Shown piece after piece: positions 1 to 46,968 of a stretch of 46,968 nucleotides of DNA. The notes below the pieces were generated by a model. That model saw only the letters and a program-made list of their open reading frames with translations, was not told the origin of the DNA and ran no database searches. Source of the stretch: Clostridia bacterium (GTDB lineage: Bacteria; Bacillota; Clostridia; Christensenellales; Borkfalkiaceae); NCBI GenBank assembly GCA_017502525.1, contig JAFVUV010000026.1, forward strand, positions 1 through 46,968, in the 5' to 3' direction. The translations under genes were made by a program, and so were the position numbers. How positions within the stretch are numbered: position 1 is the first letter of the stretch; each line of letters starts with the position of its first letter.

Positions 1-105
1 ACAAGACCCGTTTACGGGTAGCAAGTAAAATATGCAGGACTGGCAGGTCGTTTAAATACGCACTTGTGCGTAAGCCAGAATAGTTTAGGGCTAATTGCCC
101 GAAAA
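1..105. other. Unidentified hairpin-rich region at the window edge
   Basis: This stretch has no open reading frame but contains several short hairpins in a row: acccg/cgggt near 6-19, acgcac/gtgcgt near 58-72 and gggc/gccc near 88-100. Such a series is typical of the end of a structured RNA, but the part upstream lies outside the window. I compared it by eye with the 3' ends of RNase P RNA, tmRNA, SRP RNA and 6S RNA and found no convincing conserved core, so I leave it unnamed. Strand is unknown. Confidence 0.25.
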
Positions 106-131
106 AGAAAAACCACCAGCTAGGCTGGTGG
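101..131 (-). terminator. Rho-independent terminator of the radical SAM operon
   Basis: An 8-bp stem, ccaccagc (113-120) with gctggtgg (124-131), has a 3-base loop. Read on the minus strand it is followed by a run rich in T (complement of 101-112). It lies just after the stop codon of the minus-strand gene at 140-880. Confidence 0.75.
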
Positions 132-139
132 ATATTTAT

Positions 140-880
140 TTATTCCCACGTTTCAAAGCAGTATTTGCGGTATCGTCTTGGAAAGTAACCGTCTTGCTGT
201 TTGAGGTGTTGGCGAGAAGAAATATTTATTTGCTTAAAATATCTGCACCAAAGTTCGTTTAAGGTAATTTCTTGTTCAGCAGGGGAAAAGTCTGGTGGAA
301 TAGTTGTAATTGTATTTTTTATAGAGCATCCATTAGAAATGGCGATTTTATTGCGCTTAACGTCGTGAATAATAAAAGGATTATGTCCTAAGCGTCTTAA
401 AAAATGAGGTGCGATTAATGCGGTTATATCATTATCTGGCGAATATTGTGCGTATAAAACACCGCGTGCAGACTCTTTAAATCTTAAAAATCCAGTTATA
501 ATATGGCGTTCATGCAAAACTTTTTGCACCGTGTAAGAAAAGTTGGAAACGCACTTTGTTGCAAGGTCTTCCGAGACGTTTTTGCGCATTTTAAGCATAT
601 AACGTGCGTAATTAAAAGCGTAAGTGGGGGAATTAACGTCGCAAGACATTAAACATATTTTAAGATGAAAAATAACGTCGTCGCCACCATACTTAAAAAG
701 CGCTTTTTTAACTCTTTCAGCATATTGCAAGTTTGTATTAATATGTATTGTAACGCTATCAAGCATAGGTTGATATTCATTTGCTTTTTCAACCACGTCT
801 GGAATAATATTTTCAGTAAAACTTATATAAAGCGCACTTAAAATGCCGTTTATACCATCTTTATAAGTAAAAATTTTCAT
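140..880 (-). CDS. TIGR03915-type putative DNA metabolism/repair protein (DUF4130)
   Basis: A 246-residue protein recognised as the conserved partner that sits next to a radical SAM protein linked to uracil-DNA glycosylases (TIGR03915, containing DUF4130). The family's biochemical function is not established; it is annotated as probable DNA metabolism. The sequence shows a helical N-terminal half and the family-like C-terminal stretch ending near residues 225-246 with PRRYRKYCFETWE. Its start codon overlaps the stop of the upstream radical SAM gene in an ATGA arrangement, so the two are translationally coupled. No fused UDG domain is present, unlike some relatives. The terminator follows immediately. 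Identification rests on length, sequence feel and its diagnostic neighbour. Confidence 0.8.
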   Translation of the reverse strand: MKIFTYKDGINGILSALYISFTENIIPDVVEKANEYQPMLDSVTIHINTNLQYAERVKKALFKYGGDDVIFHLKICLMSCDVNSPTYAFNYARYMLKMRKNVSEDLATKCVSNFSYTVQKVLHERHIITGFLRFKESARGVLYAQYSPDNDITALIAPHFLRRLGHNPFIIHDVKRNKIAISNGCSIKNTITTIPPDFSPAEQEITLNELWCRYFKQINISSRQHLKQQDGYFPRRYRKYCFETWE

Positions 881-2136
881 AATTCACCTGTTAGTGCTGA
901 AAGTGATGCGACTTGATTTTGGTCTAAAAAAGACGGTTGATAAAAGTCGCCAAAATTTTCTTTGCCGATTAAAGCGTTTTTTATTATCAATTGATTTTTT
1001 CCACCGAGAAACTTACCTTTACAAGTTATAAAGTGTACGGCTCGCTTGAGAACAACTCTTAATCGTTTAAGGTCGTTAAAGTCAAGTTTAGTAGACTTTC
1101 GCGCTTGTATAATTCTATATACACTTTTAACGCCAACGCCGGGAATTTTTAGTAATAATTCGGGTGGTGCTGTATTAATTTCAACGGGGAATAAGTGCGG
1201 ATTTTTTAATGCCCACGCGCATTTTGGGTCGTATTCGGTGGATAAAAATCCGTCGTTACCGGTAATTTCTTCTGCTGTAAACCCGTAAAAGCGCAACAAC
1301 CAGTCTGCTTGATAAAGTCTGTGCTCTCTGATTAGCGGAAGTTGTTCATACGGCAAGAGAGAGGTGTCAAAATTAGTTGGGGTATAGGTAGAGAAATAAA
1401 CTCTTTTTAACTTGTAATTTCTATACATAAATTCTGTTAATTTAAGTATGTGTGCATCACTTTCTGGAGATGCGCCAAGAATCATTTGAGTAGTTTGCCC
1501 TGCGGGTAAAAAATCTTTGCGCCTTTTATTAGGTTTTAGAAAATATTTGTCTTCGGCTAGCATTTTCATAGGAGTAATAATAGAATTTTTATTTTTTTGT
1601 GGGGCTAGTAGTTTTAAACTTTGTTCACTAGGTAGTTCAATATTAAAACTCATCCTATCGGCAAATCTACCCGCTTGCTCAATTAAAGTTTTATCCGTAC
1701 CAGGAATGCCTTTTAAGTGAATATATCCGTTGAAATTGTATTGTAAACGCAATTTTTTGACGATATGAACTAATAAATCCATGGTGTGTTCGGGAGATTT
1801 ATAAATTGCCGACGACAAAAATAGCCCCTCTATATAGTTGCGTTTATAAAATTCAATAGTTAATTGACAAATTTCGTCGGGAGTAGCCGTCGCCCTTGGC
1901 ACGTTGTTGGTGCGCCTACTTGTGCAGTAAGCGCAATCAAAACAACAGTCGTTACTCATTAAGATTTTTAGTAACGATATACATCTACCGTCGGGGGTGA
2001 AAGAGTGACAAATACCGCCAAAGCACGCGTTTCCTAAACCGCCTAATGTGTTTTGCCGTCTTGAGCCACTTGAAGAACACGATACGTCGAACTTAGCGGC
2101 ATCACACAAAATTGATAGTTTTTTCTCGTCAATCAT
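877..2136 (-). CDS. Putative DNA modification/repair radical SAM protein (TIGR03916)
   Basis: A 419-residue radical SAM protein. The 4Fe-4S/SAM cysteine motif CX3CX2C is visible at about residues 64, 68 and 71 (CCFDCAYC). A C-terminal helix-hairpin-helix element (LLLKIPGVGVKSVYRI, about 327-343) suggests DNA contact. These two parts define the TIGR03916 family that co-occurs with TIGR03915 and UDG-like proteins; the reaction is unknown. I place the start at the ATG at 2136 because GGGGGAT lies 5-10 bases upstream; an in-frame start 24 codons earlier (2208) would overlap the promoter. The gene is the first of a two-gene operon, and two LexA-like boxes flank its -10 element, which points to DNA-damage control. 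Confidence 0.85.
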   Translation of the reverse strand: MIDEKKLSILCDAAKFDVSCSSSGSRRQNTLGGLGNACFGGICHSFTPDGRCISLLKILMSNDCCFDCAYCTSRRTNNVPRATATPDEICQLTIEFYKRNYIEGLFLSSAIYKSPEHTMDLLVHIVKKLRLQYNFNGYIHLKGIPGTDKTLIEQAGRFADRMSFNIELPSEQSLKLLAPQKNKNSIITPMKMLAEDKYFLKPNKRRKDFLPAGQTTQMILGASPESDAHILKLTEFMYRNYKLKRVYFSTYTPTNFDTSLLPYEQLPLIREHRLYQADWLLRFYGFTAEEITGNDGFLSTEYDPKCAWALKNPHLFPVEINTAPPELLLKIPGVGVKSVYRIIQARKSTKLDFNDLKRLRVVLKRAVHFITCKGKFLGGKNQLIIKNALIGKENFGDFYQPSFLDQNQVASLSALTGEL

Positions 2137-2157
2137 TTTACATCCCCCGAAAAAGTG

Positions 2158-2219
2158 CAAACAAACGTTTGTTTTATATATTGTATCACAAAAGAAATTT
2201 AAAAGCAAACAAATGTTCG
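2158..2219 (-). promoter_or_regulatory. Promoter with two LexA-like (SOS) boxes
   Basis: On the minus strand, -35 TTGCTT (2203-2208) and -10 TACAAT (2180-2185) are 17 bases apart. CGAACATTTGTTTG (2206-2219) overlaps the -35 and CAAACGTTTGTTTG (2158-2171) lies just after the -10, near the expected transcription start. The two 14-mers differ at two positions and both fit the Gram-positive LexA/DinR consensus CGAAC-N4-GTTYG with at most one mismatch in the arms. Repression by LexA is inferred. Confidence 0.65.
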
Positions 2220-2235
2220 TGTAATAACAAAATAA

Positions 2236-2260
2236 AAAGACGGTAAATTTTACCGTCTTT
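2236..2260 (-). terminator. Terminator after serA
   Basis: A near-perfect dyad, AAAGACGGTAAA (2236-2247) with TTTACCGTCTTT (2249-2260). On the minus strand it is followed by TTTTTATTTT-like sequence, which fits termination of the serC-serA operon. Confidence 0.8.
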
Positions 2261-2285
2261 AGGGTTTGGTTTATAGTTATTAAAA

Positions 2286-3452
2286 TTATTTTATAACTCT
2301 AACTCTAATAATACCTTCAACTTCAGAAATGTGTTTGATGGCGTCTTCAGAGACTTTGCTATCTACGTCAAGAATAGTTACTGCGTAATCCCCACGGCTT
2401 TGGTTTGTAAGGTTAGAAATATTAATACCTTCGTTTCCAACGGTGCCTGTAATTGCAGCAAGGATATTACTGATATTTTTATGGAGAATTACAAGTCTGT
2501 TTTCAGTAGTTCTCGGCATTGTGCAAGTGGGGAAGTTTACACTGTTAACTACGTTACCGTTTTCAATGTAGTCGATAAGTTGTTTTGCAGCCATAATTGC
2601 ACAGTTTTCTTCGGCTTCTTCTGTTGACGCGCCAAGGTGAGGAATGCAAACGATATTTTTAGCACCGATTATTTCATCAGCGGGGAAGTCAACGATATAT
2701 TTAGCAACTTTACCATTTTCGGTCGCCTTAATAATTGCAGAATTATCAACGAGTTCACCTCTAGCACAATTGATTAACACAACACCGTCTTTCATTTTAC
2801 GAATAAGGCCAGAGTTAATGATGCCTTTATTTTGGTTTGCGATATAGGGGATATGGATAGTGATATAGTCACAAGCTTTTGCAATATCGTTTAATTCTTT
2901 AACGACTTTAACTTTTGAAGAAAGTTTAAGTGCAGCGTTAACTGACAAGAATGGGTCGTAGCCGTAAACGTCCATACCCAAGTCGAGTGCAGAGTTGGCA
3001 ACGAGCGCGCCGATAGCGCCAAGACCGATAACGCCTAATTTTTTGCCTTTAATTTCGCATCCAGCGAAGTTAGACTTGCCTTTTTCAACTAGTTTACCAA
3101 CTTCATCGCCTTGACCTTTTAAGGTTTTAACCCAGTCGGCAGCGTTCATAATGTTTCTTGAACCGATAAAGAGTGCTGCAAGAACTAATTCTTTAACAGC
3201 GTTAGCGTTTGCGCCGGGCGTATTGAAAACGACTACGCCTTGTTCAGCGTATTTATCGCAAGGAATATTATTCACTCCTGCGCCTGCTCTAGCAATAGCA
3301 ACCGTGTTAGCGTCGAGTTCGTAATCGTGCATTTTGAAAGAGCGGAGAAGAATACCGATAGGGTTTTCCGCGTCGTTTGCGACGTTGTAATTAGAATCGA
3401 AAATATCGTTTATAACGGGACTGATAGAATTAAGGGTAAGAATATTTTTCAT
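2286..3452 (-). CDS. serA: D-3-phosphoglycerate dehydrogenase
   Basis: Catalyses the first step of the phosphorylated serine pathway, NAD-dependent oxidation of 3-phosphoglycerate to 3-phosphohydroxypyruvate, in the cytoplasm. The 388-residue protein has the D-2-hydroxyacid dehydrogenase fold: nucleotide-binding GLGAIG at 143-148, and the catalytic Arg231 (CARGELVD), Glu260 and His272 (PHLGAST). A C-terminal ACT domain covers about 319-388, which is the typical site of serine feedback. It is the short type without the extra intervening domain of the 520-residue enzymes. Start codon and serC stop overlap by one base (TAATG), so it is the second gene of a serC-serA operon. Confidence 0.95.
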   Translation of the reverse strand: MKNILTLNSISPVINDIFDSNYNVANDAENPIGILLRSFKMHDYELDANTVAIARAGAGVNNIPCDKYAEQGVVVFNTPGANANAVKELVLAALFIGSRNIMNAADWVKTLKGQGDEVGKLVEKGKSNFAGCEIKGKKLGVIGLGAIGALVANSALDLGMDVYGYDPFLSVNAALKLSSKVKVVKELNDIAKACDYITIHIPYIANQNKGIINSGLIRKMKDGVVLINCARGELVDNSAIIKATENGKVAKYIVDFPADEIIGAKNIVCIPHLGASTEEAEENCAIMAAKQLIDYIENGNVVNSVNFPTCTMPRTTENRLVILHKNISNILAAITGTVGNEGINISNLTNQSRGDYAVTILDVDSKVSEDAIKHISEVEGIIRVRVIK

Positions 3453-4525
3453 TATTTGTTCTCCATTTCAAATTTCTTCATAAATTCGATTAACGCTTTA
3501 ACGCCTTCGATAGGCATAGCGTTATAAATAGATGCTCTCATACCACCGGTAACTTTGTGCCCTTTAAGAGAAGCGAGACCAGCTTTAGTTGCTTCAGCAA
3601 CGAATTTAGCGTCAAGTTCTTCGTTTGGTGAAACGAAAGGTACGTTCATAATAGAACGGTCTTTTTTGTTAACCTTGTTGGTGTAGAAAGAAGAGTTATC
3701 AATAAAATCGTAAAGCAATTTAGCTTTTTCTTCGTTGATTTGTTGAATAGCCTTTACGCCACCAAGATTTTTAAGCCATCTAAATACTAATAAACTCATA
3801 TAAATAGGGAAACAAGGTGGAGTATTGTATAAACTGTTGTTTTTATCTTGAACAGCGTAGTTTAACATAGTGGGGCAAACGGAAGATGCATTGCCAAGTA
3901 AATCTTTTCTAACTATAACGATAGTAACGCCGGCAGGAGCAATATTTTTTTGTGCACCAGCGTAGATAAGTCCGAATTTACTAACGTCAACAACTTCACT
4001 TAAAATACAAGAACTCATATCGGTAACGAGCGTAGCGTCGGTTTTGGGAAGTTCAGTGTATCTAGTGCCGTAAATAGTGTTATTATAAGTAGTATGAACG
4101 TAATCAATACCTTCGCGGAATTTAACCGAACTCATATCGGGGATATAAGTGAATTTATCTTCTTTAGAAGAAGCCGCAATAGCCATATCACCAAATTTAA
4201 GACCTTCTTCGTACGCTTTGTTAGCGAAGTTACCCGTAATAATATAGTCAGCCTTACCGTTCTTTAAAAGGTTTAGTGGAACGGCAGCGAATTGTTGAGA
4301 CGCACCGCCTTGAACGAAAAGAACAGAGTAATTATCGGGGATATTCATAAGTTCGCGAAGAAGCGCGTTAGCCTCGTCATTTACAGCCATAAAGGGCTTG
4401 CCACGGTGACACATTTCAATAACGCTCATACCAGTTCCTTGAAAATCTAAAAGTTCTCTTTGAGCTTGTTCAAGAACGGGTAGTGGAAGTGTGGACGGGC
4501 CAGCTGCAAAATTGTAAACTCTCAT
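3452..4525 (-). CDS. serC: Phosphoserine aminotransferase
   Basis: Converts 3-phosphohydroxypyruvate and glutamate to O-phosphoserine and 2-oxoglutarate, the step after SerA. The 357-residue length is normal. The N-terminal YNFAAGPSTLP segment is diagnostic of SerC, VQGGAS (71-76) belongs to the cofactor phosphate site, and the PLP lysine is Lys193 in GAQKN. A strong AAAGGAG lies about 6 bases before the ATG. It is the first gene of the serC-serA operon, transcribed from the promoter at 4624-4652. No serB was seen in the window. Confidence 0.95.
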   Translation of the reverse strand: MRVYNFAAGPSTLPLPVLEQAQRELLDFQGTGMSVIEMCHRGKPFMAVNDEANALLRELMNIPDNYSVLFVQGGASQQFAAVPLNLLKNGKADYIITGNFANKAYEEGLKFGDMAIAASSKEDKFTYIPDMSSVKFREGIDYVHTTYNNTIYGTRYTELPKTDATLVTDMSSCILSEVVDVSKFGLIYAGAQKNIAPAGVTIVIVRKDLLGNASSVCPTMLNYAVQDKNNSLYNTPPCFPIYMSLLVFRWLKNLGGVKAIQQINEEKAKLLYDFIDNSSFYTNKVNKKDRSIMNVPFVSPNEELDAKFVAEATKAGLASLKGHKVTGGMRASIYNAMPIEGVKALIEFMKKFEMENK

Positions 4526-4623
4526 AGAAATACTCCTTTTATATAAACGTAAATTTAACTAAATTAAAAAGAAAATTATCAAATCTTACTCTAAGTGAGA
4601 AAGATAAAAAATTCTTAACAACA

Positions 4624-4652
4624 ATTATACTCTTATGAGAAAATTTTTACAA
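4624..4652 (-). promoter_or_regulatory. Promoter of serC-serA
   Basis: On the minus strand, -35 TTGTAA (4647-4652) is 17 bases from a perfect -10 TATAAT (4624-4629). It gives a leader of about 90 bases before serC, in which I see no riboswitch or T-box motif. Confidence 0.6.
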
Positions 4653-4703
4653 GCGTTTTAACCCCAAAAACGACAAAATGTTTGTTAGTGTTTTTAAATA
4701 CTG

Positions 4704-4732
4704 TTTACTTTTAAGTAAAAAAAGTGTATAAT
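4704..4732 (+). promoter_or_regulatory. Promoter of rnj
   Basis: TTTACT (4704-4709), a 17-base spacer and TATAAT (4727-4732). It is divergent from the serC promoter, with about 50 bases between the two -35 elements. Confidence 0.6.
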
Positions 4733-4776
4733 AACAGTTGACGTATAGAAATTTTTGGCATTTTAGGAGAATAAAT

Positions 4777-6510
4777 TTGAAACAAAAAAACAAAGTAAAA
4801 GAAAACAATAAAAAACAAATAGAACAAAAAAAAGAAAAGGTAGCGGTTAGTGTAGGGCGCACAAATAAAAAATCGTTAAAAGTAAGGTTTTTAGGTGGCG
4901 TTGGTGAAATCGGTAAAAACATGACCGCTCTTGAATATGGTAAAGACATAATCGTTATTGACGCAGGCATTACTTTTCCGGGAGATAATATGCCCGGTGT
5001 TGATTTAGTTATACCCGACGTGACGTATTTAGAGCAAAACAAATCGCGTATTCGTGGTTTAATAATCACGCACGGACACGAAGACCATATAGGTAGTATA
5101 CCTTACGTAATGAGGGACTTTAATGCACCTATTTTCGGAACGAAATTAACTTTAACGCTAATAGAAAATAAACTCAAAGAACATAAACTTAACGAAGTAA
5201 GCTTAAACTGTGTAAAACCGGGTAGCGTTATAAAACTCGGTTGTTTTTCGATAGAATTTATCAATGTAAATCACTCGATTGCGGGCGCTGTGGGGTTATC
5301 GATTACTACTCCCGTAGGCGTAGTGTTCCACTCGGGCGACTTCAAGATAGACTTCACGCCCGTAAACGGCGAAACAATGGATTTATCGCGCATATCAGAA
5401 ATAGGCAAAAAAGGCGTACTGTTAATGATGGCGGATTCTACCAATATAGAAATTGACGGAACGACTATGAGTGAAAGTGTGGTTAAAGATACGCTTGACC
5501 ACGTTTTTGCTGACAACTTAAAAAAACGTTTGATAATAGCGACTTTTGCGTCAAACGTACATAGATTGCAACAAATTTTAGACTTAGCAGTAAAATATAA
5601 AAGAAAAGTAGCATTTTCTGGGCGCAGTATGATAAATATTGCTGAAGCTGCGTCTAAAATTGGCGAACTAAAAATTCCCGACGGCTTAATTATCGATATA
5701 GAAAAAACCAAAAGTTTTAAGGATAACCAAATATTAATCGTTTCAACAGGAACGCAAGGCGAACCTATGAGTGCGCTAACGAGAATGGCTAGCGGAGAGT
5801 TTAATAAGGTTGAAATAGGCAAAAATGATACGGTTGTTATTAGCGCTTCGGTAATTCCCGGCAACGAAAAGATGATTTACGGCGTAATCAATAATCTTTA
5901 TAGATTAGGAGCAGACGTTATTTACGAATCTTTAGAACCTATCCACGTTTCGGGGCACGCTTGCCGAGGTGAACTTAAGGTGTTGCATTCGCTGGTTAAA
6001 CCTAAATTTTTTATACCCGTGCACGGAGAATATAGACATTTGAAAAAACACGCAAATCTAGCCCAAAGCGTAGGTATGAAAGAAAGCAATATTGTAATAG
6101 CAGAAATAGGCGACACGGTAGAACTAACCGATAAAACTATAAAGTTTGGCGAGAAATTTAAAGCAGGTTCACGTTTTGTTGACGGCGTTGGTATAGACGG
6201 GGAAGACAGTTTTGTTCTTCGTGATAGAATACACCTATCTGAAGACGGATTAGTGGTAGTTGTAGTAGGGGTTGACGAGTTTAGCGCGCAATTAACTTCG
6301 CTTGAAATTATTGGCAAAGGCTTGGTGTTCTCTGATTCAATGATATCAGAAGCAAAAGCAAACGTAACAAACACATTGTCGCGCATTGATTTGCGTACAG
6401 TTAGAGATGAGAGTGAACTTGCGGGTATAATTAGAAGAAGCATTAAAAATTACATTTATAAAGCGACCAAGAAAAATCCAATGATTTTACCTGTGGTAAT
6501 GGTGGTGTAA
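4777..6510 (+). CDS. rnj: Ribonuclease J
   Basis: A metallo-beta-lactamase/beta-CASP ribonuclease of 577 residues that degrades and matures RNA with 5'-exonuclease and endonuclease activity. The zinc motif HGHEDH is at about 99-104; HSGDFKID, SGHA and PVHGEYRH follow in the family order, and a C-terminal domain closes the protein. The first 35 residues are lysine-rich and low in complexity, as in several RNase J1 proteins. I choose the TTG at 4777 because AGGAG ends 7 bases upstream; a TTG at 4738 in the same frame sits next to the -10 box and cannot be used. The next gene follows after one base, so the mRNA probably continues into trmR-trhP. Confidence 0.92.
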   Translation: MKQKNKVKENNKKQIEQKKEKVAVSVGRTNKKSLKVRFLGGVGEIGKNMTALEYGKDIIVIDAGITFPGDNMPGVDLVIPDVTYLEQNKSRIRGLIITHGHEDHIGSIPYVMRDFNAPIFGTKLTLTLIENKLKEHKLNEVSLNCVKPGSVIKLGCFSIEFINVNHSIAGAVGLSITTPVGVVFHSGDFKIDFTPVNGETMDLSRISEIGKKGVLLMMADSTNIEIDGTTMSESVVKDTLDHVFADNLKKRLIIATFASNVHRLQQILDLAVKYKRKVAFSGRSMINIAEAASKIGELKIPDGLIIDIEKTKSFKDNQILIVSTGTQGEPMSALTRMASGEFNKVEIGKNDTVVISASVIPGNEKMIYGVINNLYRLGADVIYESLEPIHVSGHACRGELKVLHSLVKPKFFIPVHGEYRHLKKHANLAQSVGMKESNIVIAEIGDTVELTDKTIKFGEKFKAGSRFVDGVGIDGEDSFVLRDRIHLSEDGLVVVVVGVDEFSAQLTSLEIIGKGLVFSDSMISEAKANVTNTLSRIDLRTVRDESELAGIIRRSIKNYIYKATKKNPMILPVVMVV

Positions 6511-6511
6511 A

Positions 6512-7096
6512 TTGCAACGAGTAATACTTATGAGAGAGCGGGCGAAACAAAAAGGTGAACCCGTTTTGAGAGATAAATCTTTTGAACTTTTAATTGAAAC
6601 TGTAAAGGCAAAAAAACCGTTTAGAATATTAGAAATCGGTGTAAACGTTGGGTTGTCTGGGATAGCAATGTTATTATCAAGTCCAACTTCTAATTTGACG
6701 GGCATAGAGATTGACGAAGAAAAAATTAAAGAAGCAAAAGAAAATTATAGGCAATTCGGTGTAGAAAACCGAGCGAAAATATTTCAAGGCGACGCTTCGG
6801 AAATTATCCCTGTGTTAACAGGTGAATACGATTTGATATTTTTAGACGGACCTAAAGGGCATTATTACGAATATTTGCCACATTTATTATCAGTCTTAAA
6901 CGTAGGCGGTATTCTTTTTGCTGATAACGTGCTATTCCGCGGTTACGTTGACGGTACGGTTAAAACACCGCACCGTTACAATACTACAAAGCACAGTATG
7001 GAAAAATTTATTAAAGCAATAACAGAAAACGAAAACTTAAAAACGACGCTTTATCGAATAGAAGACGGTGTAAGCATAACGGAAAAACTAAAATGA
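6512..7096 (+). CDS. trmR: tRNA 5-hydroxyuridine methyltransferase-like O-methyltransferase (TrmR/YrrM type)
   Basis: A 194-residue class I SAM-dependent O-methyltransferase. The SAM-binding loop is ILEIGVNVGLSG (about 40-51), the acidic residue ending strand 2 is in GIEIDEE, and FLDGPKGHY (about 110-118) is the metal/catalytic region of the family-3 O-methyltransferases. In Bacillus subtilis the homologue TrmR methylates 5-hydroxyuridine at tRNA position 34 to 5-methoxyuridine. The downstream U32-family gene, whose relatives make that hydroxyuridine, overlaps by 4 bases (ATGA) and supports this assignment. The start may be TTG at 6512, 1 base after rnj and with a weak GGTGGTG, or ATG at 6530; the ribosome binding signal does not decide. 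Confidence 0.75.
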   Translation: MQRVILMRERAKQKGEPVLRDKSFELLIETVKAKKPFRILEIGVNVGLSGIAMLLSSPTSNLTGIEIDEEKIKEAKENYRQFGVENRAKIFQGDASEIIPVLTGEYDLIFLDGPKGHYYEYLPHLLSVLNVGGILFADNVLFRGYVDGTVKTPHRYNTTKHSMEKFIKAITENENLKTTLYRIEDGVSITEKLK

Positions 7097-8313
7097 AAAA
7101 CATAGAACTTTTGTCGCCGGCAGGCGAAATGTCAAAACTTAAAACGGCACTTTATTACGGCGCGGACGCAGTATATATCGGTGGAAAAAGTTTTTCACTT
7201 CGCGCACTTGCGGGCAACTTTACTAACGAAGAGATTTTAGAAGCAGTTGAATACGCTCACGCATTAGGCAAAAAAGTTTACGTAACGGTAAATATTTTTG
7301 GAAGAAACGCGGATATTTCGGCGGCGGAAGAATACTTTAAGTTTTTAGAAAGCGCAAAAATCGACGGTGCAATTATTTCTGATACGGGGCTTATTTATAC
7401 CGCTAGAACGGTTGCGCCAAATTTACCTATAAATCTTTCTACACAGGCAAACACGCTCAATTATAAGACGGTGGAATTTTGGAAAAATTTCGGTGTAAAA
7501 AGAGTGATTTTAGCGCGTGAACTTTCAGCAAAAGAAATTAAAGAAATAAGTGAAAGAGTTCCCGATATGGAAGTGGAAACCTTTATTCACGGCGCAATGT
7601 GTATTTCTTATAGTGGAAGATGTTTGCTCTCCGATTACAGAACGGGCAGAAGCAGTAATCGTGGCGCGTGCGTTCAGGCTTGTCGTTGGAATTATGAAAT
7701 TCGAGAAAAAGACTCAAACGGTGCGTTTATGGAAGTAGAGGAAGACGAAAGGGGAACGTATATTCTTAACAGCAAAGATTTAAACCTTTTAAACTATATA
7801 AAAGAACTTGACGAAGCTGGCGTATGTTCGTTTAAGATTGAAGGCAGAATGAAGTCTGAATACTATCTTGCAACGGTTGTAAACGCATATCGCAGAGCAA
7901 TTGACGCATATTTTAATGAAGGCGAAAAATATAAAGAAAATCCGCTTTATCAAACCGAACTTAAAAAGACAGCGCATAGAGAGTTTACCACCGCATATTT
8001 TTTAGGCGATAACGATAGGACTGTAAATTATGATGATAGTCAAAGCAAGGGAACGCACAAATTTATCGCTAGCGTTTTAGAGGGTAACGAAGATAGGGAC
8101 TACGCACTCGTAGAAATGCGCAATCGTTTTAAGGTCGGCGATGAGTTGGAAGTACTTTCTCCTAGCGATAGTTTCAATAAAATTATTAAGGTGGCTAGGT
8201 TAGAAGACGCAAAAGGCGTAACAGTAGAAGACGCAAAATTAGTTCAACAAAAACTACGTTTATACACGGATATTAAACTTAGTGCAGGCGATATATTGCG
8301 CGTTCAAATCTAA
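7093..8313 (+). CDS. trhP: Peptidase U32 family protein, tRNA hydroxylation protein TrhP type
   Basis: A 406-residue member of family U32. Despite the name, this branch (YrrN/YrrO, TrhP) is required for prephenate-dependent hydroxylation of U34 in tRNA, the step before TrmR. Visible hallmarks are ELLSPAGEMSKLKTAL at the N terminus, GADAVYIGG, the FIHGAMCISYSGRC signature (about 163-176) and a cysteine set C170, C176, C193, C197 of the type proposed to hold an iron-sulfur cluster. The catalytic-looking FKIEGRMKS follows at about 248. Length fits the single-domain type; B. subtilis uses two paralogues while only one is seen here. It is cotranscribed with trmR and ends before a bidirectional terminator. 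Confidence 0.78.
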   Translation: MKNIELLSPAGEMSKLKTALYYGADAVYIGGKSFSLRALAGNFTNEEILEAVEYAHALGKKVYVTVNIFGRNADISAAEEYFKFLESAKIDGAIISDTGLIYTARTVAPNLPINLSTQANTLNYKTVEFWKNFGVKRVILARELSAKEIKEISERVPDMEVETFIHGAMCISYSGRCLLSDYRTGRSSNRGACVQACRWNYEIREKDSNGAFMEVEEDERGTYILNSKDLNLLNYIKELDEAGVCSFKIEGRMKSEYYLATVVNAYRRAIDAYFNEGEKYKENPLYQTELKKTAHREFTTAYFLGDNDRTVNYDDSQSKGTHKFIASVLEGNEDRDYALVEMRNRFKVGDELEVLSPSDSFNKIIKVARLEDAKGVTVEDAKLVQQKLRLYTDIKLSAGDILRVQI

Positions 8314-8331
8314 AAGACTGAATAAAATTAA

Positions 8332-8358
8332 AAAGGGAGTTCAAAGTGAACTCCCTTT
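8332..8358. terminator. Bidirectional terminator between trhP and tetR
   Basis: A 12-bp perfect stem, AAAGGGAGTTCA (8332-8343) with TGAACTCCCTTT (8347-8358), loop AAG. A and T runs flank both sides, and it lies between two convergent genes. Confidence 0.85.
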
Positions 8359-8366
8359 ACGTTTAT

Positions 8367-8966
8367 TTAATTGAAAAGGTCTTTTAAGATTTTTACTACC
8401 ATTTCTTTCATAACGAAATAATCGATATAGTCGTGCTTATCAAAAACGTATTCGTGCGAAAAAGATTGAATAATATCCATTGCAAAATGTATTTTTTCAA
8501 GTGGATTATCAATATTTACTTCTAGTTTACTGAGTTTATCGGAAATTTTAAGAGTAATATTATCTTCGAGCGCAATAAATTGCGCGTTTACCGCTTCGTC
8601 GGAACTTGCAAGCGAGTGCAGTGCTTCGTGAATTTTACGGTTGTTTTTATGCGTTTTTATTGCCTGTTCAATAAGTTTTGGTATTAAAATTTCAAAATCA
8701 ATGGGGGGTGTAAGCTTATCAAAAAGCCTTAAAAACGGGTCGAAAACTTTGTTTATATAAAGTTCTAAAACGCAAATTAAAATATCGCGTTTATCTTGAA
8801 AATATCCGTAAACTATGCCCGTTGAAACCCCCGCCCTTTTCGCGATTTCAGCCGTATTCGTGCCGTAGTAACCAACTTCTGAAAAAAGTTGATAACCTGC
8901 CTCTATTATTCTATTTTTTTTCTCAATTGACCGCTCTTGTTGCGGTTGCCTAACTAAATTTCTCAT
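8367..8966 (-). CDS. TetR/AcrR family transcriptional regulator
   Basis: A 199-residue one-component repressor-type protein. The N-terminal TetR helix-turn-helix is clear at about 15-61, including AEIAKRAGVSTGIVYGYF followed by KRDIL; the C-terminal two-thirds is helical ligand-binding sequence with no recognisable specificity. The gene is divergent from feoAB. Three TGAAA-N4-TTTCA dyads in the intergenic region are likely operators, so it may control the iron-uptake operon and itself; that is inference. No Shine-Dalgarno is present, and the -10 box ends 6 bases before the ATG, so the mRNA is predicted to be leaderless. Confidence 0.88.
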   Translation of the reverse strand: MRNLVRQPQQERSIEKKNRIIEAGYQLFSEVGYYGTNTAEIAKRAGVSTGIVYGYFQDKRDILICVLELYINKVFDPFLRLFDKLTPPIDFEILIPKLIEQAIKTHKNNRKIHEALHSLASSDEAVNAQFIALEDNITLKISDKLSKLEVNIDNPLEKIHFAMDIIQSFSHEYVFDKHDYIDYFVMKEMVVKILKDLFN

Positions 8967-8972
8967 ACTAAT

Positions 8973-9001
8973 ATTGTATTACATACGTCAATAAATGTCA
9001 A
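8973..9001 (-). promoter_or_regulatory. Promoter of the tetR gene
   Basis: On the minus strand, a perfect -35 TTGACA (8996-9001) and -10 TACAAT (8973-8978) are separated by 17 bases. Only six bases separate the -10 from the start codon, so transcription should begin at or next to the ATG. Confidence 0.75.
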
Positions 9002-9014
9002 GGATTTTAAAATA

Positions 9015-9118
9015 TGAAAAAAATTTCACAAATTTGAAAAATCTTTCACATTTTATTTGACAACCAAGAATATTAATGATAATATAATAACCGAAAAAAA
9101 TCTGAAATTAATTTCACA
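9015..9118. repeat. Three TGAAA-N4-TTTCA dyads, putative operators
   Basis: The 14-bp inverted repeat occurs at 9015-9028, 9035-9048 and 9103-9116, each followed by CA. The first two are 20 bases apart, two helical turns, and lie just upstream of the feo -35. The third lies just downstream of the feo -10, in the 5' leader. The position between tetR and feoA makes them candidate binding sites for the TetR protein. Confidence 0.65.
9057..9085 (+). promoter_or_regulatory. Promoter of feoA-feoB
   Basis: A perfect -35 TTGACA (9057-9062), then 17 bases to TAATAT (9080-9085); TATAAT at 9083-9088 gives a 20-base alternative. It is bracketed by the TGAAA-N4-TTTCA dyads. Confidence 0.7.
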
Positions 9119-9132
9119 TTTATGGAGGCCTT

Positions 9133-9372
9133 ATGATAAAAACGCTAGATAAATTCTCAATAGGTGAAAGCGGAAGGGTGATTTCCGTTAGTGGAGAGCG
9201 TAAAATTAAGCGTAGATTATACGATATGGGCATAACGAACGGTGCGGAAATATATTTAAGGAAAAAAGCACCGCTTGGCGACCCGTTAGAAGTTACTGTT
9301 AGAAGTTACGAACTTTCTTTGAGAGGGACAGAGGCTGCTTGCGTTACGTTGGAGGTGATTCCAAATGCTTAG
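9133..9372 (+). CDS. feoA: Ferrous iron transport protein A
   Basis: A 79-residue SH3-like FeoA protein, a small cytoplasmic accessory of the FeoB ferrous iron transporter. The RRLYDMGITNGAEI segment (about 28-41) and the LRGTEAA element near the C terminus are typical, as is the length. GGAGG lies 5 bases before the ATG. The 3' end overlaps feoB by 8 bases, so translation is coupled. Confidence 0.93.
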   Translation: MIKTLDKFSIGESGRVISVSGERKIKRRLYDMGITNGAEIYLRKKAPLGDPLEVTVRSYELSLRGTEAACVTLEVIPNA

Positions 9373-11611
9373 ATTTGCGTTGGCAGGTAATCCAAATAGT
9401 GGAAAAACCACATTATTTAATTCATTAACCGGTTCAACGGCGCACGTCGGCAACTGGCCTGGTGTTACCGTAGACAAAAAGGAAGGCGTTTATAAAAAGG
9501 CGGATAAACCTATTGCAATAATTGACTTGCCGGGTATTTATTCATTATCACCTTACACGCCTGAAGAAGTAATTGCAAGAAATTACGTGCTTGATGAAAA
9601 ACCCGATTGTGTAATAAATATTATTGATGCAACCAATTTAGAGCGTAATTTATATTTAACGACGCAAATTATGGAAATAGACGTTCCCGTTGTTCTTGCA
9701 CTCAATATGATGGACGCGGTTGAAAAACGCGGAGATAAAATTGATGAAAAAGAACTTGAAAGGCGTTTAGGCATCCCCGTAGTTAAGATATCAGCGCTTA
9801 AAAGCGAAGGCGTGGATAAACTTATGGAACGCGCTTATGAAGCCAGTCAAACTGCCCGTAAGGGAAGAACGGTCATTGAAGATACAGCATTAAAACATTT
9901 AATAAGTGATATTCAGATAGCGTTGGACGGTCAAGGGGTGTTAAATCCGTTATTTCACGCAGTAAAACTTGCCGAACTTGACGAACTTGAAGTTTTGATG
10001 CATAAAGAAGCGGTAAATATGGTTGAAGCGTTCAAAAAAACGCATATTGACGATACTTTTGGTGACGATTTTGAAGCGTTAGTCGCTGATGCGCGTTATA
10101 AATACATAACAAAATATTTTTCGCCGGCACTAAAGAGAAAAAACAAAGATAAATTCGTTGTAACTCCGTCCGATAAAGCGGATAAAATATTAACGCACAA
10201 AATTTGGGGAATACCGATATTTTTAGCCATACTGTTTGCAATTTTTCACTTGACTTTTTCGGAAAACTTCTTGTTTTTAGGCGGACTGTTGCCTGAAAAT
10301 TGGGTGTCGCTTAAAGGCACGGCGTTTGAAGGCGTATTCGGTGTCGGTGGCATAAATTCACCGGGAGTAACGCTGATGCGACTAGTTGAATTGCTAACTG
10401 GCACGATATCAGACTTGATTGCGGGGTGGCTTTCTACTTCTCCAGAGTGGGTTTCGGGGCTGATTTGTGACGGCGTGCTTGGTGGAATATTCTCTATTTT
10501 AGGTTTTTTACCGCAAATTCTTGTTCTTTTTATGTTCTTCTCAATATTAGAAGATAGCGGATATATGGCTAGAATTGCGTTTATACTTGATAGAGCACTC
10601 CGTAAATTCGGGCTTTCTGGCAGAGCATTTTTGCCTATGATAATGGGATTTGGCTGTTCAGTTCCCGCAATGATAAATACGAGAACTCTTGCCGACGAAA
10701 AAGAAAAGTTAGCAACAGTTAGAGTAATTCCGTTTTTCAGTTGTGGCGCAAAATTACCTATACTTACGGCAATATCTGGTGCAATTGTGGCAAGTTTCGG
10801 TGTTGGTAACGTCGATTTAATTACTTACGGTATGTATTTGGTTGGAATTATTACCGCACTTATTGCCGTTATAATTATGCGCAAAACTACTCTTAACGGT
10901 AATCCTCCACCTTTTATTATGGAATTGCCAGCTTATCACGCTCCGCAATTTAGAAATTTGATGATGTTACTTTGGGATAAAGCGAAACACTTTATCGAAA
11001 AGGCTTTTACAATAATTTTAGCATCAACAATAGTTATTTGGTTTGTTAGTCACTTTGATTTTGCTTGGAACTTTTTGCCCGACGACCAAATGCAAAATAG
11101 TATTTTAGGCGGAATAGGGCAACTTATTCAACCAATATTTACACCGCTTGGTTTTGGCAGTCAGTTGACTAATATGGGTTGGGTGTTTGCTGTTGCGGCG
11201 TTAACGGGACTGATTGCAAAAGAAAACGTTGTTTCTACACTCGGCACGTTAGCCGCTTGCTTGGTTGGCGTAGCGGTTGACGTAGAACTTGACGGTGGGG
11301 TTCTAGCCGTAACAAAAATTATGGAGATTACAAAAATAGGGTTACCCGCGTTACTTGCGTTTATAGCATTTAATATGACCACTATTCCGTGCTTTGCGGC
11401 GGTTGCGGCGGCTAAAAGCGAAATGCCTGACAAAAGCAAGTTTAAATGGACGCTTGTATTTTGGATATCAACTTCTTTTATAGTATCTTCAGCAATTTAC
11501 TTGATTGGAACTTTTTGGTGGACGGCGTTTATTTGCTTAGCAGTTGCTTTTATCGTTGCATTATTTGTGCGAGCTTATGATAAAAAAGTGCAAGCTAAAG
11601 GAGAAAAGTGA
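9365..11611 (+). CDS. feoB: Ferrous iron transport protein B
   Basis: A 748-residue inner-membrane Fe2+ transporter with an N-terminal G-protein domain. G1 is GNPNSGKT (8-15), switch II is DLPG near 54-57, and the base-specifying motif is NMMD near 117-120. A regulatory helical domain follows, then a polytopic membrane domain from about residue 285 with the two Gate regions (FSILEDSGYMARIAF and GFGCSVPA in the first). The C terminus is short and basic. It overlaps feoA by 8 bases and the next small gene by 1 base (TGATG), giving a three-gene iron-uptake operon. Confidence 0.96.
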   Translation: MLRFALAGNPNSGKTTLFNSLTGSTAHVGNWPGVTVDKKEGVYKKADKPIAIIDLPGIYSLSPYTPEEVIARNYVLDEKPDCVINIIDATNLERNLYLTTQIMEIDVPVVLALNMMDAVEKRGDKIDEKELERRLGIPVVKISALKSEGVDKLMERAYEASQTARKGRTVIEDTALKHLISDIQIALDGQGVLNPLFHAVKLAELDELEVLMHKEAVNMVEAFKKTHIDDTFGDDFEALVADARYKYITKYFSPALKRKNKDKFVVTPSDKADKILTHKIWGIPIFLAILFAIFHLTFSENFLFLGGLLPENWVSLKGTAFEGVFGVGGINSPGVTLMRLVELLTGTISDLIAGWLSTSPEWVSGLICDGVLGGIFSILGFLPQILVLFMFFSILEDSGYMARIAFILDRALRKFGLSGRAFLPMIMGFGCSVPAMINTRTLADEKEKLATVRVIPFFSCGAKLPILTAISGAIVASFGVGNVDLITYGMYLVGIITALIAVIIMRKTTLNGNPPPFIMELPAYHAPQFRNLMMLLWDKAKHFIEKAFTIILASTIVIWFVSHFDFAWNFLPDDQMQNSILGGIGQLIQPIFTPLGFGSQLTNMGWVFAVAALTGLIAKENVVSTLGTLAACLVGVAVDVELDGGVLAVTKIMEITKIGLPALLAFIAFNMTTIPCFAAVAAAKSEMPDKSKFKWTLVFWISTSFIVSSAIYLIGTFWWTAFICLAVAFIVALFVRAYDKKVQAKGEK

Positions 11612-11781
11612 TGCAACCGATTGAAATTATAGTAATAATTGCGTGCGTGCTTATTGTTGGTGGTGTAATAGCAACGTCTATAATAAACAAGAAAAAAGGC
11701 AAAAATTCGTGCGGTTGCGATTGCGCTAATTGTTCTAGTTGCTCAGTTTGTAAAAATAAAAAAGAAAATAACGAAAAATAA
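11611..11781 (+). CDS. FeoB-associated Cys-rich membrane protein
   Basis: A 56-residue protein read directly from the sequence. Residues 5-25 form one hydrophobic membrane segment, followed by a basic stretch (KKKGK) and a cytoplasmic tail with six cysteines, CGCDCANCSSCSVC (34-47). This matches the small Cys-rich proteins found directly after feoB in Clostridia (PF12669 type), which may play a FeoC-like role by binding iron or a cluster. Its ATG overlaps the feoB stop by one base. Function beyond the feo link is inferred. Confidence 0.85.
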   Translation: MQPIEIIVIIACVLIVGGVIATSIINKKKGKNSCGCDCANCSSCSVCKNKKENNEK

Positions 11782-11790
11782 TTAAATAAT

Positions 11791-11825
11791 CCCCTTGTTA
11801 AAGATTTTTTAGCAGGGGTTTTATC
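11791..11825 (+). terminator. Terminator of the feo operon
   Basis: A bulged stem pairs CCCCTTGTTAAA (from 11791) with TTTAGCAGGGG (to 11818), followed by TTTTATCTT. It separates the feo operon from the copA-type gene. Confidence 0.75.
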
Positions 11826-11831
11826 TTATTA

Positions 11832-11860
11832 TTGATAAAAAAAAGTTATTATGGTATAAT
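11832..11860 (+). promoter_or_regulatory. Promoter of the copper-type ATPase gene
   Basis: TTGATA (11832-11837), 17 bases, TATAAT (11855-11860). No CsoR- or CopY-type operator was recognised around it. Confidence 0.75.
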
Positions 11861-11879
11861 TTAACTATCGGAGGCGAGT

Positions 11880-14291
11880 ATGATAAAAAATTTTTCTATT
11901 GGTGGAATGTCTTGCACTGCATGTTCATTAGGGATAGAACGCAACGTTTCTAAATTAGACGGTGTAAAAAGCGTTTCAGTTTCACTAATGGATAAAAAAA
12001 TGAGTGTTGATTTCGATTCGACCATAGTTAATGAACAAATAATTATAGCAACTGTTGAAAAGTTAGGGTATACTGCGCAAATTTTCGGCACTAAAAAACA
12101 AGACAAGTATCAAGACGCAAAAAAATTAAAGCGCAGGTTTTTAGTTTCGCTTTTGTTTTTAATTCCGCTAGTATATTTATCTATGGGCAGGATGTTAGGT
12201 TTACCCGTTCCAAAGAGTGAAATTAATTTTATTATACAATGGGTTATTGCTACTTGCATATTAGTATTTAATAGAAAGTTTTTTATTAACGGAACGAAAG
12301 CCGTAAAAAATCTTTCTCCAAATATGGATACACTCGTTTCGTTAGGCTCGATTTCGGCATATATTTATAGCGTTGTTTTAACAGTTTTACTTTTTAATGG
12401 TAGACAAATACATCATACATTTTTTGAAGCGTCTGCAATGGTCGTAACGCTGGTTACTTTAGGCAAATGGTTGGAAGAACTATCCAAAGTTAAAACGGGC
12501 GACGCAATAGATAAATTAAGCAATCTTTTACCCAAAACCGTAACTTTAATTAAAGAAGGCAAAGAATATACCGTATTAACTTCTGAACTAAACGTAGGAG
12601 ACGTCATATTACTTAAAGCAGGCGAATACGTGGCTGTGGACGGTGTTGTTATAAATGGACACGCAAGCATTGACAAATCTGCAATTACGGGGGAAAGTAT
12701 GCCCGAAGAAGTTTCGATTGCTGGCAAGATAAGTTCGGGTAGTATTATAAAAGACGGGTTTATTTATTTAAAGGCGGAAAAAGTTAAAGAGCAAACACTT
12801 TTTTCTAAAATAATTGAAATAGTAAGAACTGCAGGCGCAAGCAAAGCGCCGATACAAAAGATTGCAGACAAAATATCGGGGATTTTCGTTCCGATTGTTA
12901 CGCTTATAGCGATAATAACGTTCGTCGTTTGGATAATTATTAGCGGTAACTTTGAAATTGCGTTCACGCATGGCATAGCGGTTTTAGTTATATCTTGTCC
13001 GTGTTCGTTGGGTCTTGCAACGCCCGTTGCGGTGATGGCAGGTACGGGAAGGGCAGCAAATCACGGTATACTATTTAAGAGTGCAAGTGCATTACAACAA
13101 GTATATAAAATTAATTGTGTTTTACTAGATAAAACTGCAACAATAACAGTAGGTAAGCCTAAAGTAACCGATTATATAAATTTTACGGGTGAATCTGAGC
13201 AAACGTTATTCCCAATAATTTCGGCACTAGAAAGCAAATCAAATCATCCGCTTGCAGATTGCATAGTTGAGTATTGTGGGAAAAGCGAAAAAACTGTTAT
13301 TGATTTTGAATACGTTATTGGTAAGGGATTAGTAGGAATCGTAGATAAGGTAAAATATTATATAGGTAATTTGGAGTTATTACCTAATAACGTAGCTTTA
13401 TCAGAAATACCAAACGATTTTGACGGCAAAACCATAATTTATTTTGCTGACGAATATCAACTTATTTCAATTTTTGCACTTGCCGATTATATTAAAGAAG
13501 ATAGTAAAGACGCGATAAAATCGTTAAACGATAAAAACGTTAAAACAGTAATGATTACGGGCGATAACGAGCGCGTTGCTAAAAAAATAGCCGAACAGGT
13601 GGGGATAAACGAATACTTTTACGAAGTTTTACCACAAGACAAGTATTCTATAGTTGAAGAATATAAAGAAAAAGGATATTTTACGGCGATGGTCGGCGAC
13701 GGGATTAACGATAGTCCCGCACTAAAATCAGCAAATATAGGCGTTGCTATGGGGACGGGAACGGATATAGCGATGGACAGTTCGGACGTTATAATCGTTA
13801 ACGGAAATTTAAGTGCGCTCAATGATATGATAGATATAAGCAATAAATCGGTCAAAATAATAAAACAAAATTTATTTTGGGCATTTTTTTATAATGCTTT
13901 AGGTATTCCGATTGCCGCAGGTGTTCTTTCCTTTATCGGTATAAATTTAACGCCTGCAATTGCCTCAGCATTTATGTCGTTAAGTTCGTTATTCGTGGTA
14001 ACTAACGCGCTTAGAATTACTGAAAAAAAGAAAAAAATAAAGAAAACGTCAATTAAAGAGACAGATTTAATAAAAATTATTTTAATTGTAGAAGGTATGA
14101 CTTGTAATCATTGCGTAAGCAAGGTGGAAACAGCACTTAAAAACGTGAAAGGAGTGTATTCTGTAAACGTTTTACTTAAAGAAAAAACGGCAACCGTTAA
14201 GTGTGAAAAAACGATTGCCGAAAATCAACTTGTCAGCGCTATTACTGATGCGGGATTTATAGTTAAAAGTGTAGAAACTGCTAAAAAATAA
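11880..14291 (+). CDS. copA: Copper-type (P1B-1) heavy-metal-transporting P-type ATPase
   Basis: An 803-residue membrane ATPase expected to export Cu(I). Domains in order: N-terminal metal-binding domain with CTAC (12-15); membrane helices; actuator loop with TGES (270-273); the ion-binding CPC (373-375) in TM6; phosphorylation loop with Asp417; HP motif (456-457); GDGIND (606-611); two last helices with YNALGIPIA and MSLSS typical of copper pumps; and an unusual extra C-terminal metal-binding domain with CNHC (742-745). The phosphorylation motif reads DKTATIT instead of DKTGTIT: Ala420 replaces a nearly invariant glycine. GGAGG precedes the ATG. The last 11 bases overlap the end of the converging histidine kinase gene. 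Confidence 0.9.
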   Translation: MIKNFSIGGMSCTACSLGIERNVSKLDGVKSVSVSLMDKKMSVDFDSTIVNEQIIIATVEKLGYTAQIFGTKKQDKYQDAKKLKRRFLVSLLFLIPLVYLSMGRMLGLPVPKSEINFIIQWVIATCILVFNRKFFINGTKAVKNLSPNMDTLVSLGSISAYIYSVVLTVLLFNGRQIHHTFFEASAMVVTLVTLGKWLEELSKVKTGDAIDKLSNLLPKTVTLIKEGKEYTVLTSELNVGDVILLKAGEYVAVDGVVINGHASIDKSAITGESMPEEVSIAGKISSGSIIKDGFIYLKAEKVKEQTLFSKIIEIVRTAGASKAPIQKIADKISGIFVPIVTLIAIITFVVWIIISGNFEIAFTHGIAVLVISCPCSLGLATPVAVMAGTGRAANHGILFKSASALQQVYKINCVLLDKTATITVGKPKVTDYINFTGESEQTLFPIISALESKSNHPLADCIVEYCGKSEKTVIDFEYVIGKGLVGIVDKVKYYIGNLELLPNNVALSEIPNDFDGKTIIYFADEYQLISIFALADYIKEDSKDAIKSLNDKNVKTVMITGDNERVAKKIAEQVGINEYFYEVLPQDKYSIVEEYKEKGYFTAMVGDGINDSPALKSANIGVAMGTGTDIAMDSSDVIIVNGNLSALNDMIDISNKSVKIIKQNLFWAFFYNALGIPIAAGVLSFIGINLTPAIASAFMSLSSLFVVTNALRITEKKKKIKKTSIKETDLIKIILIVEGMTCNHCVSKVETALKNVKGVYSVNVLLKEKTATVKCEKTIAENQLVSAITDAGFIVKSVETAKK

Positions 14292-15462
14292 CCGTTATAG
14301 TCATACATTCGTTCAACACCGACTGAGCGGAAATTTTCCATTTGTTAGCGTCACAAACGCTTTTTGCAATGGATAACCCAAGTCCGCTACCGCCCGTTTC
14401 GCGCGCGCGAGAATTGTCACCGCGGTAAAATCTTTCAAAAACTTTATTAGCTTGATTAGCAGGCACGTTGCTACCAGTATTAGAAACGCTAAGCACGGGT
14501 CTGCCTTTTTCTTTGTGAAAATCAACTATAATTTCGCCGTTTTCTGAAGCGTGTTTAACGGCGTTGTCAAGCAAAATGTTTAGCACTTGGTTTACGCATA
14601 TTTTGTTACCCGTATAAGTAATACTCGGCTGAACGTTTATGATTAAAGTTTTGCCTTTTTCGAACGCTAATGCATCAAAGGGGAGAGCGTTGCCTAAAAT
14701 TTCGTCGGAAATAACGAACTTTTCACGAGATACGCTTGTTTTACCTTCATCAATTTTTGCGAGCGTGAGCATATCTTCAACTAAAATATTCATACGTGCA
14801 GTTTGAGATTTAATGTTATCAATCCATTGATTGTTATCGTCTTGCTTAAGCACGTCCGCGTTGGCGGAAATTATAGCAAGAGGAGTGCGCAATTCGTGGC
14901 TTGCATTAGAGACAAACTGTTTTTGTTTTCTAAAAGCGTCCTTAATAGGTTTAAATACGTAAAAAGATAGGCTGGTTACTGTAACGAATAGAATGGAATA
15001 AATTATCAAAAATATTAGAAAAACACTTAAAGTTGTACTTTTACTCGATAATATTATATCGCTTGCATCGATTGCGACCAAAAGATATTCGTTATCTGTG
15101 GGGAAGATTTTATAGTAGACGTTATTAAGTCTTCCCGTGCTATAATTGTTTTCAAGGATATTATTTACGATAATATTTGCTTTTTCAGCATTAAAGACGT
15201 CGCTATCAAACCAAATATTGGTAGAAAAATTTTGCGGATAATCGTTTTTAGAAATTTTGCAAATGATAGCGTTAGAGTGAATAAACCCTTCTTCAGAATC
15301 GGTTAAATAAAAACTTTTAGCCGTGTCGTTTAGCGTTTGTTCTATGGTGTGTTCGTTTGCATTGTAAACGATATGGGTGTTGGCAATGAAAATAAAGAAA
15401 AATACCACGAACAAAATAGTCATAGTAATACATATAAACTTTATTTGAGCGCGTTTAATCAT
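14281..15462 (-). CDS. Two-component sensor histidine kinase
   Basis: A 393-residue membrane kinase. TM1 is about 8-27 and TM2 about 145-168, enclosing an extracellular sensor region of about 115 residues without a recognised domain. The H-box SNASHELRTPL carries the phosphoacceptor His189; the N-box includes LLDNAVKHA (Asn300); the G2 box is GGSGLGLSIAK. The G1 box reads NTGSNVP, with Asn where most kinases have Asp. It overlaps the response-regulator gene by 4 bases (ATGA) and is its cognate partner. Its stimulus is unknown; the nearby copper pump converges on it and is not in its operon. Confidence 0.92.
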   Translation of the reverse strand: MIKRAQIKFICITMTILFVVFFFIFIANTHIVYNANEHTIEQTLNDTAKSFYLTDSEEGFIHSNAIICKISKNDYPQNFSTNIWFDSDVFNAEKANIIVNNILENNYSTGRLNNVYYKIFPTDNEYLLVAIDASDIILSSKSTTLSVFLIFLIIYSILFVTVTSLSFYVFKPIKDAFRKQKQFVSNASHELRTPLAIISANADVLKQDDNNQWIDNIKSQTARMNILVEDMLTLAKIDEGKTSVSREKFVISDEILGNALPFDALAFEKGKTLIINVQPSITYTGNKICVNQVLNILLDNAVKHASENGEIIVDFHKEKGRPVLSVSNTGSNVPANQANKVFERFYRGDNSRARETGGSGLGLSIAKSVCDANKWKISAQSVLNECMTITVIF

Positions 15463-16133
15463 TTCTTTTCACCTAAAGTATAACCTATACCGCGTATTGA
15501 TTTGATTTCGACTTTAGAGCCAACCGCAAGAAGTTTTTTTCTTAAAAAAGAAACGTAAACTTCAATGGTATTATATTCGGCGTCAGTATCGTAACCCCAA
15601 ATTTTTTCAATAAATTTTTCTTTGTCAATGCTTTTGCCTTGATTAAGAATAAGCATTTCAAGAATTTGAAATTCTTTTTTTCCAAGCGTGATTTTTTTAC
15701 CGTTTTTGCTTATTTCAAGTGTATCTCTATTGAGTGAAAGGTCTAAATAGGATAAAACGTCGCCCGTGAAAGTTTCTTTTCTGCGAAGAAGTGCTTTTAT
15801 CCTTGCTAAAAGTTCTTCTGTTACAAAAGGTTTAGTTAAGTAGTCGTCCGCACCGAAATTTAGGCCGTTAATTTTATCTGTAATTTCAGATTTTGCAGTC
15901 AGCATTAAAATAGGGGTGTTAAACCCTTTTTGTCTTAAAACTTTAAGTAGGGTAACGCCGTCTATTTTTGGCATCATAATATCAAGAACGATTAAATCGT
16001 AAATGCCAGAAAGAGCCATATCAAGCCCGTCTTCGCCATTATAAGCGCAGTCAACTGCATAATTATTTTTTCTTAAGATTGCCGAAAGCGCATCTGTTAG
16101 TTGTATTTCGTCGTCAACTAATAAAATTTTCAT
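15459..16133 (-). CDS. OmpR/PhoB-family response regulator
   Basis: A 224-residue regulator with a receiver domain (acidic DDE at 7-9, phosphoacceptor Asp51, Thr79, Lys101) and a C-terminal winged-helix DNA-binding domain ending in IKSIRGIGYTL. AGGTGA lies about 6 bases before the ATG. It is the first gene of the two-gene unit with the histidine kinase. Target genes are not evident; no direct repeat resembling an OmpR site was noted beside its own promoter. Confidence 0.93.
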   Translation of the reverse strand: MKILLVDDEIQLTDALSAILRKNNYAVDCAYNGEDGLDMALSGIYDLIVLDIMMPKIDGVTLLKVLRQKGFNTPILMLTAKSEITDKINGLNFGADDYLTKPFVTEELLARIKALLRRKETFTGDVLSYLDLSLNRDTLEISKNGKKITLGKKEFQILEMLILNQGKSIDKEKFIEKIWGYDTDAEYNTIEVYVSFLRKKLLAVGSKVEIKSIRGIGYTLGEKK

Positions 16134-16273
16134 AGTTCACCTAAAAACGTTCGTTATACATTATTTCATTATATATTATGATATATTAAAATGATTGAAT
16201 ATAACTTAAAATAAACGGAATAAAAAATTTTTTATTTTGTGTTACTTTCAAGAATTGTTTAAGTTTTACTAGT

Positions 16274-16390
16274 TATAATAAAAGCGTAAACTGAGATAAG
16301 TTAGGTTTACCACTAAAATTACTCACACTCTCAATAAACTTTTTCCTGGGGCTGAACGTCGATTTATCGGCGTTTTGCTCTTTTAAATAT
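16274..16390 (+). ncRNA. Candidate orphan small RNA in the 16134-16454 gap
   Basis: The 320-base gap after the response regulator has no plausible gene. It does contain a perfect TATAAT (16274-16279, weak -35), then a hairpin GTAAAC/GTTTAC (about 16286-16311), an unpaired stretch, and a terminator-like hairpin AACGTCGAT/ATCGGCGTT (16355-16374) followed by TTGCTCTTTT. This would give a transcript of about 100 bases. The next gene in that direction is on the other strand, so it is not a leader. I recognise no known RNA family. Confidence 0.35.
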
Positions 16391-16422
16391 TATAACTAAA
16401 AATTAAAACCCAACGTAAAACA

Positions 16423-16455
16423 AATCGCCATCTAAATAGACGGCGATTATTTTTT
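16423..16455. terminator. Terminator after the PRTase gene
   Basis: Stem AATCGCC-A-TCTA (16423-16434) pairs with TAGA-C-GGCGATT (16437-16448) with one A-C mismatch. T runs lie on both sides, so it may act in both directions; it closes the minus-strand PRTase gene. Confidence 0.7.
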
Positions 16456-16994
16456 TATAGGAGAGGAATTGTTGCTAAATAGTTTATATCTTTTCGGTCT
16501 TTAGCATCACCTTCTGCTAGAACGAAAAGCTTTTTATTTATAATTCCGCCGGCCTTTAATACTAAATCTTCTAGACCTTTAACGCTTTCGCCTGTAGAAA
16601 TTACGTCGTCAACTATAGCAACCTTTTTACCTTTTATCAAGTCAACGTCGTGTTTTGATAAATAAAATTCTTGATTTTTGCCGGTAGTGATTGAAGTGCC
16701 GTAGGCAACGCTTATGCCGTCTTGCATATAGAGTTTTTTGGATTTTCTAGCAACTGCGTAGAAAGGCATATCTAGTTCACGAGCAACAACGTGGGTAAGT
16801 TGCAAACCTTTTGATTCAGCAGTTAACAAAACTTCGCAATCACCTGCAAATTTAGCAAGATTTTTTCCGCAATGTTCGGTAAGCGACGGATTGCCATGCA
16901 AATTAAAAAATGCAATGTTTATACCGCTAGGTAAGGTAAGAACGGGCAACTTTTCAACTCGACCACATATGTTTACTTCGTGAAATTTTTCCAT
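16455..16994 (-). CDS. Adenine phosphoribosyltransferase-like protein
   Basis: A 179-residue type I phosphoribosyltransferase. The PRPP-binding signature VAIVDDVISTGES is at 125-137, and the fold core (LLTAESKGLQL, 56-66) matches the Apt/COG0503 group. The segment near 31-39 (NLHGNPSLT) and a charged flexible loop near 95-112 differ from ordinary Apt, so the true base substrate could be different. GGGGTG precedes the ATG. It is monocistronic, between a terminator and the divergent calcium-type ATPase. Confidence 0.75.
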   Translation of the reverse strand: MEKFHEVNICGRVEKLPVLTLPSGINIAFFNLHGNPSLTEHCGKNLAKFAGDCEVLLTAESKGLQLTHVVARELDMPFYAVARKSKKLYMQDGISVAYGTSITTGKNQEFYLSKHDVDLIKGKKVAIVDDVISTGESVKGLEDLVLKAGGIINKKLFVLAEGDAKDRKDINYLATIPLL

Positions 16995-17119
16995 AGTAAC
17001 ACCCCAAAATTTTTGTTATTATAAGTTTATCACAAATATAAGTTTTTGTCTAGGTATAAAATCATATTTTAAATAATTTTAGCATAATTTTAGTATAACC
17101 CGTCTTAAGGAGAAAGATA

Positions 17120-19747
17120 ATGATTTTTTATGACAAAACGGCTAGCGAAACTTTATTGCAATTAAAATCGGACAAGAAGCGTGGATTAAACAAAACGGGC
17201 GTAATTACAAATAGAAAAACATATGGTGAAAACGTTATAACAAAAAATAAAAAACGTACTTTTTTGAATAGACTTTTCGACGCGTTTAAAGAACCTATGC
17301 TACTAATTTTAGTGTTTGGGTTTGTTTTGGCACTAGGTACGAATTTAGGCAAGTATTTAAAGTCAAGGGAAGGTGATTTTGCAGAGTGTTTCGGTATTTT
17401 GTTTGCAATTATACTATCAGTATCAATAACTCTAATTATGGAAGGAAGTTCGGAAAAAGCATTTAATGCGCTTGGTAAAATTTACGAAAATTTAGCCGTT
17501 AGAGTTATAAGAGACGGTGAAACCGTTTTAATTCCACAAGGACAAGTGGTTGTCGGGGATATAATCATAATAGAGAGTGGGGATAAAATAGTAGCAGACG
17601 GCAGACTTCTTGAAAGTGTTTCTCTTGCGGTTGACGAATCCACGTTAACAGGAGAAAGTTTACCTGCCAAAAAGGATGCTAGAGTGGTTTTAGATAAAAG
17701 CGTTGCGCTTGCCGAAAGAATAAACTGCGTCTATTCGGGCACTTTCGTTGCTGCTGGGAACGGACTTATGGTCGTTACTGCGGTAGGGAATAAAACTGAA
17801 ATAGGAAATATTGCAGGGGAACTAATTGAACAGACGTCAAATTCACCGTTACAAGTTAAACTCGGCAAGTTGGGTAAAACGGTAACCATAGTAGGTGCTT
17901 GTTGTGCGGTGTTAGTGTTTATTTTATCAGTTATTAGGCTCTATTTTTGGGGAACGATAAATTTTTCAAGCGTTCAAGAATTGTTCGTTTCGTGCATAGT
18001 ATTAATAATTGCCGCCGTACCCGAAGGACTTCCTACTATAGTGGCTGTTTCTCTTGCATTAAATATGATTAAACTTGCAAAAGAGAACGCGCTGATAAAA
18101 AAGATGACTGCCACCGAAACCGCGGGTGCGGTTAGTGTGATTTGTTCGGATAAAACGGGTACGCTTACTGAAAATAAAATGAGCGTTGTTAGCGTTTGCA
18201 AAAGTGAGTATTGTATTCAGCCGGAGAAAGTTAAAGACGAATTGCTTTGGCAAAATTTCGTTTGCAATTCGACTGCCGATATAACGGTTGAGAAAAAGCG
18301 CGTTATAAGAAAAGGGAGCAGTACCGAATGTGCGCTTATAGAAGCTTATAAAAAAAGCCAACCGAAAATTAATTATAAAACTTATAGAGAAAGTTTTGTG
18401 GTTGTTGAACGAGAGCCTTTTTCTAGCGAAAATAAATATATGACCACAACTATAAGACTAGGAAATATAAAGCGTAAACTTATAAAAGGTGCACCTGAAA
18501 AGGTTTTGAGTCTGTGCAAATTAACTAACGCACAAATTTCTAAAATTTTATCTAACGTAAGCGAGCATCAAAAAAAGGCTAGACGCGTAATATGTTTTGG
18601 GCATATAGATTTTGATAACGCAGATAGCGTTGATAAATACGTATATGATGGATACGTTGCGATAAGTGACCCTATTAGAAAAGAAGTTTATAAAGCCGTA
18701 CAAGATTGTAGGCGTGCGGGAATTAAAGTTAAAATTTTAACAGGCGATAATAGGGATACTGCGCTTGCAATCGCTAGAGAGTTAAAACTTTGCGAGCAAG
18801 ATAAATGCGTTGTTAACGCTCAAGAATTAGAAAATCTAACTGACGAACAATTAAAGAAAATACTACCTAATATTGCCGTAATTGCTAGAAGTACGCCCAT
18901 AATAAAATTACGTGTTGTAAAAGCACTTAAAAGTTTAGGTGAAGTAGTTGCCGTAACTGGAGATGGAATAAACGACGCCCCTGCGATAAAACAGGCAGAC
19001 GTTGGAATTGCTATGGGGGAAGCGGGTAGTGAAATCACAAAAGAGGCGGCGGATATAGTGCTACTTGACGACAGTTTTTCAACCGTAGTAAAAGCCGTAT
19101 CTTTCGGTAGAAACGTATATAAGAATTTGCAAAGGTTTATAGTTTTTCAATTGTCAGTAAATGTGTCCGCATTGCTTTTTATAACCGTTTGCGCGATTTT
19201 AGGTTTGACACCGCCTTTTAATACTTTGCAACTTTTATGGATAAATATAATTATGGACGGTCCTCCCGCGTTAACACTCGGGCTTGAAAGGGCAACGGAT
19301 AGTTTGATGAATAATAAGCCGATTAAAAAAGATTTAGGGATAGTTGGCAAGAAAATGTTGATAAAAATTATTTTTAACGGCGTGTTTGTGGGCGGAATAA
19401 TGATTTTGCAATATTTAACTGATTTTATGCATGTGGGGGAGCAAATGAGTGGTGTAATATTTACAACTTTTATACTGTTTCAACTTTTTAACGCTTTTAA
19501 TAGTAGGGAACTTGGCTCTCAAAGTATATTTAAAGGTATAGGTAAAAATAAATTAATGCTTTTGACTTTTGGGTCTGTTTTTTTGGTTCATATATTTATA
19601 GTTCAAGTTTGTGCTGGTGTTTTTGGCGTTAGTTCACTATCATTAGTTTCGTGGATAAAATGTTTAGTCGTATCATTTTCTATCGTTGCCGTATCGGAAA
19701 TATATAAGGCAATTTTTAGAGCCATAAAAAAAGCTAAGTATGAATAA
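17120..19747 (+). CDS. Calcium-transporting-type P-type ATPase (P2 family)
   Basis: An 875-residue P2-type cation pump. It starts with the cation-ATPase N-terminal domain, then TM1-2, an actuator domain with LTGES (about 178-182), the TM4 ion-binding motif PEGLP (about 298-302), phosphorylation Asp344 in SDKTGTLTENK, a nucleotide-binding region, TGDGINDAPA and the six C-terminal helices with NIIMDGPPALTLG. These fit the PMR1/SERCA-like bacterial group that exports Ca2+ or sometimes Mn2+ or Na+; the sequence alone does not settle the ion. AAGGAG precedes the ATG. In contrast to the copper pump nearby, all key motifs are canonical. Confidence 0.9.
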   Translation: MIFYDKTASETLLQLKSDKKRGLNKTGVITNRKTYGENVITKNKKRTFLNRLFDAFKEPMLLILVFGFVLALGTNLGKYLKSREGDFAECFGILFAIILSVSITLIMEGSSEKAFNALGKIYENLAVRVIRDGETVLIPQGQVVVGDIIIIESGDKIVADGRLLESVSLAVDESTLTGESLPAKKDARVVLDKSVALAERINCVYSGTFVAAGNGLMVVTAVGNKTEIGNIAGELIEQTSNSPLQVKLGKLGKTVTIVGACCAVLVFILSVIRLYFWGTINFSSVQELFVSCIVLIIAAVPEGLPTIVAVSLALNMIKLAKENALIKKMTATETAGAVSVICSDKTGTLTENKMSVVSVCKSEYCIQPEKVKDELLWQNFVCNSTADITVEKKRVIRKGSSTECALIEAYKKSQPKINYKTYRESFVVVEREPFSSENKYMTTTIRLGNIKRKLIKGAPEKVLSLCKLTNAQISKILSNVSEHQKKARRVICFGHIDFDNADSVDKYVYDGYVAISDPIRKEVYKAVQDCRRAGIKVKILTGDNRDTALAIARELKLCEQDKCVVNAQELENLTDEQLKKILPNIAVIARSTPIIKLRVVKALKSLGEVVAVTGDGINDAPAIKQADVGIAMGEAGSEITKEAADIVLLDDSFSTVVKAVSFGRNVYKNLQRFIVFQLSVNVSALLFITVCAILGLTPPFNTLQLLWINIIMDGPPALTLGLERATDSLMNNKPIKKDLGIVGKKMLIKIIFNGVFVGGIMILQYLTDFMHVGEQMSGVIFTTFILFQLFNAFNSRELGSQSIFKGIGKNKLMLLTFGSVFLVHIFIVQVCAGVFGVSSLSLVSWIKCLVVSFSIVAVSEIYKAIFRAIKKAKYE

Positions 19748-19810
19748 AAAACTTTTGTCGATTAATAGTCTTTATAAATAAAATTAACAAGAGGGCGTAA
19801 ACTATCGTAT

Positions 19811-20530
19811 ATGACTAATTTAATTATCACGGAAAACGTCAGCGAACAAGAAAATCTATTATATGTGCAATCGGCTATTTCAGAAATAGCTGTTCACGCA
19901 GGTTGTTCGGTGCGCTTAAATAATATTAGCGAAAGAGCAATTTTAACAGTTAATTATCCCGAACAATATTCGGATATTATTAAAGCAGAAATAGTAGATA
20001 AAGTTGCGGAAATAATCGCTATAAAATATAAATACGATTTTTTCAAAAAAAATCTAAAAATCGCGGGGTTGTCAAAAGTTGAAAAAGAAATTTTGATAAC
20101 GAGTTTGATTGCTGCGGATTTAGATGATGATAAGAAATATTCGTTTCAAAAAATCAAAAATGATACCGTGATTGCGGTTGACGGCTCTTTTAATTTTAAG
20201 TTAAAAGCATTAAAGAAAAAATGGCAAGACGTTTTAAGTTGCGTTCCCGAGTGTTTTTTGAATAGTCAACTTAAAGAATTTATAAGTTTTTTGCTAGAAA
20301 ATAAAAATAAGCGAGTTTACATTGACGGTGGACTTGTTTATGATAGTCATTATAGACGGTTAAAAAGAAGTAGTCTTTTTGGAGATGAATCTGTTAAAAT
20401 AGTTAGAGAAGTACTGCTTAGCAACTGTGGGGAAATTGAACTAAACGGCAATATTCCAAAAGAAGATGAATTTTATTTGAAAGAGTATTATATCGATAAA
20501 ATAATATTTTCGGGCGGATATATTACTTAA
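19811..20530 (+). CDS. ytxC: YtxC-like sporulation protein
   Basis: A 239-residue soluble protein whose pattern and place fit YtxC, a poorly characterised family found directly upstream of thrS in Bacillus and many Clostridia. The C-terminal half has the family-like run LKEFISFLLENKNKRVYID with GGLVYD, and a final helix ending in an ELNGN element. The N-terminal half is variable. No membrane segment or catalytic motif is visible. The Shine-Dalgarno is weak, with GAGGG about 16 bases before the ATG. Gene order is the main argument; the sequence match is moderate. Confidence 0.55.
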   Translation: MTNLIITENVSEQENLLYVQSAISEIAVHAGCSVRLNNISERAILTVNYPEQYSDIIKAEIVDKVAEIIAIKYKYDFFKKNLKIAGLSKVEKEILITSLIAADLDDDKKYSFQKIKNDTVIAVDGSFNFKLKALKKKWQDVLSCVPECFLNSQLKEFISFLLENKNKRVYIDGGLVYDSHYRRLKRSSLFGDESVKIVREVLLSNCGEIELNGNIPKEDEFYLKEYYIDKIIFSGGYIT

Positions 20531-20534
20531 AAGG

Positions 20535-20563
20535 TTGACAAAAGCAAAATAAAGTTATAAAAT
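20535..20563 (+). promoter_or_regulatory. Promoter of the thrS T-box leader
   Basis: A perfect TTGACA (20535-20540), 17 bases, TAAAAT (20558-20563). It starts five bases after the upstream stop codon. Confidence 0.8.
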
Positions 20564-20569
20564 ACTATG

Positions 20570-20800
20570 TGTAACGAATAGCCTAACGGTTTAGGACAAG
20601 TAGGAGTTTATGCGTTTTGCAGAGAGCGGGTGGTTGCTGAAAACCCGTAAACGGTAAGCAAACTGAAACCACCTTAACTTCGGCAAGGTTGTCGCACCTA
20701 AAAAGCGAAAAGAGAGGTCGCGCGAAAATTTGCGTGGCAAAAAAGGTGGAAACGCGGTAATTATCGTCCTTTGGCAACAGCCAAAGGATTTTTTATTTTA
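20570..20800 (+). promoter_or_regulatory. T-box riboswitch, threonine specificity
   Basis: A leader that senses uncharged tRNA and controls thrS by transcription attenuation. The stem I hallmark AGAGAGCGGGTGGTTGCTG is at about 20620-20638. The specifier is read as ACC (20669-20671, context GAAACCACC), a threonine codon followed by a purine-type position. The T-box AAGGTGGAAACGCGG (about 20743-20757) contains UGGA, which pairs with an ACCA/UCCA-type tRNA end bearing discriminator U. The terminator stem TCCTTTGGC/GCCAAAGGA (20767-20788) is followed by a T run. Confidence 0.93.
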
Positions 20801-20814
20801 ACGGAGGATTATTT

Positions 20815-22746
20815 ATGAAAATTACGCTTAAAGACGGCTCGTTTTTAGAATTTGATGCACCTGTAACGGTTGGTGCTGTTGCATCGGCAATTTCAGAAGG
20901 ATTGTTTAGAAATGCCGTTTGTGGAAAAGTTGACGGCGAACTTGTTGATTTGTCGTTTGTGATTGAAAATGACTGTGAATTACAAATTATTACAATGAAA
21001 GATAAAGAAGGGCTTGACGTTTATCGTCATACCACTTCGCATATTTTAGCGCAAGCAGTTAAAAATATATTCCCAACGAGTAAACTGGCTATAGGACCGA
21101 CCGTAGAAAATGGGTTTTATTATGATATTGAATTCAAAACGCCTATAACTCAACAAGATTTAGCAAAAATTGAGAGTGAAATGAAGGAAATTATTAAAAG
21201 TGATTTACCTATTGAGCGTTTCGTTTACAGTAAGAAAGACGCGGTTAAAATTTTTAAGGATTTTTCTGAACCTTATAAAGTTGAACTTATAAATGATTTA
21301 CCTAAGGGTAGTGTTATTTCTTGTTACAAACAAGGCGACTTTATGGACTTATGCCGTGGCCCGCACTTACCGTCGACTGGCAAAATTAAGGCGTTCAAAC
21401 TCACTTCGGTTACCGGTGCTTATTGGCGTGGGGATGAAAAGAATAAAATGCTTACCCGAATTTACGGCACGGCTTTTGCAAAAAAGAGCGAGTTAGAAGA
21501 ACATCTTGTTGCATTAGAAGAGGCTAAGAAAAGAGACCATAACAAACTCGGTAGAGATTTAGGAATATTCCTTACTGAAGAAGTGGTTGGACAAGGCTTG
21601 CCCATTTTAGCACCTAAAGGCGCAAAAATCATGCAAGTTCTTTCAAGATTCGTTGAAGATGAGGAAGAAAAGCGTGGTTTTATGATTACCAAAACTCCAT
21701 ATATGGCAAAGAACGACCTTTACCGTATTTCTGGACACTGGGACCACTATAGAGATAAAATGTTTATAATCGGCGACGAAAATTCTCCCGAAGCATTAGC
21801 GCTACGTCCTATGACTTGTCCTTTCCAATATCAAATTTATAAAAACGGGTTAAAGAGTTATAGAGATTTGCCTTGCCGTTATAGTGAAACCGCAACGTTG
21901 TTTAGAAAAGAGGCAAGTGGCGAAATGCACGGACTTATTCGCGTTCGTCAGTTCACGTTATCTGACGGACATATCGTTTGTGCGCCCGACCAAATTGAAG
22001 ACGAATTTAGACGTTGCTTAGAACTCAGTTACTATTTCCTTGATTGTTTAGGAATGAGAGAGGACGTAACTTTCCGTTTTAGTAAACGCGGTAAATCGAA
22101 TAAGAGTAAATATATTGATAACGATAAGGCTTGGAACGAAACCGAATCGTTAATGAAAAAGATTCTTGATTCAATCGGCATTGAATACGTTGAAGCGGAT
22201 GATGAAGCAGCGTTCTACGGACCTAAATTAGACGTTCAAATTAAAAACGTATACGGCAAAGAAGATACACTAATCACAATTCAACTTGACTTTGCGGCCG
22301 CTCACAGTTTCGATATGACTTATATTGATGAAAACGGAACTAAACAATATCCGTTCGTTATTCATAGAAGTTCAATTGGTTGTTATGAAAGAACGCTTGC
22401 ATTACTTATTGAAAAATATGCAGGTGCATTCCCGTTCTGGATTTGCCCTGTACAAGTAAAAGTTATGAGTTTGACCGAAAGAACTGCTGAATACGCAAAA
22501 GAAATTTGTGAAAAACTTTTACGCGTGGGTATTAGAGCAGAAGTTGATAATCGTAATGAAAAAATCGGCTATAAAATTAGAGAGGCTCAACTTGAAAAAG
22601 TTCCTTATATGATTATCGTTGGCGATAAAGAAAAGGAAGATAAAACTGTTTCAGTTCGTAGCAGAAAAGAAGGCGATTTAGGCGTAATGAGTGTTGATTC
22701 AATCATTGATAAACTCGTGGAAGAAGATAGAAGTAAAAAGGCATAA
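20815..22746 (+). CDS. thrS: Threonine-tRNA ligase
   Basis: A 643-residue class II aminoacyl-tRNA synthetase. The N-terminal TGS domain spans about 1-62, the editing domain begins with the HxxxH motif (His72, His76), and the catalytic core contains RPMTCPFQY with the zinc cysteine and the class II motifs. The C-terminal anticodon-binding domain covers roughly the last 100 residues (PVQVKVMSL onward). GGAGG lies 8 bases before the ATG. Expression is set by the T-box leader directly upstream. Confidence 0.97.
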   Translation: MKITLKDGSFLEFDAPVTVGAVASAISEGLFRNAVCGKVDGELVDLSFVIENDCELQIITMKDKEGLDVYRHTTSHILAQAVKNIFPTSKLAIGPTVENGFYYDIEFKTPITQQDLAKIESEMKEIIKSDLPIERFVYSKKDAVKIFKDFSEPYKVELINDLPKGSVISCYKQGDFMDLCRGPHLPSTGKIKAFKLTSVTGAYWRGDEKNKMLTRIYGTAFAKKSELEEHLVALEEAKKRDHNKLGRDLGIFLTEEVVGQGLPILAPKGAKIMQVLSRFVEDEEEKRGFMITKTPYMAKNDLYRISGHWDHYRDKMFIIGDENSPEALALRPMTCPFQYQIYKNGLKSYRDLPCRYSETATLFRKEASGEMHGLIRVRQFTLSDGHIVCAPDQIEDEFRRCLELSYYFLDCLGMREDVTFRFSKRGKSNKSKYIDNDKAWNETESLMKKILDSIGIEYVEADDEAAFYGPKLDVQIKNVYGKEDTLITIQLDFAAAHSFDMTYIDENGTKQYPFVIHRSSIGCYERTLALLIEKYAGAFPFWICPVQVKVMSLTERTAEYAKEICEKLLRVGIRAEVDNRNEKIGYKIREAQLEKVPYMIIVGDKEKEDKTVSVRSRKEGDLGVMSVDSIIDKLVEEDRSKKA

Positions 22747-22779
22747 TCAATAGTAAATCACTTGTAAATATAAAAAAAT

Positions 22780-22814
22780 AAACGCACCTAAAATTTGTGT
22801 TTTTAGGTGCGTTT
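22780..22814. terminator. Bidirectional terminator between thrS and spmB
   Basis: A 14-bp perfect stem, AAACGCACCTAAAA (22780-22793) with TTTTAGGTGCGTTT (22801-22814). The last base touches the spmB stop codon, so it serves both convergent units. Confidence 0.85.
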
Positions 22815-23320
22815 TACATTAGTCTACATATAAAACAAGCAAAAACGCAAGAGCAAAAAGAAGCGAATAAAGAGATTAAAATAGGTGTTAAAAGTTTTTT
22901 AGTTTTTGCATTTGCAAAATAAACTGCGGCAATATAAAAAACCGTTTCGCTACTTCCGTAAATTACACAAGCCGAGCGGGCAAGATAACTATCTGTGCCG
23001 TATTTTGTGAAAATTTCCGTTAAAATTGCAAGCGAGCCACTACCCGAAAATGGTTTGATTAAAACTAACTTCGTCAGTTCAGTTGGAATGCCCATAAGAT
23101 TAAAAAAAGGTGTTAAGGCTTTTGTTAATAACGAAGAAATACCACTTATTTCAAATAGTTCGGTTAACACGAAAATACTAACTAAATATGGAAAAATACT
23201 AACAGCAAAGGGAATTGCTGATTTTGCACCTAAAGTAAAAGCGTCATAAGGCTTGACCTTTTTTATGACCGATACGATAAAAATTATTAAAAACAGTACG
23301 GGTATGAAATATTTAGACAT
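22814..23320 (-). CDS. spmB: Spore maturation protein B
   Basis: A 168-residue polytopic membrane protein of the nucleoside-recognition (Gate) fold. The motif GSGSLAIL (about 92-99) and YGSSETVFY (about 118-126) are characteristic of SpmB. With SpmA it acts in spore core dehydration in Bacillus. It overlaps spmA by 8 bases and forms a two-gene operon with it. Confidence 0.93.
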   Translation of the reverse strand: MSKYFIPVLFLIIFIVSVIKKVKPYDAFTLGAKSAIPFAVSIFPYLVSIFVLTELFEISGISSLLTKALTPFFNLMGIPTELTKLVLIKPFSGSGSLAILTEIFTKYGTDSYLARSACVIYGSSETVFYIAAVYFANAKTKKLLTPILISLFASFCSCVFACFICRLM

Positions 23321-23888
23321 AACGATTTAATTTTGATTTTGGCTTTTTAACAAAAACTTTAACTAAAATAATGCCAACTATACTGGAAATTAGCGTTGCT
23401 AATATCGTTGGTATAATTATATCAGCAGGCGATAACGACCCCATAGACGACCTAAGTGCCATAACTGAAGAGGGGATAATTTGTATGCTTGTAGCGTTTA
23501 TTACAAAAAACATCGTAATAGCATATTCGGTGTTAGGGTGTTTTTCTAACTCTTCTATTGCTTTTATGCCCATAGGCGTTGTTGCACCGCTCATACCTAG
23601 CATATTAGCAGAAATATTTAATGAAATAAAATCCGACGCTTTTTCTGGTAAAGGACCAAAAAGAAATTTGTTTACGGGCTTTAATGCTTTAGCGAAAAAG
23701 TTTGATAATTTGCTTTGTTCTAAAAGTGCAAAAACGCCTAGCCAAACGGCGTAAATAACAACCATTTTCATTGTTAAATCTAATGCCTTTTCGCCACCTA
23801 AAAGCATTGCGGATAAAACGCCGTCGGGGTTAATAAAAACCATAACGGCGGTAGATAATATAAGAACAAGGCCAAAAATTACGTTCAT
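23313..23888 (-). CDS. spmA: Spore maturation protein A
   Basis: A 191-residue membrane protein of the Gate fold, the partner of SpmB. The LNISANMLGMSGATTPMG segment (about 90-107) corresponds to the conserved NLGNAATPLG-type motif. The N terminus aligns with known SpmA, so I keep the ATG at 23888 although there is no Shine-Dalgarno. A SigE-like promoter ends only 5 bases before this ATG, so the message may be leaderless. Confidence 0.93.
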   Translation of the reverse strand: MNVIFGLVLILSTAVMVFINPDGVLSAMLLGGEKALDLTMKMVVIYAVWLGVFALLEQSKLSNFFAKALKPVNKFLFGPLPEKASDFISLNISANMLGMSGATTPMGIKAIEELEKHPNTEYAITMFFVINATSIQIIPSSVMALRSSMGSLSPADIIIPTILATLISSIVGIILVKVFVKKPKSKLNRYV

Positions 23889-23893
23889 AGTAA

Positions 23894-23922
23894 ATTTTAT
23901 GCTTAATAATCCTTGAATATGA
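23894..23922 (-). promoter_or_regulatory. SigE-like sporulation promoter of spmAB
   Basis: On the minus strand, TCATATT (23916-23922), 14 bases, CATAAAAT (23894-23901). This matches the mother-cell SigE consensus KMATATT-N14-CATACAAT with one mismatch. spmAB is SigE-dependent in Bacillus. Five bases separate it from the spmA ATG. Confidence 0.55.
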
Positions 23923-23975
23923 AGAAGAAATATGTTAAAATATTATATTATAAATATAAAAAGGAATCGTTAACA

Positions 23976-24308
23976 ATGATTGAAAAATACTCATTTAAAG
24001 GTGAAGATTTTGCAGTAGCAATGCAGTTTGAAAATTGGAAAATTGGTTTACTAAGATACAGTAAAAGATTTTCGGTGTTTGATAGACTCGAAAGACATAT
24101 GCTCACCGACGAAGCGTTTATTTTGCTTGACGGGGAAGCTGAACTTTTTACCGACACGGAAAGTGTTGTTATGGAAAAGTGTGTAGTATACAATATTCCT
24201 AAAGCCGTATGGCATCATATCGTGGTTAGTAAGGATGCAACCGTTATGGTTGTTGAGAATGCTAGCACTTGTGATGAAAACACGGAAATTAAATTTATTA
24301 AGGAGTAA
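23976..24308 (+). CDS. Small cupin-domain protein
   Basis: A 110-residue single-domain cupin. The beta-barrel pattern is visible from about residue 25 to 100, with DEAFILLDGEAEL (about 46-58) as cupin motif 1 and PKAVWHHIVV (about 75-84) as motif 2. Motif 1 lacks the usual histidine pair, so metal binding is doubtful. I start at the ATG at 23976, preceded by AAAAGGA, rather than at an earlier TTG. metG begins 4 bases after its stop, so it is cotranscribed with metG-tatD. Substrate or ligand unknown. Confidence 0.7.
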   Translation: MIEKYSFKGEDFAVAMQFENWKIGLLRYSKRFSVFDRLERHMLTDEAFILLDGEAELFTDTESVVMEKCVVYNIPKAVWHHIVVSKDATVMVVENASTCDENTEIKFIKE

Positions 24309-24312
24309 TCTA

Positions 24313-26301
24313 ATGAAGGAAAAATACTATTTAACTACCGCCATTGCTTATACTTCAGGTAAACCGCATATAGGTAATACTTATGAAGCAATACTAGCGG
24401 ACAGTGTGGCGAGATTTAAAAGATATCAAGATTTTGACGTGTTTTTTCAAACTGGAACGGACGAGCACGGTCAAAAGATAGAAGAAAAGGCTGCAGCGGT
24501 AGGCGTTTCTCCCAAAGAATTCGTTGATAGTGTTGCAAAAGAAATTCAATCAATTTGGGATTTGGTTGGTGTTTCTTACGATAAGTTTATTAGAACTACC
24601 GACGATTATCACGAAAAACAAGTTCAAAAAATCTTCAAAAAATTATACGAAAAAGGCGATATTTATAAAGGTTCGTACGAAGGTTGGTATTGCACGCCTT
24701 GTGAAAGTTTTTGGACGGAAAGTCAACTAGTTGACGGGAAATGTCCCGATTGTGGCAGGGAAGTTAAAAAATCTCAAGAAGAAGCGTATTTCTTTAAAAT
24801 GAGCAAATACGCTGATAGATTGATGCAATATTATGAAGAACATCCCGAGTTTATTTTGCCCGTTTCAAGAAAGAACGAAATGGTTAATAACTTCTTAAAA
24901 CCCGGACTTCAAGATTTATGCGTTTCAAGAAGCACGTTTAAGTGGGGTGTCCCCGTAGATTTTGATGCAAAACACGTAGTTTACGTTTGGCTTGACGCTT
25001 TGACTAACTATATTACCGGTATAGGTTATGATGCTGACGGAAACGATAGTGAATTATATAATAAATTATGGCCAGCCGACGTTCATATTATCGGTAAAGA
25101 TATCATTAGATTCCATACTATTTACTGGCCGATATTCTTGATGGCGCTCGATATACCATTGCCTAAAAAAGTTTACGGACACGGTTGGTTGTTACAAGAC
25201 GGTGGAAAGATGAGTAAATCAAAAGGCAATGTTATTTACGCTGATGATTTGGTTGAATATTTTGGAAAAGACGCCGTTAGATATTACGTTCTTACTGCAA
25301 TGCCACAAGATAACGACGGGTTGATTTCTTGGGAATCGGTAATTGATACTATAAATAGTGATTTGGCAAACGTTTTTGGAAACTTAGTTAGCCGTACCAT
25401 TGCAATGAGTAATAAATATTTTGACGGGTTTGTTTGTGATGGTAAAGTTAGTGAAGCGGTTGATGAAGAATTGAAACTAGTTGCAACTTCAGCATATCAA
25501 AAAGTTGCTTCAAAAATGGACGATTTTAAGATTGCAGATGCAATTTCGGAAATATTTAACGTTTTCCGCAGGGCAAATAAATATATTGACGAAACTATGC
25601 CTTGGGCACTTGCCAAAGACGAAAGTAAAAAAGATAGACTTAAAACTGTACTTTATAACTTAACTGAGGCAATAATGATAGGCACTTCGCTTTTAAGTTC
25701 ATATTTGCCCGACACTTGCCAAAAAGTTGCGGATATGATGAATTTACCGCTTAGAAGTTTTGAAGAAGTTGTTAAATTTGGTCTTAACGAGCAATCTCAA
25801 GTAACCAAAACGCCTGAAATTCTATTTGCAAGAATTGATAGTGCAAAGGTAATGGAAAAGGTGAATGCCATGATAGAAGAGAGAAAAGCGCAGTTTGAAA
25901 AAGAACAAGCAAAAGCTGAAGATAAAAAAGAAGAAAAGAAACCTGAAGTTAAACTTCACGACCACTCAGAAAAACCTGCAATAGATATTGATGATTTTGC
26001 TAAAGTCCAACTTAAAATTGCAAAAGTTATCGCTTGTGAAAAGGTTGAGAAGAGCAAAAAACTTCTAAAACTTACCGTACAACTCGGCGAAGAAACGAGA
26101 ACGGTTGTGAGTGGTATTGCGCTATATTATACGCCAGAACAGTTAATCGGCAAAAAACTTGCTATGATAACTAACTTAAAACCAGCAAAACTCTGCGGAA
26201 TTGTTAGTGAAGGTATGATAGTTTGTGCTGAAGACGAAAATGGAAATATTGCATATCTAACACCTGAAAAGGATATTGCTGACGGGAGTCAAATTTTTTA
26301 A
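24313..26301 (+). CDS. metG: Methionine-tRNA ligase
   Basis: A 662-residue class I aminoacyl-tRNA synthetase. HIGH-like KPHIG is at 17-21, a zinc-binding cysteine cluster (CTPC and CPDC) at about 127-148, and KMSKS at 299-303. A Lys/Glu-rich linker near 520-560 leads to a C-terminal EMAPII/Trbp111-type tRNA-binding domain, as in the long Bacillus enzyme. The ATG at 24313 is preceded by GGAG; an upstream in-frame ATG at 24235 lies inside the cupin gene and is rejected. Stop and tatD start overlap by one base. Confidence 0.97.
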   Translation: MKEKYYLTTAIAYTSGKPHIGNTYEAILADSVARFKRYQDFDVFFQTGTDEHGQKIEEKAAAVGVSPKEFVDSVAKEIQSIWDLVGVSYDKFIRTTDDYHEKQVQKIFKKLYEKGDIYKGSYEGWYCTPCESFWTESQLVDGKCPDCGREVKKSQEEAYFFKMSKYADRLMQYYEEHPEFILPVSRKNEMVNNFLKPGLQDLCVSRSTFKWGVPVDFDAKHVVYVWLDALTNYITGIGYDADGNDSELYNKLWPADVHIIGKDIIRFHTIYWPIFLMALDIPLPKKVYGHGWLLQDGGKMSKSKGNVIYADDLVEYFGKDAVRYYVLTAMPQDNDGLISWESVIDTINSDLANVFGNLVSRTIAMSNKYFDGFVCDGKVSEAVDEELKLVATSAYQKVASKMDDFKIADAISEIFNVFRRANKYIDETMPWALAKDESKKDRLKTVLYNLTEAIMIGTSLLSSYLPDTCQKVADMMNLPLRSFEEVVKFGLNEQSQVTKTPEILFARIDSAKVMEKVNAMIEERKAQFEKEQAKAEDKKEEKKPEVKLHDHSEKPAIDIDDFAKVQLKIAKVIACEKVEKSKKLLKLTVQLGEETRTVVSGIALYYTPEQLIGKKLAMITNLKPAKLCGIVSEGMIVCAEDENGNIAYLTPEKDIADGSQIF

Positions 26302-27071
26302 TGTATATTGATACGCATTGTCATCTTCACGACGAGAAATTTACTGATATTGATAGCGTTGTTGAAGAATATTTGAAAAACGGCGTAGATATAGCAATAA
26401 ATATGGGGTGCGAATCTACTTCTAGTTTGCAAGGTAAGTTATTAGCTGAAAAGTATGATTCAGTTTATTTTGCCGCGGGGTGTCATCCTAGCGATTCAAA
26501 TCAGTTTAACCAAAACGAGTTTGATAAAATTGCACAACTAACTTCTGACGAAAAGTGTGTTGCGATTGGTGAAATTGGATTGGATTTTTATTGGGAGCCG
26601 TACGACAAAGAAGAGCAAAAGCAATGTTTTTTAGCGCAAATTGAACTTGCAAAGCAAGAAAAATTGCCCATTTGTATTCATAGCAGAAACGCAACTGAAG
26701 ACATGTTAAAACTCTTAAAAAGCAATAAAGACAAGTTGCTTTACGGCGGGGTGATGCATTGCTTTTCGGGTAGTGTTGAAACAGCGTCTGAACTTATTAA
26801 GTTAGGGCTATATATATCATTTGCAGGGCCTTTAACTTTTAAAAACGCAAACCAACTTCTTGAAGTTGCAAAATTTGTTCCCGACGAGTTGTGTTTGACT
26901 GAAACGGATAGTCCGTATCTTGCGCCACATCCATTGCGTGGAACGGTTAACACTCCAAAAAATATCCCGGTTATAACAGCTACTTTAGCACAACTAAAAA
27001 ATAAAGATAACGTTGAGTTTGCTAATCAAGTTAAGATTAATGCAAAAAGGTTGTTTTACAAATTAAAATAA
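26301..27071 (+). CDS. tatD: TatD-family metal-dependent hydrolase
   Basis: A 256-residue TIM-barrel deoxyribonuclease-type protein. The metal ligands are in DTHCHL (residues 4-9), GEIGLDFYW (about 94-102), IHSRNA (about 126-131) and HCF (about 153-155), with the final catalytic Asp in ETDSPYL (about 201). It follows metG with a TAATG overlap, the order also seen in Bacillus (metS-yabD). Closest role: 3'-5' DNA exonuclease; in vivo substrate uncertain. Confidence 0.92.
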   Translation: MYIDTHCHLHDEKFTDIDSVVEEYLKNGVDIAINMGCESTSSLQGKLLAEKYDSVYFAAGCHPSDSNQFNQNEFDKIAQLTSDEKCVAIGEIGLDFYWEPYDKEEQKQCFLAQIELAKQEKLPICIHSRNATEDMLKLLKSNKDKLLYGGVMHCFSGSVETASELIKLGLYISFAGPLTFKNANQLLEVAKFVPDELCLTETDSPYLAPHPLRGTVNTPKNIPVITATLAQLKNKDNVEFANQVKINAKRLFYKLK

Positions 27072-27104
27072 TATAAAAATAATAGTAAAAAAGAAGAATA
27101 ATAG

Positions 27105-27148
27105 CAAAATAAAGCCGAAAATACTTTCGACTTTATTTTGTATCTTTT
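27105..27148 (+). terminator. Terminator after tatD
   Basis: Long stem CAAAATAAAG-C-CGAAA (27105-27120) with TTTCG-A-CTTTATTTTG (27125-27140), one mismatch, then TATCTTTTCT. Confidence 0.8.
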
Positions 27149-27176
27149 CTCACTTCATTTGTAAAAATGATTGATA

Positions 27177-27206
27177 GTAAAGAATTTCTCTTTACGTTAT
27201 TATAAT
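27177..27206 (+). promoter_or_regulatory. Putative promoter and dyad before rsmA
   Basis: A perfect TATAAT (27201-27206) has no good -35 at 17 bases. Instead a perfect inverted repeat, GTAAAGA (27177-27183) and TCTTTAC (27189-27195), occupies the -35 and spacer. It could be an operator or an activator site. Confidence 0.4.
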
Positions 27207-27248
27207 GTGTAATATTGCTTAAATTATACGAAAAAATACAGGTAAAAA

Positions 27249-28097
27249 ATGGATAAATCACTAAAAAGTATTTTAATAAAACACGGTTTTTCTTTTAAAA
27301 AAGCATACGGACAAAACTTTTTAACCGATACTAACCTTTTAGATGAAATAGTTGAAAAAGCAGGTGTAACTGAAAACGACACCGTTTTAGAAATAGGTTG
27401 TGGTGCGGGAGCATTGACTTATGCGCTTTCTAAAAAAGCAAAGCGTGTCGTTGGATATGAAATAGACCAAAAATTAAAGCCTGTTTTGCAAGAAACCGTG
27501 GGTGATTGTAAAAACGTTGAGATTGTTTTCGGCGACATAATGAAGCAAAAATTAACAGACGTTGAAAACAAGCTTGGCGGAGAGTATATTATGGTTGCAA
27601 ACTTGCCATATTATATTACCACACCCATTATAATGCATTTTTTAGAAAATGCTAAAAAAATTAAAGCAATGGTTATAATGGTGCAAGAAGAAGTTGCGTA
27701 TAGACTTGCGGCAAAAGCGGGGAGTTCAGATTATGGCGCAATCACCGTTGGCATTAATTTAAGGGGAAACGCACAAGTGGTTTTACGTGTACCGCGTGAA
27801 AAATTTACTCCGTCGCCTAACGTTGATTCTGCAGTTACTAAAATTGTAATAGAAAGCGGTAAATTTAACGGAGTAGATTTAACTAAAGTTCGTGATGCTG
27901 TAAGATGTGGTTTTTCTAGCAGAAGAAAAATGTTTGTTAACAACATTATGAATACTTATAAAATCCCTAGAAGTGAAGCGGAAAATTGTTTGATTAGCGC
28001 AGGTCTTGAAACTACTGTTAGAGGTGAAAGTTTATCTGCGCAAGATTACGTTAATTTATCTAAATTTTTACCGGAGAGGGCTAATAAAAATGGCTGA
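27249..28097 (+). CDS. rsmA: 16S rRNA (adenine1518-N6/adenine1519-N6)-dimethyltransferase
   Basis: Also called KsgA; dimethylates two adenines in the 3' terminal helix 45 of 16S rRNA during 30S assembly. The 282-residue protein starts with the family-typical FSFKKAYGQNFL, has the SAM motif LEIGCGAGALT (about 47-57) and the catalytic NLPYYIT (about 119-125). It heads a unit in which rdgB overlaps by 8 bases and cysK follows. The RNase M5 gene that often precedes it in Bacillus is absent here. Confidence 0.95.
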   Translation: MDKSLKSILIKHGFSFKKAYGQNFLTDTNLLDEIVEKAGVTENDTVLEIGCGAGALTYALSKKAKRVVGYEIDQKLKPVLQETVGDCKNVEIVFGDIMKQKLTDVENKLGGEYIMVANLPYYITTPIIMHFLENAKKIKAMVIMVQEEVAYRLAAKAGSSDYGAITVGINLRGNAQVVLRVPREKFTPSPNVDSAVTKIVIESGKFNGVDLTKVRDAVRCGFSSRRKMFVNNIMNTYKIPRSEAENCLISAGLETTVRGESLSAQDYVNLSKFLPERANKNG

Positions 28098-28665
28098 AAA
28101 ACAAAAGATAGTATTAGCAAGTGGGAATCAACATAAAATAAAAGAAATTGCTCAAATGTTACCCGAATATGAAGTGGTTGGATATAAACAATTAGGTTTT
28201 GACCAAGAAATTATTGAAGATGGCAATACTTTTTATGAAAATGCGCTTATTAAAGCAAAAACAGTAAGCGAAGCGCTCAATCTTCCTGCACTTGCTGACG
28301 ATAGCGGTATATGTGTGGATGCTCTCGGTGGTATGCCGGGTATTTATTCTGCTAGATACGCAGGGGATGGCGTTGATGCGCATAATAACGCGTTATTGCT
28401 TAAAAATATGCAAGGAATAGATAACAGAAATGCAAAATTCGTATGTTGTATGGTGTTTTATAAGCCAAACGGTGAAATTATTACCGCGACTGGCGAAACG
28501 CATGGACTTGTTATGGACCATGAAGAAGGCGAAAACGGATTTGGATACGACCCCTTATTTTATAGTTTAGATTTAAATAAATGTCTTGGCATAGCAAGTG
28601 CTGAAGAAAAAAATAAAATCAGTCACCGTTTTAGAGCTATAAAACAATTAAAAGATAAATTGTGA
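28090..28665 (+). CDS. rdgB: XTP/dITP diphosphatase
   Basis: A 191-residue Ham1/RdgB house-cleaning pyrophosphatase that hydrolyses non-canonical purine triphosphates (dITP, XTP) to monophosphates. Motifs are LASGNQHKIKEI (about 9-20), DDSGICVDALGGMPGIYSAR (about 69-88), and the C-terminal SHRFRAI. I choose the ATG at 28090, preceded by GGAGAGG about 9 bases upstream and overlapping the rsmA stop by 8 bases. An upstream in-frame ATG (28006) lies inside rsmA and gives an unrelated extension. Confidence 0.94.
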   Translation: MAEKQKIVLASGNQHKIKEIAQMLPEYEVVGYKQLGFDQEIIEDGNTFYENALIKAKTVSEALNLPALADDSGICVDALGGMPGIYSARYAGDGVDAHNNALLLKNMQGIDNRNAKFVCCMVFYKPNGEIITATGETHGLVMDHEEGENGFGYDPLFYSLDLNKCLGIASAEEKNKISHRFRAIKQLKDKL

Positions 28666-28677
28666 TAAAAGGTTTAT

Positions 28678-29604
28678 ATGAAGATATATAATGGAATTGA
28701 CAATTTAATAGGTAACACTCCACTTTTAAGGTTAAACAACATTGAAAAAGCACTTAATCTTAAAGCAAAAATCGTTGCTAAATTAGAATATTTAAATCCA
28801 GCAGGAAGCGTGAAAGATAGAGCAGCTCTATTTATGCTTAATGATGCCGAACAAAAAGGATTAATTAAAACTGGCGCAACAATAATTGAACCAACAAGTG
28901 GTAATACGGGGATAGGCCTTGCTGCTTTAGGTGCGTCAAGGGGTTATAAAGTTGTTTTAACTATGCCTGATACTATGAGTATTGAAAGGGTGAATCTATT
29001 AAAAGCTTATGGGGCTGAAGTCGTTTTAACTGAAGGAAAGTTGGGCATGAAAGGCGCGATAGATAAAGCGGAACAAATAAAGCAAAACACGCCTAACAGC
29101 ATTATTATCGGTCAATTCGATAACCCTTCTAATCCATTAGCGCATTACGTTACTACGGCTCAAGAAATTTGGGAAGATACCGAAGGGCAAGTAGACGCGT
29201 TTATAGCGGGCATCGGCACAGGCGGAACGATATCGGGAACGGGGAAATATTTAAAAGAAAAAAACCCAAAAATACATATCGTAGGGGTTGAGCCTGAAAA
29301 CTCACCTTTATTGACAAAAGGCAAGGCGGGGGCTCATAAAATTCAAGGAATAGGCGCAAACTTTATTCCTAAAAATTTTGATGATAGATATTGCGATAAG
29401 GTTGTTGCCGTATCCGACGAACAGGCGTTTGAATGTGCGCGACTTATTGCTAAAAAAGAAGGAGTTTTAGTAGGGATTTCATCAGGTGCAGCATTATCAG
29501 TTGCAATTAGTATGGCAAAAAGTGATGAGAACGATGGAAAAACTATAATTGTTTTGTTGCCCGACACAGGGGATAGATACTTGTCAACCGAACTTTTTAA
29601 ATAG
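28678..29604 (+). CDS. cysK: Cysteine synthase (O-acetylserine sulfhydrylase)
   Basis: Makes L-cysteine from O-acetylserine and sulfide with PLP. The 308-residue protein has the cofactor lysine Lys46 in NPAGSVKDRAA, the substrate loop TSGNTG (about 73-78) and the phosphate-binding loop GTGGT (about 181-185). It begins 12 bases after rdgB and is the last gene of the rsmA-rdgB-cysK unit. No T-box or S-box leader was seen upstream. Confidence 0.94.
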   Translation: MKIYNGIDNLIGNTPLLRLNNIEKALNLKAKIVAKLEYLNPAGSVKDRAALFMLNDAEQKGLIKTGATIIEPTSGNTGIGLAALGASRGYKVVLTMPDTMSIERVNLLKAYGAEVVLTEGKLGMKGAIDKAEQIKQNTPNSIIIGQFDNPSNPLAHYVTTAQEIWEDTEGQVDAFIAGIGTGGTISGTGKYLKEKNPKIHIVGVEPENSPLLTKGKAGAHKIQGIGANFIPKNFDDRYCDKVVAVSDEQAFECARLIAKKEGVLVGISSGAALSVAISMAKSDENDGKTIIVLLPDTGDRYLSTELFK

Positions 29605-29630
29605 ATTTAACACTTTGAAAATTAGAAAAA

Positions 29631-29652
29631 AAGCCACCCAAAAGGGTGGCTT
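29631..29652. terminator. Terminator between cysK and rpmB
   Basis: A 9-bp perfect stem, AAGCCACCC (29631-29639) with GGGTGGCTT (29644-29652). The T run is strong on the minus strand (after rpmB) and weak on the plus strand. Confidence 0.8.
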
Positions 29653-29681
29653 GTAAAGTTTAAATAAAATTTACAATAAAA

Positions 29682-29873
29682 TTATGCTCTTTCAACTTTA
29701 CCGCTCTTTAAACATCTAGTGCAAACGTATTCTTTAGATACGGTACCATTAGCACTTTTAACCGAAACTTTTTGAAGGTTTGCTTCGTATAATTTTGGGG
29801 TTTTACGGTTTGAGTGGCTAACTAAGTTACCAGAAAGTTTACCTTTACCGCAAACACTACATACTCTACTCAT
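29682..29873 (-). CDS. rpmB: 50S ribosomal protein L28
   Basis: A 63-residue ribosomal protein of the zinc-ribbon (C+) form: two CxxC pairs, CSVC (5-8) and CTRC (56-59). The internal VSHSNRKTPKLYEANLQKV segment is diagnostic. A GGAGGA lies before the ATG. Gene order with the divergent asp23-fakA-recG cluster is the usual one in Bacillota. Confidence 0.96.
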   Translation of the reverse strand: MSRVCSVCGKGKLSGNLVSHSNRKTPKLYEANLQKVSVKSANGTVSKEYVCTRCLKSGKVERA

Positions 29874-30030
29874 ATTACTAATCCTCCGTTTTTGGAATAT
29901 TTTTATTTTTCAACAACAAATACTCTACCATATTATCTGCAAAAAAGCAACTGAATTAAAGTCAAAATTTTAAATTTTAATTAAATATTTTATATATAAG
30001 CAAAAAATTTTAATTATATTAAATAAAGGG

Positions 30031-30059
30031 TTGCAAAATTCAATTAAATATTGTAAAAT
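30031..30059 (+). promoter_or_regulatory. Promoter of asp23-fakA
   Basis: TTGCAA (30031-30036), 17 bases, TAAAAT (30054-30059). The rest of the 29874-30086 region is very AT-rich and I see nothing else in it. Confidence 0.7.
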
Positions 30060-30086
30060 AATTATAACGCTTAATGTGAGGTTATT

Positions 30087-30437
30087 ATGTCTGTAAAAAC
30101 AAACAACATATACGGCAAAATAGTAATTACTGATAAAACGATAGAACGTTTTATTTATAACGTTGCTATGGATTGCTACGGCATAGTTGAATTTACGCCA
30201 AAAAACCTTGTTGATTCCGTTGTTGATTTTTTCAAATATGGCACGGATGTGAAAGGTGTAAAAGTCCATTCTTCTGGGGATAGGATTTTTATTGACCTTG
30301 CCGTAATCGTAAAATACGGTGTGTCAATCAAGGCAGTTGTTGAAGCACTTAAAGAATCGGTGAAATATAAAGTTGAACGTTTTACCGGTATGATTGTTGA
30401 TACAATCAACGTCAAAGTAATGGGTGTAAAAAATTAA
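30087..30437 (+). CDS. Asp23/Gls24 family envelope stress response protein
   Basis: A 116-residue cytoplasmic protein of the Asp23 family (YloU in Bacillus). The pattern starts with NIYGKIVITDKTIE and continues with the hydrophobic-alternating core VFIDLAVIVKYGVSI (about 70-84). Family members are abundant, and some are tethered to the membrane by AmaF-type partners. The gene is always found just before fakA (yloV) in this cluster, and the function is linked to envelope stress only loosely. Confidence 0.9.
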   Translation: MSVKTNNIYGKIVITDKTIERFIYNVAMDCYGIVEFTPKNLVDSVVDFFKYGTDVKGVKVHSSGDRIFIDLAVIVKYGVSIKAVVEALKESVKYKVERFTGMIVDTINVKVMGVKN

Positions 30438-30483
30438 GCGTAATAAAATAAGTTTATAATGCCCGTGTGGGCAGGAGTAATAT

Positions 30484-32112
30484 ATGCAAAAAATTATTAA
30501 TGGCGCAATGCTCAAATCTATGATTTTGACTGCGGCTAAACTTCTTGAAGTTAATAGAGCAAATATAGACGCACTTAACGTATTCCCAGTACCTGACGGA
30601 GATACTGGTACGAACATGTCGCTTACTATACAATCAGCGGTAAAAGAACTTGTTCAATGCCGTTCAAATAAAGTTGTTGACGTTGCCGAAGCAGTTAGTA
30701 AAGGAGCACTTCGTGGTGCGAGAGGTAATTCAGGCGTTATTTTGTCACAAGTATTAAGAGGGTTTTGTAACGTAGTTAGAAAATCTGAAGAAATTGATAC
30801 AAAACTTTTTGCGCAAGCTTTAGTTTCAGGCGCAGAAGTTGCATATGGTGCGGTAAGCAAACCCAAAGAAGGTACGATGCTTACAGTTGCTAGAATGGTT
30901 GCTGAACACGCACAATCAACGCGTGGTAAACATAAAGATTTTGAGGAATTTTTACCTGAAATTATATCTGCAGGTAATAAAGCAGTGGAACTTACGCCTA
31001 CGCTTTTACCTGTCCTTAAAAAAGCAGGCGTAGTTGACGCTGGCGGTAAAGGATTGATGTGCTTATACGAAGGTATGTATAAGGCTTTGATGGGTGAAAC
31101 CGTTAGTGAAGAAGCTGTTGTTTCCGACGTTAAATCTAACGATTCTGTGCTTGAACACGCAGAAATAATGAATCTTGGAACGATAGAATTTGCATATTGT
31201 ACGGAATTTTTTATTATAAATATTAAAAAACAAACGACTCTTGCCGATATTGAACGTTTACGTGAATATTTGATGACTATCGGTGATTGTGTTATCGTAA
31301 TAGGCGACCTTGAATTCGTTAAAGTTCACGTGCATACTAACCAACCGGGTGACGCAATTAGCAAAGCGTTAAAACTTGGCGAACTTGATAAACTTAAAAT
31401 TGAGAATATGCTTGAGCAAAACCGTGAACTTCTCAAAAAATATGAAGAAGAAAAGAAAGAAATCGGTATGATAAGCGTATCTGCTGGTGACGGTATAACT
31501 AGCATATTTAAGGATTTAATGGTTGATGCCGTAATTGAAGGCGGTCAATCAATGAACCCGTCTGCAGACGACATTGCTAACGCTGCGCATCGTGTCAATG
31601 CTGATAACGTTTTTGTTTTCCCGAACAATAAGAATATTATTCTTGCTGCTGAACAAGCAAAATCCTTAGTTGAAAACAAGAAAATTCACGTTATTCCTAC
31701 TAAAAATATACCGCAAGGGTTTGCTGCGGCTTTAGCATTTAACCCCGAACTTCCCGTAGATCAAAACAAAACGAACATGATACATGCCTTAGACTCGGTA
31801 ACTGTTGGGCAAGTTACTTACGCGGTGCGTAACACAAAATTATACGGTTTTGATTTGAAAATTGGCGACGTTATGGGACTTGATAATAAAAAGATTCTTG
31901 CTAAAGGTGATAACGTAAGCGAAGTTACTATAGAATTAATAGAAAAATTGCGTAACGGTGAAGAAATCATAACTTTATATTATGGTCAAGACGTAACTGA
32001 AGAAGACGCAATGAAATTACAAGAAGCTATAATGGAAAAATACCCCGACTGTGACGTTGAAGTTCATTACGGTGGACAACCCATTTACTATTACTATATA
32101 GCGTTAGAATAA
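30484..32112 (+). CDS. fakA: Fatty acid kinase catalytic subunit FakA-like (DAK2/YloV)
   Basis: A 542-residue protein with an N-terminal DhaL/DAK2 ATP-binding domain: NVFPVPDGDTGTNMSL at about 32-47, GARGNSGVILSQ at about 80-91, and DAGGKGL near 184-190. A central and a C-terminal DAK1/DegV-like domain follow. FakA phosphorylates fatty acids bound to a DegV-family FakB protein, feeding exogenous fatty acids to phospholipid synthesis. A candidate FakB is encoded 4 kb downstream (36025-36870). GGAG precedes the ATG; a terminator follows the stop. Confidence 0.92.
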   Translation: MQKIINGAMLKSMILTAAKLLEVNRANIDALNVFPVPDGDTGTNMSLTIQSAVKELVQCRSNKVVDVAEAVSKGALRGARGNSGVILSQVLRGFCNVVRKSEEIDTKLFAQALVSGAEVAYGAVSKPKEGTMLTVARMVAEHAQSTRGKHKDFEEFLPEIISAGNKAVELTPTLLPVLKKAGVVDAGGKGLMCLYEGMYKALMGETVSEEAVVSDVKSNDSVLEHAEIMNLGTIEFAYCTEFFIINIKKQTTLADIERLREYLMTIGDCVIVIGDLEFVKVHVHTNQPGDAISKALKLGELDKLKIENMLEQNRELLKKYEEEKKEIGMISVSAGDGITSIFKDLMVDAVIEGGQSMNPSADDIANAAHRVNADNVFVFPNNKNIILAAEQAKSLVENKKIHVIPTKNIPQGFAAALAFNPELPVDQNKTNMIHALDSVTVGQVTYAVRNTKLYGFDLKIGDVMGLDNKKILAKGDNVSEVTIELIEKLRNGEEIITLYYGQDVTEEDAMKLQEAIMEKYPDCDVEVHYGGQPIYYYYIALE

Positions 32113-32116
32113 AGTT

Positions 32117-32146
32117 AAGGGAAAGAGAAATCTTTCCCTTTTTTAT
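32117..32146 (+). terminator. Terminator or attenuator between fakA and recG
   Basis: A 10-bp perfect stem, AAGGGAAAGA (32117-32126) with TCTTTCCCTT (32131-32140), GAAA tetraloop and a following T run. recG starts about 10 bases later, so recG is probably expressed by readthrough. Confidence 0.8.
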
Positions 32147-32155
32147 AGAGGTAAA

Positions 32156-34167
32156 ATGGAACTTAATAAAATTCGTGGGATTAACGAAAAACGCGAAAGT
32201 GATTTGAATAAATTAGATATTTACGATACCGCAGATTTGATGCGGTATTTTCCGCGCGCATATCTTGATTTAAGGCAAAAGCAACTATTGAAATACGTTT
32301 ATCATAATGACGTTGTATTGACTGCCGCAAAAGTTGTAAGTATGCCTGTAACTCGCTATTATAGACGTGGTGGCGTAGTTAAGGTGATTTGTGAGCAAGA
32401 AGGATTTATGTTTTCGGTATTGTGGTTTAATCAACCTTACGTTGCAAGTAAATTTATCGTTGGAGAAGAATATCTTTTTTATGGCAGAGTTCAAGATAAA
32501 AACGGCGTAGTAAGTTTAGTTAATCCGTCATTTGAACCCTGTGAAAAGGCGTTTAGATTAAAAGGTATCGTACCGCAATATTCAGTTAAGGGAAATTTAA
32601 CGCAAAAAATATTAAGAGATGCAATAAGGTTGTCGGTAGATATTGAAAAACCCAAAAGTATTATTCCATTTAATTTGCAGTTAAAATACGAATTAAGCGA
32701 TTTGTATTCAGCTTATAGAGAAGTTCATAACCCAACTAGTTTTGAAAATGAAAAAAAAGCAGCGGATAGAATTGCCGTTGAAGAATATTTCGCACTTATT
32801 TCTGCATTTAAGTTTATTAAAGGTGGGAGAGAGCAAGTTAGAATAAATAAATACGACTGTTCAGCAAAAGATTTGTTGGAGTTTATAACTTTGCGTTTCC
32901 CTTTTGAGTTTACTAAAGGACAGAAAATGGCGGTAAACGAAATTTTTTCTGATTTAACTAGCAATAAAGTTATGAATAGGCTAATGCAAGGGGACGTAGG
33001 TAGCGGAAAAACTGCAGTTAGTATGTGCTCGATTTTTATTGCGATTAAAAGCGGATATCAAGCGGTAATGCTAGCGCCTACCGAAGTATTAGCGAGACAA
33101 AATTATATAGCCGCACAGCGAGCGTTCCCGGATTATAACGTAGGACTTATTACGGGGTCAATGACTGCGAAAGAAAAGCGTGAAATGAAAAATGCAATAA
33201 AATTCGGATGGTTAAATATTGTCGTTGGAACGCACGCAATACTTCAAGATGACGTTGAGTTTAAAAATCTAGCCTTATGCGTTTGCGACGAACAACAACG
33301 TTTTGGTGTGGCTCAACGCAGTAGTTTATTAAGTAAAGGCGTTACGCCTGACGTTTTAGTTATGAGCGCAACGCCTATTCCAAGAACGTTATCGCTTATT
33401 TTTTTCGGTGATTTAGATATAACGACTATTTCCGATAAGCCTAAAACGCGTATAGAAATTCAAACTAATTTAGTTCCAACGGAAAAGTATAACGATATGC
33501 TTGCTTTTATTAGAAAAGAAATAAAAAATGGAAATCAAGCGTATTTTGTGTGCCCCAAAATTGAAGGAGATGAAGAAGGTGCAATAATTAGTGTAACTGA
33601 ATTGTTTGAAGATTTGCAATCTAAATTACCCGATATAAAAATAGGTTTACTGCACGGCAAAATGAAAGACTCTGATAAAAATGCCGTTATGCAAGATTTT
33701 AAGGATAAAAAATTAGAATTGTTAGTTTCTACTACTGTTGTAGAAGTCGGTGTTGACGTGCCTGATGCTACCGTTATGGTAATTTATAATGCTGAAAGGT
33801 TTGGGTTGTCGCAATTACATCAATTAAGAGGTAGAGTAGGACGTTCAGATAAAAAAGTTATTGTTTTTTATTAACGAGAGCAACGCAAGGTGTAGCAGTA
33901 GAACGATTAAAAGTATTAAAAAATAATAGCGATGGATTTAAAATCTCAGAATATGATTATAAATTGCGCGGTTCTGGTGATTTTATGGGCGATAGACAAA
34001 GTGGTAAATTTATGAACGATTTAGGCTGTCTAAATTATAGTACGGAAGCGATATTTTTAGCAAAAAAAATAAGCGATGAAGCTTTTGAATCTGGTAGAGC
34101 GCTTGACGAGATTAAAGCGGTTGCTATAAGAAAATATCAAAAACTAAAGGATATTACTTTGAACTAA
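32156..34167 (+). pseudogene. recG: ATP-dependent DNA helicase RecG, interrupted by a one-base frameshift
   Basis: RecG remodels stalled forks and branched DNA. The first frame runs 32156-33874 (572 residues): wedge domain, Walker A GDVGSGKT (about 281-288), motif II DEQQ (normally DEQH), SATPIPRT, and motif VI LRGRVGRSDKK. It then stops at TAA. The rest of RecG, beginning SYCFLLTRATQG and containing LRGSGDFMGDRQSGKF, continues in the next frame to 34167. Adding one A to the run of six A at 33851-33856 restores one continuous frame of about 670 residues, the normal length. The downstream part is undamaged, so this is either a sequencing or assembly error, or a very recent mutation. The gene may well be functional in the organism. 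Confidence 0.88.
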
Positions 34168-34176
34168 AGGTGAAAT

Positions 34177-35169
34177 ATGGAAATAAATTTTTTAACAGTA
34201 TTTATAGCAGTTTTCTCGCTAATTTTACTTGCAGTGCCGGGATTTTTGCTTGCAAAATTTAAAATGATGCCAGAAAAAGCGACTGAAGCGTTTTCTGCTA
34301 TGGTTTTATACGGCTGTCAACCCGTGCTTGTTTTTATGAACTTTCAAAAAGAAAAATACGATGCACAAATTGGTTTGAATATGCTTATTGTTGCTGGAAT
34401 ATCTATTGTAGCTCATATCGCGATGGCGTTAATTATTAGTTTAATTATTCGTAATAAAACCAAAGAATCAAAAGTAAACGTCGCTAAGTATGCTTGTGTA
34501 TTCAGTAATTGTGGCTTTATGGGTTTTCCTTTTTTGCAAGCTATATTTCCTAATAGCGGTCAGGTAATGATATATGCAGCAGTTGTTGTTGCGGTTTTTA
34601 ACGTGCTTAACTGGACGCTAGGGGTTTATATGATTACAGGGGAAAGAAAAGAAATTTCGATAAAGAAAATCTTGTTTAATCCTACGATAATTGCTGTTGT
34701 TTTAGGATTTGTAACTTTTTTGATAGCAAAAAAACCGTTAGTTGAATTTTTCGGTGCAAAAGGCGTAGCTTATAACGTTGCAAATAAAGTTAATTCAAGT
34801 CTTCACGTAATAGGTGATATGGTAACGCCGTTATCTCTTACTGTAATAGGTATTAGACTTGCAAACGTTAAATTTAAGCAATTATTTTTAGATGCTACAG
34901 CGTATTTGGTTTGCGCATTTAAACTAATTGGTATGTCGTTGATGGTTATGCTATTAGTGGCTTTTTTACCAATAGACGTTACCGTAAAGTACGTTGTATT
35001 CTTCTTAATGTCAATGCCATCAGCGACTAGTACTGCATTGTTTGCGGTAAAATTTAATAAAGGTGGAGAAAGCGCATCAATTTTCGTCCTGCTATCAACC
35101 GTATTATGTATATTATCTATACCAATAATGTATATAGTTTTTACGTCTGTATTTGGAGTGATAATTTAA
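34177..35169 (+). CDS. AEC (auxin efflux carrier) family transporter
   Basis: A 330-residue polytopic membrane protein with about ten hydrophobic segments in two similar halves of five. The N-terminal half has CQPVLVF near 48-54 and NCGFMGFP near 110-117, typical of AEC carriers (YwkB/MdcF type); the second half has a matching region (TPLSLTVIG, MPSATSTALFAVKF). Bacterial members transport malonate, malate or other organic acids, but the substrate cannot be read here. It starts 9 bases after recG, with AAAGGTG as ribosome binding site, and ends at a strong terminator. Confidence 0.85.
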   Translation: MEINFLTVFIAVFSLILLAVPGFLLAKFKMMPEKATEAFSAMVLYGCQPVLVFMNFQKEKYDAQIGLNMLIVAGISIVAHIAMALIISLIIRNKTKESKVNVAKYACVFSNCGFMGFPFLQAIFPNSGQVMIYAAVVVAVFNVLNWTLGVYMITGERKEISIKKILFNPTIIAVVLGFVTFLIAKKPLVEFFGAKGVAYNVANKVNSSLHVIGDMVTPLSLTVIGIRLANVKFKQLFLDATAYLVCAFKLIGMSLMVMLLVAFLPIDVTVKYVVFFLMSMPSATSTALFAVKFNKGGESASIFVLLSTVLCILSIPIMYIVFTSVFGVII

Positions 35170-35182
35170 TACAATAAATATA

Positions 35183-35219
35183 AAAAACGCCGCAAAGTAA
35201 CAAACTTTGCGGCGTTTTT
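35183..35219. terminator. Bidirectional terminator after the AEC transporter
   Basis: A 15-bp perfect stem, AAAAACGCCGCAAAG (35183-35197) with CTTTGCGGCGTTTTT (35205-35219). It lies between convergent genes. Confidence 0.9.
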
Positions 35220-35229
35220 GTTTTCAAAA

Positions 35230-35829
35230 TTATTTAATTTTTCTATAAATCGACCAAAACACAATGATAATTTGAAGTGGAATACCTATTAAAAAAAGCA
35301 TCCATAAATTTGCAGGTGGAGTTGCTAGTAAATAATATAATGTAAAAAATACTGATATTATAGTAGACCAAATTAATAATGAAATTATCACGCCTGTGGT
35401 AATTTTTTTATTCCAAACTGAAGTTAAAACCAACAAAACTATCATCGTAACAGGGAGTGCATAAACTAGGGCCATCCACGTGTGTTCTATTGAAGGAATA
35501 ATCATATTAATGCAAGCGAAAGCGCATAGAGCAACAAGCCACACTAAAGCCGTTGAACAAATAGCAATAGTAAGTCTTAAACTGCGTTTTTTGCTTTTTG
35601 TTTTTGTGGGCGTAAGTACGGGGTGCTCTTTAATGAGCGTATCAATAGTTACGTCAAACAAGTCGGCAATGTTTTTAAGTGCGTAAAGGTCTGGTATGGA
35701 TTCTCCGCGCTCCCATTTTGATACAGCTTTATCTGAATAATTTAACTTTTCTGCAAGTTCAACCTGAGTAAGATTTGCTTGTTTTCTAAAGTTAGTTAAG
35801 TTTTTAGCAAAATTTTCTTTAATATCCAT
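35230..35829 (-). CDS. XRE-family regulator with a C-terminal membrane domain
   Basis: A 199-residue protein. Residues about 6-60 form a Cro/C1-type helix-turn-helix (LTQVELAEKLNYSDKAVSKW), followed by a basic linker (KTKSKKRS) and four hydrophobic membrane segments. Such membrane-tethered XRE proteins are common in Clostridia and their targets are mostly unknown. I start at the ATG at 35829. A longer frame with TTG at 35868 would run through the promoter. No Shine-Dalgarno is seen and the -10 ends 7 bases upstream, so a leaderless mRNA is predicted. An inverted repeat over the -35 suggests self-repression. Confidence 0.85.
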   Translation of the reverse strand: MDIKENFAKNLTNFRKQANLTQVELAEKLNYSDKAVSKWERGESIPDLYALKNIADLFDVTIDTLIKEHPVLTPTKTKSKKRSLRLTIAICSTALVWLVALCAFACINMIIPSIEHTWMALVYALPVTMIVLLVLTSVWNKKITTGVIISLLIWSTIISVFFTLYYLLATPPANLWMLFLIGIPLQIIIVFWSIYRKIK

Positions 35830-35836
35830 ACTGTTA

Positions 35837-35877
35837 ATTTTAGCATAATTTTGTATCAAAATCAACAAAATTGATAC
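35837..35877 (-). promoter_or_regulatory. Promoter and operator-like dyad of the XRE gene
   Basis: On the minus strand, -35 TTGATT (35860-35865), 17 bases, -10 TAAAAT (35837-35842). The inverted repeat GTATCAA (35853-35859)/TTGATAC (35871-35877) spans the -35, a classical place for autorepression. Confidence 0.65.
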
Positions 35878-35890
35878 TATTTTACAAAAT

Positions 35891-35929
35891 TCTACTGGCA
35901 GTAGATGTCGATTTTTGCGATTCTACTGC
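35891..35929. repeat. Overlapping inverted repeats, mutually exclusive hairpins
   Basis: TCTACTG (35891-35897) can pair with CAGTAGA (35899-35905). The same second arm, extended to GCAGTAGA (35898-35905), can instead pair with TCTACTGC (35922-35929), with an inner TCG/CGA pairing. The site lies between the XRE gene and the degV gene. Confidence 0.5.
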
Positions 35930-36024
35930 TTTAAAATAAAGGGTAGAGTAAATAGAGATAAGAGTAGGGTGAAAGTTTTGCGATTTGTGCTAAAATTGTG
36001 TTAATGAAAAATAGGAGCAAAAAT

Positions 36025-36870
36025 ATGAAAATAGCAATATCGGCCGAAACTACTATCGACTTAACAAAAGAGTTATTAAACCAATTTGATATTAAGACAA
36101 TAGCGTTTAACGTGCAATTAGGTGATAAGGAAGTTTTTGACGGAGATATAACGATTGACGAAATAATTTCTTTTGTTAACAAGAACAAAGTGTTACCTAA
36201 AACAGCAGCGATAAACGATTATAGATATACCGAGCACTTTGAGAATTTACTTAAACATTATGATGCAGTAGTTCATTTTAGTTTGTCGTCAGAATTATCG
36301 GCTGCTTGTGCGAACGCAACTCGTTCTGCTAAAAGCATAAAAAACGTGTTTGTTGTAGATACTAAATCTTTGTCAACAGGCATTGCGCTACTTGCAATTT
36401 ACGGTAGAGAACTTGCTGAAAAAGGTTATACTGCAAAAGAAATTTATGAAAAATGTACACAGAGAACTACTGCAGTGCAAGCAAGTTTTGAACTTAAAAG
36501 ACTTGATTATTTGCATAAGGGCGGTAGATGTAGTGCTCTTGTATTATTTGGTGCAAATTTGCTTAAAATACGCCCACAAATTGTTGTTTCAAACGGTAAG
36601 ATGATACCTGGTAAAAAATATAAAGGTAATTTTTCACACGTTGTTAAAAGTTATTGTCAAGACGTTTTAGATACTTTTAACACGCCCGACCTATCAAGAG
36701 CATTCATTACTTACACTACTGCCGACGATGAAATAATCGATATTGCTAAAAGCTATCTAATAGAAAGAGGATTTGAAAAAATTTACGTTACGCGTGCCGG
36801 TGCAACTATAACAAGCCATTGTGGGGAAGACGCGTTAGGAATTCTCTACTTAAACGATGGTAATAAATAG
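36025..36870 (+). CDS. DegV family protein, probable fatty-acid-binding FakB
   Basis: A 281-residue DegV protein. DegV proteins bind a fatty acid and, as FakB, present it to the kinase FakA. Visible family marks are the N-terminal ISAETTIDLT (fatty-acid carboxylate-binding region), VVDTKSLSTG (about 110-119) and the conserved LDYLHKGGRCS (about 161-171). I choose the ATG at 36025, which has AGGAG 8 bases upstream, over an earlier GTG. The fakA homologue in the same window supports a fatty-acid role. A long bidirectional terminator follows. Confidence 0.9.
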   Translation: MKIAISAETTIDLTKELLNQFDIKTIAFNVQLGDKEVFDGDITIDEIISFVNKNKVLPKTAAINDYRYTEHFENLLKHYDAVVHFSLSSELSAACANATRSAKSIKNVFVVDTKSLSTGIALLAIYGRELAEKGYTAKEIYEKCTQRTTAVQASFELKRLDYLHKGGRCSALVLFGANLLKIRPQIVVSNGKMIPGKKYKGNFSHVVKSYCQDVLDTFNTPDLSRAFITYTTADDEIIDIAKSYLIERGFEKIYVTRAGATITSHCGEDALGILYLNDGNK

Positions 36871-36897
36871 GCTCATACACACAAAATATAAGTTACT

Positions 36898-36940
36898 AAA
36901 AACCTTCAGGCAACGAAAAATACGTTGCCTGAAGGTTTTT
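36898..36940. terminator. Bidirectional terminator after degV
   Basis: An 18-bp perfect stem, from AAAAACCTTCAGGCAACG (36898-36915) to its complement at 36923-36940, with a 7-base loop. It lies between convergent genes. Confidence 0.9.
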
Positions 36941-36943
36941 AAT

Positions 36944-37429
36944 TTACGGAATATTTACGTGTTCTATATGCACGCAAACGGCTTGGTTGAAACTATATGA
37001 AAATAAATTTTTATTATAAACGTCAAAAGTATGTGCGCTTACATATATTTGACCGTTTTCTACGCCGTTTACAAATAAAGTGTGGTAAAGTTCACCATTT
37101 GCTCTTCTTAAAAATATAACGTCTGCTTTTTCTACTGAGTTAAAGTTTACTATACGCCCAATAGGACCAACACCGTCGTTATTAACTAAAAAATTATAAA
37201 AAAATTCTACTCCCGACCAAGATGGCGTTCTATCATTTATATTGTTATAATACCAACCTAAAACTGGCGTGTAATTCATAATTTCTGCACCGCTATAAAC
37301 GCATTGCGATACAAAATTTGTGCAATCACCACCTAAATTATTAAAATTGTAATATATAGGATTTCTATTATAAGCCCAAGTTTTTGCATAATTTACTGCG
37401 CTATCTCTATTATATAGTTTTATTTTCAT
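36944..37429 (-). CDS. Small amidase-domain (Amidase_6-like) protein
   Basis: A 161-residue protein made of a single papain-like amidase domain of the type PF12671. The active-site cysteine is Cys36 in GGDCTNFVSQC, with candidate histidines His116 (YHTLFV) and His133 (SAHTFD). Relatives are usually longer and carry a signal peptide; this one has none, so it would act in the cytoplasm or, if sporulation-linked, in the mother cell or after lysis. No Shine-Dalgarno precedes the ATG; a CATAAAATA element 4 bases upstream resembles a SigK -10 but is too short to be decisive. The next 190 bases (37430-37620) hold only promoters. Confidence 0.72.
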   Translation of the reverse strand: MKIKLYNRDSAVNYAKTWAYNRNPIYYNFNNLGGDCTNFVSQCVYSGAEIMNYTPVLGWYYNNINDRTPSWSGVEFFYNFLVNNDGVGPIGRIVNFNSVEKADVIFLRRANGELYHTLFVNGVENGQIYVSAHTFDVYNKNLFSYSFNQAVCVHIEHVNIP

Positions 37430-37545
37430 AAATTATTTTATGATTTAAAAGTGCAAAAGTTTCGTGAATAATATTGCGTTTATTCGTAATTATATTCATT
37501 TTTTAAATAATATTACATATAAAATAAAATATTTTTTATTTTTGT

Positions 37546-37620
37546 TTGACAAAAAAATACTTTAATCGTATAATTTATACACTTAAAAAATAAGGATTGT
37601 TTTATTCAATCCAAAAGGAG
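37546..37620 (+). promoter_or_regulatory. Perfect consensus promoter and leader hairpin of the ABC transporter operon
   Basis: TTGACA (37546-37551), exactly 17 bases, TATAAT (37569-37574): the strongest-looking promoter of the window. The short leader holds a hairpin GGATTG (37594-37599)/CAATCC (37607-37612) directly before the Shine-Dalgarno AAAGGAG (37614-37620), which may influence mRNA stability or translation. Confidence 0.85.
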
Positions 37621-37625
37621 ATATT

Positions 37626-38450
37626 ATGAAAAAGTTTTTAACTCTTTTAGTTACTGCAATTTTGGCGGTAACTTGCGCGTTTGGTCTTGTTGGTTGTGGT
37701 GCTAGCACCCGCGACTTAGATGATATTTTATCATCAGGCTACATTACCGTTGCTACTAATGCGGAATTTGCACCTTTTGAGTCAAAAGAAGGTGAAACCT
37801 ACGTTGGTATTGACATCGAAATCGCTGAAAAAATTGCGGAAATTTTAGGTGTATCTTTACGTATTAACAATATGGAATTCGAATCCGTTGTTACTTCAGT
37901 TCAAAAAGGTCAATCAGATTTAGCATTAGCTGCTCTTACTATTAACGAAACCCGTAAGCAAGCAATTAATTTTTCTGACGCTTATTGTGGTGCAGCTCAA
38001 TACTTAATCGTAAAAGCAACTGATACTACGTTTGATGCTTGCACAACTAAAGAAGACGTTGAAACCATTATTGCTAATATGACAAATGGAACTAAAGCTA
38101 CTGCACAGGCAGGAACTACTGGTTTCTTCTATATTAAAGGTTCAGAAGCTTTTGAGTTTGATGGATATTCAAATATTAATGCAACCAGTATGAATACTGC
38201 AACTGATGCAGCACAAGATGTAATTAATGGTAACGCAGCGTTTGCAGTAGTTGACGATGAAGTTGCAAAACAACTCGTTGCTACAATGAGTGGCGTTAAA
38301 GCAATCGAAATTGCTCTTTCAAACGAAGAATACGGTATTGGTATTAACAAACAAAACTTAGCATTAAAATTTGTCGTTGATTCAATTATCGCTGAAATGA
38401 AAGCAAGCGGTGAAATCGCTGAAATAATTGCTAGACATACTGCAGAATAA
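37626..38450 (+). CDS. Polar amino acid ABC transporter, substrate-binding lipoprotein
   Basis: A 274-residue family-3 solute-binding protein. A lipoprotein signal peptide covers residues 1-24, with lipobox LVGC and the acylated Cys24. The mature part has the family signature FESKEGETYVGIDIEIAEKI and the NFSDAY element. It binds a polar or charged amino acid; the exact ligand cannot be read. It is the first gene of the SBP-permease-ATPase operon, next gene overlapping by one base (TAATG). Confidence 0.93.
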   Translation: MKKFLTLLVTAILAVTCAFGLVGCGASTRDLDDILSSGYITVATNAEFAPFESKEGETYVGIDIEIAEKIAEILGVSLRINNMEFESVVTSVQKGQSDLALAALTINETRKQAINFSDAYCGAAQYLIVKATDTTFDACTTKEDVETIIANMTNGTKATAQAGTTGFFYIKGSEAFEFDGYSNINATSMNTATDAAQDVINGNAAFAVVDDEVAKQLVATMSGVKAIEIALSNEEYGIGINKQNLALKFVVDSIIAEMKASGEIAEIIARHTAE

Positions 38451-39148
38451 TGGTTATTTGGCAAATGTTCGTTGACTCCTTCATAACGCAAGGAGGATAT
38501 AAAGAAGCGCTTAAAGGACTTGCAGTTACACTTGTAACTGCAATTTCTGCGTTAATAATTGGTATAATTTTAGGTACGACAATAGCGTTTATTTTGTTAT
38601 CTAAAAGCAATAATCCTTTAGTTAAAACCTTAAAAATTTTTTTCAAAGGCTACGTTGCTTTTTTCCGTGGTACACCTATTGCCGTTCAATTGCTGTTTAT
38701 TTATTTTGTAATTTTTCCAGCCATAGGGCTTGGTTTATTGAAAGCAGAAATTGTTGGTATCATTATTTTCGGATTAAATTCAGGAGCTTACGTTTCTGAA
38801 ATAATGCGTGGTGGTATTTTATCCGTTGACAAAGGACAAACCGAAGCGGGTAGAGCGTTAGGCTTATCGTCAGTTCAAACTATGCTTAAAATTATCATTC
38901 CGCAAGCTGTAAAAAACGTTATTCCTACAATAGGTAACGAGTTTGTTTCGCTTTTAAAAGAAACGTCGGTTTTAAGTTTTATTGGTGTAATGGATTTGAC
39001 TAAAGCATTTAGAGAAATTGGTGGCGGAAACTATGAATACACTATTCCGTACTTAATTCTTGCTCTTGCATATTTAATTTTGGTCTACATCGTTACTAAT
39101 ATCGTTAAGAATATTGAAAGGAGGATGAGAGCAAGTGATAGACAATAA
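38450..39148 (+). CDS. Polar amino acid ABC transporter, permease (HisM/GlnP type)
   Basis: A 232-residue inner-membrane permease with about five membrane segments. The ABC-interacting EAA loop is present (EAGRALGLS followed by IIIPQ, about 140-160), as is the family marker [16 protein letters not shown] (about 73-88). It probably forms a homodimer, since only one permease is encoded. The end overlaps the ATPase start by 14 bases. Confidence 0.93.
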
Positions 39149-40094
39149 TCAAACTTTCAATAATGAAATTTTAGTAAAGGTTAATAACGTATATAAAGAC
39201 TTTGGAAAAGTTAAAGTGCTTAAAGGCGTTAGTTGTAACATCAAAAAAGGTGAAAAAGTAGTAATTATCGGACCATCTGGAAGCGGTAAATCAACTATGC
39301 TACGTTGCATGAACTTGCTTGAAACACCAACCTATGGTGAAATTTGGTTTGAAGACAAGCTATTGACACCCGTTGACCCGTATTTGCATTTTGATATTAT
39401 TAGGCAATCCAACACCTACAAACAGCTTATAGTTAACGAAAAAGATAAAAATCCAGATTTAACTGACGAACAACTTGATGAGCAAGTTATTGCATTAATC
39501 AAAAAAGATGATTTGCTGAAAAAACGTGAAGGCAAAGAATTTAAACTTGCCGAGAAAAAGTTTTATAATGAAAATTATCTTGACGTAAACCTTACGCGTA
39601 GAAAAATGGGTATGGTTTTTCAACATTTTAACTTGTTTAATAATTTAAATGTGTTAGACAATCTAACTCTAGCGCCTGTTCAATTAAAATTAAAAACCAA
39701 AGAACAAGCTGAAGAAAAAGCAATGGAGTTGTTGTGCAGGATAGGACTTGAGGATAAAGCAAAAGTTTATCCTTCCACTCTTTCGGGGGGGCAAAAGCAA
39801 AGAATAGCTATAATCCGTGCGCTAGCGATGGAACCCGACGTTATGCTTTTTGATGAGCCTACTTCAGCTTTGGACCCTGAAATGGTCGGAGAGGTTTTAG
39901 CACTTATGAAAGAACTTGCCGACGATGGTATGACTATGGTAGTCGTAACACACGAAATGGGATTTGCAAAAGAAGTTGCTTCTAGAATCATATTTATGGA
40001 CGAAGGTAAAATCAAAGAAGAAAATTCTCCACAAGAATTTTTTGCTAACCCCAAAGATGAAAGACTTAAAGAATTTTTATCTAAAGTATTATAA
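39135..40094 (+). CDS. Polar amino acid ABC transporter, ATP-binding protein with an insertion
   Basis: A 319-residue GlnQ/HisP-type ATPase. Walker [10 protein letters not shown] is at 46-54, Q-loop Gln163, signature LSGGQ at 216-220, Walker B with DEPTSALD at 240-247, and switch His273. Ordinary members have about 240-255 residues. The extra length is a highly charged, probably helical insertion of some 65-70 residues between Walker A and the Q-loop (about 80-150, containing [12 protein letters not shown]). It starts with GTG at 39135, with GGAGG 11 bases upstream inside the permease gene. Confidence 0.93.
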
Positions 40095-40102
40095 TTATTT
40101 TA

Positions 40103-40138
40103 TTATCCCGCGCTTAACAGTGCGGGATAAATTTTTAT
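40103..40138 (+). terminator. Terminator of the ABC transporter operon
   Basis: Stem TTATCCCGC (40103-40111) with GCGGGATAA (40122-40130), 10-base loop, then ATTTTTAT. Confidence 0.7.
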
Positions 40139-40142
40139 AAAA

Positions 40143-40174
40143 ACAAACGCCCTGCAATCACGCAGGGCGTTTGT
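40143..40174 (-). terminator. Terminator of the AraC-type gene
   Basis: A 13-bp perfect stem, ACAAACGCCCTGC (40143-40155) with GCAGGGCGTTTGT (40162-40174). On the minus strand it is followed by a TTTTTAT run. Confidence 0.85.
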
Positions 40175-40185
40175 GATAATACGAA

Positions 40186-41049
40186 CTAAATAATTTTTTT
40201 ATTATATTTGTATGAACTAGGTAACATACCTAATTTATTTTTAAAAACTTTTGAAAAATAATTGGGGGTATCAAAATTTAATTTAAGCGCTGTATCTGTT
40301 ATACTGTGACCATTTTTAAGCATTTTGATGCTTTCTTTTATCTTTAAGTCGATATAATAATCCATTATAGTGGTGCCGGTAATTTTCTTGAATATTTTGT
40401 TTATGTAAGTTTTGCTGAAAAACACTCTTTCGCTAATTTCATCTAGAGTAATTTTGCCAAAAATATTTTGTTTTAAAATGGCTTTTATATCTTTAACGAC
40501 GTTAGAGTGAAGTTCATCTTTATTTGAAACCAAACTTATTTCTTTTTGTTCATCAAGTTTTTGTCTAATAATACTTATTAAGACTTCTTCTATTGCATTG
40601 TTTATTAATTGTTGTGCACCAAAAATAGGGTTTTCGCACGGCTGAAGTTTTTTATTGAAAGGGAATTTAAAAGCGTTGTGCGCTTCTGACAATATTTTAG
40701 ATAAAATTATTTTGTCGTTGTCATTGACGGTATTTTTACCGCTGATTATTTGTAAAATATCCGTTTTACAAGAAAAACAAGCAATAAAGATAGATGTGTT
40801 TTTAACTTTATTAGCTTTGTAATAATGCTTTTCACCAGGTTTAATCAAATAAAAATCGTTTTGATTTAACATTGTTTTAACATCGTTACAAAAACAGGAA
40901 ATTGAACCGTTATCAACGTATGCAAACTCATAAAAATCGTGAGCTTCTTTGGGATACGTGAAATCTGGCGATACGTTAATGTGTTCAAGCGTTATTAAGT
41001 TTTTTACCGTTACAACTTTATTTACCGTGAAATTGATGTATTTTTTCAT
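40186..41049 (-). CDS. AraC-family transcriptional regulator
   Basis: A 287-residue regulator. The N-terminal half is a cupin-like sensor (HDFYEFAYVDNGSISCF near 36-52, LIKPGEKHYY near 67-76). The C-terminal 100 residues carry the AraC double helix-turn-helix, with ISERVFFSKTYINKIFKK and the closing signature ALKLNFDTPNYFSKVFK. It is divergent from the M81-M24-ASRT operon and is the obvious candidate to control it. I start at the ATG at 41049; an in-frame ATG at 41070 overlaps the -10 box. No Shine-Dalgarno is visible and the predicted leader is only about 3 bases. Confidence 0.88.
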   Translation of the reverse strand: MKKYINFTVNKVVTVKNLITLEHINVSPDFTYPKEAHDFYEFAYVDNGSISCFCNDVKTMLNQNDFYLIKPGEKHYYKANKVKNTSIFIACFSCKTDILQIISGKNTVNDNDKIILSKILSEAHNAFKFPFNKKLQPCENPIFGAQQLINNAIEEVLISIIRQKLDEQKEISLVSNKDELHSNVVKDIKAILKQNIFGKITLDEISERVFFSKTYINKIFKKITGTTIMDYYIDLKIKESIKMLKNGHSITDTALKLNFDTPNYFSKVFKNKLGMLPSSYKYNKKII

Positions 41050-41058
41050 ATTAATGAT

Positions 41059-41086
41059 ATTATAACACACAAAAGTAAAAAATCAA
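41059..41086 (-). promoter_or_regulatory. Promoter of the AraC-type gene
   Basis: On the minus strand, -35 TTGATT (41081-41086), 16 bases, -10 TATAAT (41059-41064). The -10 is 9 bases from the start codon, so the mRNA is nearly leaderless. Confidence 0.65.
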
Positions 41087-41136
41087 ATAAAAAATATATA
41101 GTTTGATAAATTACTCTTTTTTGATTTATATTTTGC

Positions 41137-41166
41137 ATTGTAATTTAAATATTGTAATGATATAAT
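41137..41166 (+). promoter_or_regulatory. Promoter with direct repeats before the M81 gene
   Basis: TTGTAA (41138-41143), 17 bases, TATAAT (41161-41166). The octamer ATTGTAAT occurs twice in direct orientation (41137-41144 and 41151-41158), over the -35 and in the spacer, and could be recognised by the divergent AraC-type protein. Confidence 0.6.
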
Positions 41167-41185
41167 TTGGGCATAGGAGGAAGCA

Positions 41186-42580
41186 ATGAAAAAAATAATA
41201 GTAGCATCGTTTCAATGCGAATCTAACAGCAAGGCAAAATTACATCCCACCAAAGAAGATTTTGAATATTTTAAGGGTGAAGATATTTTTAAGAAACTAG
41301 CAGTTAAAGAAATATTTGAAAATGCTGGTTTTTCTGCTGTGCCTGCGGTTTATGCCGTTGCACTACCATCTGCAACTGTTACCGAAGACGTGTATTTCCA
41401 TTTTGAAAGACAAATTATGGAAACGGTAAATGCTAATCCTGACGCAGTTGGCGTATATATTTGGTTTCACGGCAGTATGGAAGTTGAAAATATCGGTAGT
41501 GGTGAACTGTTTCTATTAAAAGAGATAAGAAAGGTCGTTTCTAAAGATTGCTTAATTGCTATTTCTTTAGACGCGCACGCAAATATTACAGACGAACTGT
41601 GTAATTACGCAGATATCGTAAGCGGATTTAAGACTGTTCCGCATATTGACCAAGTTGAATGCCAACAACGCTCGGCAAACGCGCTGGTATATTGTTTAAA
41701 CAATAACGTAAAACCTTATGCATATATGCAACGCGTTCCGTTCTTATTAAAAAACGATACTTTGCAAACAGCTTATGAACCGCTTAAGAGTTTGATTAAA
41801 GATACTTTAGATTTAGAAAGTAGTAAAGAAGTTTTAACCGCAAACTTGTTTTTAGGACATTGTTGGATAGATGCGCCTAACACTTCCGCATCTACGGTTG
41901 TGTGCGCGCTAAATAAAGAAAAAGCTGAATTAATTGCAAAAGATTTAGCTAATAAACTTTGGGCAACTAGAAATAACTATAAATTCTTATGTGAAGCGGA
42001 ACTTCCAAAAGAGTGTGTAAAAAGAGCTATAGAAGGCAAAGAAAATAGAATTTTTATAACTGATAGTGGGGACAACACGACTGCTGGAGCAGAAGGAGAA
42101 AGTACGGAAATTCTAGAATTGTTTATTAAAGAAAAGCCTATCAAGAAAACTTGTATTGCCGGTATAACCGATATTGATTTAGTTGATAAGTTTTGGGCTA
42201 AAAAGGATGGCGAAGAAGTTTTTCTTGAAAAATTCGGCGTTAAAGCAATGGTAAAAGTGCACGGTGAAATTCTCGGTTGGGCAAAAGAAATTATCGGCAG
42301 AAGTTTAACGTTTAGTATTGGAAATATAGATGCAATATTTACAGAAAAACGCAGTGCTTTTATAGAAAAAGGTAATTTTGACAAAGCAAACGTTGATTTA
42401 TTAGAATATCAAATCGTAATGGTAAAACTTGGGTATTTATTTACCGAGTTAAAACCTTACGCGGATAGAGAATTGTTTGCTTTATCTGATGGCGCAAGTT
42501 GTGTAGAGCTTGCAAGATTAAATCTTAAAAACATAATTCGTCCGATGTATCCATTAGATGAGTTTGAATTTAAAGTATAA
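41186..42580 (+). CDS. M81 (MlrC-like) family metallopeptidase
   Basis: A 464-residue MlrC/DUF1485 family protein. The N-terminal domain runs from FQCESNS (9-15); metal-site residues are expected in LDAHAN (Asp129, His131) and VPHIDQ (His153), with FHGSM at 94-98. The C-terminal domain contains TDSGDNTTAGAEGEST (292-307), the counterpart of the family DNPGGG-like loop. The name comes from an enzyme that cleaves linearised microcystin; substrates of most relatives are unknown. AGGAGG precedes the ATG. It heads an apparent operon with the M24-like and ASRT-like genes. Confidence 0.85.
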   Translation: MKKIIVASFQCESNSKAKLHPTKEDFEYFKGEDIFKKLAVKEIFENAGFSAVPAVYAVALPSATVTEDVYFHFERQIMETVNANPDAVGVYIWFHGSMEVENIGSGELFLLKEIRKVVSKDCLIAISLDAHANITDELCNYADIVSGFKTVPHIDQVECQQRSANALVYCLNNNVKPYAYMQRVPFLLKNDTLQTAYEPLKSLIKDTLDLESSKEVLTANLFLGHCWIDAPNTSASTVVCALNKEKAELIAKDLANKLWATRNNYKFLCEAELPKECVKRAIEGKENRIFITDSGDNTTAGAEGESTEILELFIKEKPIKKTCIAGITDIDLVDKFWAKKDGEEVFLEKFGVKAMVKVHGEILGWAKEIIGRSLTFSIGNIDAIFTEKRSAFIEKGNFDKANVDLLEYQIVMVKLGYLFTELKPYADRELFALSDGASCVELARLNLKNIIRPMYPLDEFEFKV

Positions 42581-42600
42581 TATTTTATAAGGAGATTATT

Positions 42601-43773
42601 ATGGCATATTACAACAAACAAGAAACAGAAAGCAGAGTAAAAAAAGTAGTTAATTTACTCAACGAAAAAGACATTGACGTTGCAATCATCTATTTTGATG
42701 AGCTTAACGTAGCAAACGGTTGGTATCTTACCGGTTGGTGCGGTCAATTTGAAAAGGGCGCAGTTTTAGTTGGACGTGACGGAACTACGATGCTTTTAGG
42801 CGGACCTGAAAGCGAACCTTTTGCAAAACAAGATTCAGCAATCACCGACGTAAGATGTTTCCCTGTATTTATGGTTCCCGATGAAGAATATCCTTTGGCA
42901 ACCATTATTAGTTTTGCAGATTTATTTGCAGAACTTAGAGCTAAGTTTCCCGTAAAGAAAATCGGTTTAGTGGGAACTACCGATATGCCTTATGCAGTGC
43001 ACGAAGACCTTGTTAAAGGCTTTGAAGGTTGTGAAATTTACGACATAACTGAAGACTACTTGAAATTTAGATATATCAAGAGTGATTGGGAAGTAGAACA
43101 AGCAAGAAAAGCAACACAACTTGCTTGTGAAGCTTATAAAGCAATGGCCACAAAAGTTAAAGAAGGCGCAAAAGAATACGAAGTAGCAGCCGCTGGTGAA
43201 GAAGTTTGCCGTTCTAAAGGCGCAGACAGTTTTGCTTATAGAACAATCGTAGGTAGTGGTGCTCGTTCAAATGCAGTAGTTCCTACCGCAACTAATAAAG
43301 AAATGAAAAACGGTGAAATGGTTATGCTTGGTATTGCACCAAGAATTAACGGTTACGCAGGTACGTTTGGACATACCGTTCCCGTAAGTGGCGAATACAC
43401 TCCTGAACAAAGAAAATGTCTTATCGATATGATTGAAGTTATGAGAGACGTTAAAGATGCTCTTAAAATTGGTAACAGTGGTAGAGAAATTGATAAAGCT
43501 GGTAGAAAACTTTACGAGAAAGGTGGATATCTTAAATATATCGTTTGTCCTTTTGCACACACTATGGGTCTTATGGAAGCAGAAGCTCCTTTCTTTGGAC
43601 CTAATAGTGACGATAAGATTGAAAAGAATATGATTATCAACGTAGACGTAAGCTTTTTCGGACATCCCACGTTACACGGTTTAAGGGTAGAAACCTGTTA
43701 CGTTATTACTGAAAACGGGGCAGAACCCTTGTGTCCGTGGTTTGAAGAAGAATTATTTAATTACGTAAAATAA
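42601..43773 (+). CDS. M24-fold (creatinase/Xaa-Pro peptidase-like) protein with altered active site
   Basis: A 390-residue two-domain protein: an N-terminal creatinase-N-like domain (about 1-150) and a C-terminal pita-bread domain (about 160-390). Measured against metal-dependent M24 peptidases, both bridging aspartates appear lost (Gly244 and Thr255 in VMLGIAPRINGYAGT), the proton-shuttle histidine position reads Thr229 (VVPTATN), and the usual second HExP histidine is Ala. His320, Asp349 (for Glu) and Glu364 remain. Creatinase is also a metal-free member, so a non-peptidase hydrolase or a binding role is possible. It starts 20 bases after the M81 gene with AAGGAG. Confidence 0.82.
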   Translation: MAYYNKQETESRVKKVVNLLNEKDIDVAIIYFDELNVANGWYLTGWCGQFEKGAVLVGRDGTTMLLGGPESEPFAKQDSAITDVRCFPVFMVPDEEYPLATIISFADLFAELRAKFPVKKIGLVGTTDMPYAVHEDLVKGFEGCEIYDITEDYLKFRYIKSDWEVEQARKATQLACEAYKAMATKVKEGAKEYEVAAAGEEVCRSKGADSFAYRTIVGSGARSNAVVPTATNKEMKNGEMVMLGIAPRINGYAGTFGHTVPVSGEYTPEQRKCLIDMIEVMRDVKDALKIGNSGREIDKAGRKLYEKGGYLKYIVCPFAHTMGLMEAEAPFFGPNSDDKIEKNMIINVDVSFFGHPTLHGLRVETCYVITENGAEPLCPWFEEELFNYVK

Positions 43774-43786
43774 GGAGGATAAATTT

Positions 43787-44161
43787 ATGTTTAAAGGCAA
43801 AAATGGAAAGAAAAATTGGGTTTTTTGTGATGGCGACTTACCACCACACGGAGATAATCCTAACTTTTTAGGACACGAAGCGCTTATGATTACCAACGTT
43901 GGTAAAAAGGACGCTCACATCACTATTAAAGTTATTTTTGAAGATAAAGAACCTTATGATAAAATCACTATTGACTTAAAAGCAGAAAGAACTACTTGTT
44001 TAAGACTTGACTATCCGATAGGCAAGGAACAATATCAAATTCCTTTTGGTCAATATGCTTTACATATTATTTCAGACGTTCCCGTTTGCGCTTGCTTTGG
44101 TAGATTAGACGTTCGTCAAAGCAATATGGCATATTATAGTTTAAGTGGTTATTCATTTTAA
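43787..44161 (+). CDS. ASRT-family (sensory rhodopsin transducer-like) small protein
   Basis: A 124-residue all-beta protein recognised as a relative of the Anabaena sensory rhodopsin transducer (PF07100). Conserved positions visible are W13 with DGDLPPHG, LGHEALMITN (28-37), IFEDKEP (49-55), the Arg/Leu strand CLRLDYP and the C-terminal RLDVRQSN (101-108). No rhodopsin gene is in the window. The family has been proposed to bind small molecules such as sugars. Here it is third in an operon with M81 and M24-like proteins, 13 bases after the latter, which suggests it binds or handles their substrate. AAGGAGG precedes the ATG. Confidence 0.82.
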   Translation: MFKGKNGKKNWVFCDGDLPPHGDNPNFLGHEALMITNVGKKDAHITIKVIFEDKEPYDKITIDLKAERTTCLRLDYPIGKEQYQIPFGQYALHIISDVPVCACFGRLDVRQSNMAYYSLSGYSF

Positions 44162-44187
44162 TTAATAATCTTTAATATTATTACGTT

Positions 44188-44222
44188 TTATCAACGCCCC
44201 TAATTTTTAGGGGCGTTGATAA
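44188..44222 (+). terminator. Terminator-like hairpin after the ASRT-family gene
   Basis: A 16-bp perfect stem, TTATCAACGCCCCTAA (44188-44203) with its complement at 44207-44222, 3-base loop. The following T run is short (GGTTTTAAT). Confidence 0.65.
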
Positions 44223-44248
44223 GGTTTTAATAGAATTTATAAATTTAC

Positions 44249-44277
44249 TTGATTTATATTCGCTATATAGTTATAAT
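44249..44277 (+). promoter_or_regulatory. Promoter of the SGNH hydrolase unit
   Basis: TTGATT (44249-44254), 17 bases, TATAAT (44272-44277). It makes the SGNH and following gene a separate transcription unit. Confidence 0.7.
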
Positions 44278-44337
44278 AACCTTATAGTTTATCAACAAAT
44301 AAGTTTTAATATTTAATAAAATAAAAGAGGAATGATT

Positions 44338-45297
44338 ATGTCGTTTGAAAATAAAAGCATTTTTTTCTTTGGCGATAGCAATACTAACGTCGGCACTTAC
44401 ATTTCGTATTTGCGCGAATATTTTTTAGATAAAAAGGCTAAAGTGCATTTTTTTAATAATGGTATAGGTGGCGCAAGAATAGATATGCTACCTAATATAA
44501 TTGAAGAAGAACTAGATTATTTTAAGCCTGATTATGCCGTTTTATCTTACGGGGTAAACGACTTAGGTATTTGGCTTTATGGTAAAGATAGGGTGCTAGA
44601 TGATGAAGACAAATTAGAGATTGAGCGACGTGTAAACGCGTATAAAGAAAATCTTGAATATTGCATTAAATACTTAAAAGATAGAAAAATTATACCTATC
44701 GTATTTTCTCCTTTTTGCGTGGATGAAAATATAACTGAGAGAGAAAGTATTGCTACCGTTGACGACAACAAAGAAAAAGCCCAGCTTATTGATGATAATT
44801 TTTACAAAAGACAAAGTTTTATTAATATCAATTTAGGCATTAAACGTTTAAGTAAAATTGCTGAAGAAGTCGCAAAAAAAGAAAACGTGTTGTATTTAGA
44901 TATGTTTGCAAAAACACACGCTATGGTTGATACCGAATGTTTTTTTGCAGACGGACTTCATTACACTGATAAAGGTCACGGCGTTATTGCAAAAATTGTG
45001 CTTGATTTTATGGGGTATGATAATAATATTGAGTTTAATTCGTTATCTAGCGAGATTAAAAATCTTGATAGTTTAGAACAAGATATGCGAGCTTATTATT
45101 TTATAAAGTATAATCTTTTGAACAAAAAAGAGAAAAACGTGCCATTAAACGTTTTGATTGAACAACTAAAAGAATTCAAAGAGAAAAAAGGCTACTGTGA
45201 AGGGCTTAATCCTGCTAGGGAAGAGGGCTTTTATAGAATAGTTGAAAATTATAATGGCAAAGTTTGTGACTTAAATAAATTAATACTTTCTTTATAA
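44338..45297 (+). CDS. SGNH/GDSL-family hydrolase
   Basis: A 319-residue esterase-type hydrolase without a signal peptide, so cytoplasmic. The four blocks are complete: block I FFGDSN (nucleophile Ser14), block II glycine in GIGGAR (43-47), block III YGVND (Asn74), block V DGLHYT (Asp205, His208). Residues about 230-319 form a charged helical tail not needed by the basic fold. Relatives deacetylate sugars or cleave small esters. I use the ATG at 44338, which leaves 6 bases after GAGGA; the ATG at 44332 directly touches that signal. The next gene starts 31 bases downstream. Confidence 0.85.
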   Translation: MSFENKSIFFFGDSNTNVGTYISYLREYFLDKKAKVHFFNNGIGGARIDMLPNIIEEELDYFKPDYAVLSYGVNDLGIWLYGKDRVLDDEDKLEIERRVNAYKENLEYCIKYLKDRKIIPIVFSPFCVDENITERESIATVDDNKEKAQLIDDNFYKRQSFININLGIKRLSKIAEEVAKKENVLYLDMFAKTHAMVDTECFFADGLHYTDKGHGVIAKIVLDFMGYDNNIEFNSLSSEIKNLDSLEQDMRAYYFIKYNLLNKKEKNVPLNVLIEQLKEFKEKKGYCEGLNPAREEGFYRIVENYNGKVCDLNKLILSL

Positions 45298-45328
45298 ATT
45301 AATTTTTTATTAAAAGGAAACTTAAAGC

Positions 45329-46968
45329 ATGAAAAATTATCATAATCTATCAGCGTATCAAACAGTTATATTGCGCAACTACGGTTTAGTGCCTAACGTA
45401 AATATTGCAAAAGTTTTAAGCACTAGCGAAGAAGTTGTTGTGCTTGAAGCGCAAAAATTAGGTTTAGACGAGATAAAATTTAATCCGGATTGGGCAGAAA
45501 AAGGTTTTGTTACGATTATTAGAAGTAATTGGGACTTATTGCCTTTGTCGGATATTGCGTTGCTTTTAGATATAAGTGTGGGTGCGCTTGAAACTCTACT
45601 TAAAGAATATGATTTTTTAGACGTTAAACTAGGGGAAAAACCTGTTTGTGATAAAATCGTATATAGTTTAAAATCAGAAGATATTGTTGCTACCGCATGT
45701 GCGAAAAAAATAGTTGAAAATAATTTTATTAAGTCTAGTGCAAAGCCCTTTGATTTTTTTAAAAACTACGTTGAACCTATATATTTCGAGCCAAAAGATT
45801 GTGCAATTAAAGAGCGTTTTACATCTAATTATTGTGCAAAATACAGTGGCTCGTTATTAGATGATGATTTGTCCGATTATTCTGTTGATTATTTGAAAAA
45901 ACTTAAATCTACAGGAACAAACGGTATCTGGCTTTCTGATACGCTAAGAAATCTTGCGGAATTTCCGTTTGACACTTCTCTTTCGCCTGATTATAAAATA
46001 AGAATTAAGAATCTAAAAAAACTTACAGAAAGGTGTGCTAAAGTTGGTGTCAACGTTTATTTGTATATGAACGAACCTCGTAGTTTAAACGCAGACTTTT
46101 TTGAGAAATATCCACACCTAAAAGGGCAAAAGGCTGATGATGGGACGTACTGCTTATGCACGTCTGCACCAGAAGTTAAAAATTATTTGTACAATGCCTT
46201 TAAGAGTTTGGCAGAGAACGTACCGCTACTTAAAGGTATTATGACAATCACTATGAGTGAAAACCCAACGCATTGTTATGCTAGAGTTTGGGGCGATAAT
46301 AATTGTTACGTTACCGATTGCCCGCGTTGCAAAGATAGAAAACCTTCAGACATAATAGCAGAATTAAATAATATTTATGCTCGCGCACTTAAGGACGGTA
46401 ATGGATATACTAAATTAATTTCTAATATTTGGGGTTGGGCAAATATCGCTAAAAGTGATGAAGACGTATTAGATTGCCTTGATAAACTTGATAAAAACAT
46501 TGAAGTGCTTTGTGTAAGTGAATATGGTAAAAAATTCGTTTTAGGTGGTGTGGATAGCATAGTTGACGATTATTCAATTTCTGTCGTTGGACCGAGTGAT
46601 TTTGCTATAAAAGTTTTAACGCATGCTAAAAAAACTGGTCATAAAATTTGGGCAAAAGTACAACTAAATAACAGTTGGGAATGCTCTGCAGTACCATATT
46701 TACCGGTATTTGACCTTATGTTAAAACACGTTGAAAATCTTAAAGAAATTGGCGTTGAAGCGCTAATGTTAGGATGGAGTCTTGGCGGATATCCCGGCGG
46801 GGTATTACCGCTTTGTAATAGTGCTTGTGGAAAAGGCAAGTATGATGCTAAGCCTTGGTATGATGCTGTTTATGGCGAAAATTCTTCAATCGTTAGTAAC
46901 GCCGTAAGCATTTTTAGTAATGCGTTTAAAGAATTTCCGTTTAGTGTTGATAGCATATATTTTGGTGG
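45329..46968 (+). CDS. Large putative TIM-barrel (glycosidase-like) protein with HTH-like repeats, 3' end cut
   Basis: An open frame of at least 546 residues that runs off the window with no stop. AAAGGAAA precedes the ATG. Residues about 10-50 and 58-97 form a repeated unit (RNYGLVPNVNIAKVL and RSNWDLLPLSDIALLL), each reading like a helix-turn-helix, followed by FLDVKLGEKP. From about 185 the alternating strand-helix pattern (GIWLSDTLRNLAEFPF, CAKVGVNVYLYMNEPR, GIMTITMSENPTHCY, LISNIWGW, VLCVSEYG, ALMLGWSLGGYPG) looks like a TIM barrel. A CPRC pair is at 331-334, and Glu249 and Glu311 are possible catalytic acids. I do not recognise the family with certainty; a glycoside hydrolase acting on an acetylated or modified sugar would fit the SGNH neighbour. 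Confidence 0.6.
   Translation, partial: MKNYHNLSAYQTVILRNYGLVPNVNIAKVLSTSEEVVVLEAQKLGLDEIKFNPDWAEKGFVTIIRSNWDLLPLSDIALLLDISVGALETLLKEYDFLDVKLGEKPVCDKIVYSLKSEDIVATACAKKIVENNFIKSSAKPFDFFKNYVEPIYFEPKDCAIKERFTSNYCAKYSGSLLDDDLSDYSVDYLKKLKSTGTNGIWLSDTLRNLAEFPFDTSLSPDYKIRIKNLKKLTERCAKVGVNVYLYMNEPRSLNADFFEKYPHLKGQKADDGTYCLCTSAPEVKNYLYNAFKSLAENVPLLKGIMTITMSENPTHCYARVWGDNNCYVTDCPRCKDRKPSDIIAELNNIYARALKDGNGYTKLISNIWGWANIAKSDEDVLDCLDKLDKNIEVLCVSEYGKKFVLGGVDSIVDDYSISVVGPSDFAIKVLTHAKKTGHKIWAKVQLNNSWECSAVPYLPVFDLMLKHVENLKEIGVEALMLGWSLGGYPGGVLPLCNSACGKGKYDAKPWYDAVYGENSSIVSNAVSIFSNAFKEFPFSVDSIYFG

Follow-up and report, generated by a model that had tools for sequence, protein, structure and literature searches.

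Proteins of the ASRT family have known structures, and beyond one cyanobacterium their function is a matter of prediction, according to the available text of De Souza 2009 (PMC2739507). In that text, lone ASRT-type proteins are proposed to regulate through protein contacts, and only a secreted actinobacterial kind is linked to an inactive zincin-like metallopeptidase. In C-glycoside deglycosidase, as described in the available part of PMC8563793, one active site is made up of a metal-binding subunit together with a small beta-sandwich subunit, and neither CarB nor CarC showed activity alone. For MlrC, the five zinc-binding residues are given in the available part of PMC12474180. The locus described here, from a Clostridia bacterium genome assembly of 1.46 Mb in 41 contigs, places genes for an MlrC-like M81 protein, an M24-fold protein and an ASRT protein in one operon. 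The original prediction took this operon to be a candidate undescribed system, and full-text searches of the open-licence PMC literature listed no paper whose title or abstract describes an M81-M24-ASRT unit. Within the window (the whole 46,968-nucleotide stretch of DNA that was analysed), the features are as follows.

40103-40130, + strand: terminator-like hairpin closing the ABC transporter genes upstream, the boundary of the system (terminator scan)
40143-40174, - strand: terminator-like hairpin after the AraC gene (terminator scan)
40186-41070, - strand: AraC-type regulator gene, divergent from the operon (Pfam matches HTH_18, HTH_AraC and AraC_binding)
41138-41166, + strand: promoter-like site with the hexamers TTGTAA and TATAAT at a spacing of 17, a TG preceding TATAAT, and the M81 start codon 19 bases further on
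41186-42580, + strand: gene for an M81 (MlrC-like) predicted metallohydrolase (PF07364, 223 bits; PF07171, 79 bits)
42601-43773, + strand: gene for the M24-fold protein (PF00557, 118 bits; PF01321, 33 bits)
43558-43584, + strand: codons of the H-x5-E-x-E motif (H320, E326, E328) of the M24 protein, placed by residue alignments
43787-44161, + strand: gene for the ASRT beta-sandwich protein (PF07100, 87.4 bits; Pfam cut-off 25)
44190-44220, + strand: hairpin after the ASRT gene with a 13-bp stem, a 5-base loop and a weak T tail, read from the sequence

The open reading frames and Pfam matches bear out the predicted arrangement of a divergent AraC gene beside closely packed M81, M24 and ASRT genes, and a re-reading of the sequence agrees with the spacing claimed earlier (20 bases between M81 and M24, 13 between M24 and ASRT), with AGGAGG- or AAGGAG-like ribosome sites before each of the three genes and with the closing hairpin. 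This hairpin is likely a terminator and had no match in the terminator scan. The AraC gene may begin at an in-frame ATG at 41049 in place of the GTG at 41070. The promoter-like site is a consensus match only, in a region where such sites are not enriched (24, versus 21.3 in shuffles), and an Rfam search of the window returned no family at the gathering score.

With the window ASRT as query, a survey that took a single genome from each species yielded 72 loci, 42 of which come from metagenome-assembled genomes titled with a ruminant gut site; most titles name Clostridia or their kin. PF07100 itself is present in 12 of 299 genomes of a phylum sample, in 71 of 391 of the class and in 34 of 201 of the family. 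With 99 wider regions and the window, the collection comprises 172 sources, and identical ASRT proteins were counted once because some contigs were shared by both collections, leaving 155 distinct loci. Three types of unit recur among them: M81 with M24 (type 1, 42 loci), a PTE-family hydrolase with M24 (type 2, 17 loci) and a creatininase-family hydrolase with M24 (type 3, 29 loci). The remaining loci hold M81, PTE and M24 together (2), M24 alone (21), no M24 nearby (42) or PTE without M24 (2). The M24-ASRT pair is the core of the unit and its third partner, an M81, PTE-family or creatininase-family hydrolase, is exchangeable; both this constant core and the exchangeable place of M81 were missed by the original prediction. 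Of the 42 type-1 loci, 40 have the order M81-M24-ASRT, the other two being ASRT-M81-M24 and M24-ASRT-M81. The AraC gene divergently adjoins M81 in 27 and lies on the same strand in 1; another gene takes this place in 12, and 2 stop there at a contig edge. Some loci carry more than one unit. At L081 (2695-8381) two M24-ASRT units stand close together with AraC and M81 between them, the M24 of the second reading as two open reading frames through a frameshift or an assembly error in the metagenome-derived contig. At L088 (5360-10719) a PTE-family gene and a further M24 come immediately after M81-M24-ASRT, so that two unit types lie in tandem.

Because ASRT served to find these loci, the set of 155 is biased, and the 201 genomes of the window's family provide a less biased count. 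Here 45 ASRT genes occur in 34 genomes, 41 of them with an M24 gene within 3 kb and 4 without one nearby; this, together with the gene order, is the conserved neighbourhood in related genomes that the original prediction proposed to look for. Of the 24 M81 genes in the same family, spread over 23 genomes, 16 have an M24 gene within 2 kb and 12 an ASRT gene within 3.5 kb. All 17 genomes with a type-1 M24 carry M81, versus 6 of the 184 others (Fisher p = 5e-20), and 16 of the 17 carry ASRT, versus 18 of the 184 (p = 2e-13); in the one that does not (G725), the M24 gene is cut by a contig end. Protein distances within type 1 are strongly correlated, with Mantel r of 0.96 for M24-M81, 0.95 for M24-ASRT and 0.93 for ASRT-M81 (40 loci, two with a short M24 having been dropped) and 0.71 for M24-AraC (27 loci), none of 2000 permutations reaching these values. 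Co-variation among the three proteins of type 2 (r 0.71-0.90, 17 loci) and type 3 (0.76-0.87, 29 loci) was equalled in at most 5 of 2000 permutations. Such co-variation is also expected from joint inheritance without contact. That the genes are chance neighbours with no joint function draws on the 12 of 24 family M81 genes that are not near ASRT and the 8 that are not near M24; it is contradicted by the gene order, the counts across the 201 genomes and the Fisher test, as well as by the co-variation, and we give it virtually no credence.

The amino acid ABC transporter encoded upstream had been suggested as possibly serving the system, and the two hairpins at 40103-40130 and 40143-40174 set the operon apart from its genes. 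Since a terminator lies between and, among 42 type-1 loci, its binding protein or permease has relatives (above 60 bits, within 6 kb) in just 1, the window itself, we place the transporter outside the system. An ATPase of its broad cluster lies within 6 kb in 3 of the 42. The transporter was dropped as a unit member, as was the downstream GDSL gene, whose kin are found close to it at 1 of the 42 loci; in both counts, loci that end early could hide some. In the ATPase of the transporter (39135-40094 of the window) the ABC_tran profile matches in two stretches, as if there were an insertion after the Walker A region, and the - strand at 36944-37429 encodes a small protein that weakly matches an uncharacterised family of phage proteins (42 bits). 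Among the co-directional genes downstream of the units, a Pfam census that covered 74 of 86 and 73 of 84 found chiefly ABC permeases and DUF4432, with no family in more than 4 of the 74 or 6 of the 73, and otherwise assorted glycosidases and housekeeping genes; the downstream genes are mixed, and the context therefore names no substrate. One large protein (cluster c5; 45329-46966, running off the window) is found in 27 loci and lies near 10 of 42 M81-type units and 8 of 29 creatininase-type M24-ASRT units. It has no match in Pfam, NCBIfam or PHROG and a best PDB match at E 0.17; our guess is that it is perhaps a glycosidase.

Alignment of the window M24 protein with Pyrococcus prolidase reveals a rewritten active site within the pita-bread fold (PF00557), the whole two-domain fold being kept. 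His192, the catalytic histidine, is lost together with Asp209, Asp220 and His291, and Glu313 is changed to Asp, whereas His284, Glu292, Arg325 and Glu327 are retained. The window protein thus has V227 for His192, G244 for Asp209, T255 for Asp220 and D349 for Glu313, keeps H320, E328 and E364, and has gained a glutamate, E326, at the position of Ile290. The original prediction had most catalytic residues changed, which holds for the four lost positions and Glu313 but not for the four retained ones; its view that this is not an ordinary peptidase site is supported by the same residue comparison. The five M24 metal ligands, D-D-H-E-E, are not matched by G244, T255, H320, D349 and E364. All 86 M24 proteins across the three lineages show the same rewriting: they lack the catalytic His and the two metal-binding Asp, carry Asp for one Glu, have acquired a new Glu and keep a His and a Glu. 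The His, Glu, Asp and Glu that are kept or gained do not vary in these 86 or in 238 of 239 homologues, and the three-position loss is found in 239 of 239 homologues compared (the best 239 of several thousand); the position of V227 is V in 119 of 119 type-1 homologues among the matches listed.

Where these homologues are named, they are called aminopeptidase P family protein or Xaa-Pro aminopeptidase, and M81 kin are named M81 family metallopeptidase. Because the three-position loss occurs in all 239 homologues compared, the comparison suggests that gut proteins labelled 'aminopeptidase P family' may often be non-peptidases. Such names, and the fact that MlrC acts on peptides, would suit an ordinary peptide-utilisation operon made up of two metallopeptidases and an accessory protein. 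We consider this very improbable, since the M24 protein is without the prolidase catalytic His, the two metal-binding Asp and His291, whereas the two other M24 proteins of the source genome have all of these and the D-D-H-E-E ligands, and since no transporter family recurs beyond the downstream counts given above. Loss of the catalytic His could instead mean that the M24 protein is a non-enzyme. It might then be a non-catalytic scaffold which, with ASRT as a sugar sensor, jointly tunes the M81 enzyme or AraC through ligand-dependent contact, as would be compatible with the absence of that His and the two Asp, with a pair that stays constant while the hydrolase varies, and with the regulatory role proposed for lone ASRT-type proteins in the available text of De Souza 2009 (PMC2739507). 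We judge this unlikely, as the invariance of His, Glu, Asp and Glu goes beyond the needs of a scaffold and the two-domain fold is intact.

The ASRT protein is rewritten at its pocket as well. The window ASRT has GHEALM where ASRT-like proteins have the ligand-pocket signature SHExxC. The pocket Cys is found in 0 of 111 M24-linked ASRTs versus 29 of 43 ASRTs counted without M24, and Gly precedes HE in 110 of the 111. Some observations weigh against reading M24 and ASRT as a working pair: the Cys is likewise missing from 14 of the 43 ASRTs in the group counted as having no M24, although three of these (L138, L175 and L226) do have an M24 gene or fragment overlooked by the counting rule; M24 can sit apart from ASRT, by about 4.5 kb with other genes amid at L138 and on separate contigs in G846, where M81-M24 and a type-1-like ASRT are parted; and both the loss of the catalytic His and the co-variation admit the other explanations given above. 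The rhodopsin profile PF01036 matched none of the 201 family genomes, yet no control genome matched either. The tie of ASRT to one altered enzyme family in many gut bacteria offers a direct way to the ligand of ASRT.

The zinc ligands of MlrC (E, H, D, H and H in the available part of PMC12474180) map to E12, H95, D129, H131 and H153 of the window M81 protein. The last four were placed through an alignment with 7ylq at a constant numbering offset of 17, and E12 through an alignment with 3iuu, so that the assignment is putative; each of the five residues is shared by at least 95% of 39 type-1 M81 proteins. On the model of microcystinase MlrC (NF041767), where the curated cut-off is 999 bits, the window protein reaches 68.4, and it is therefore not filed as that enzyme. 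The scores of a type-3 representative are 64 bits for creatininase (cut-off 235) and 70 bits for the creatininase-family enzyme IolN, 3-dehydro-scyllo-inosose hydrolase (cut-off 245), by name a non-amide enzyme.

The setting of ASRT genes elsewhere is mainly sugar metabolism. Rhamnose isomerase, kinase and aldolase genes are among their neighbours; at L138 the ASRT gene precedes an FGGY kinase gene and genes for L-ribulose-5-phosphate 4-epimerase and a 3-epimerase, with M24 and a proline racemase-family gene farther on. Plasmid-borne ASRT genes lie near glycosidases, near a sugar porter and a mandelate racemase-family gene, or adjoin D-arabinono-1,4-lactone oxidase. In the archaeon Natrononativus (L257, 6995-9026) a D-arabinono-1,4-lactone oxidase gene lies between two ASRT genes, a link between ASRT and a sugar lactone. 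Some M24-ASRT units are themselves near glycosidases and sugar transporter or sugar ABC genes, no single family being dominant. TM1070 is absent from the main text of a paper on the rhamnose regulon (PMC3870299). The ASRT context, the glycosidases and sugar transporters near units and the available text of De Souza 2009 (PMC2739507) together point to a sugar or sugar derivative as the substrate. An amide is possible because of the creatininase-family and DoeA-like relatives. The unit would then handle an amide, a lactam or a guanidino compound in the manner of creatinine breakdown, with M81 or its creatininase or PTE counterpart opening a ring and M24 splitting a C-N bond as creatinase or the ectoine hydrolase DoeA does; this is close to the original prediction, which proposed a small amide, peptide or guanidino-like compound, without its transporter. 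Creatinase is an M24 relative without metal. We find such a pathway quite unlikely: DoeA/EutD of S. meliloti keeps the His lost in the unit M24 proteins and is without the His, Asp and Glu retained there, the ASRT context is mainly sugar, and the type-3 representative misses the cut-offs of both the creatininase model and that of the non-amide enzyme IolN.

What is observed is the conservation of the unit, its gene order, the co-variation of its proteins and the rewriting of two sequences, the M24 active site and the ASRT pocket. That the hydrolase is exchanged while the M24-ASRT pair stays constant argues for joint action of M24 and ASRT, with the third enzyme adapting them to a given substrate or step. 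In our preferred reading, to which we assign a probability of about 40%, M24 and ASRT constitute one predicted metal-dependent enzyme with a sugar-binding subunit that acts on a small sugar-derived molecule, and M81 is a hydrolase of an adjoining step. M24 and ASRT would touch and share one substrate; the retained His, Asp and Glu with the gained Glu would bind one metal in place of the two of prolidases; M81, or elsewhere a PTE-family or creatininase-family enzyme, may open or split the molecule; and AraC would turn the unit on with the substrate or product. A broader form of this proposal, which we regard as rather unlikely, is that M24-ASRT represents a new two-subunit enzyme class with a single-metal His-Glu-Asp-Glu site in M24 and a substrate pocket in ASRT, a core combined with three unrelated hydrolases (M81, PTE and creatininase) for sugar-derived ring compounds in animal guts. 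If so, ASRT would be an enzyme subunit and not a photosensory messenger.

Compared with known systems, the unit M24 proteins differ from prolidase and aminopeptidase P at His192, Asp209, Asp220, His291 and Glu313 and have a new Glu at Ile290. The window M24 shares its overall fold with creatinase and DoeA and, in an alignment with S. meliloti EutD, has the opposite residue pattern. The window M81 has in common with MlrC the domain pair DUF1485 and MlrC_C as well as the putative Zn ligands, and differs from microcystinase MlrC in a score far under the curated cut-off and in its operon setting. C-glycoside deglycosidase may serve as a model only, a sugar-acting two-subunit enzyme with no homology shown; its alpha subunit, in the available part of PMC8563793, is a TIM barrel, unlike M24. 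Its beta subunit is absent among the matches listed for the ASRT model, an absence that says little as the model is only fair (mean pLDDT 73). With the ASRT/ASRAH sugar operons of De Souza 2009 (PMC2739507) the unit shares a stand-alone intracellular ASRT in a metabolic gene unit; it differs from them in its partners, no M24, MlrC or creatinase/creatininase appearing in the main text of that paper, and in the pocket Cys of SHExxC, which is replaced in all 111 M24-linked ASRTs.
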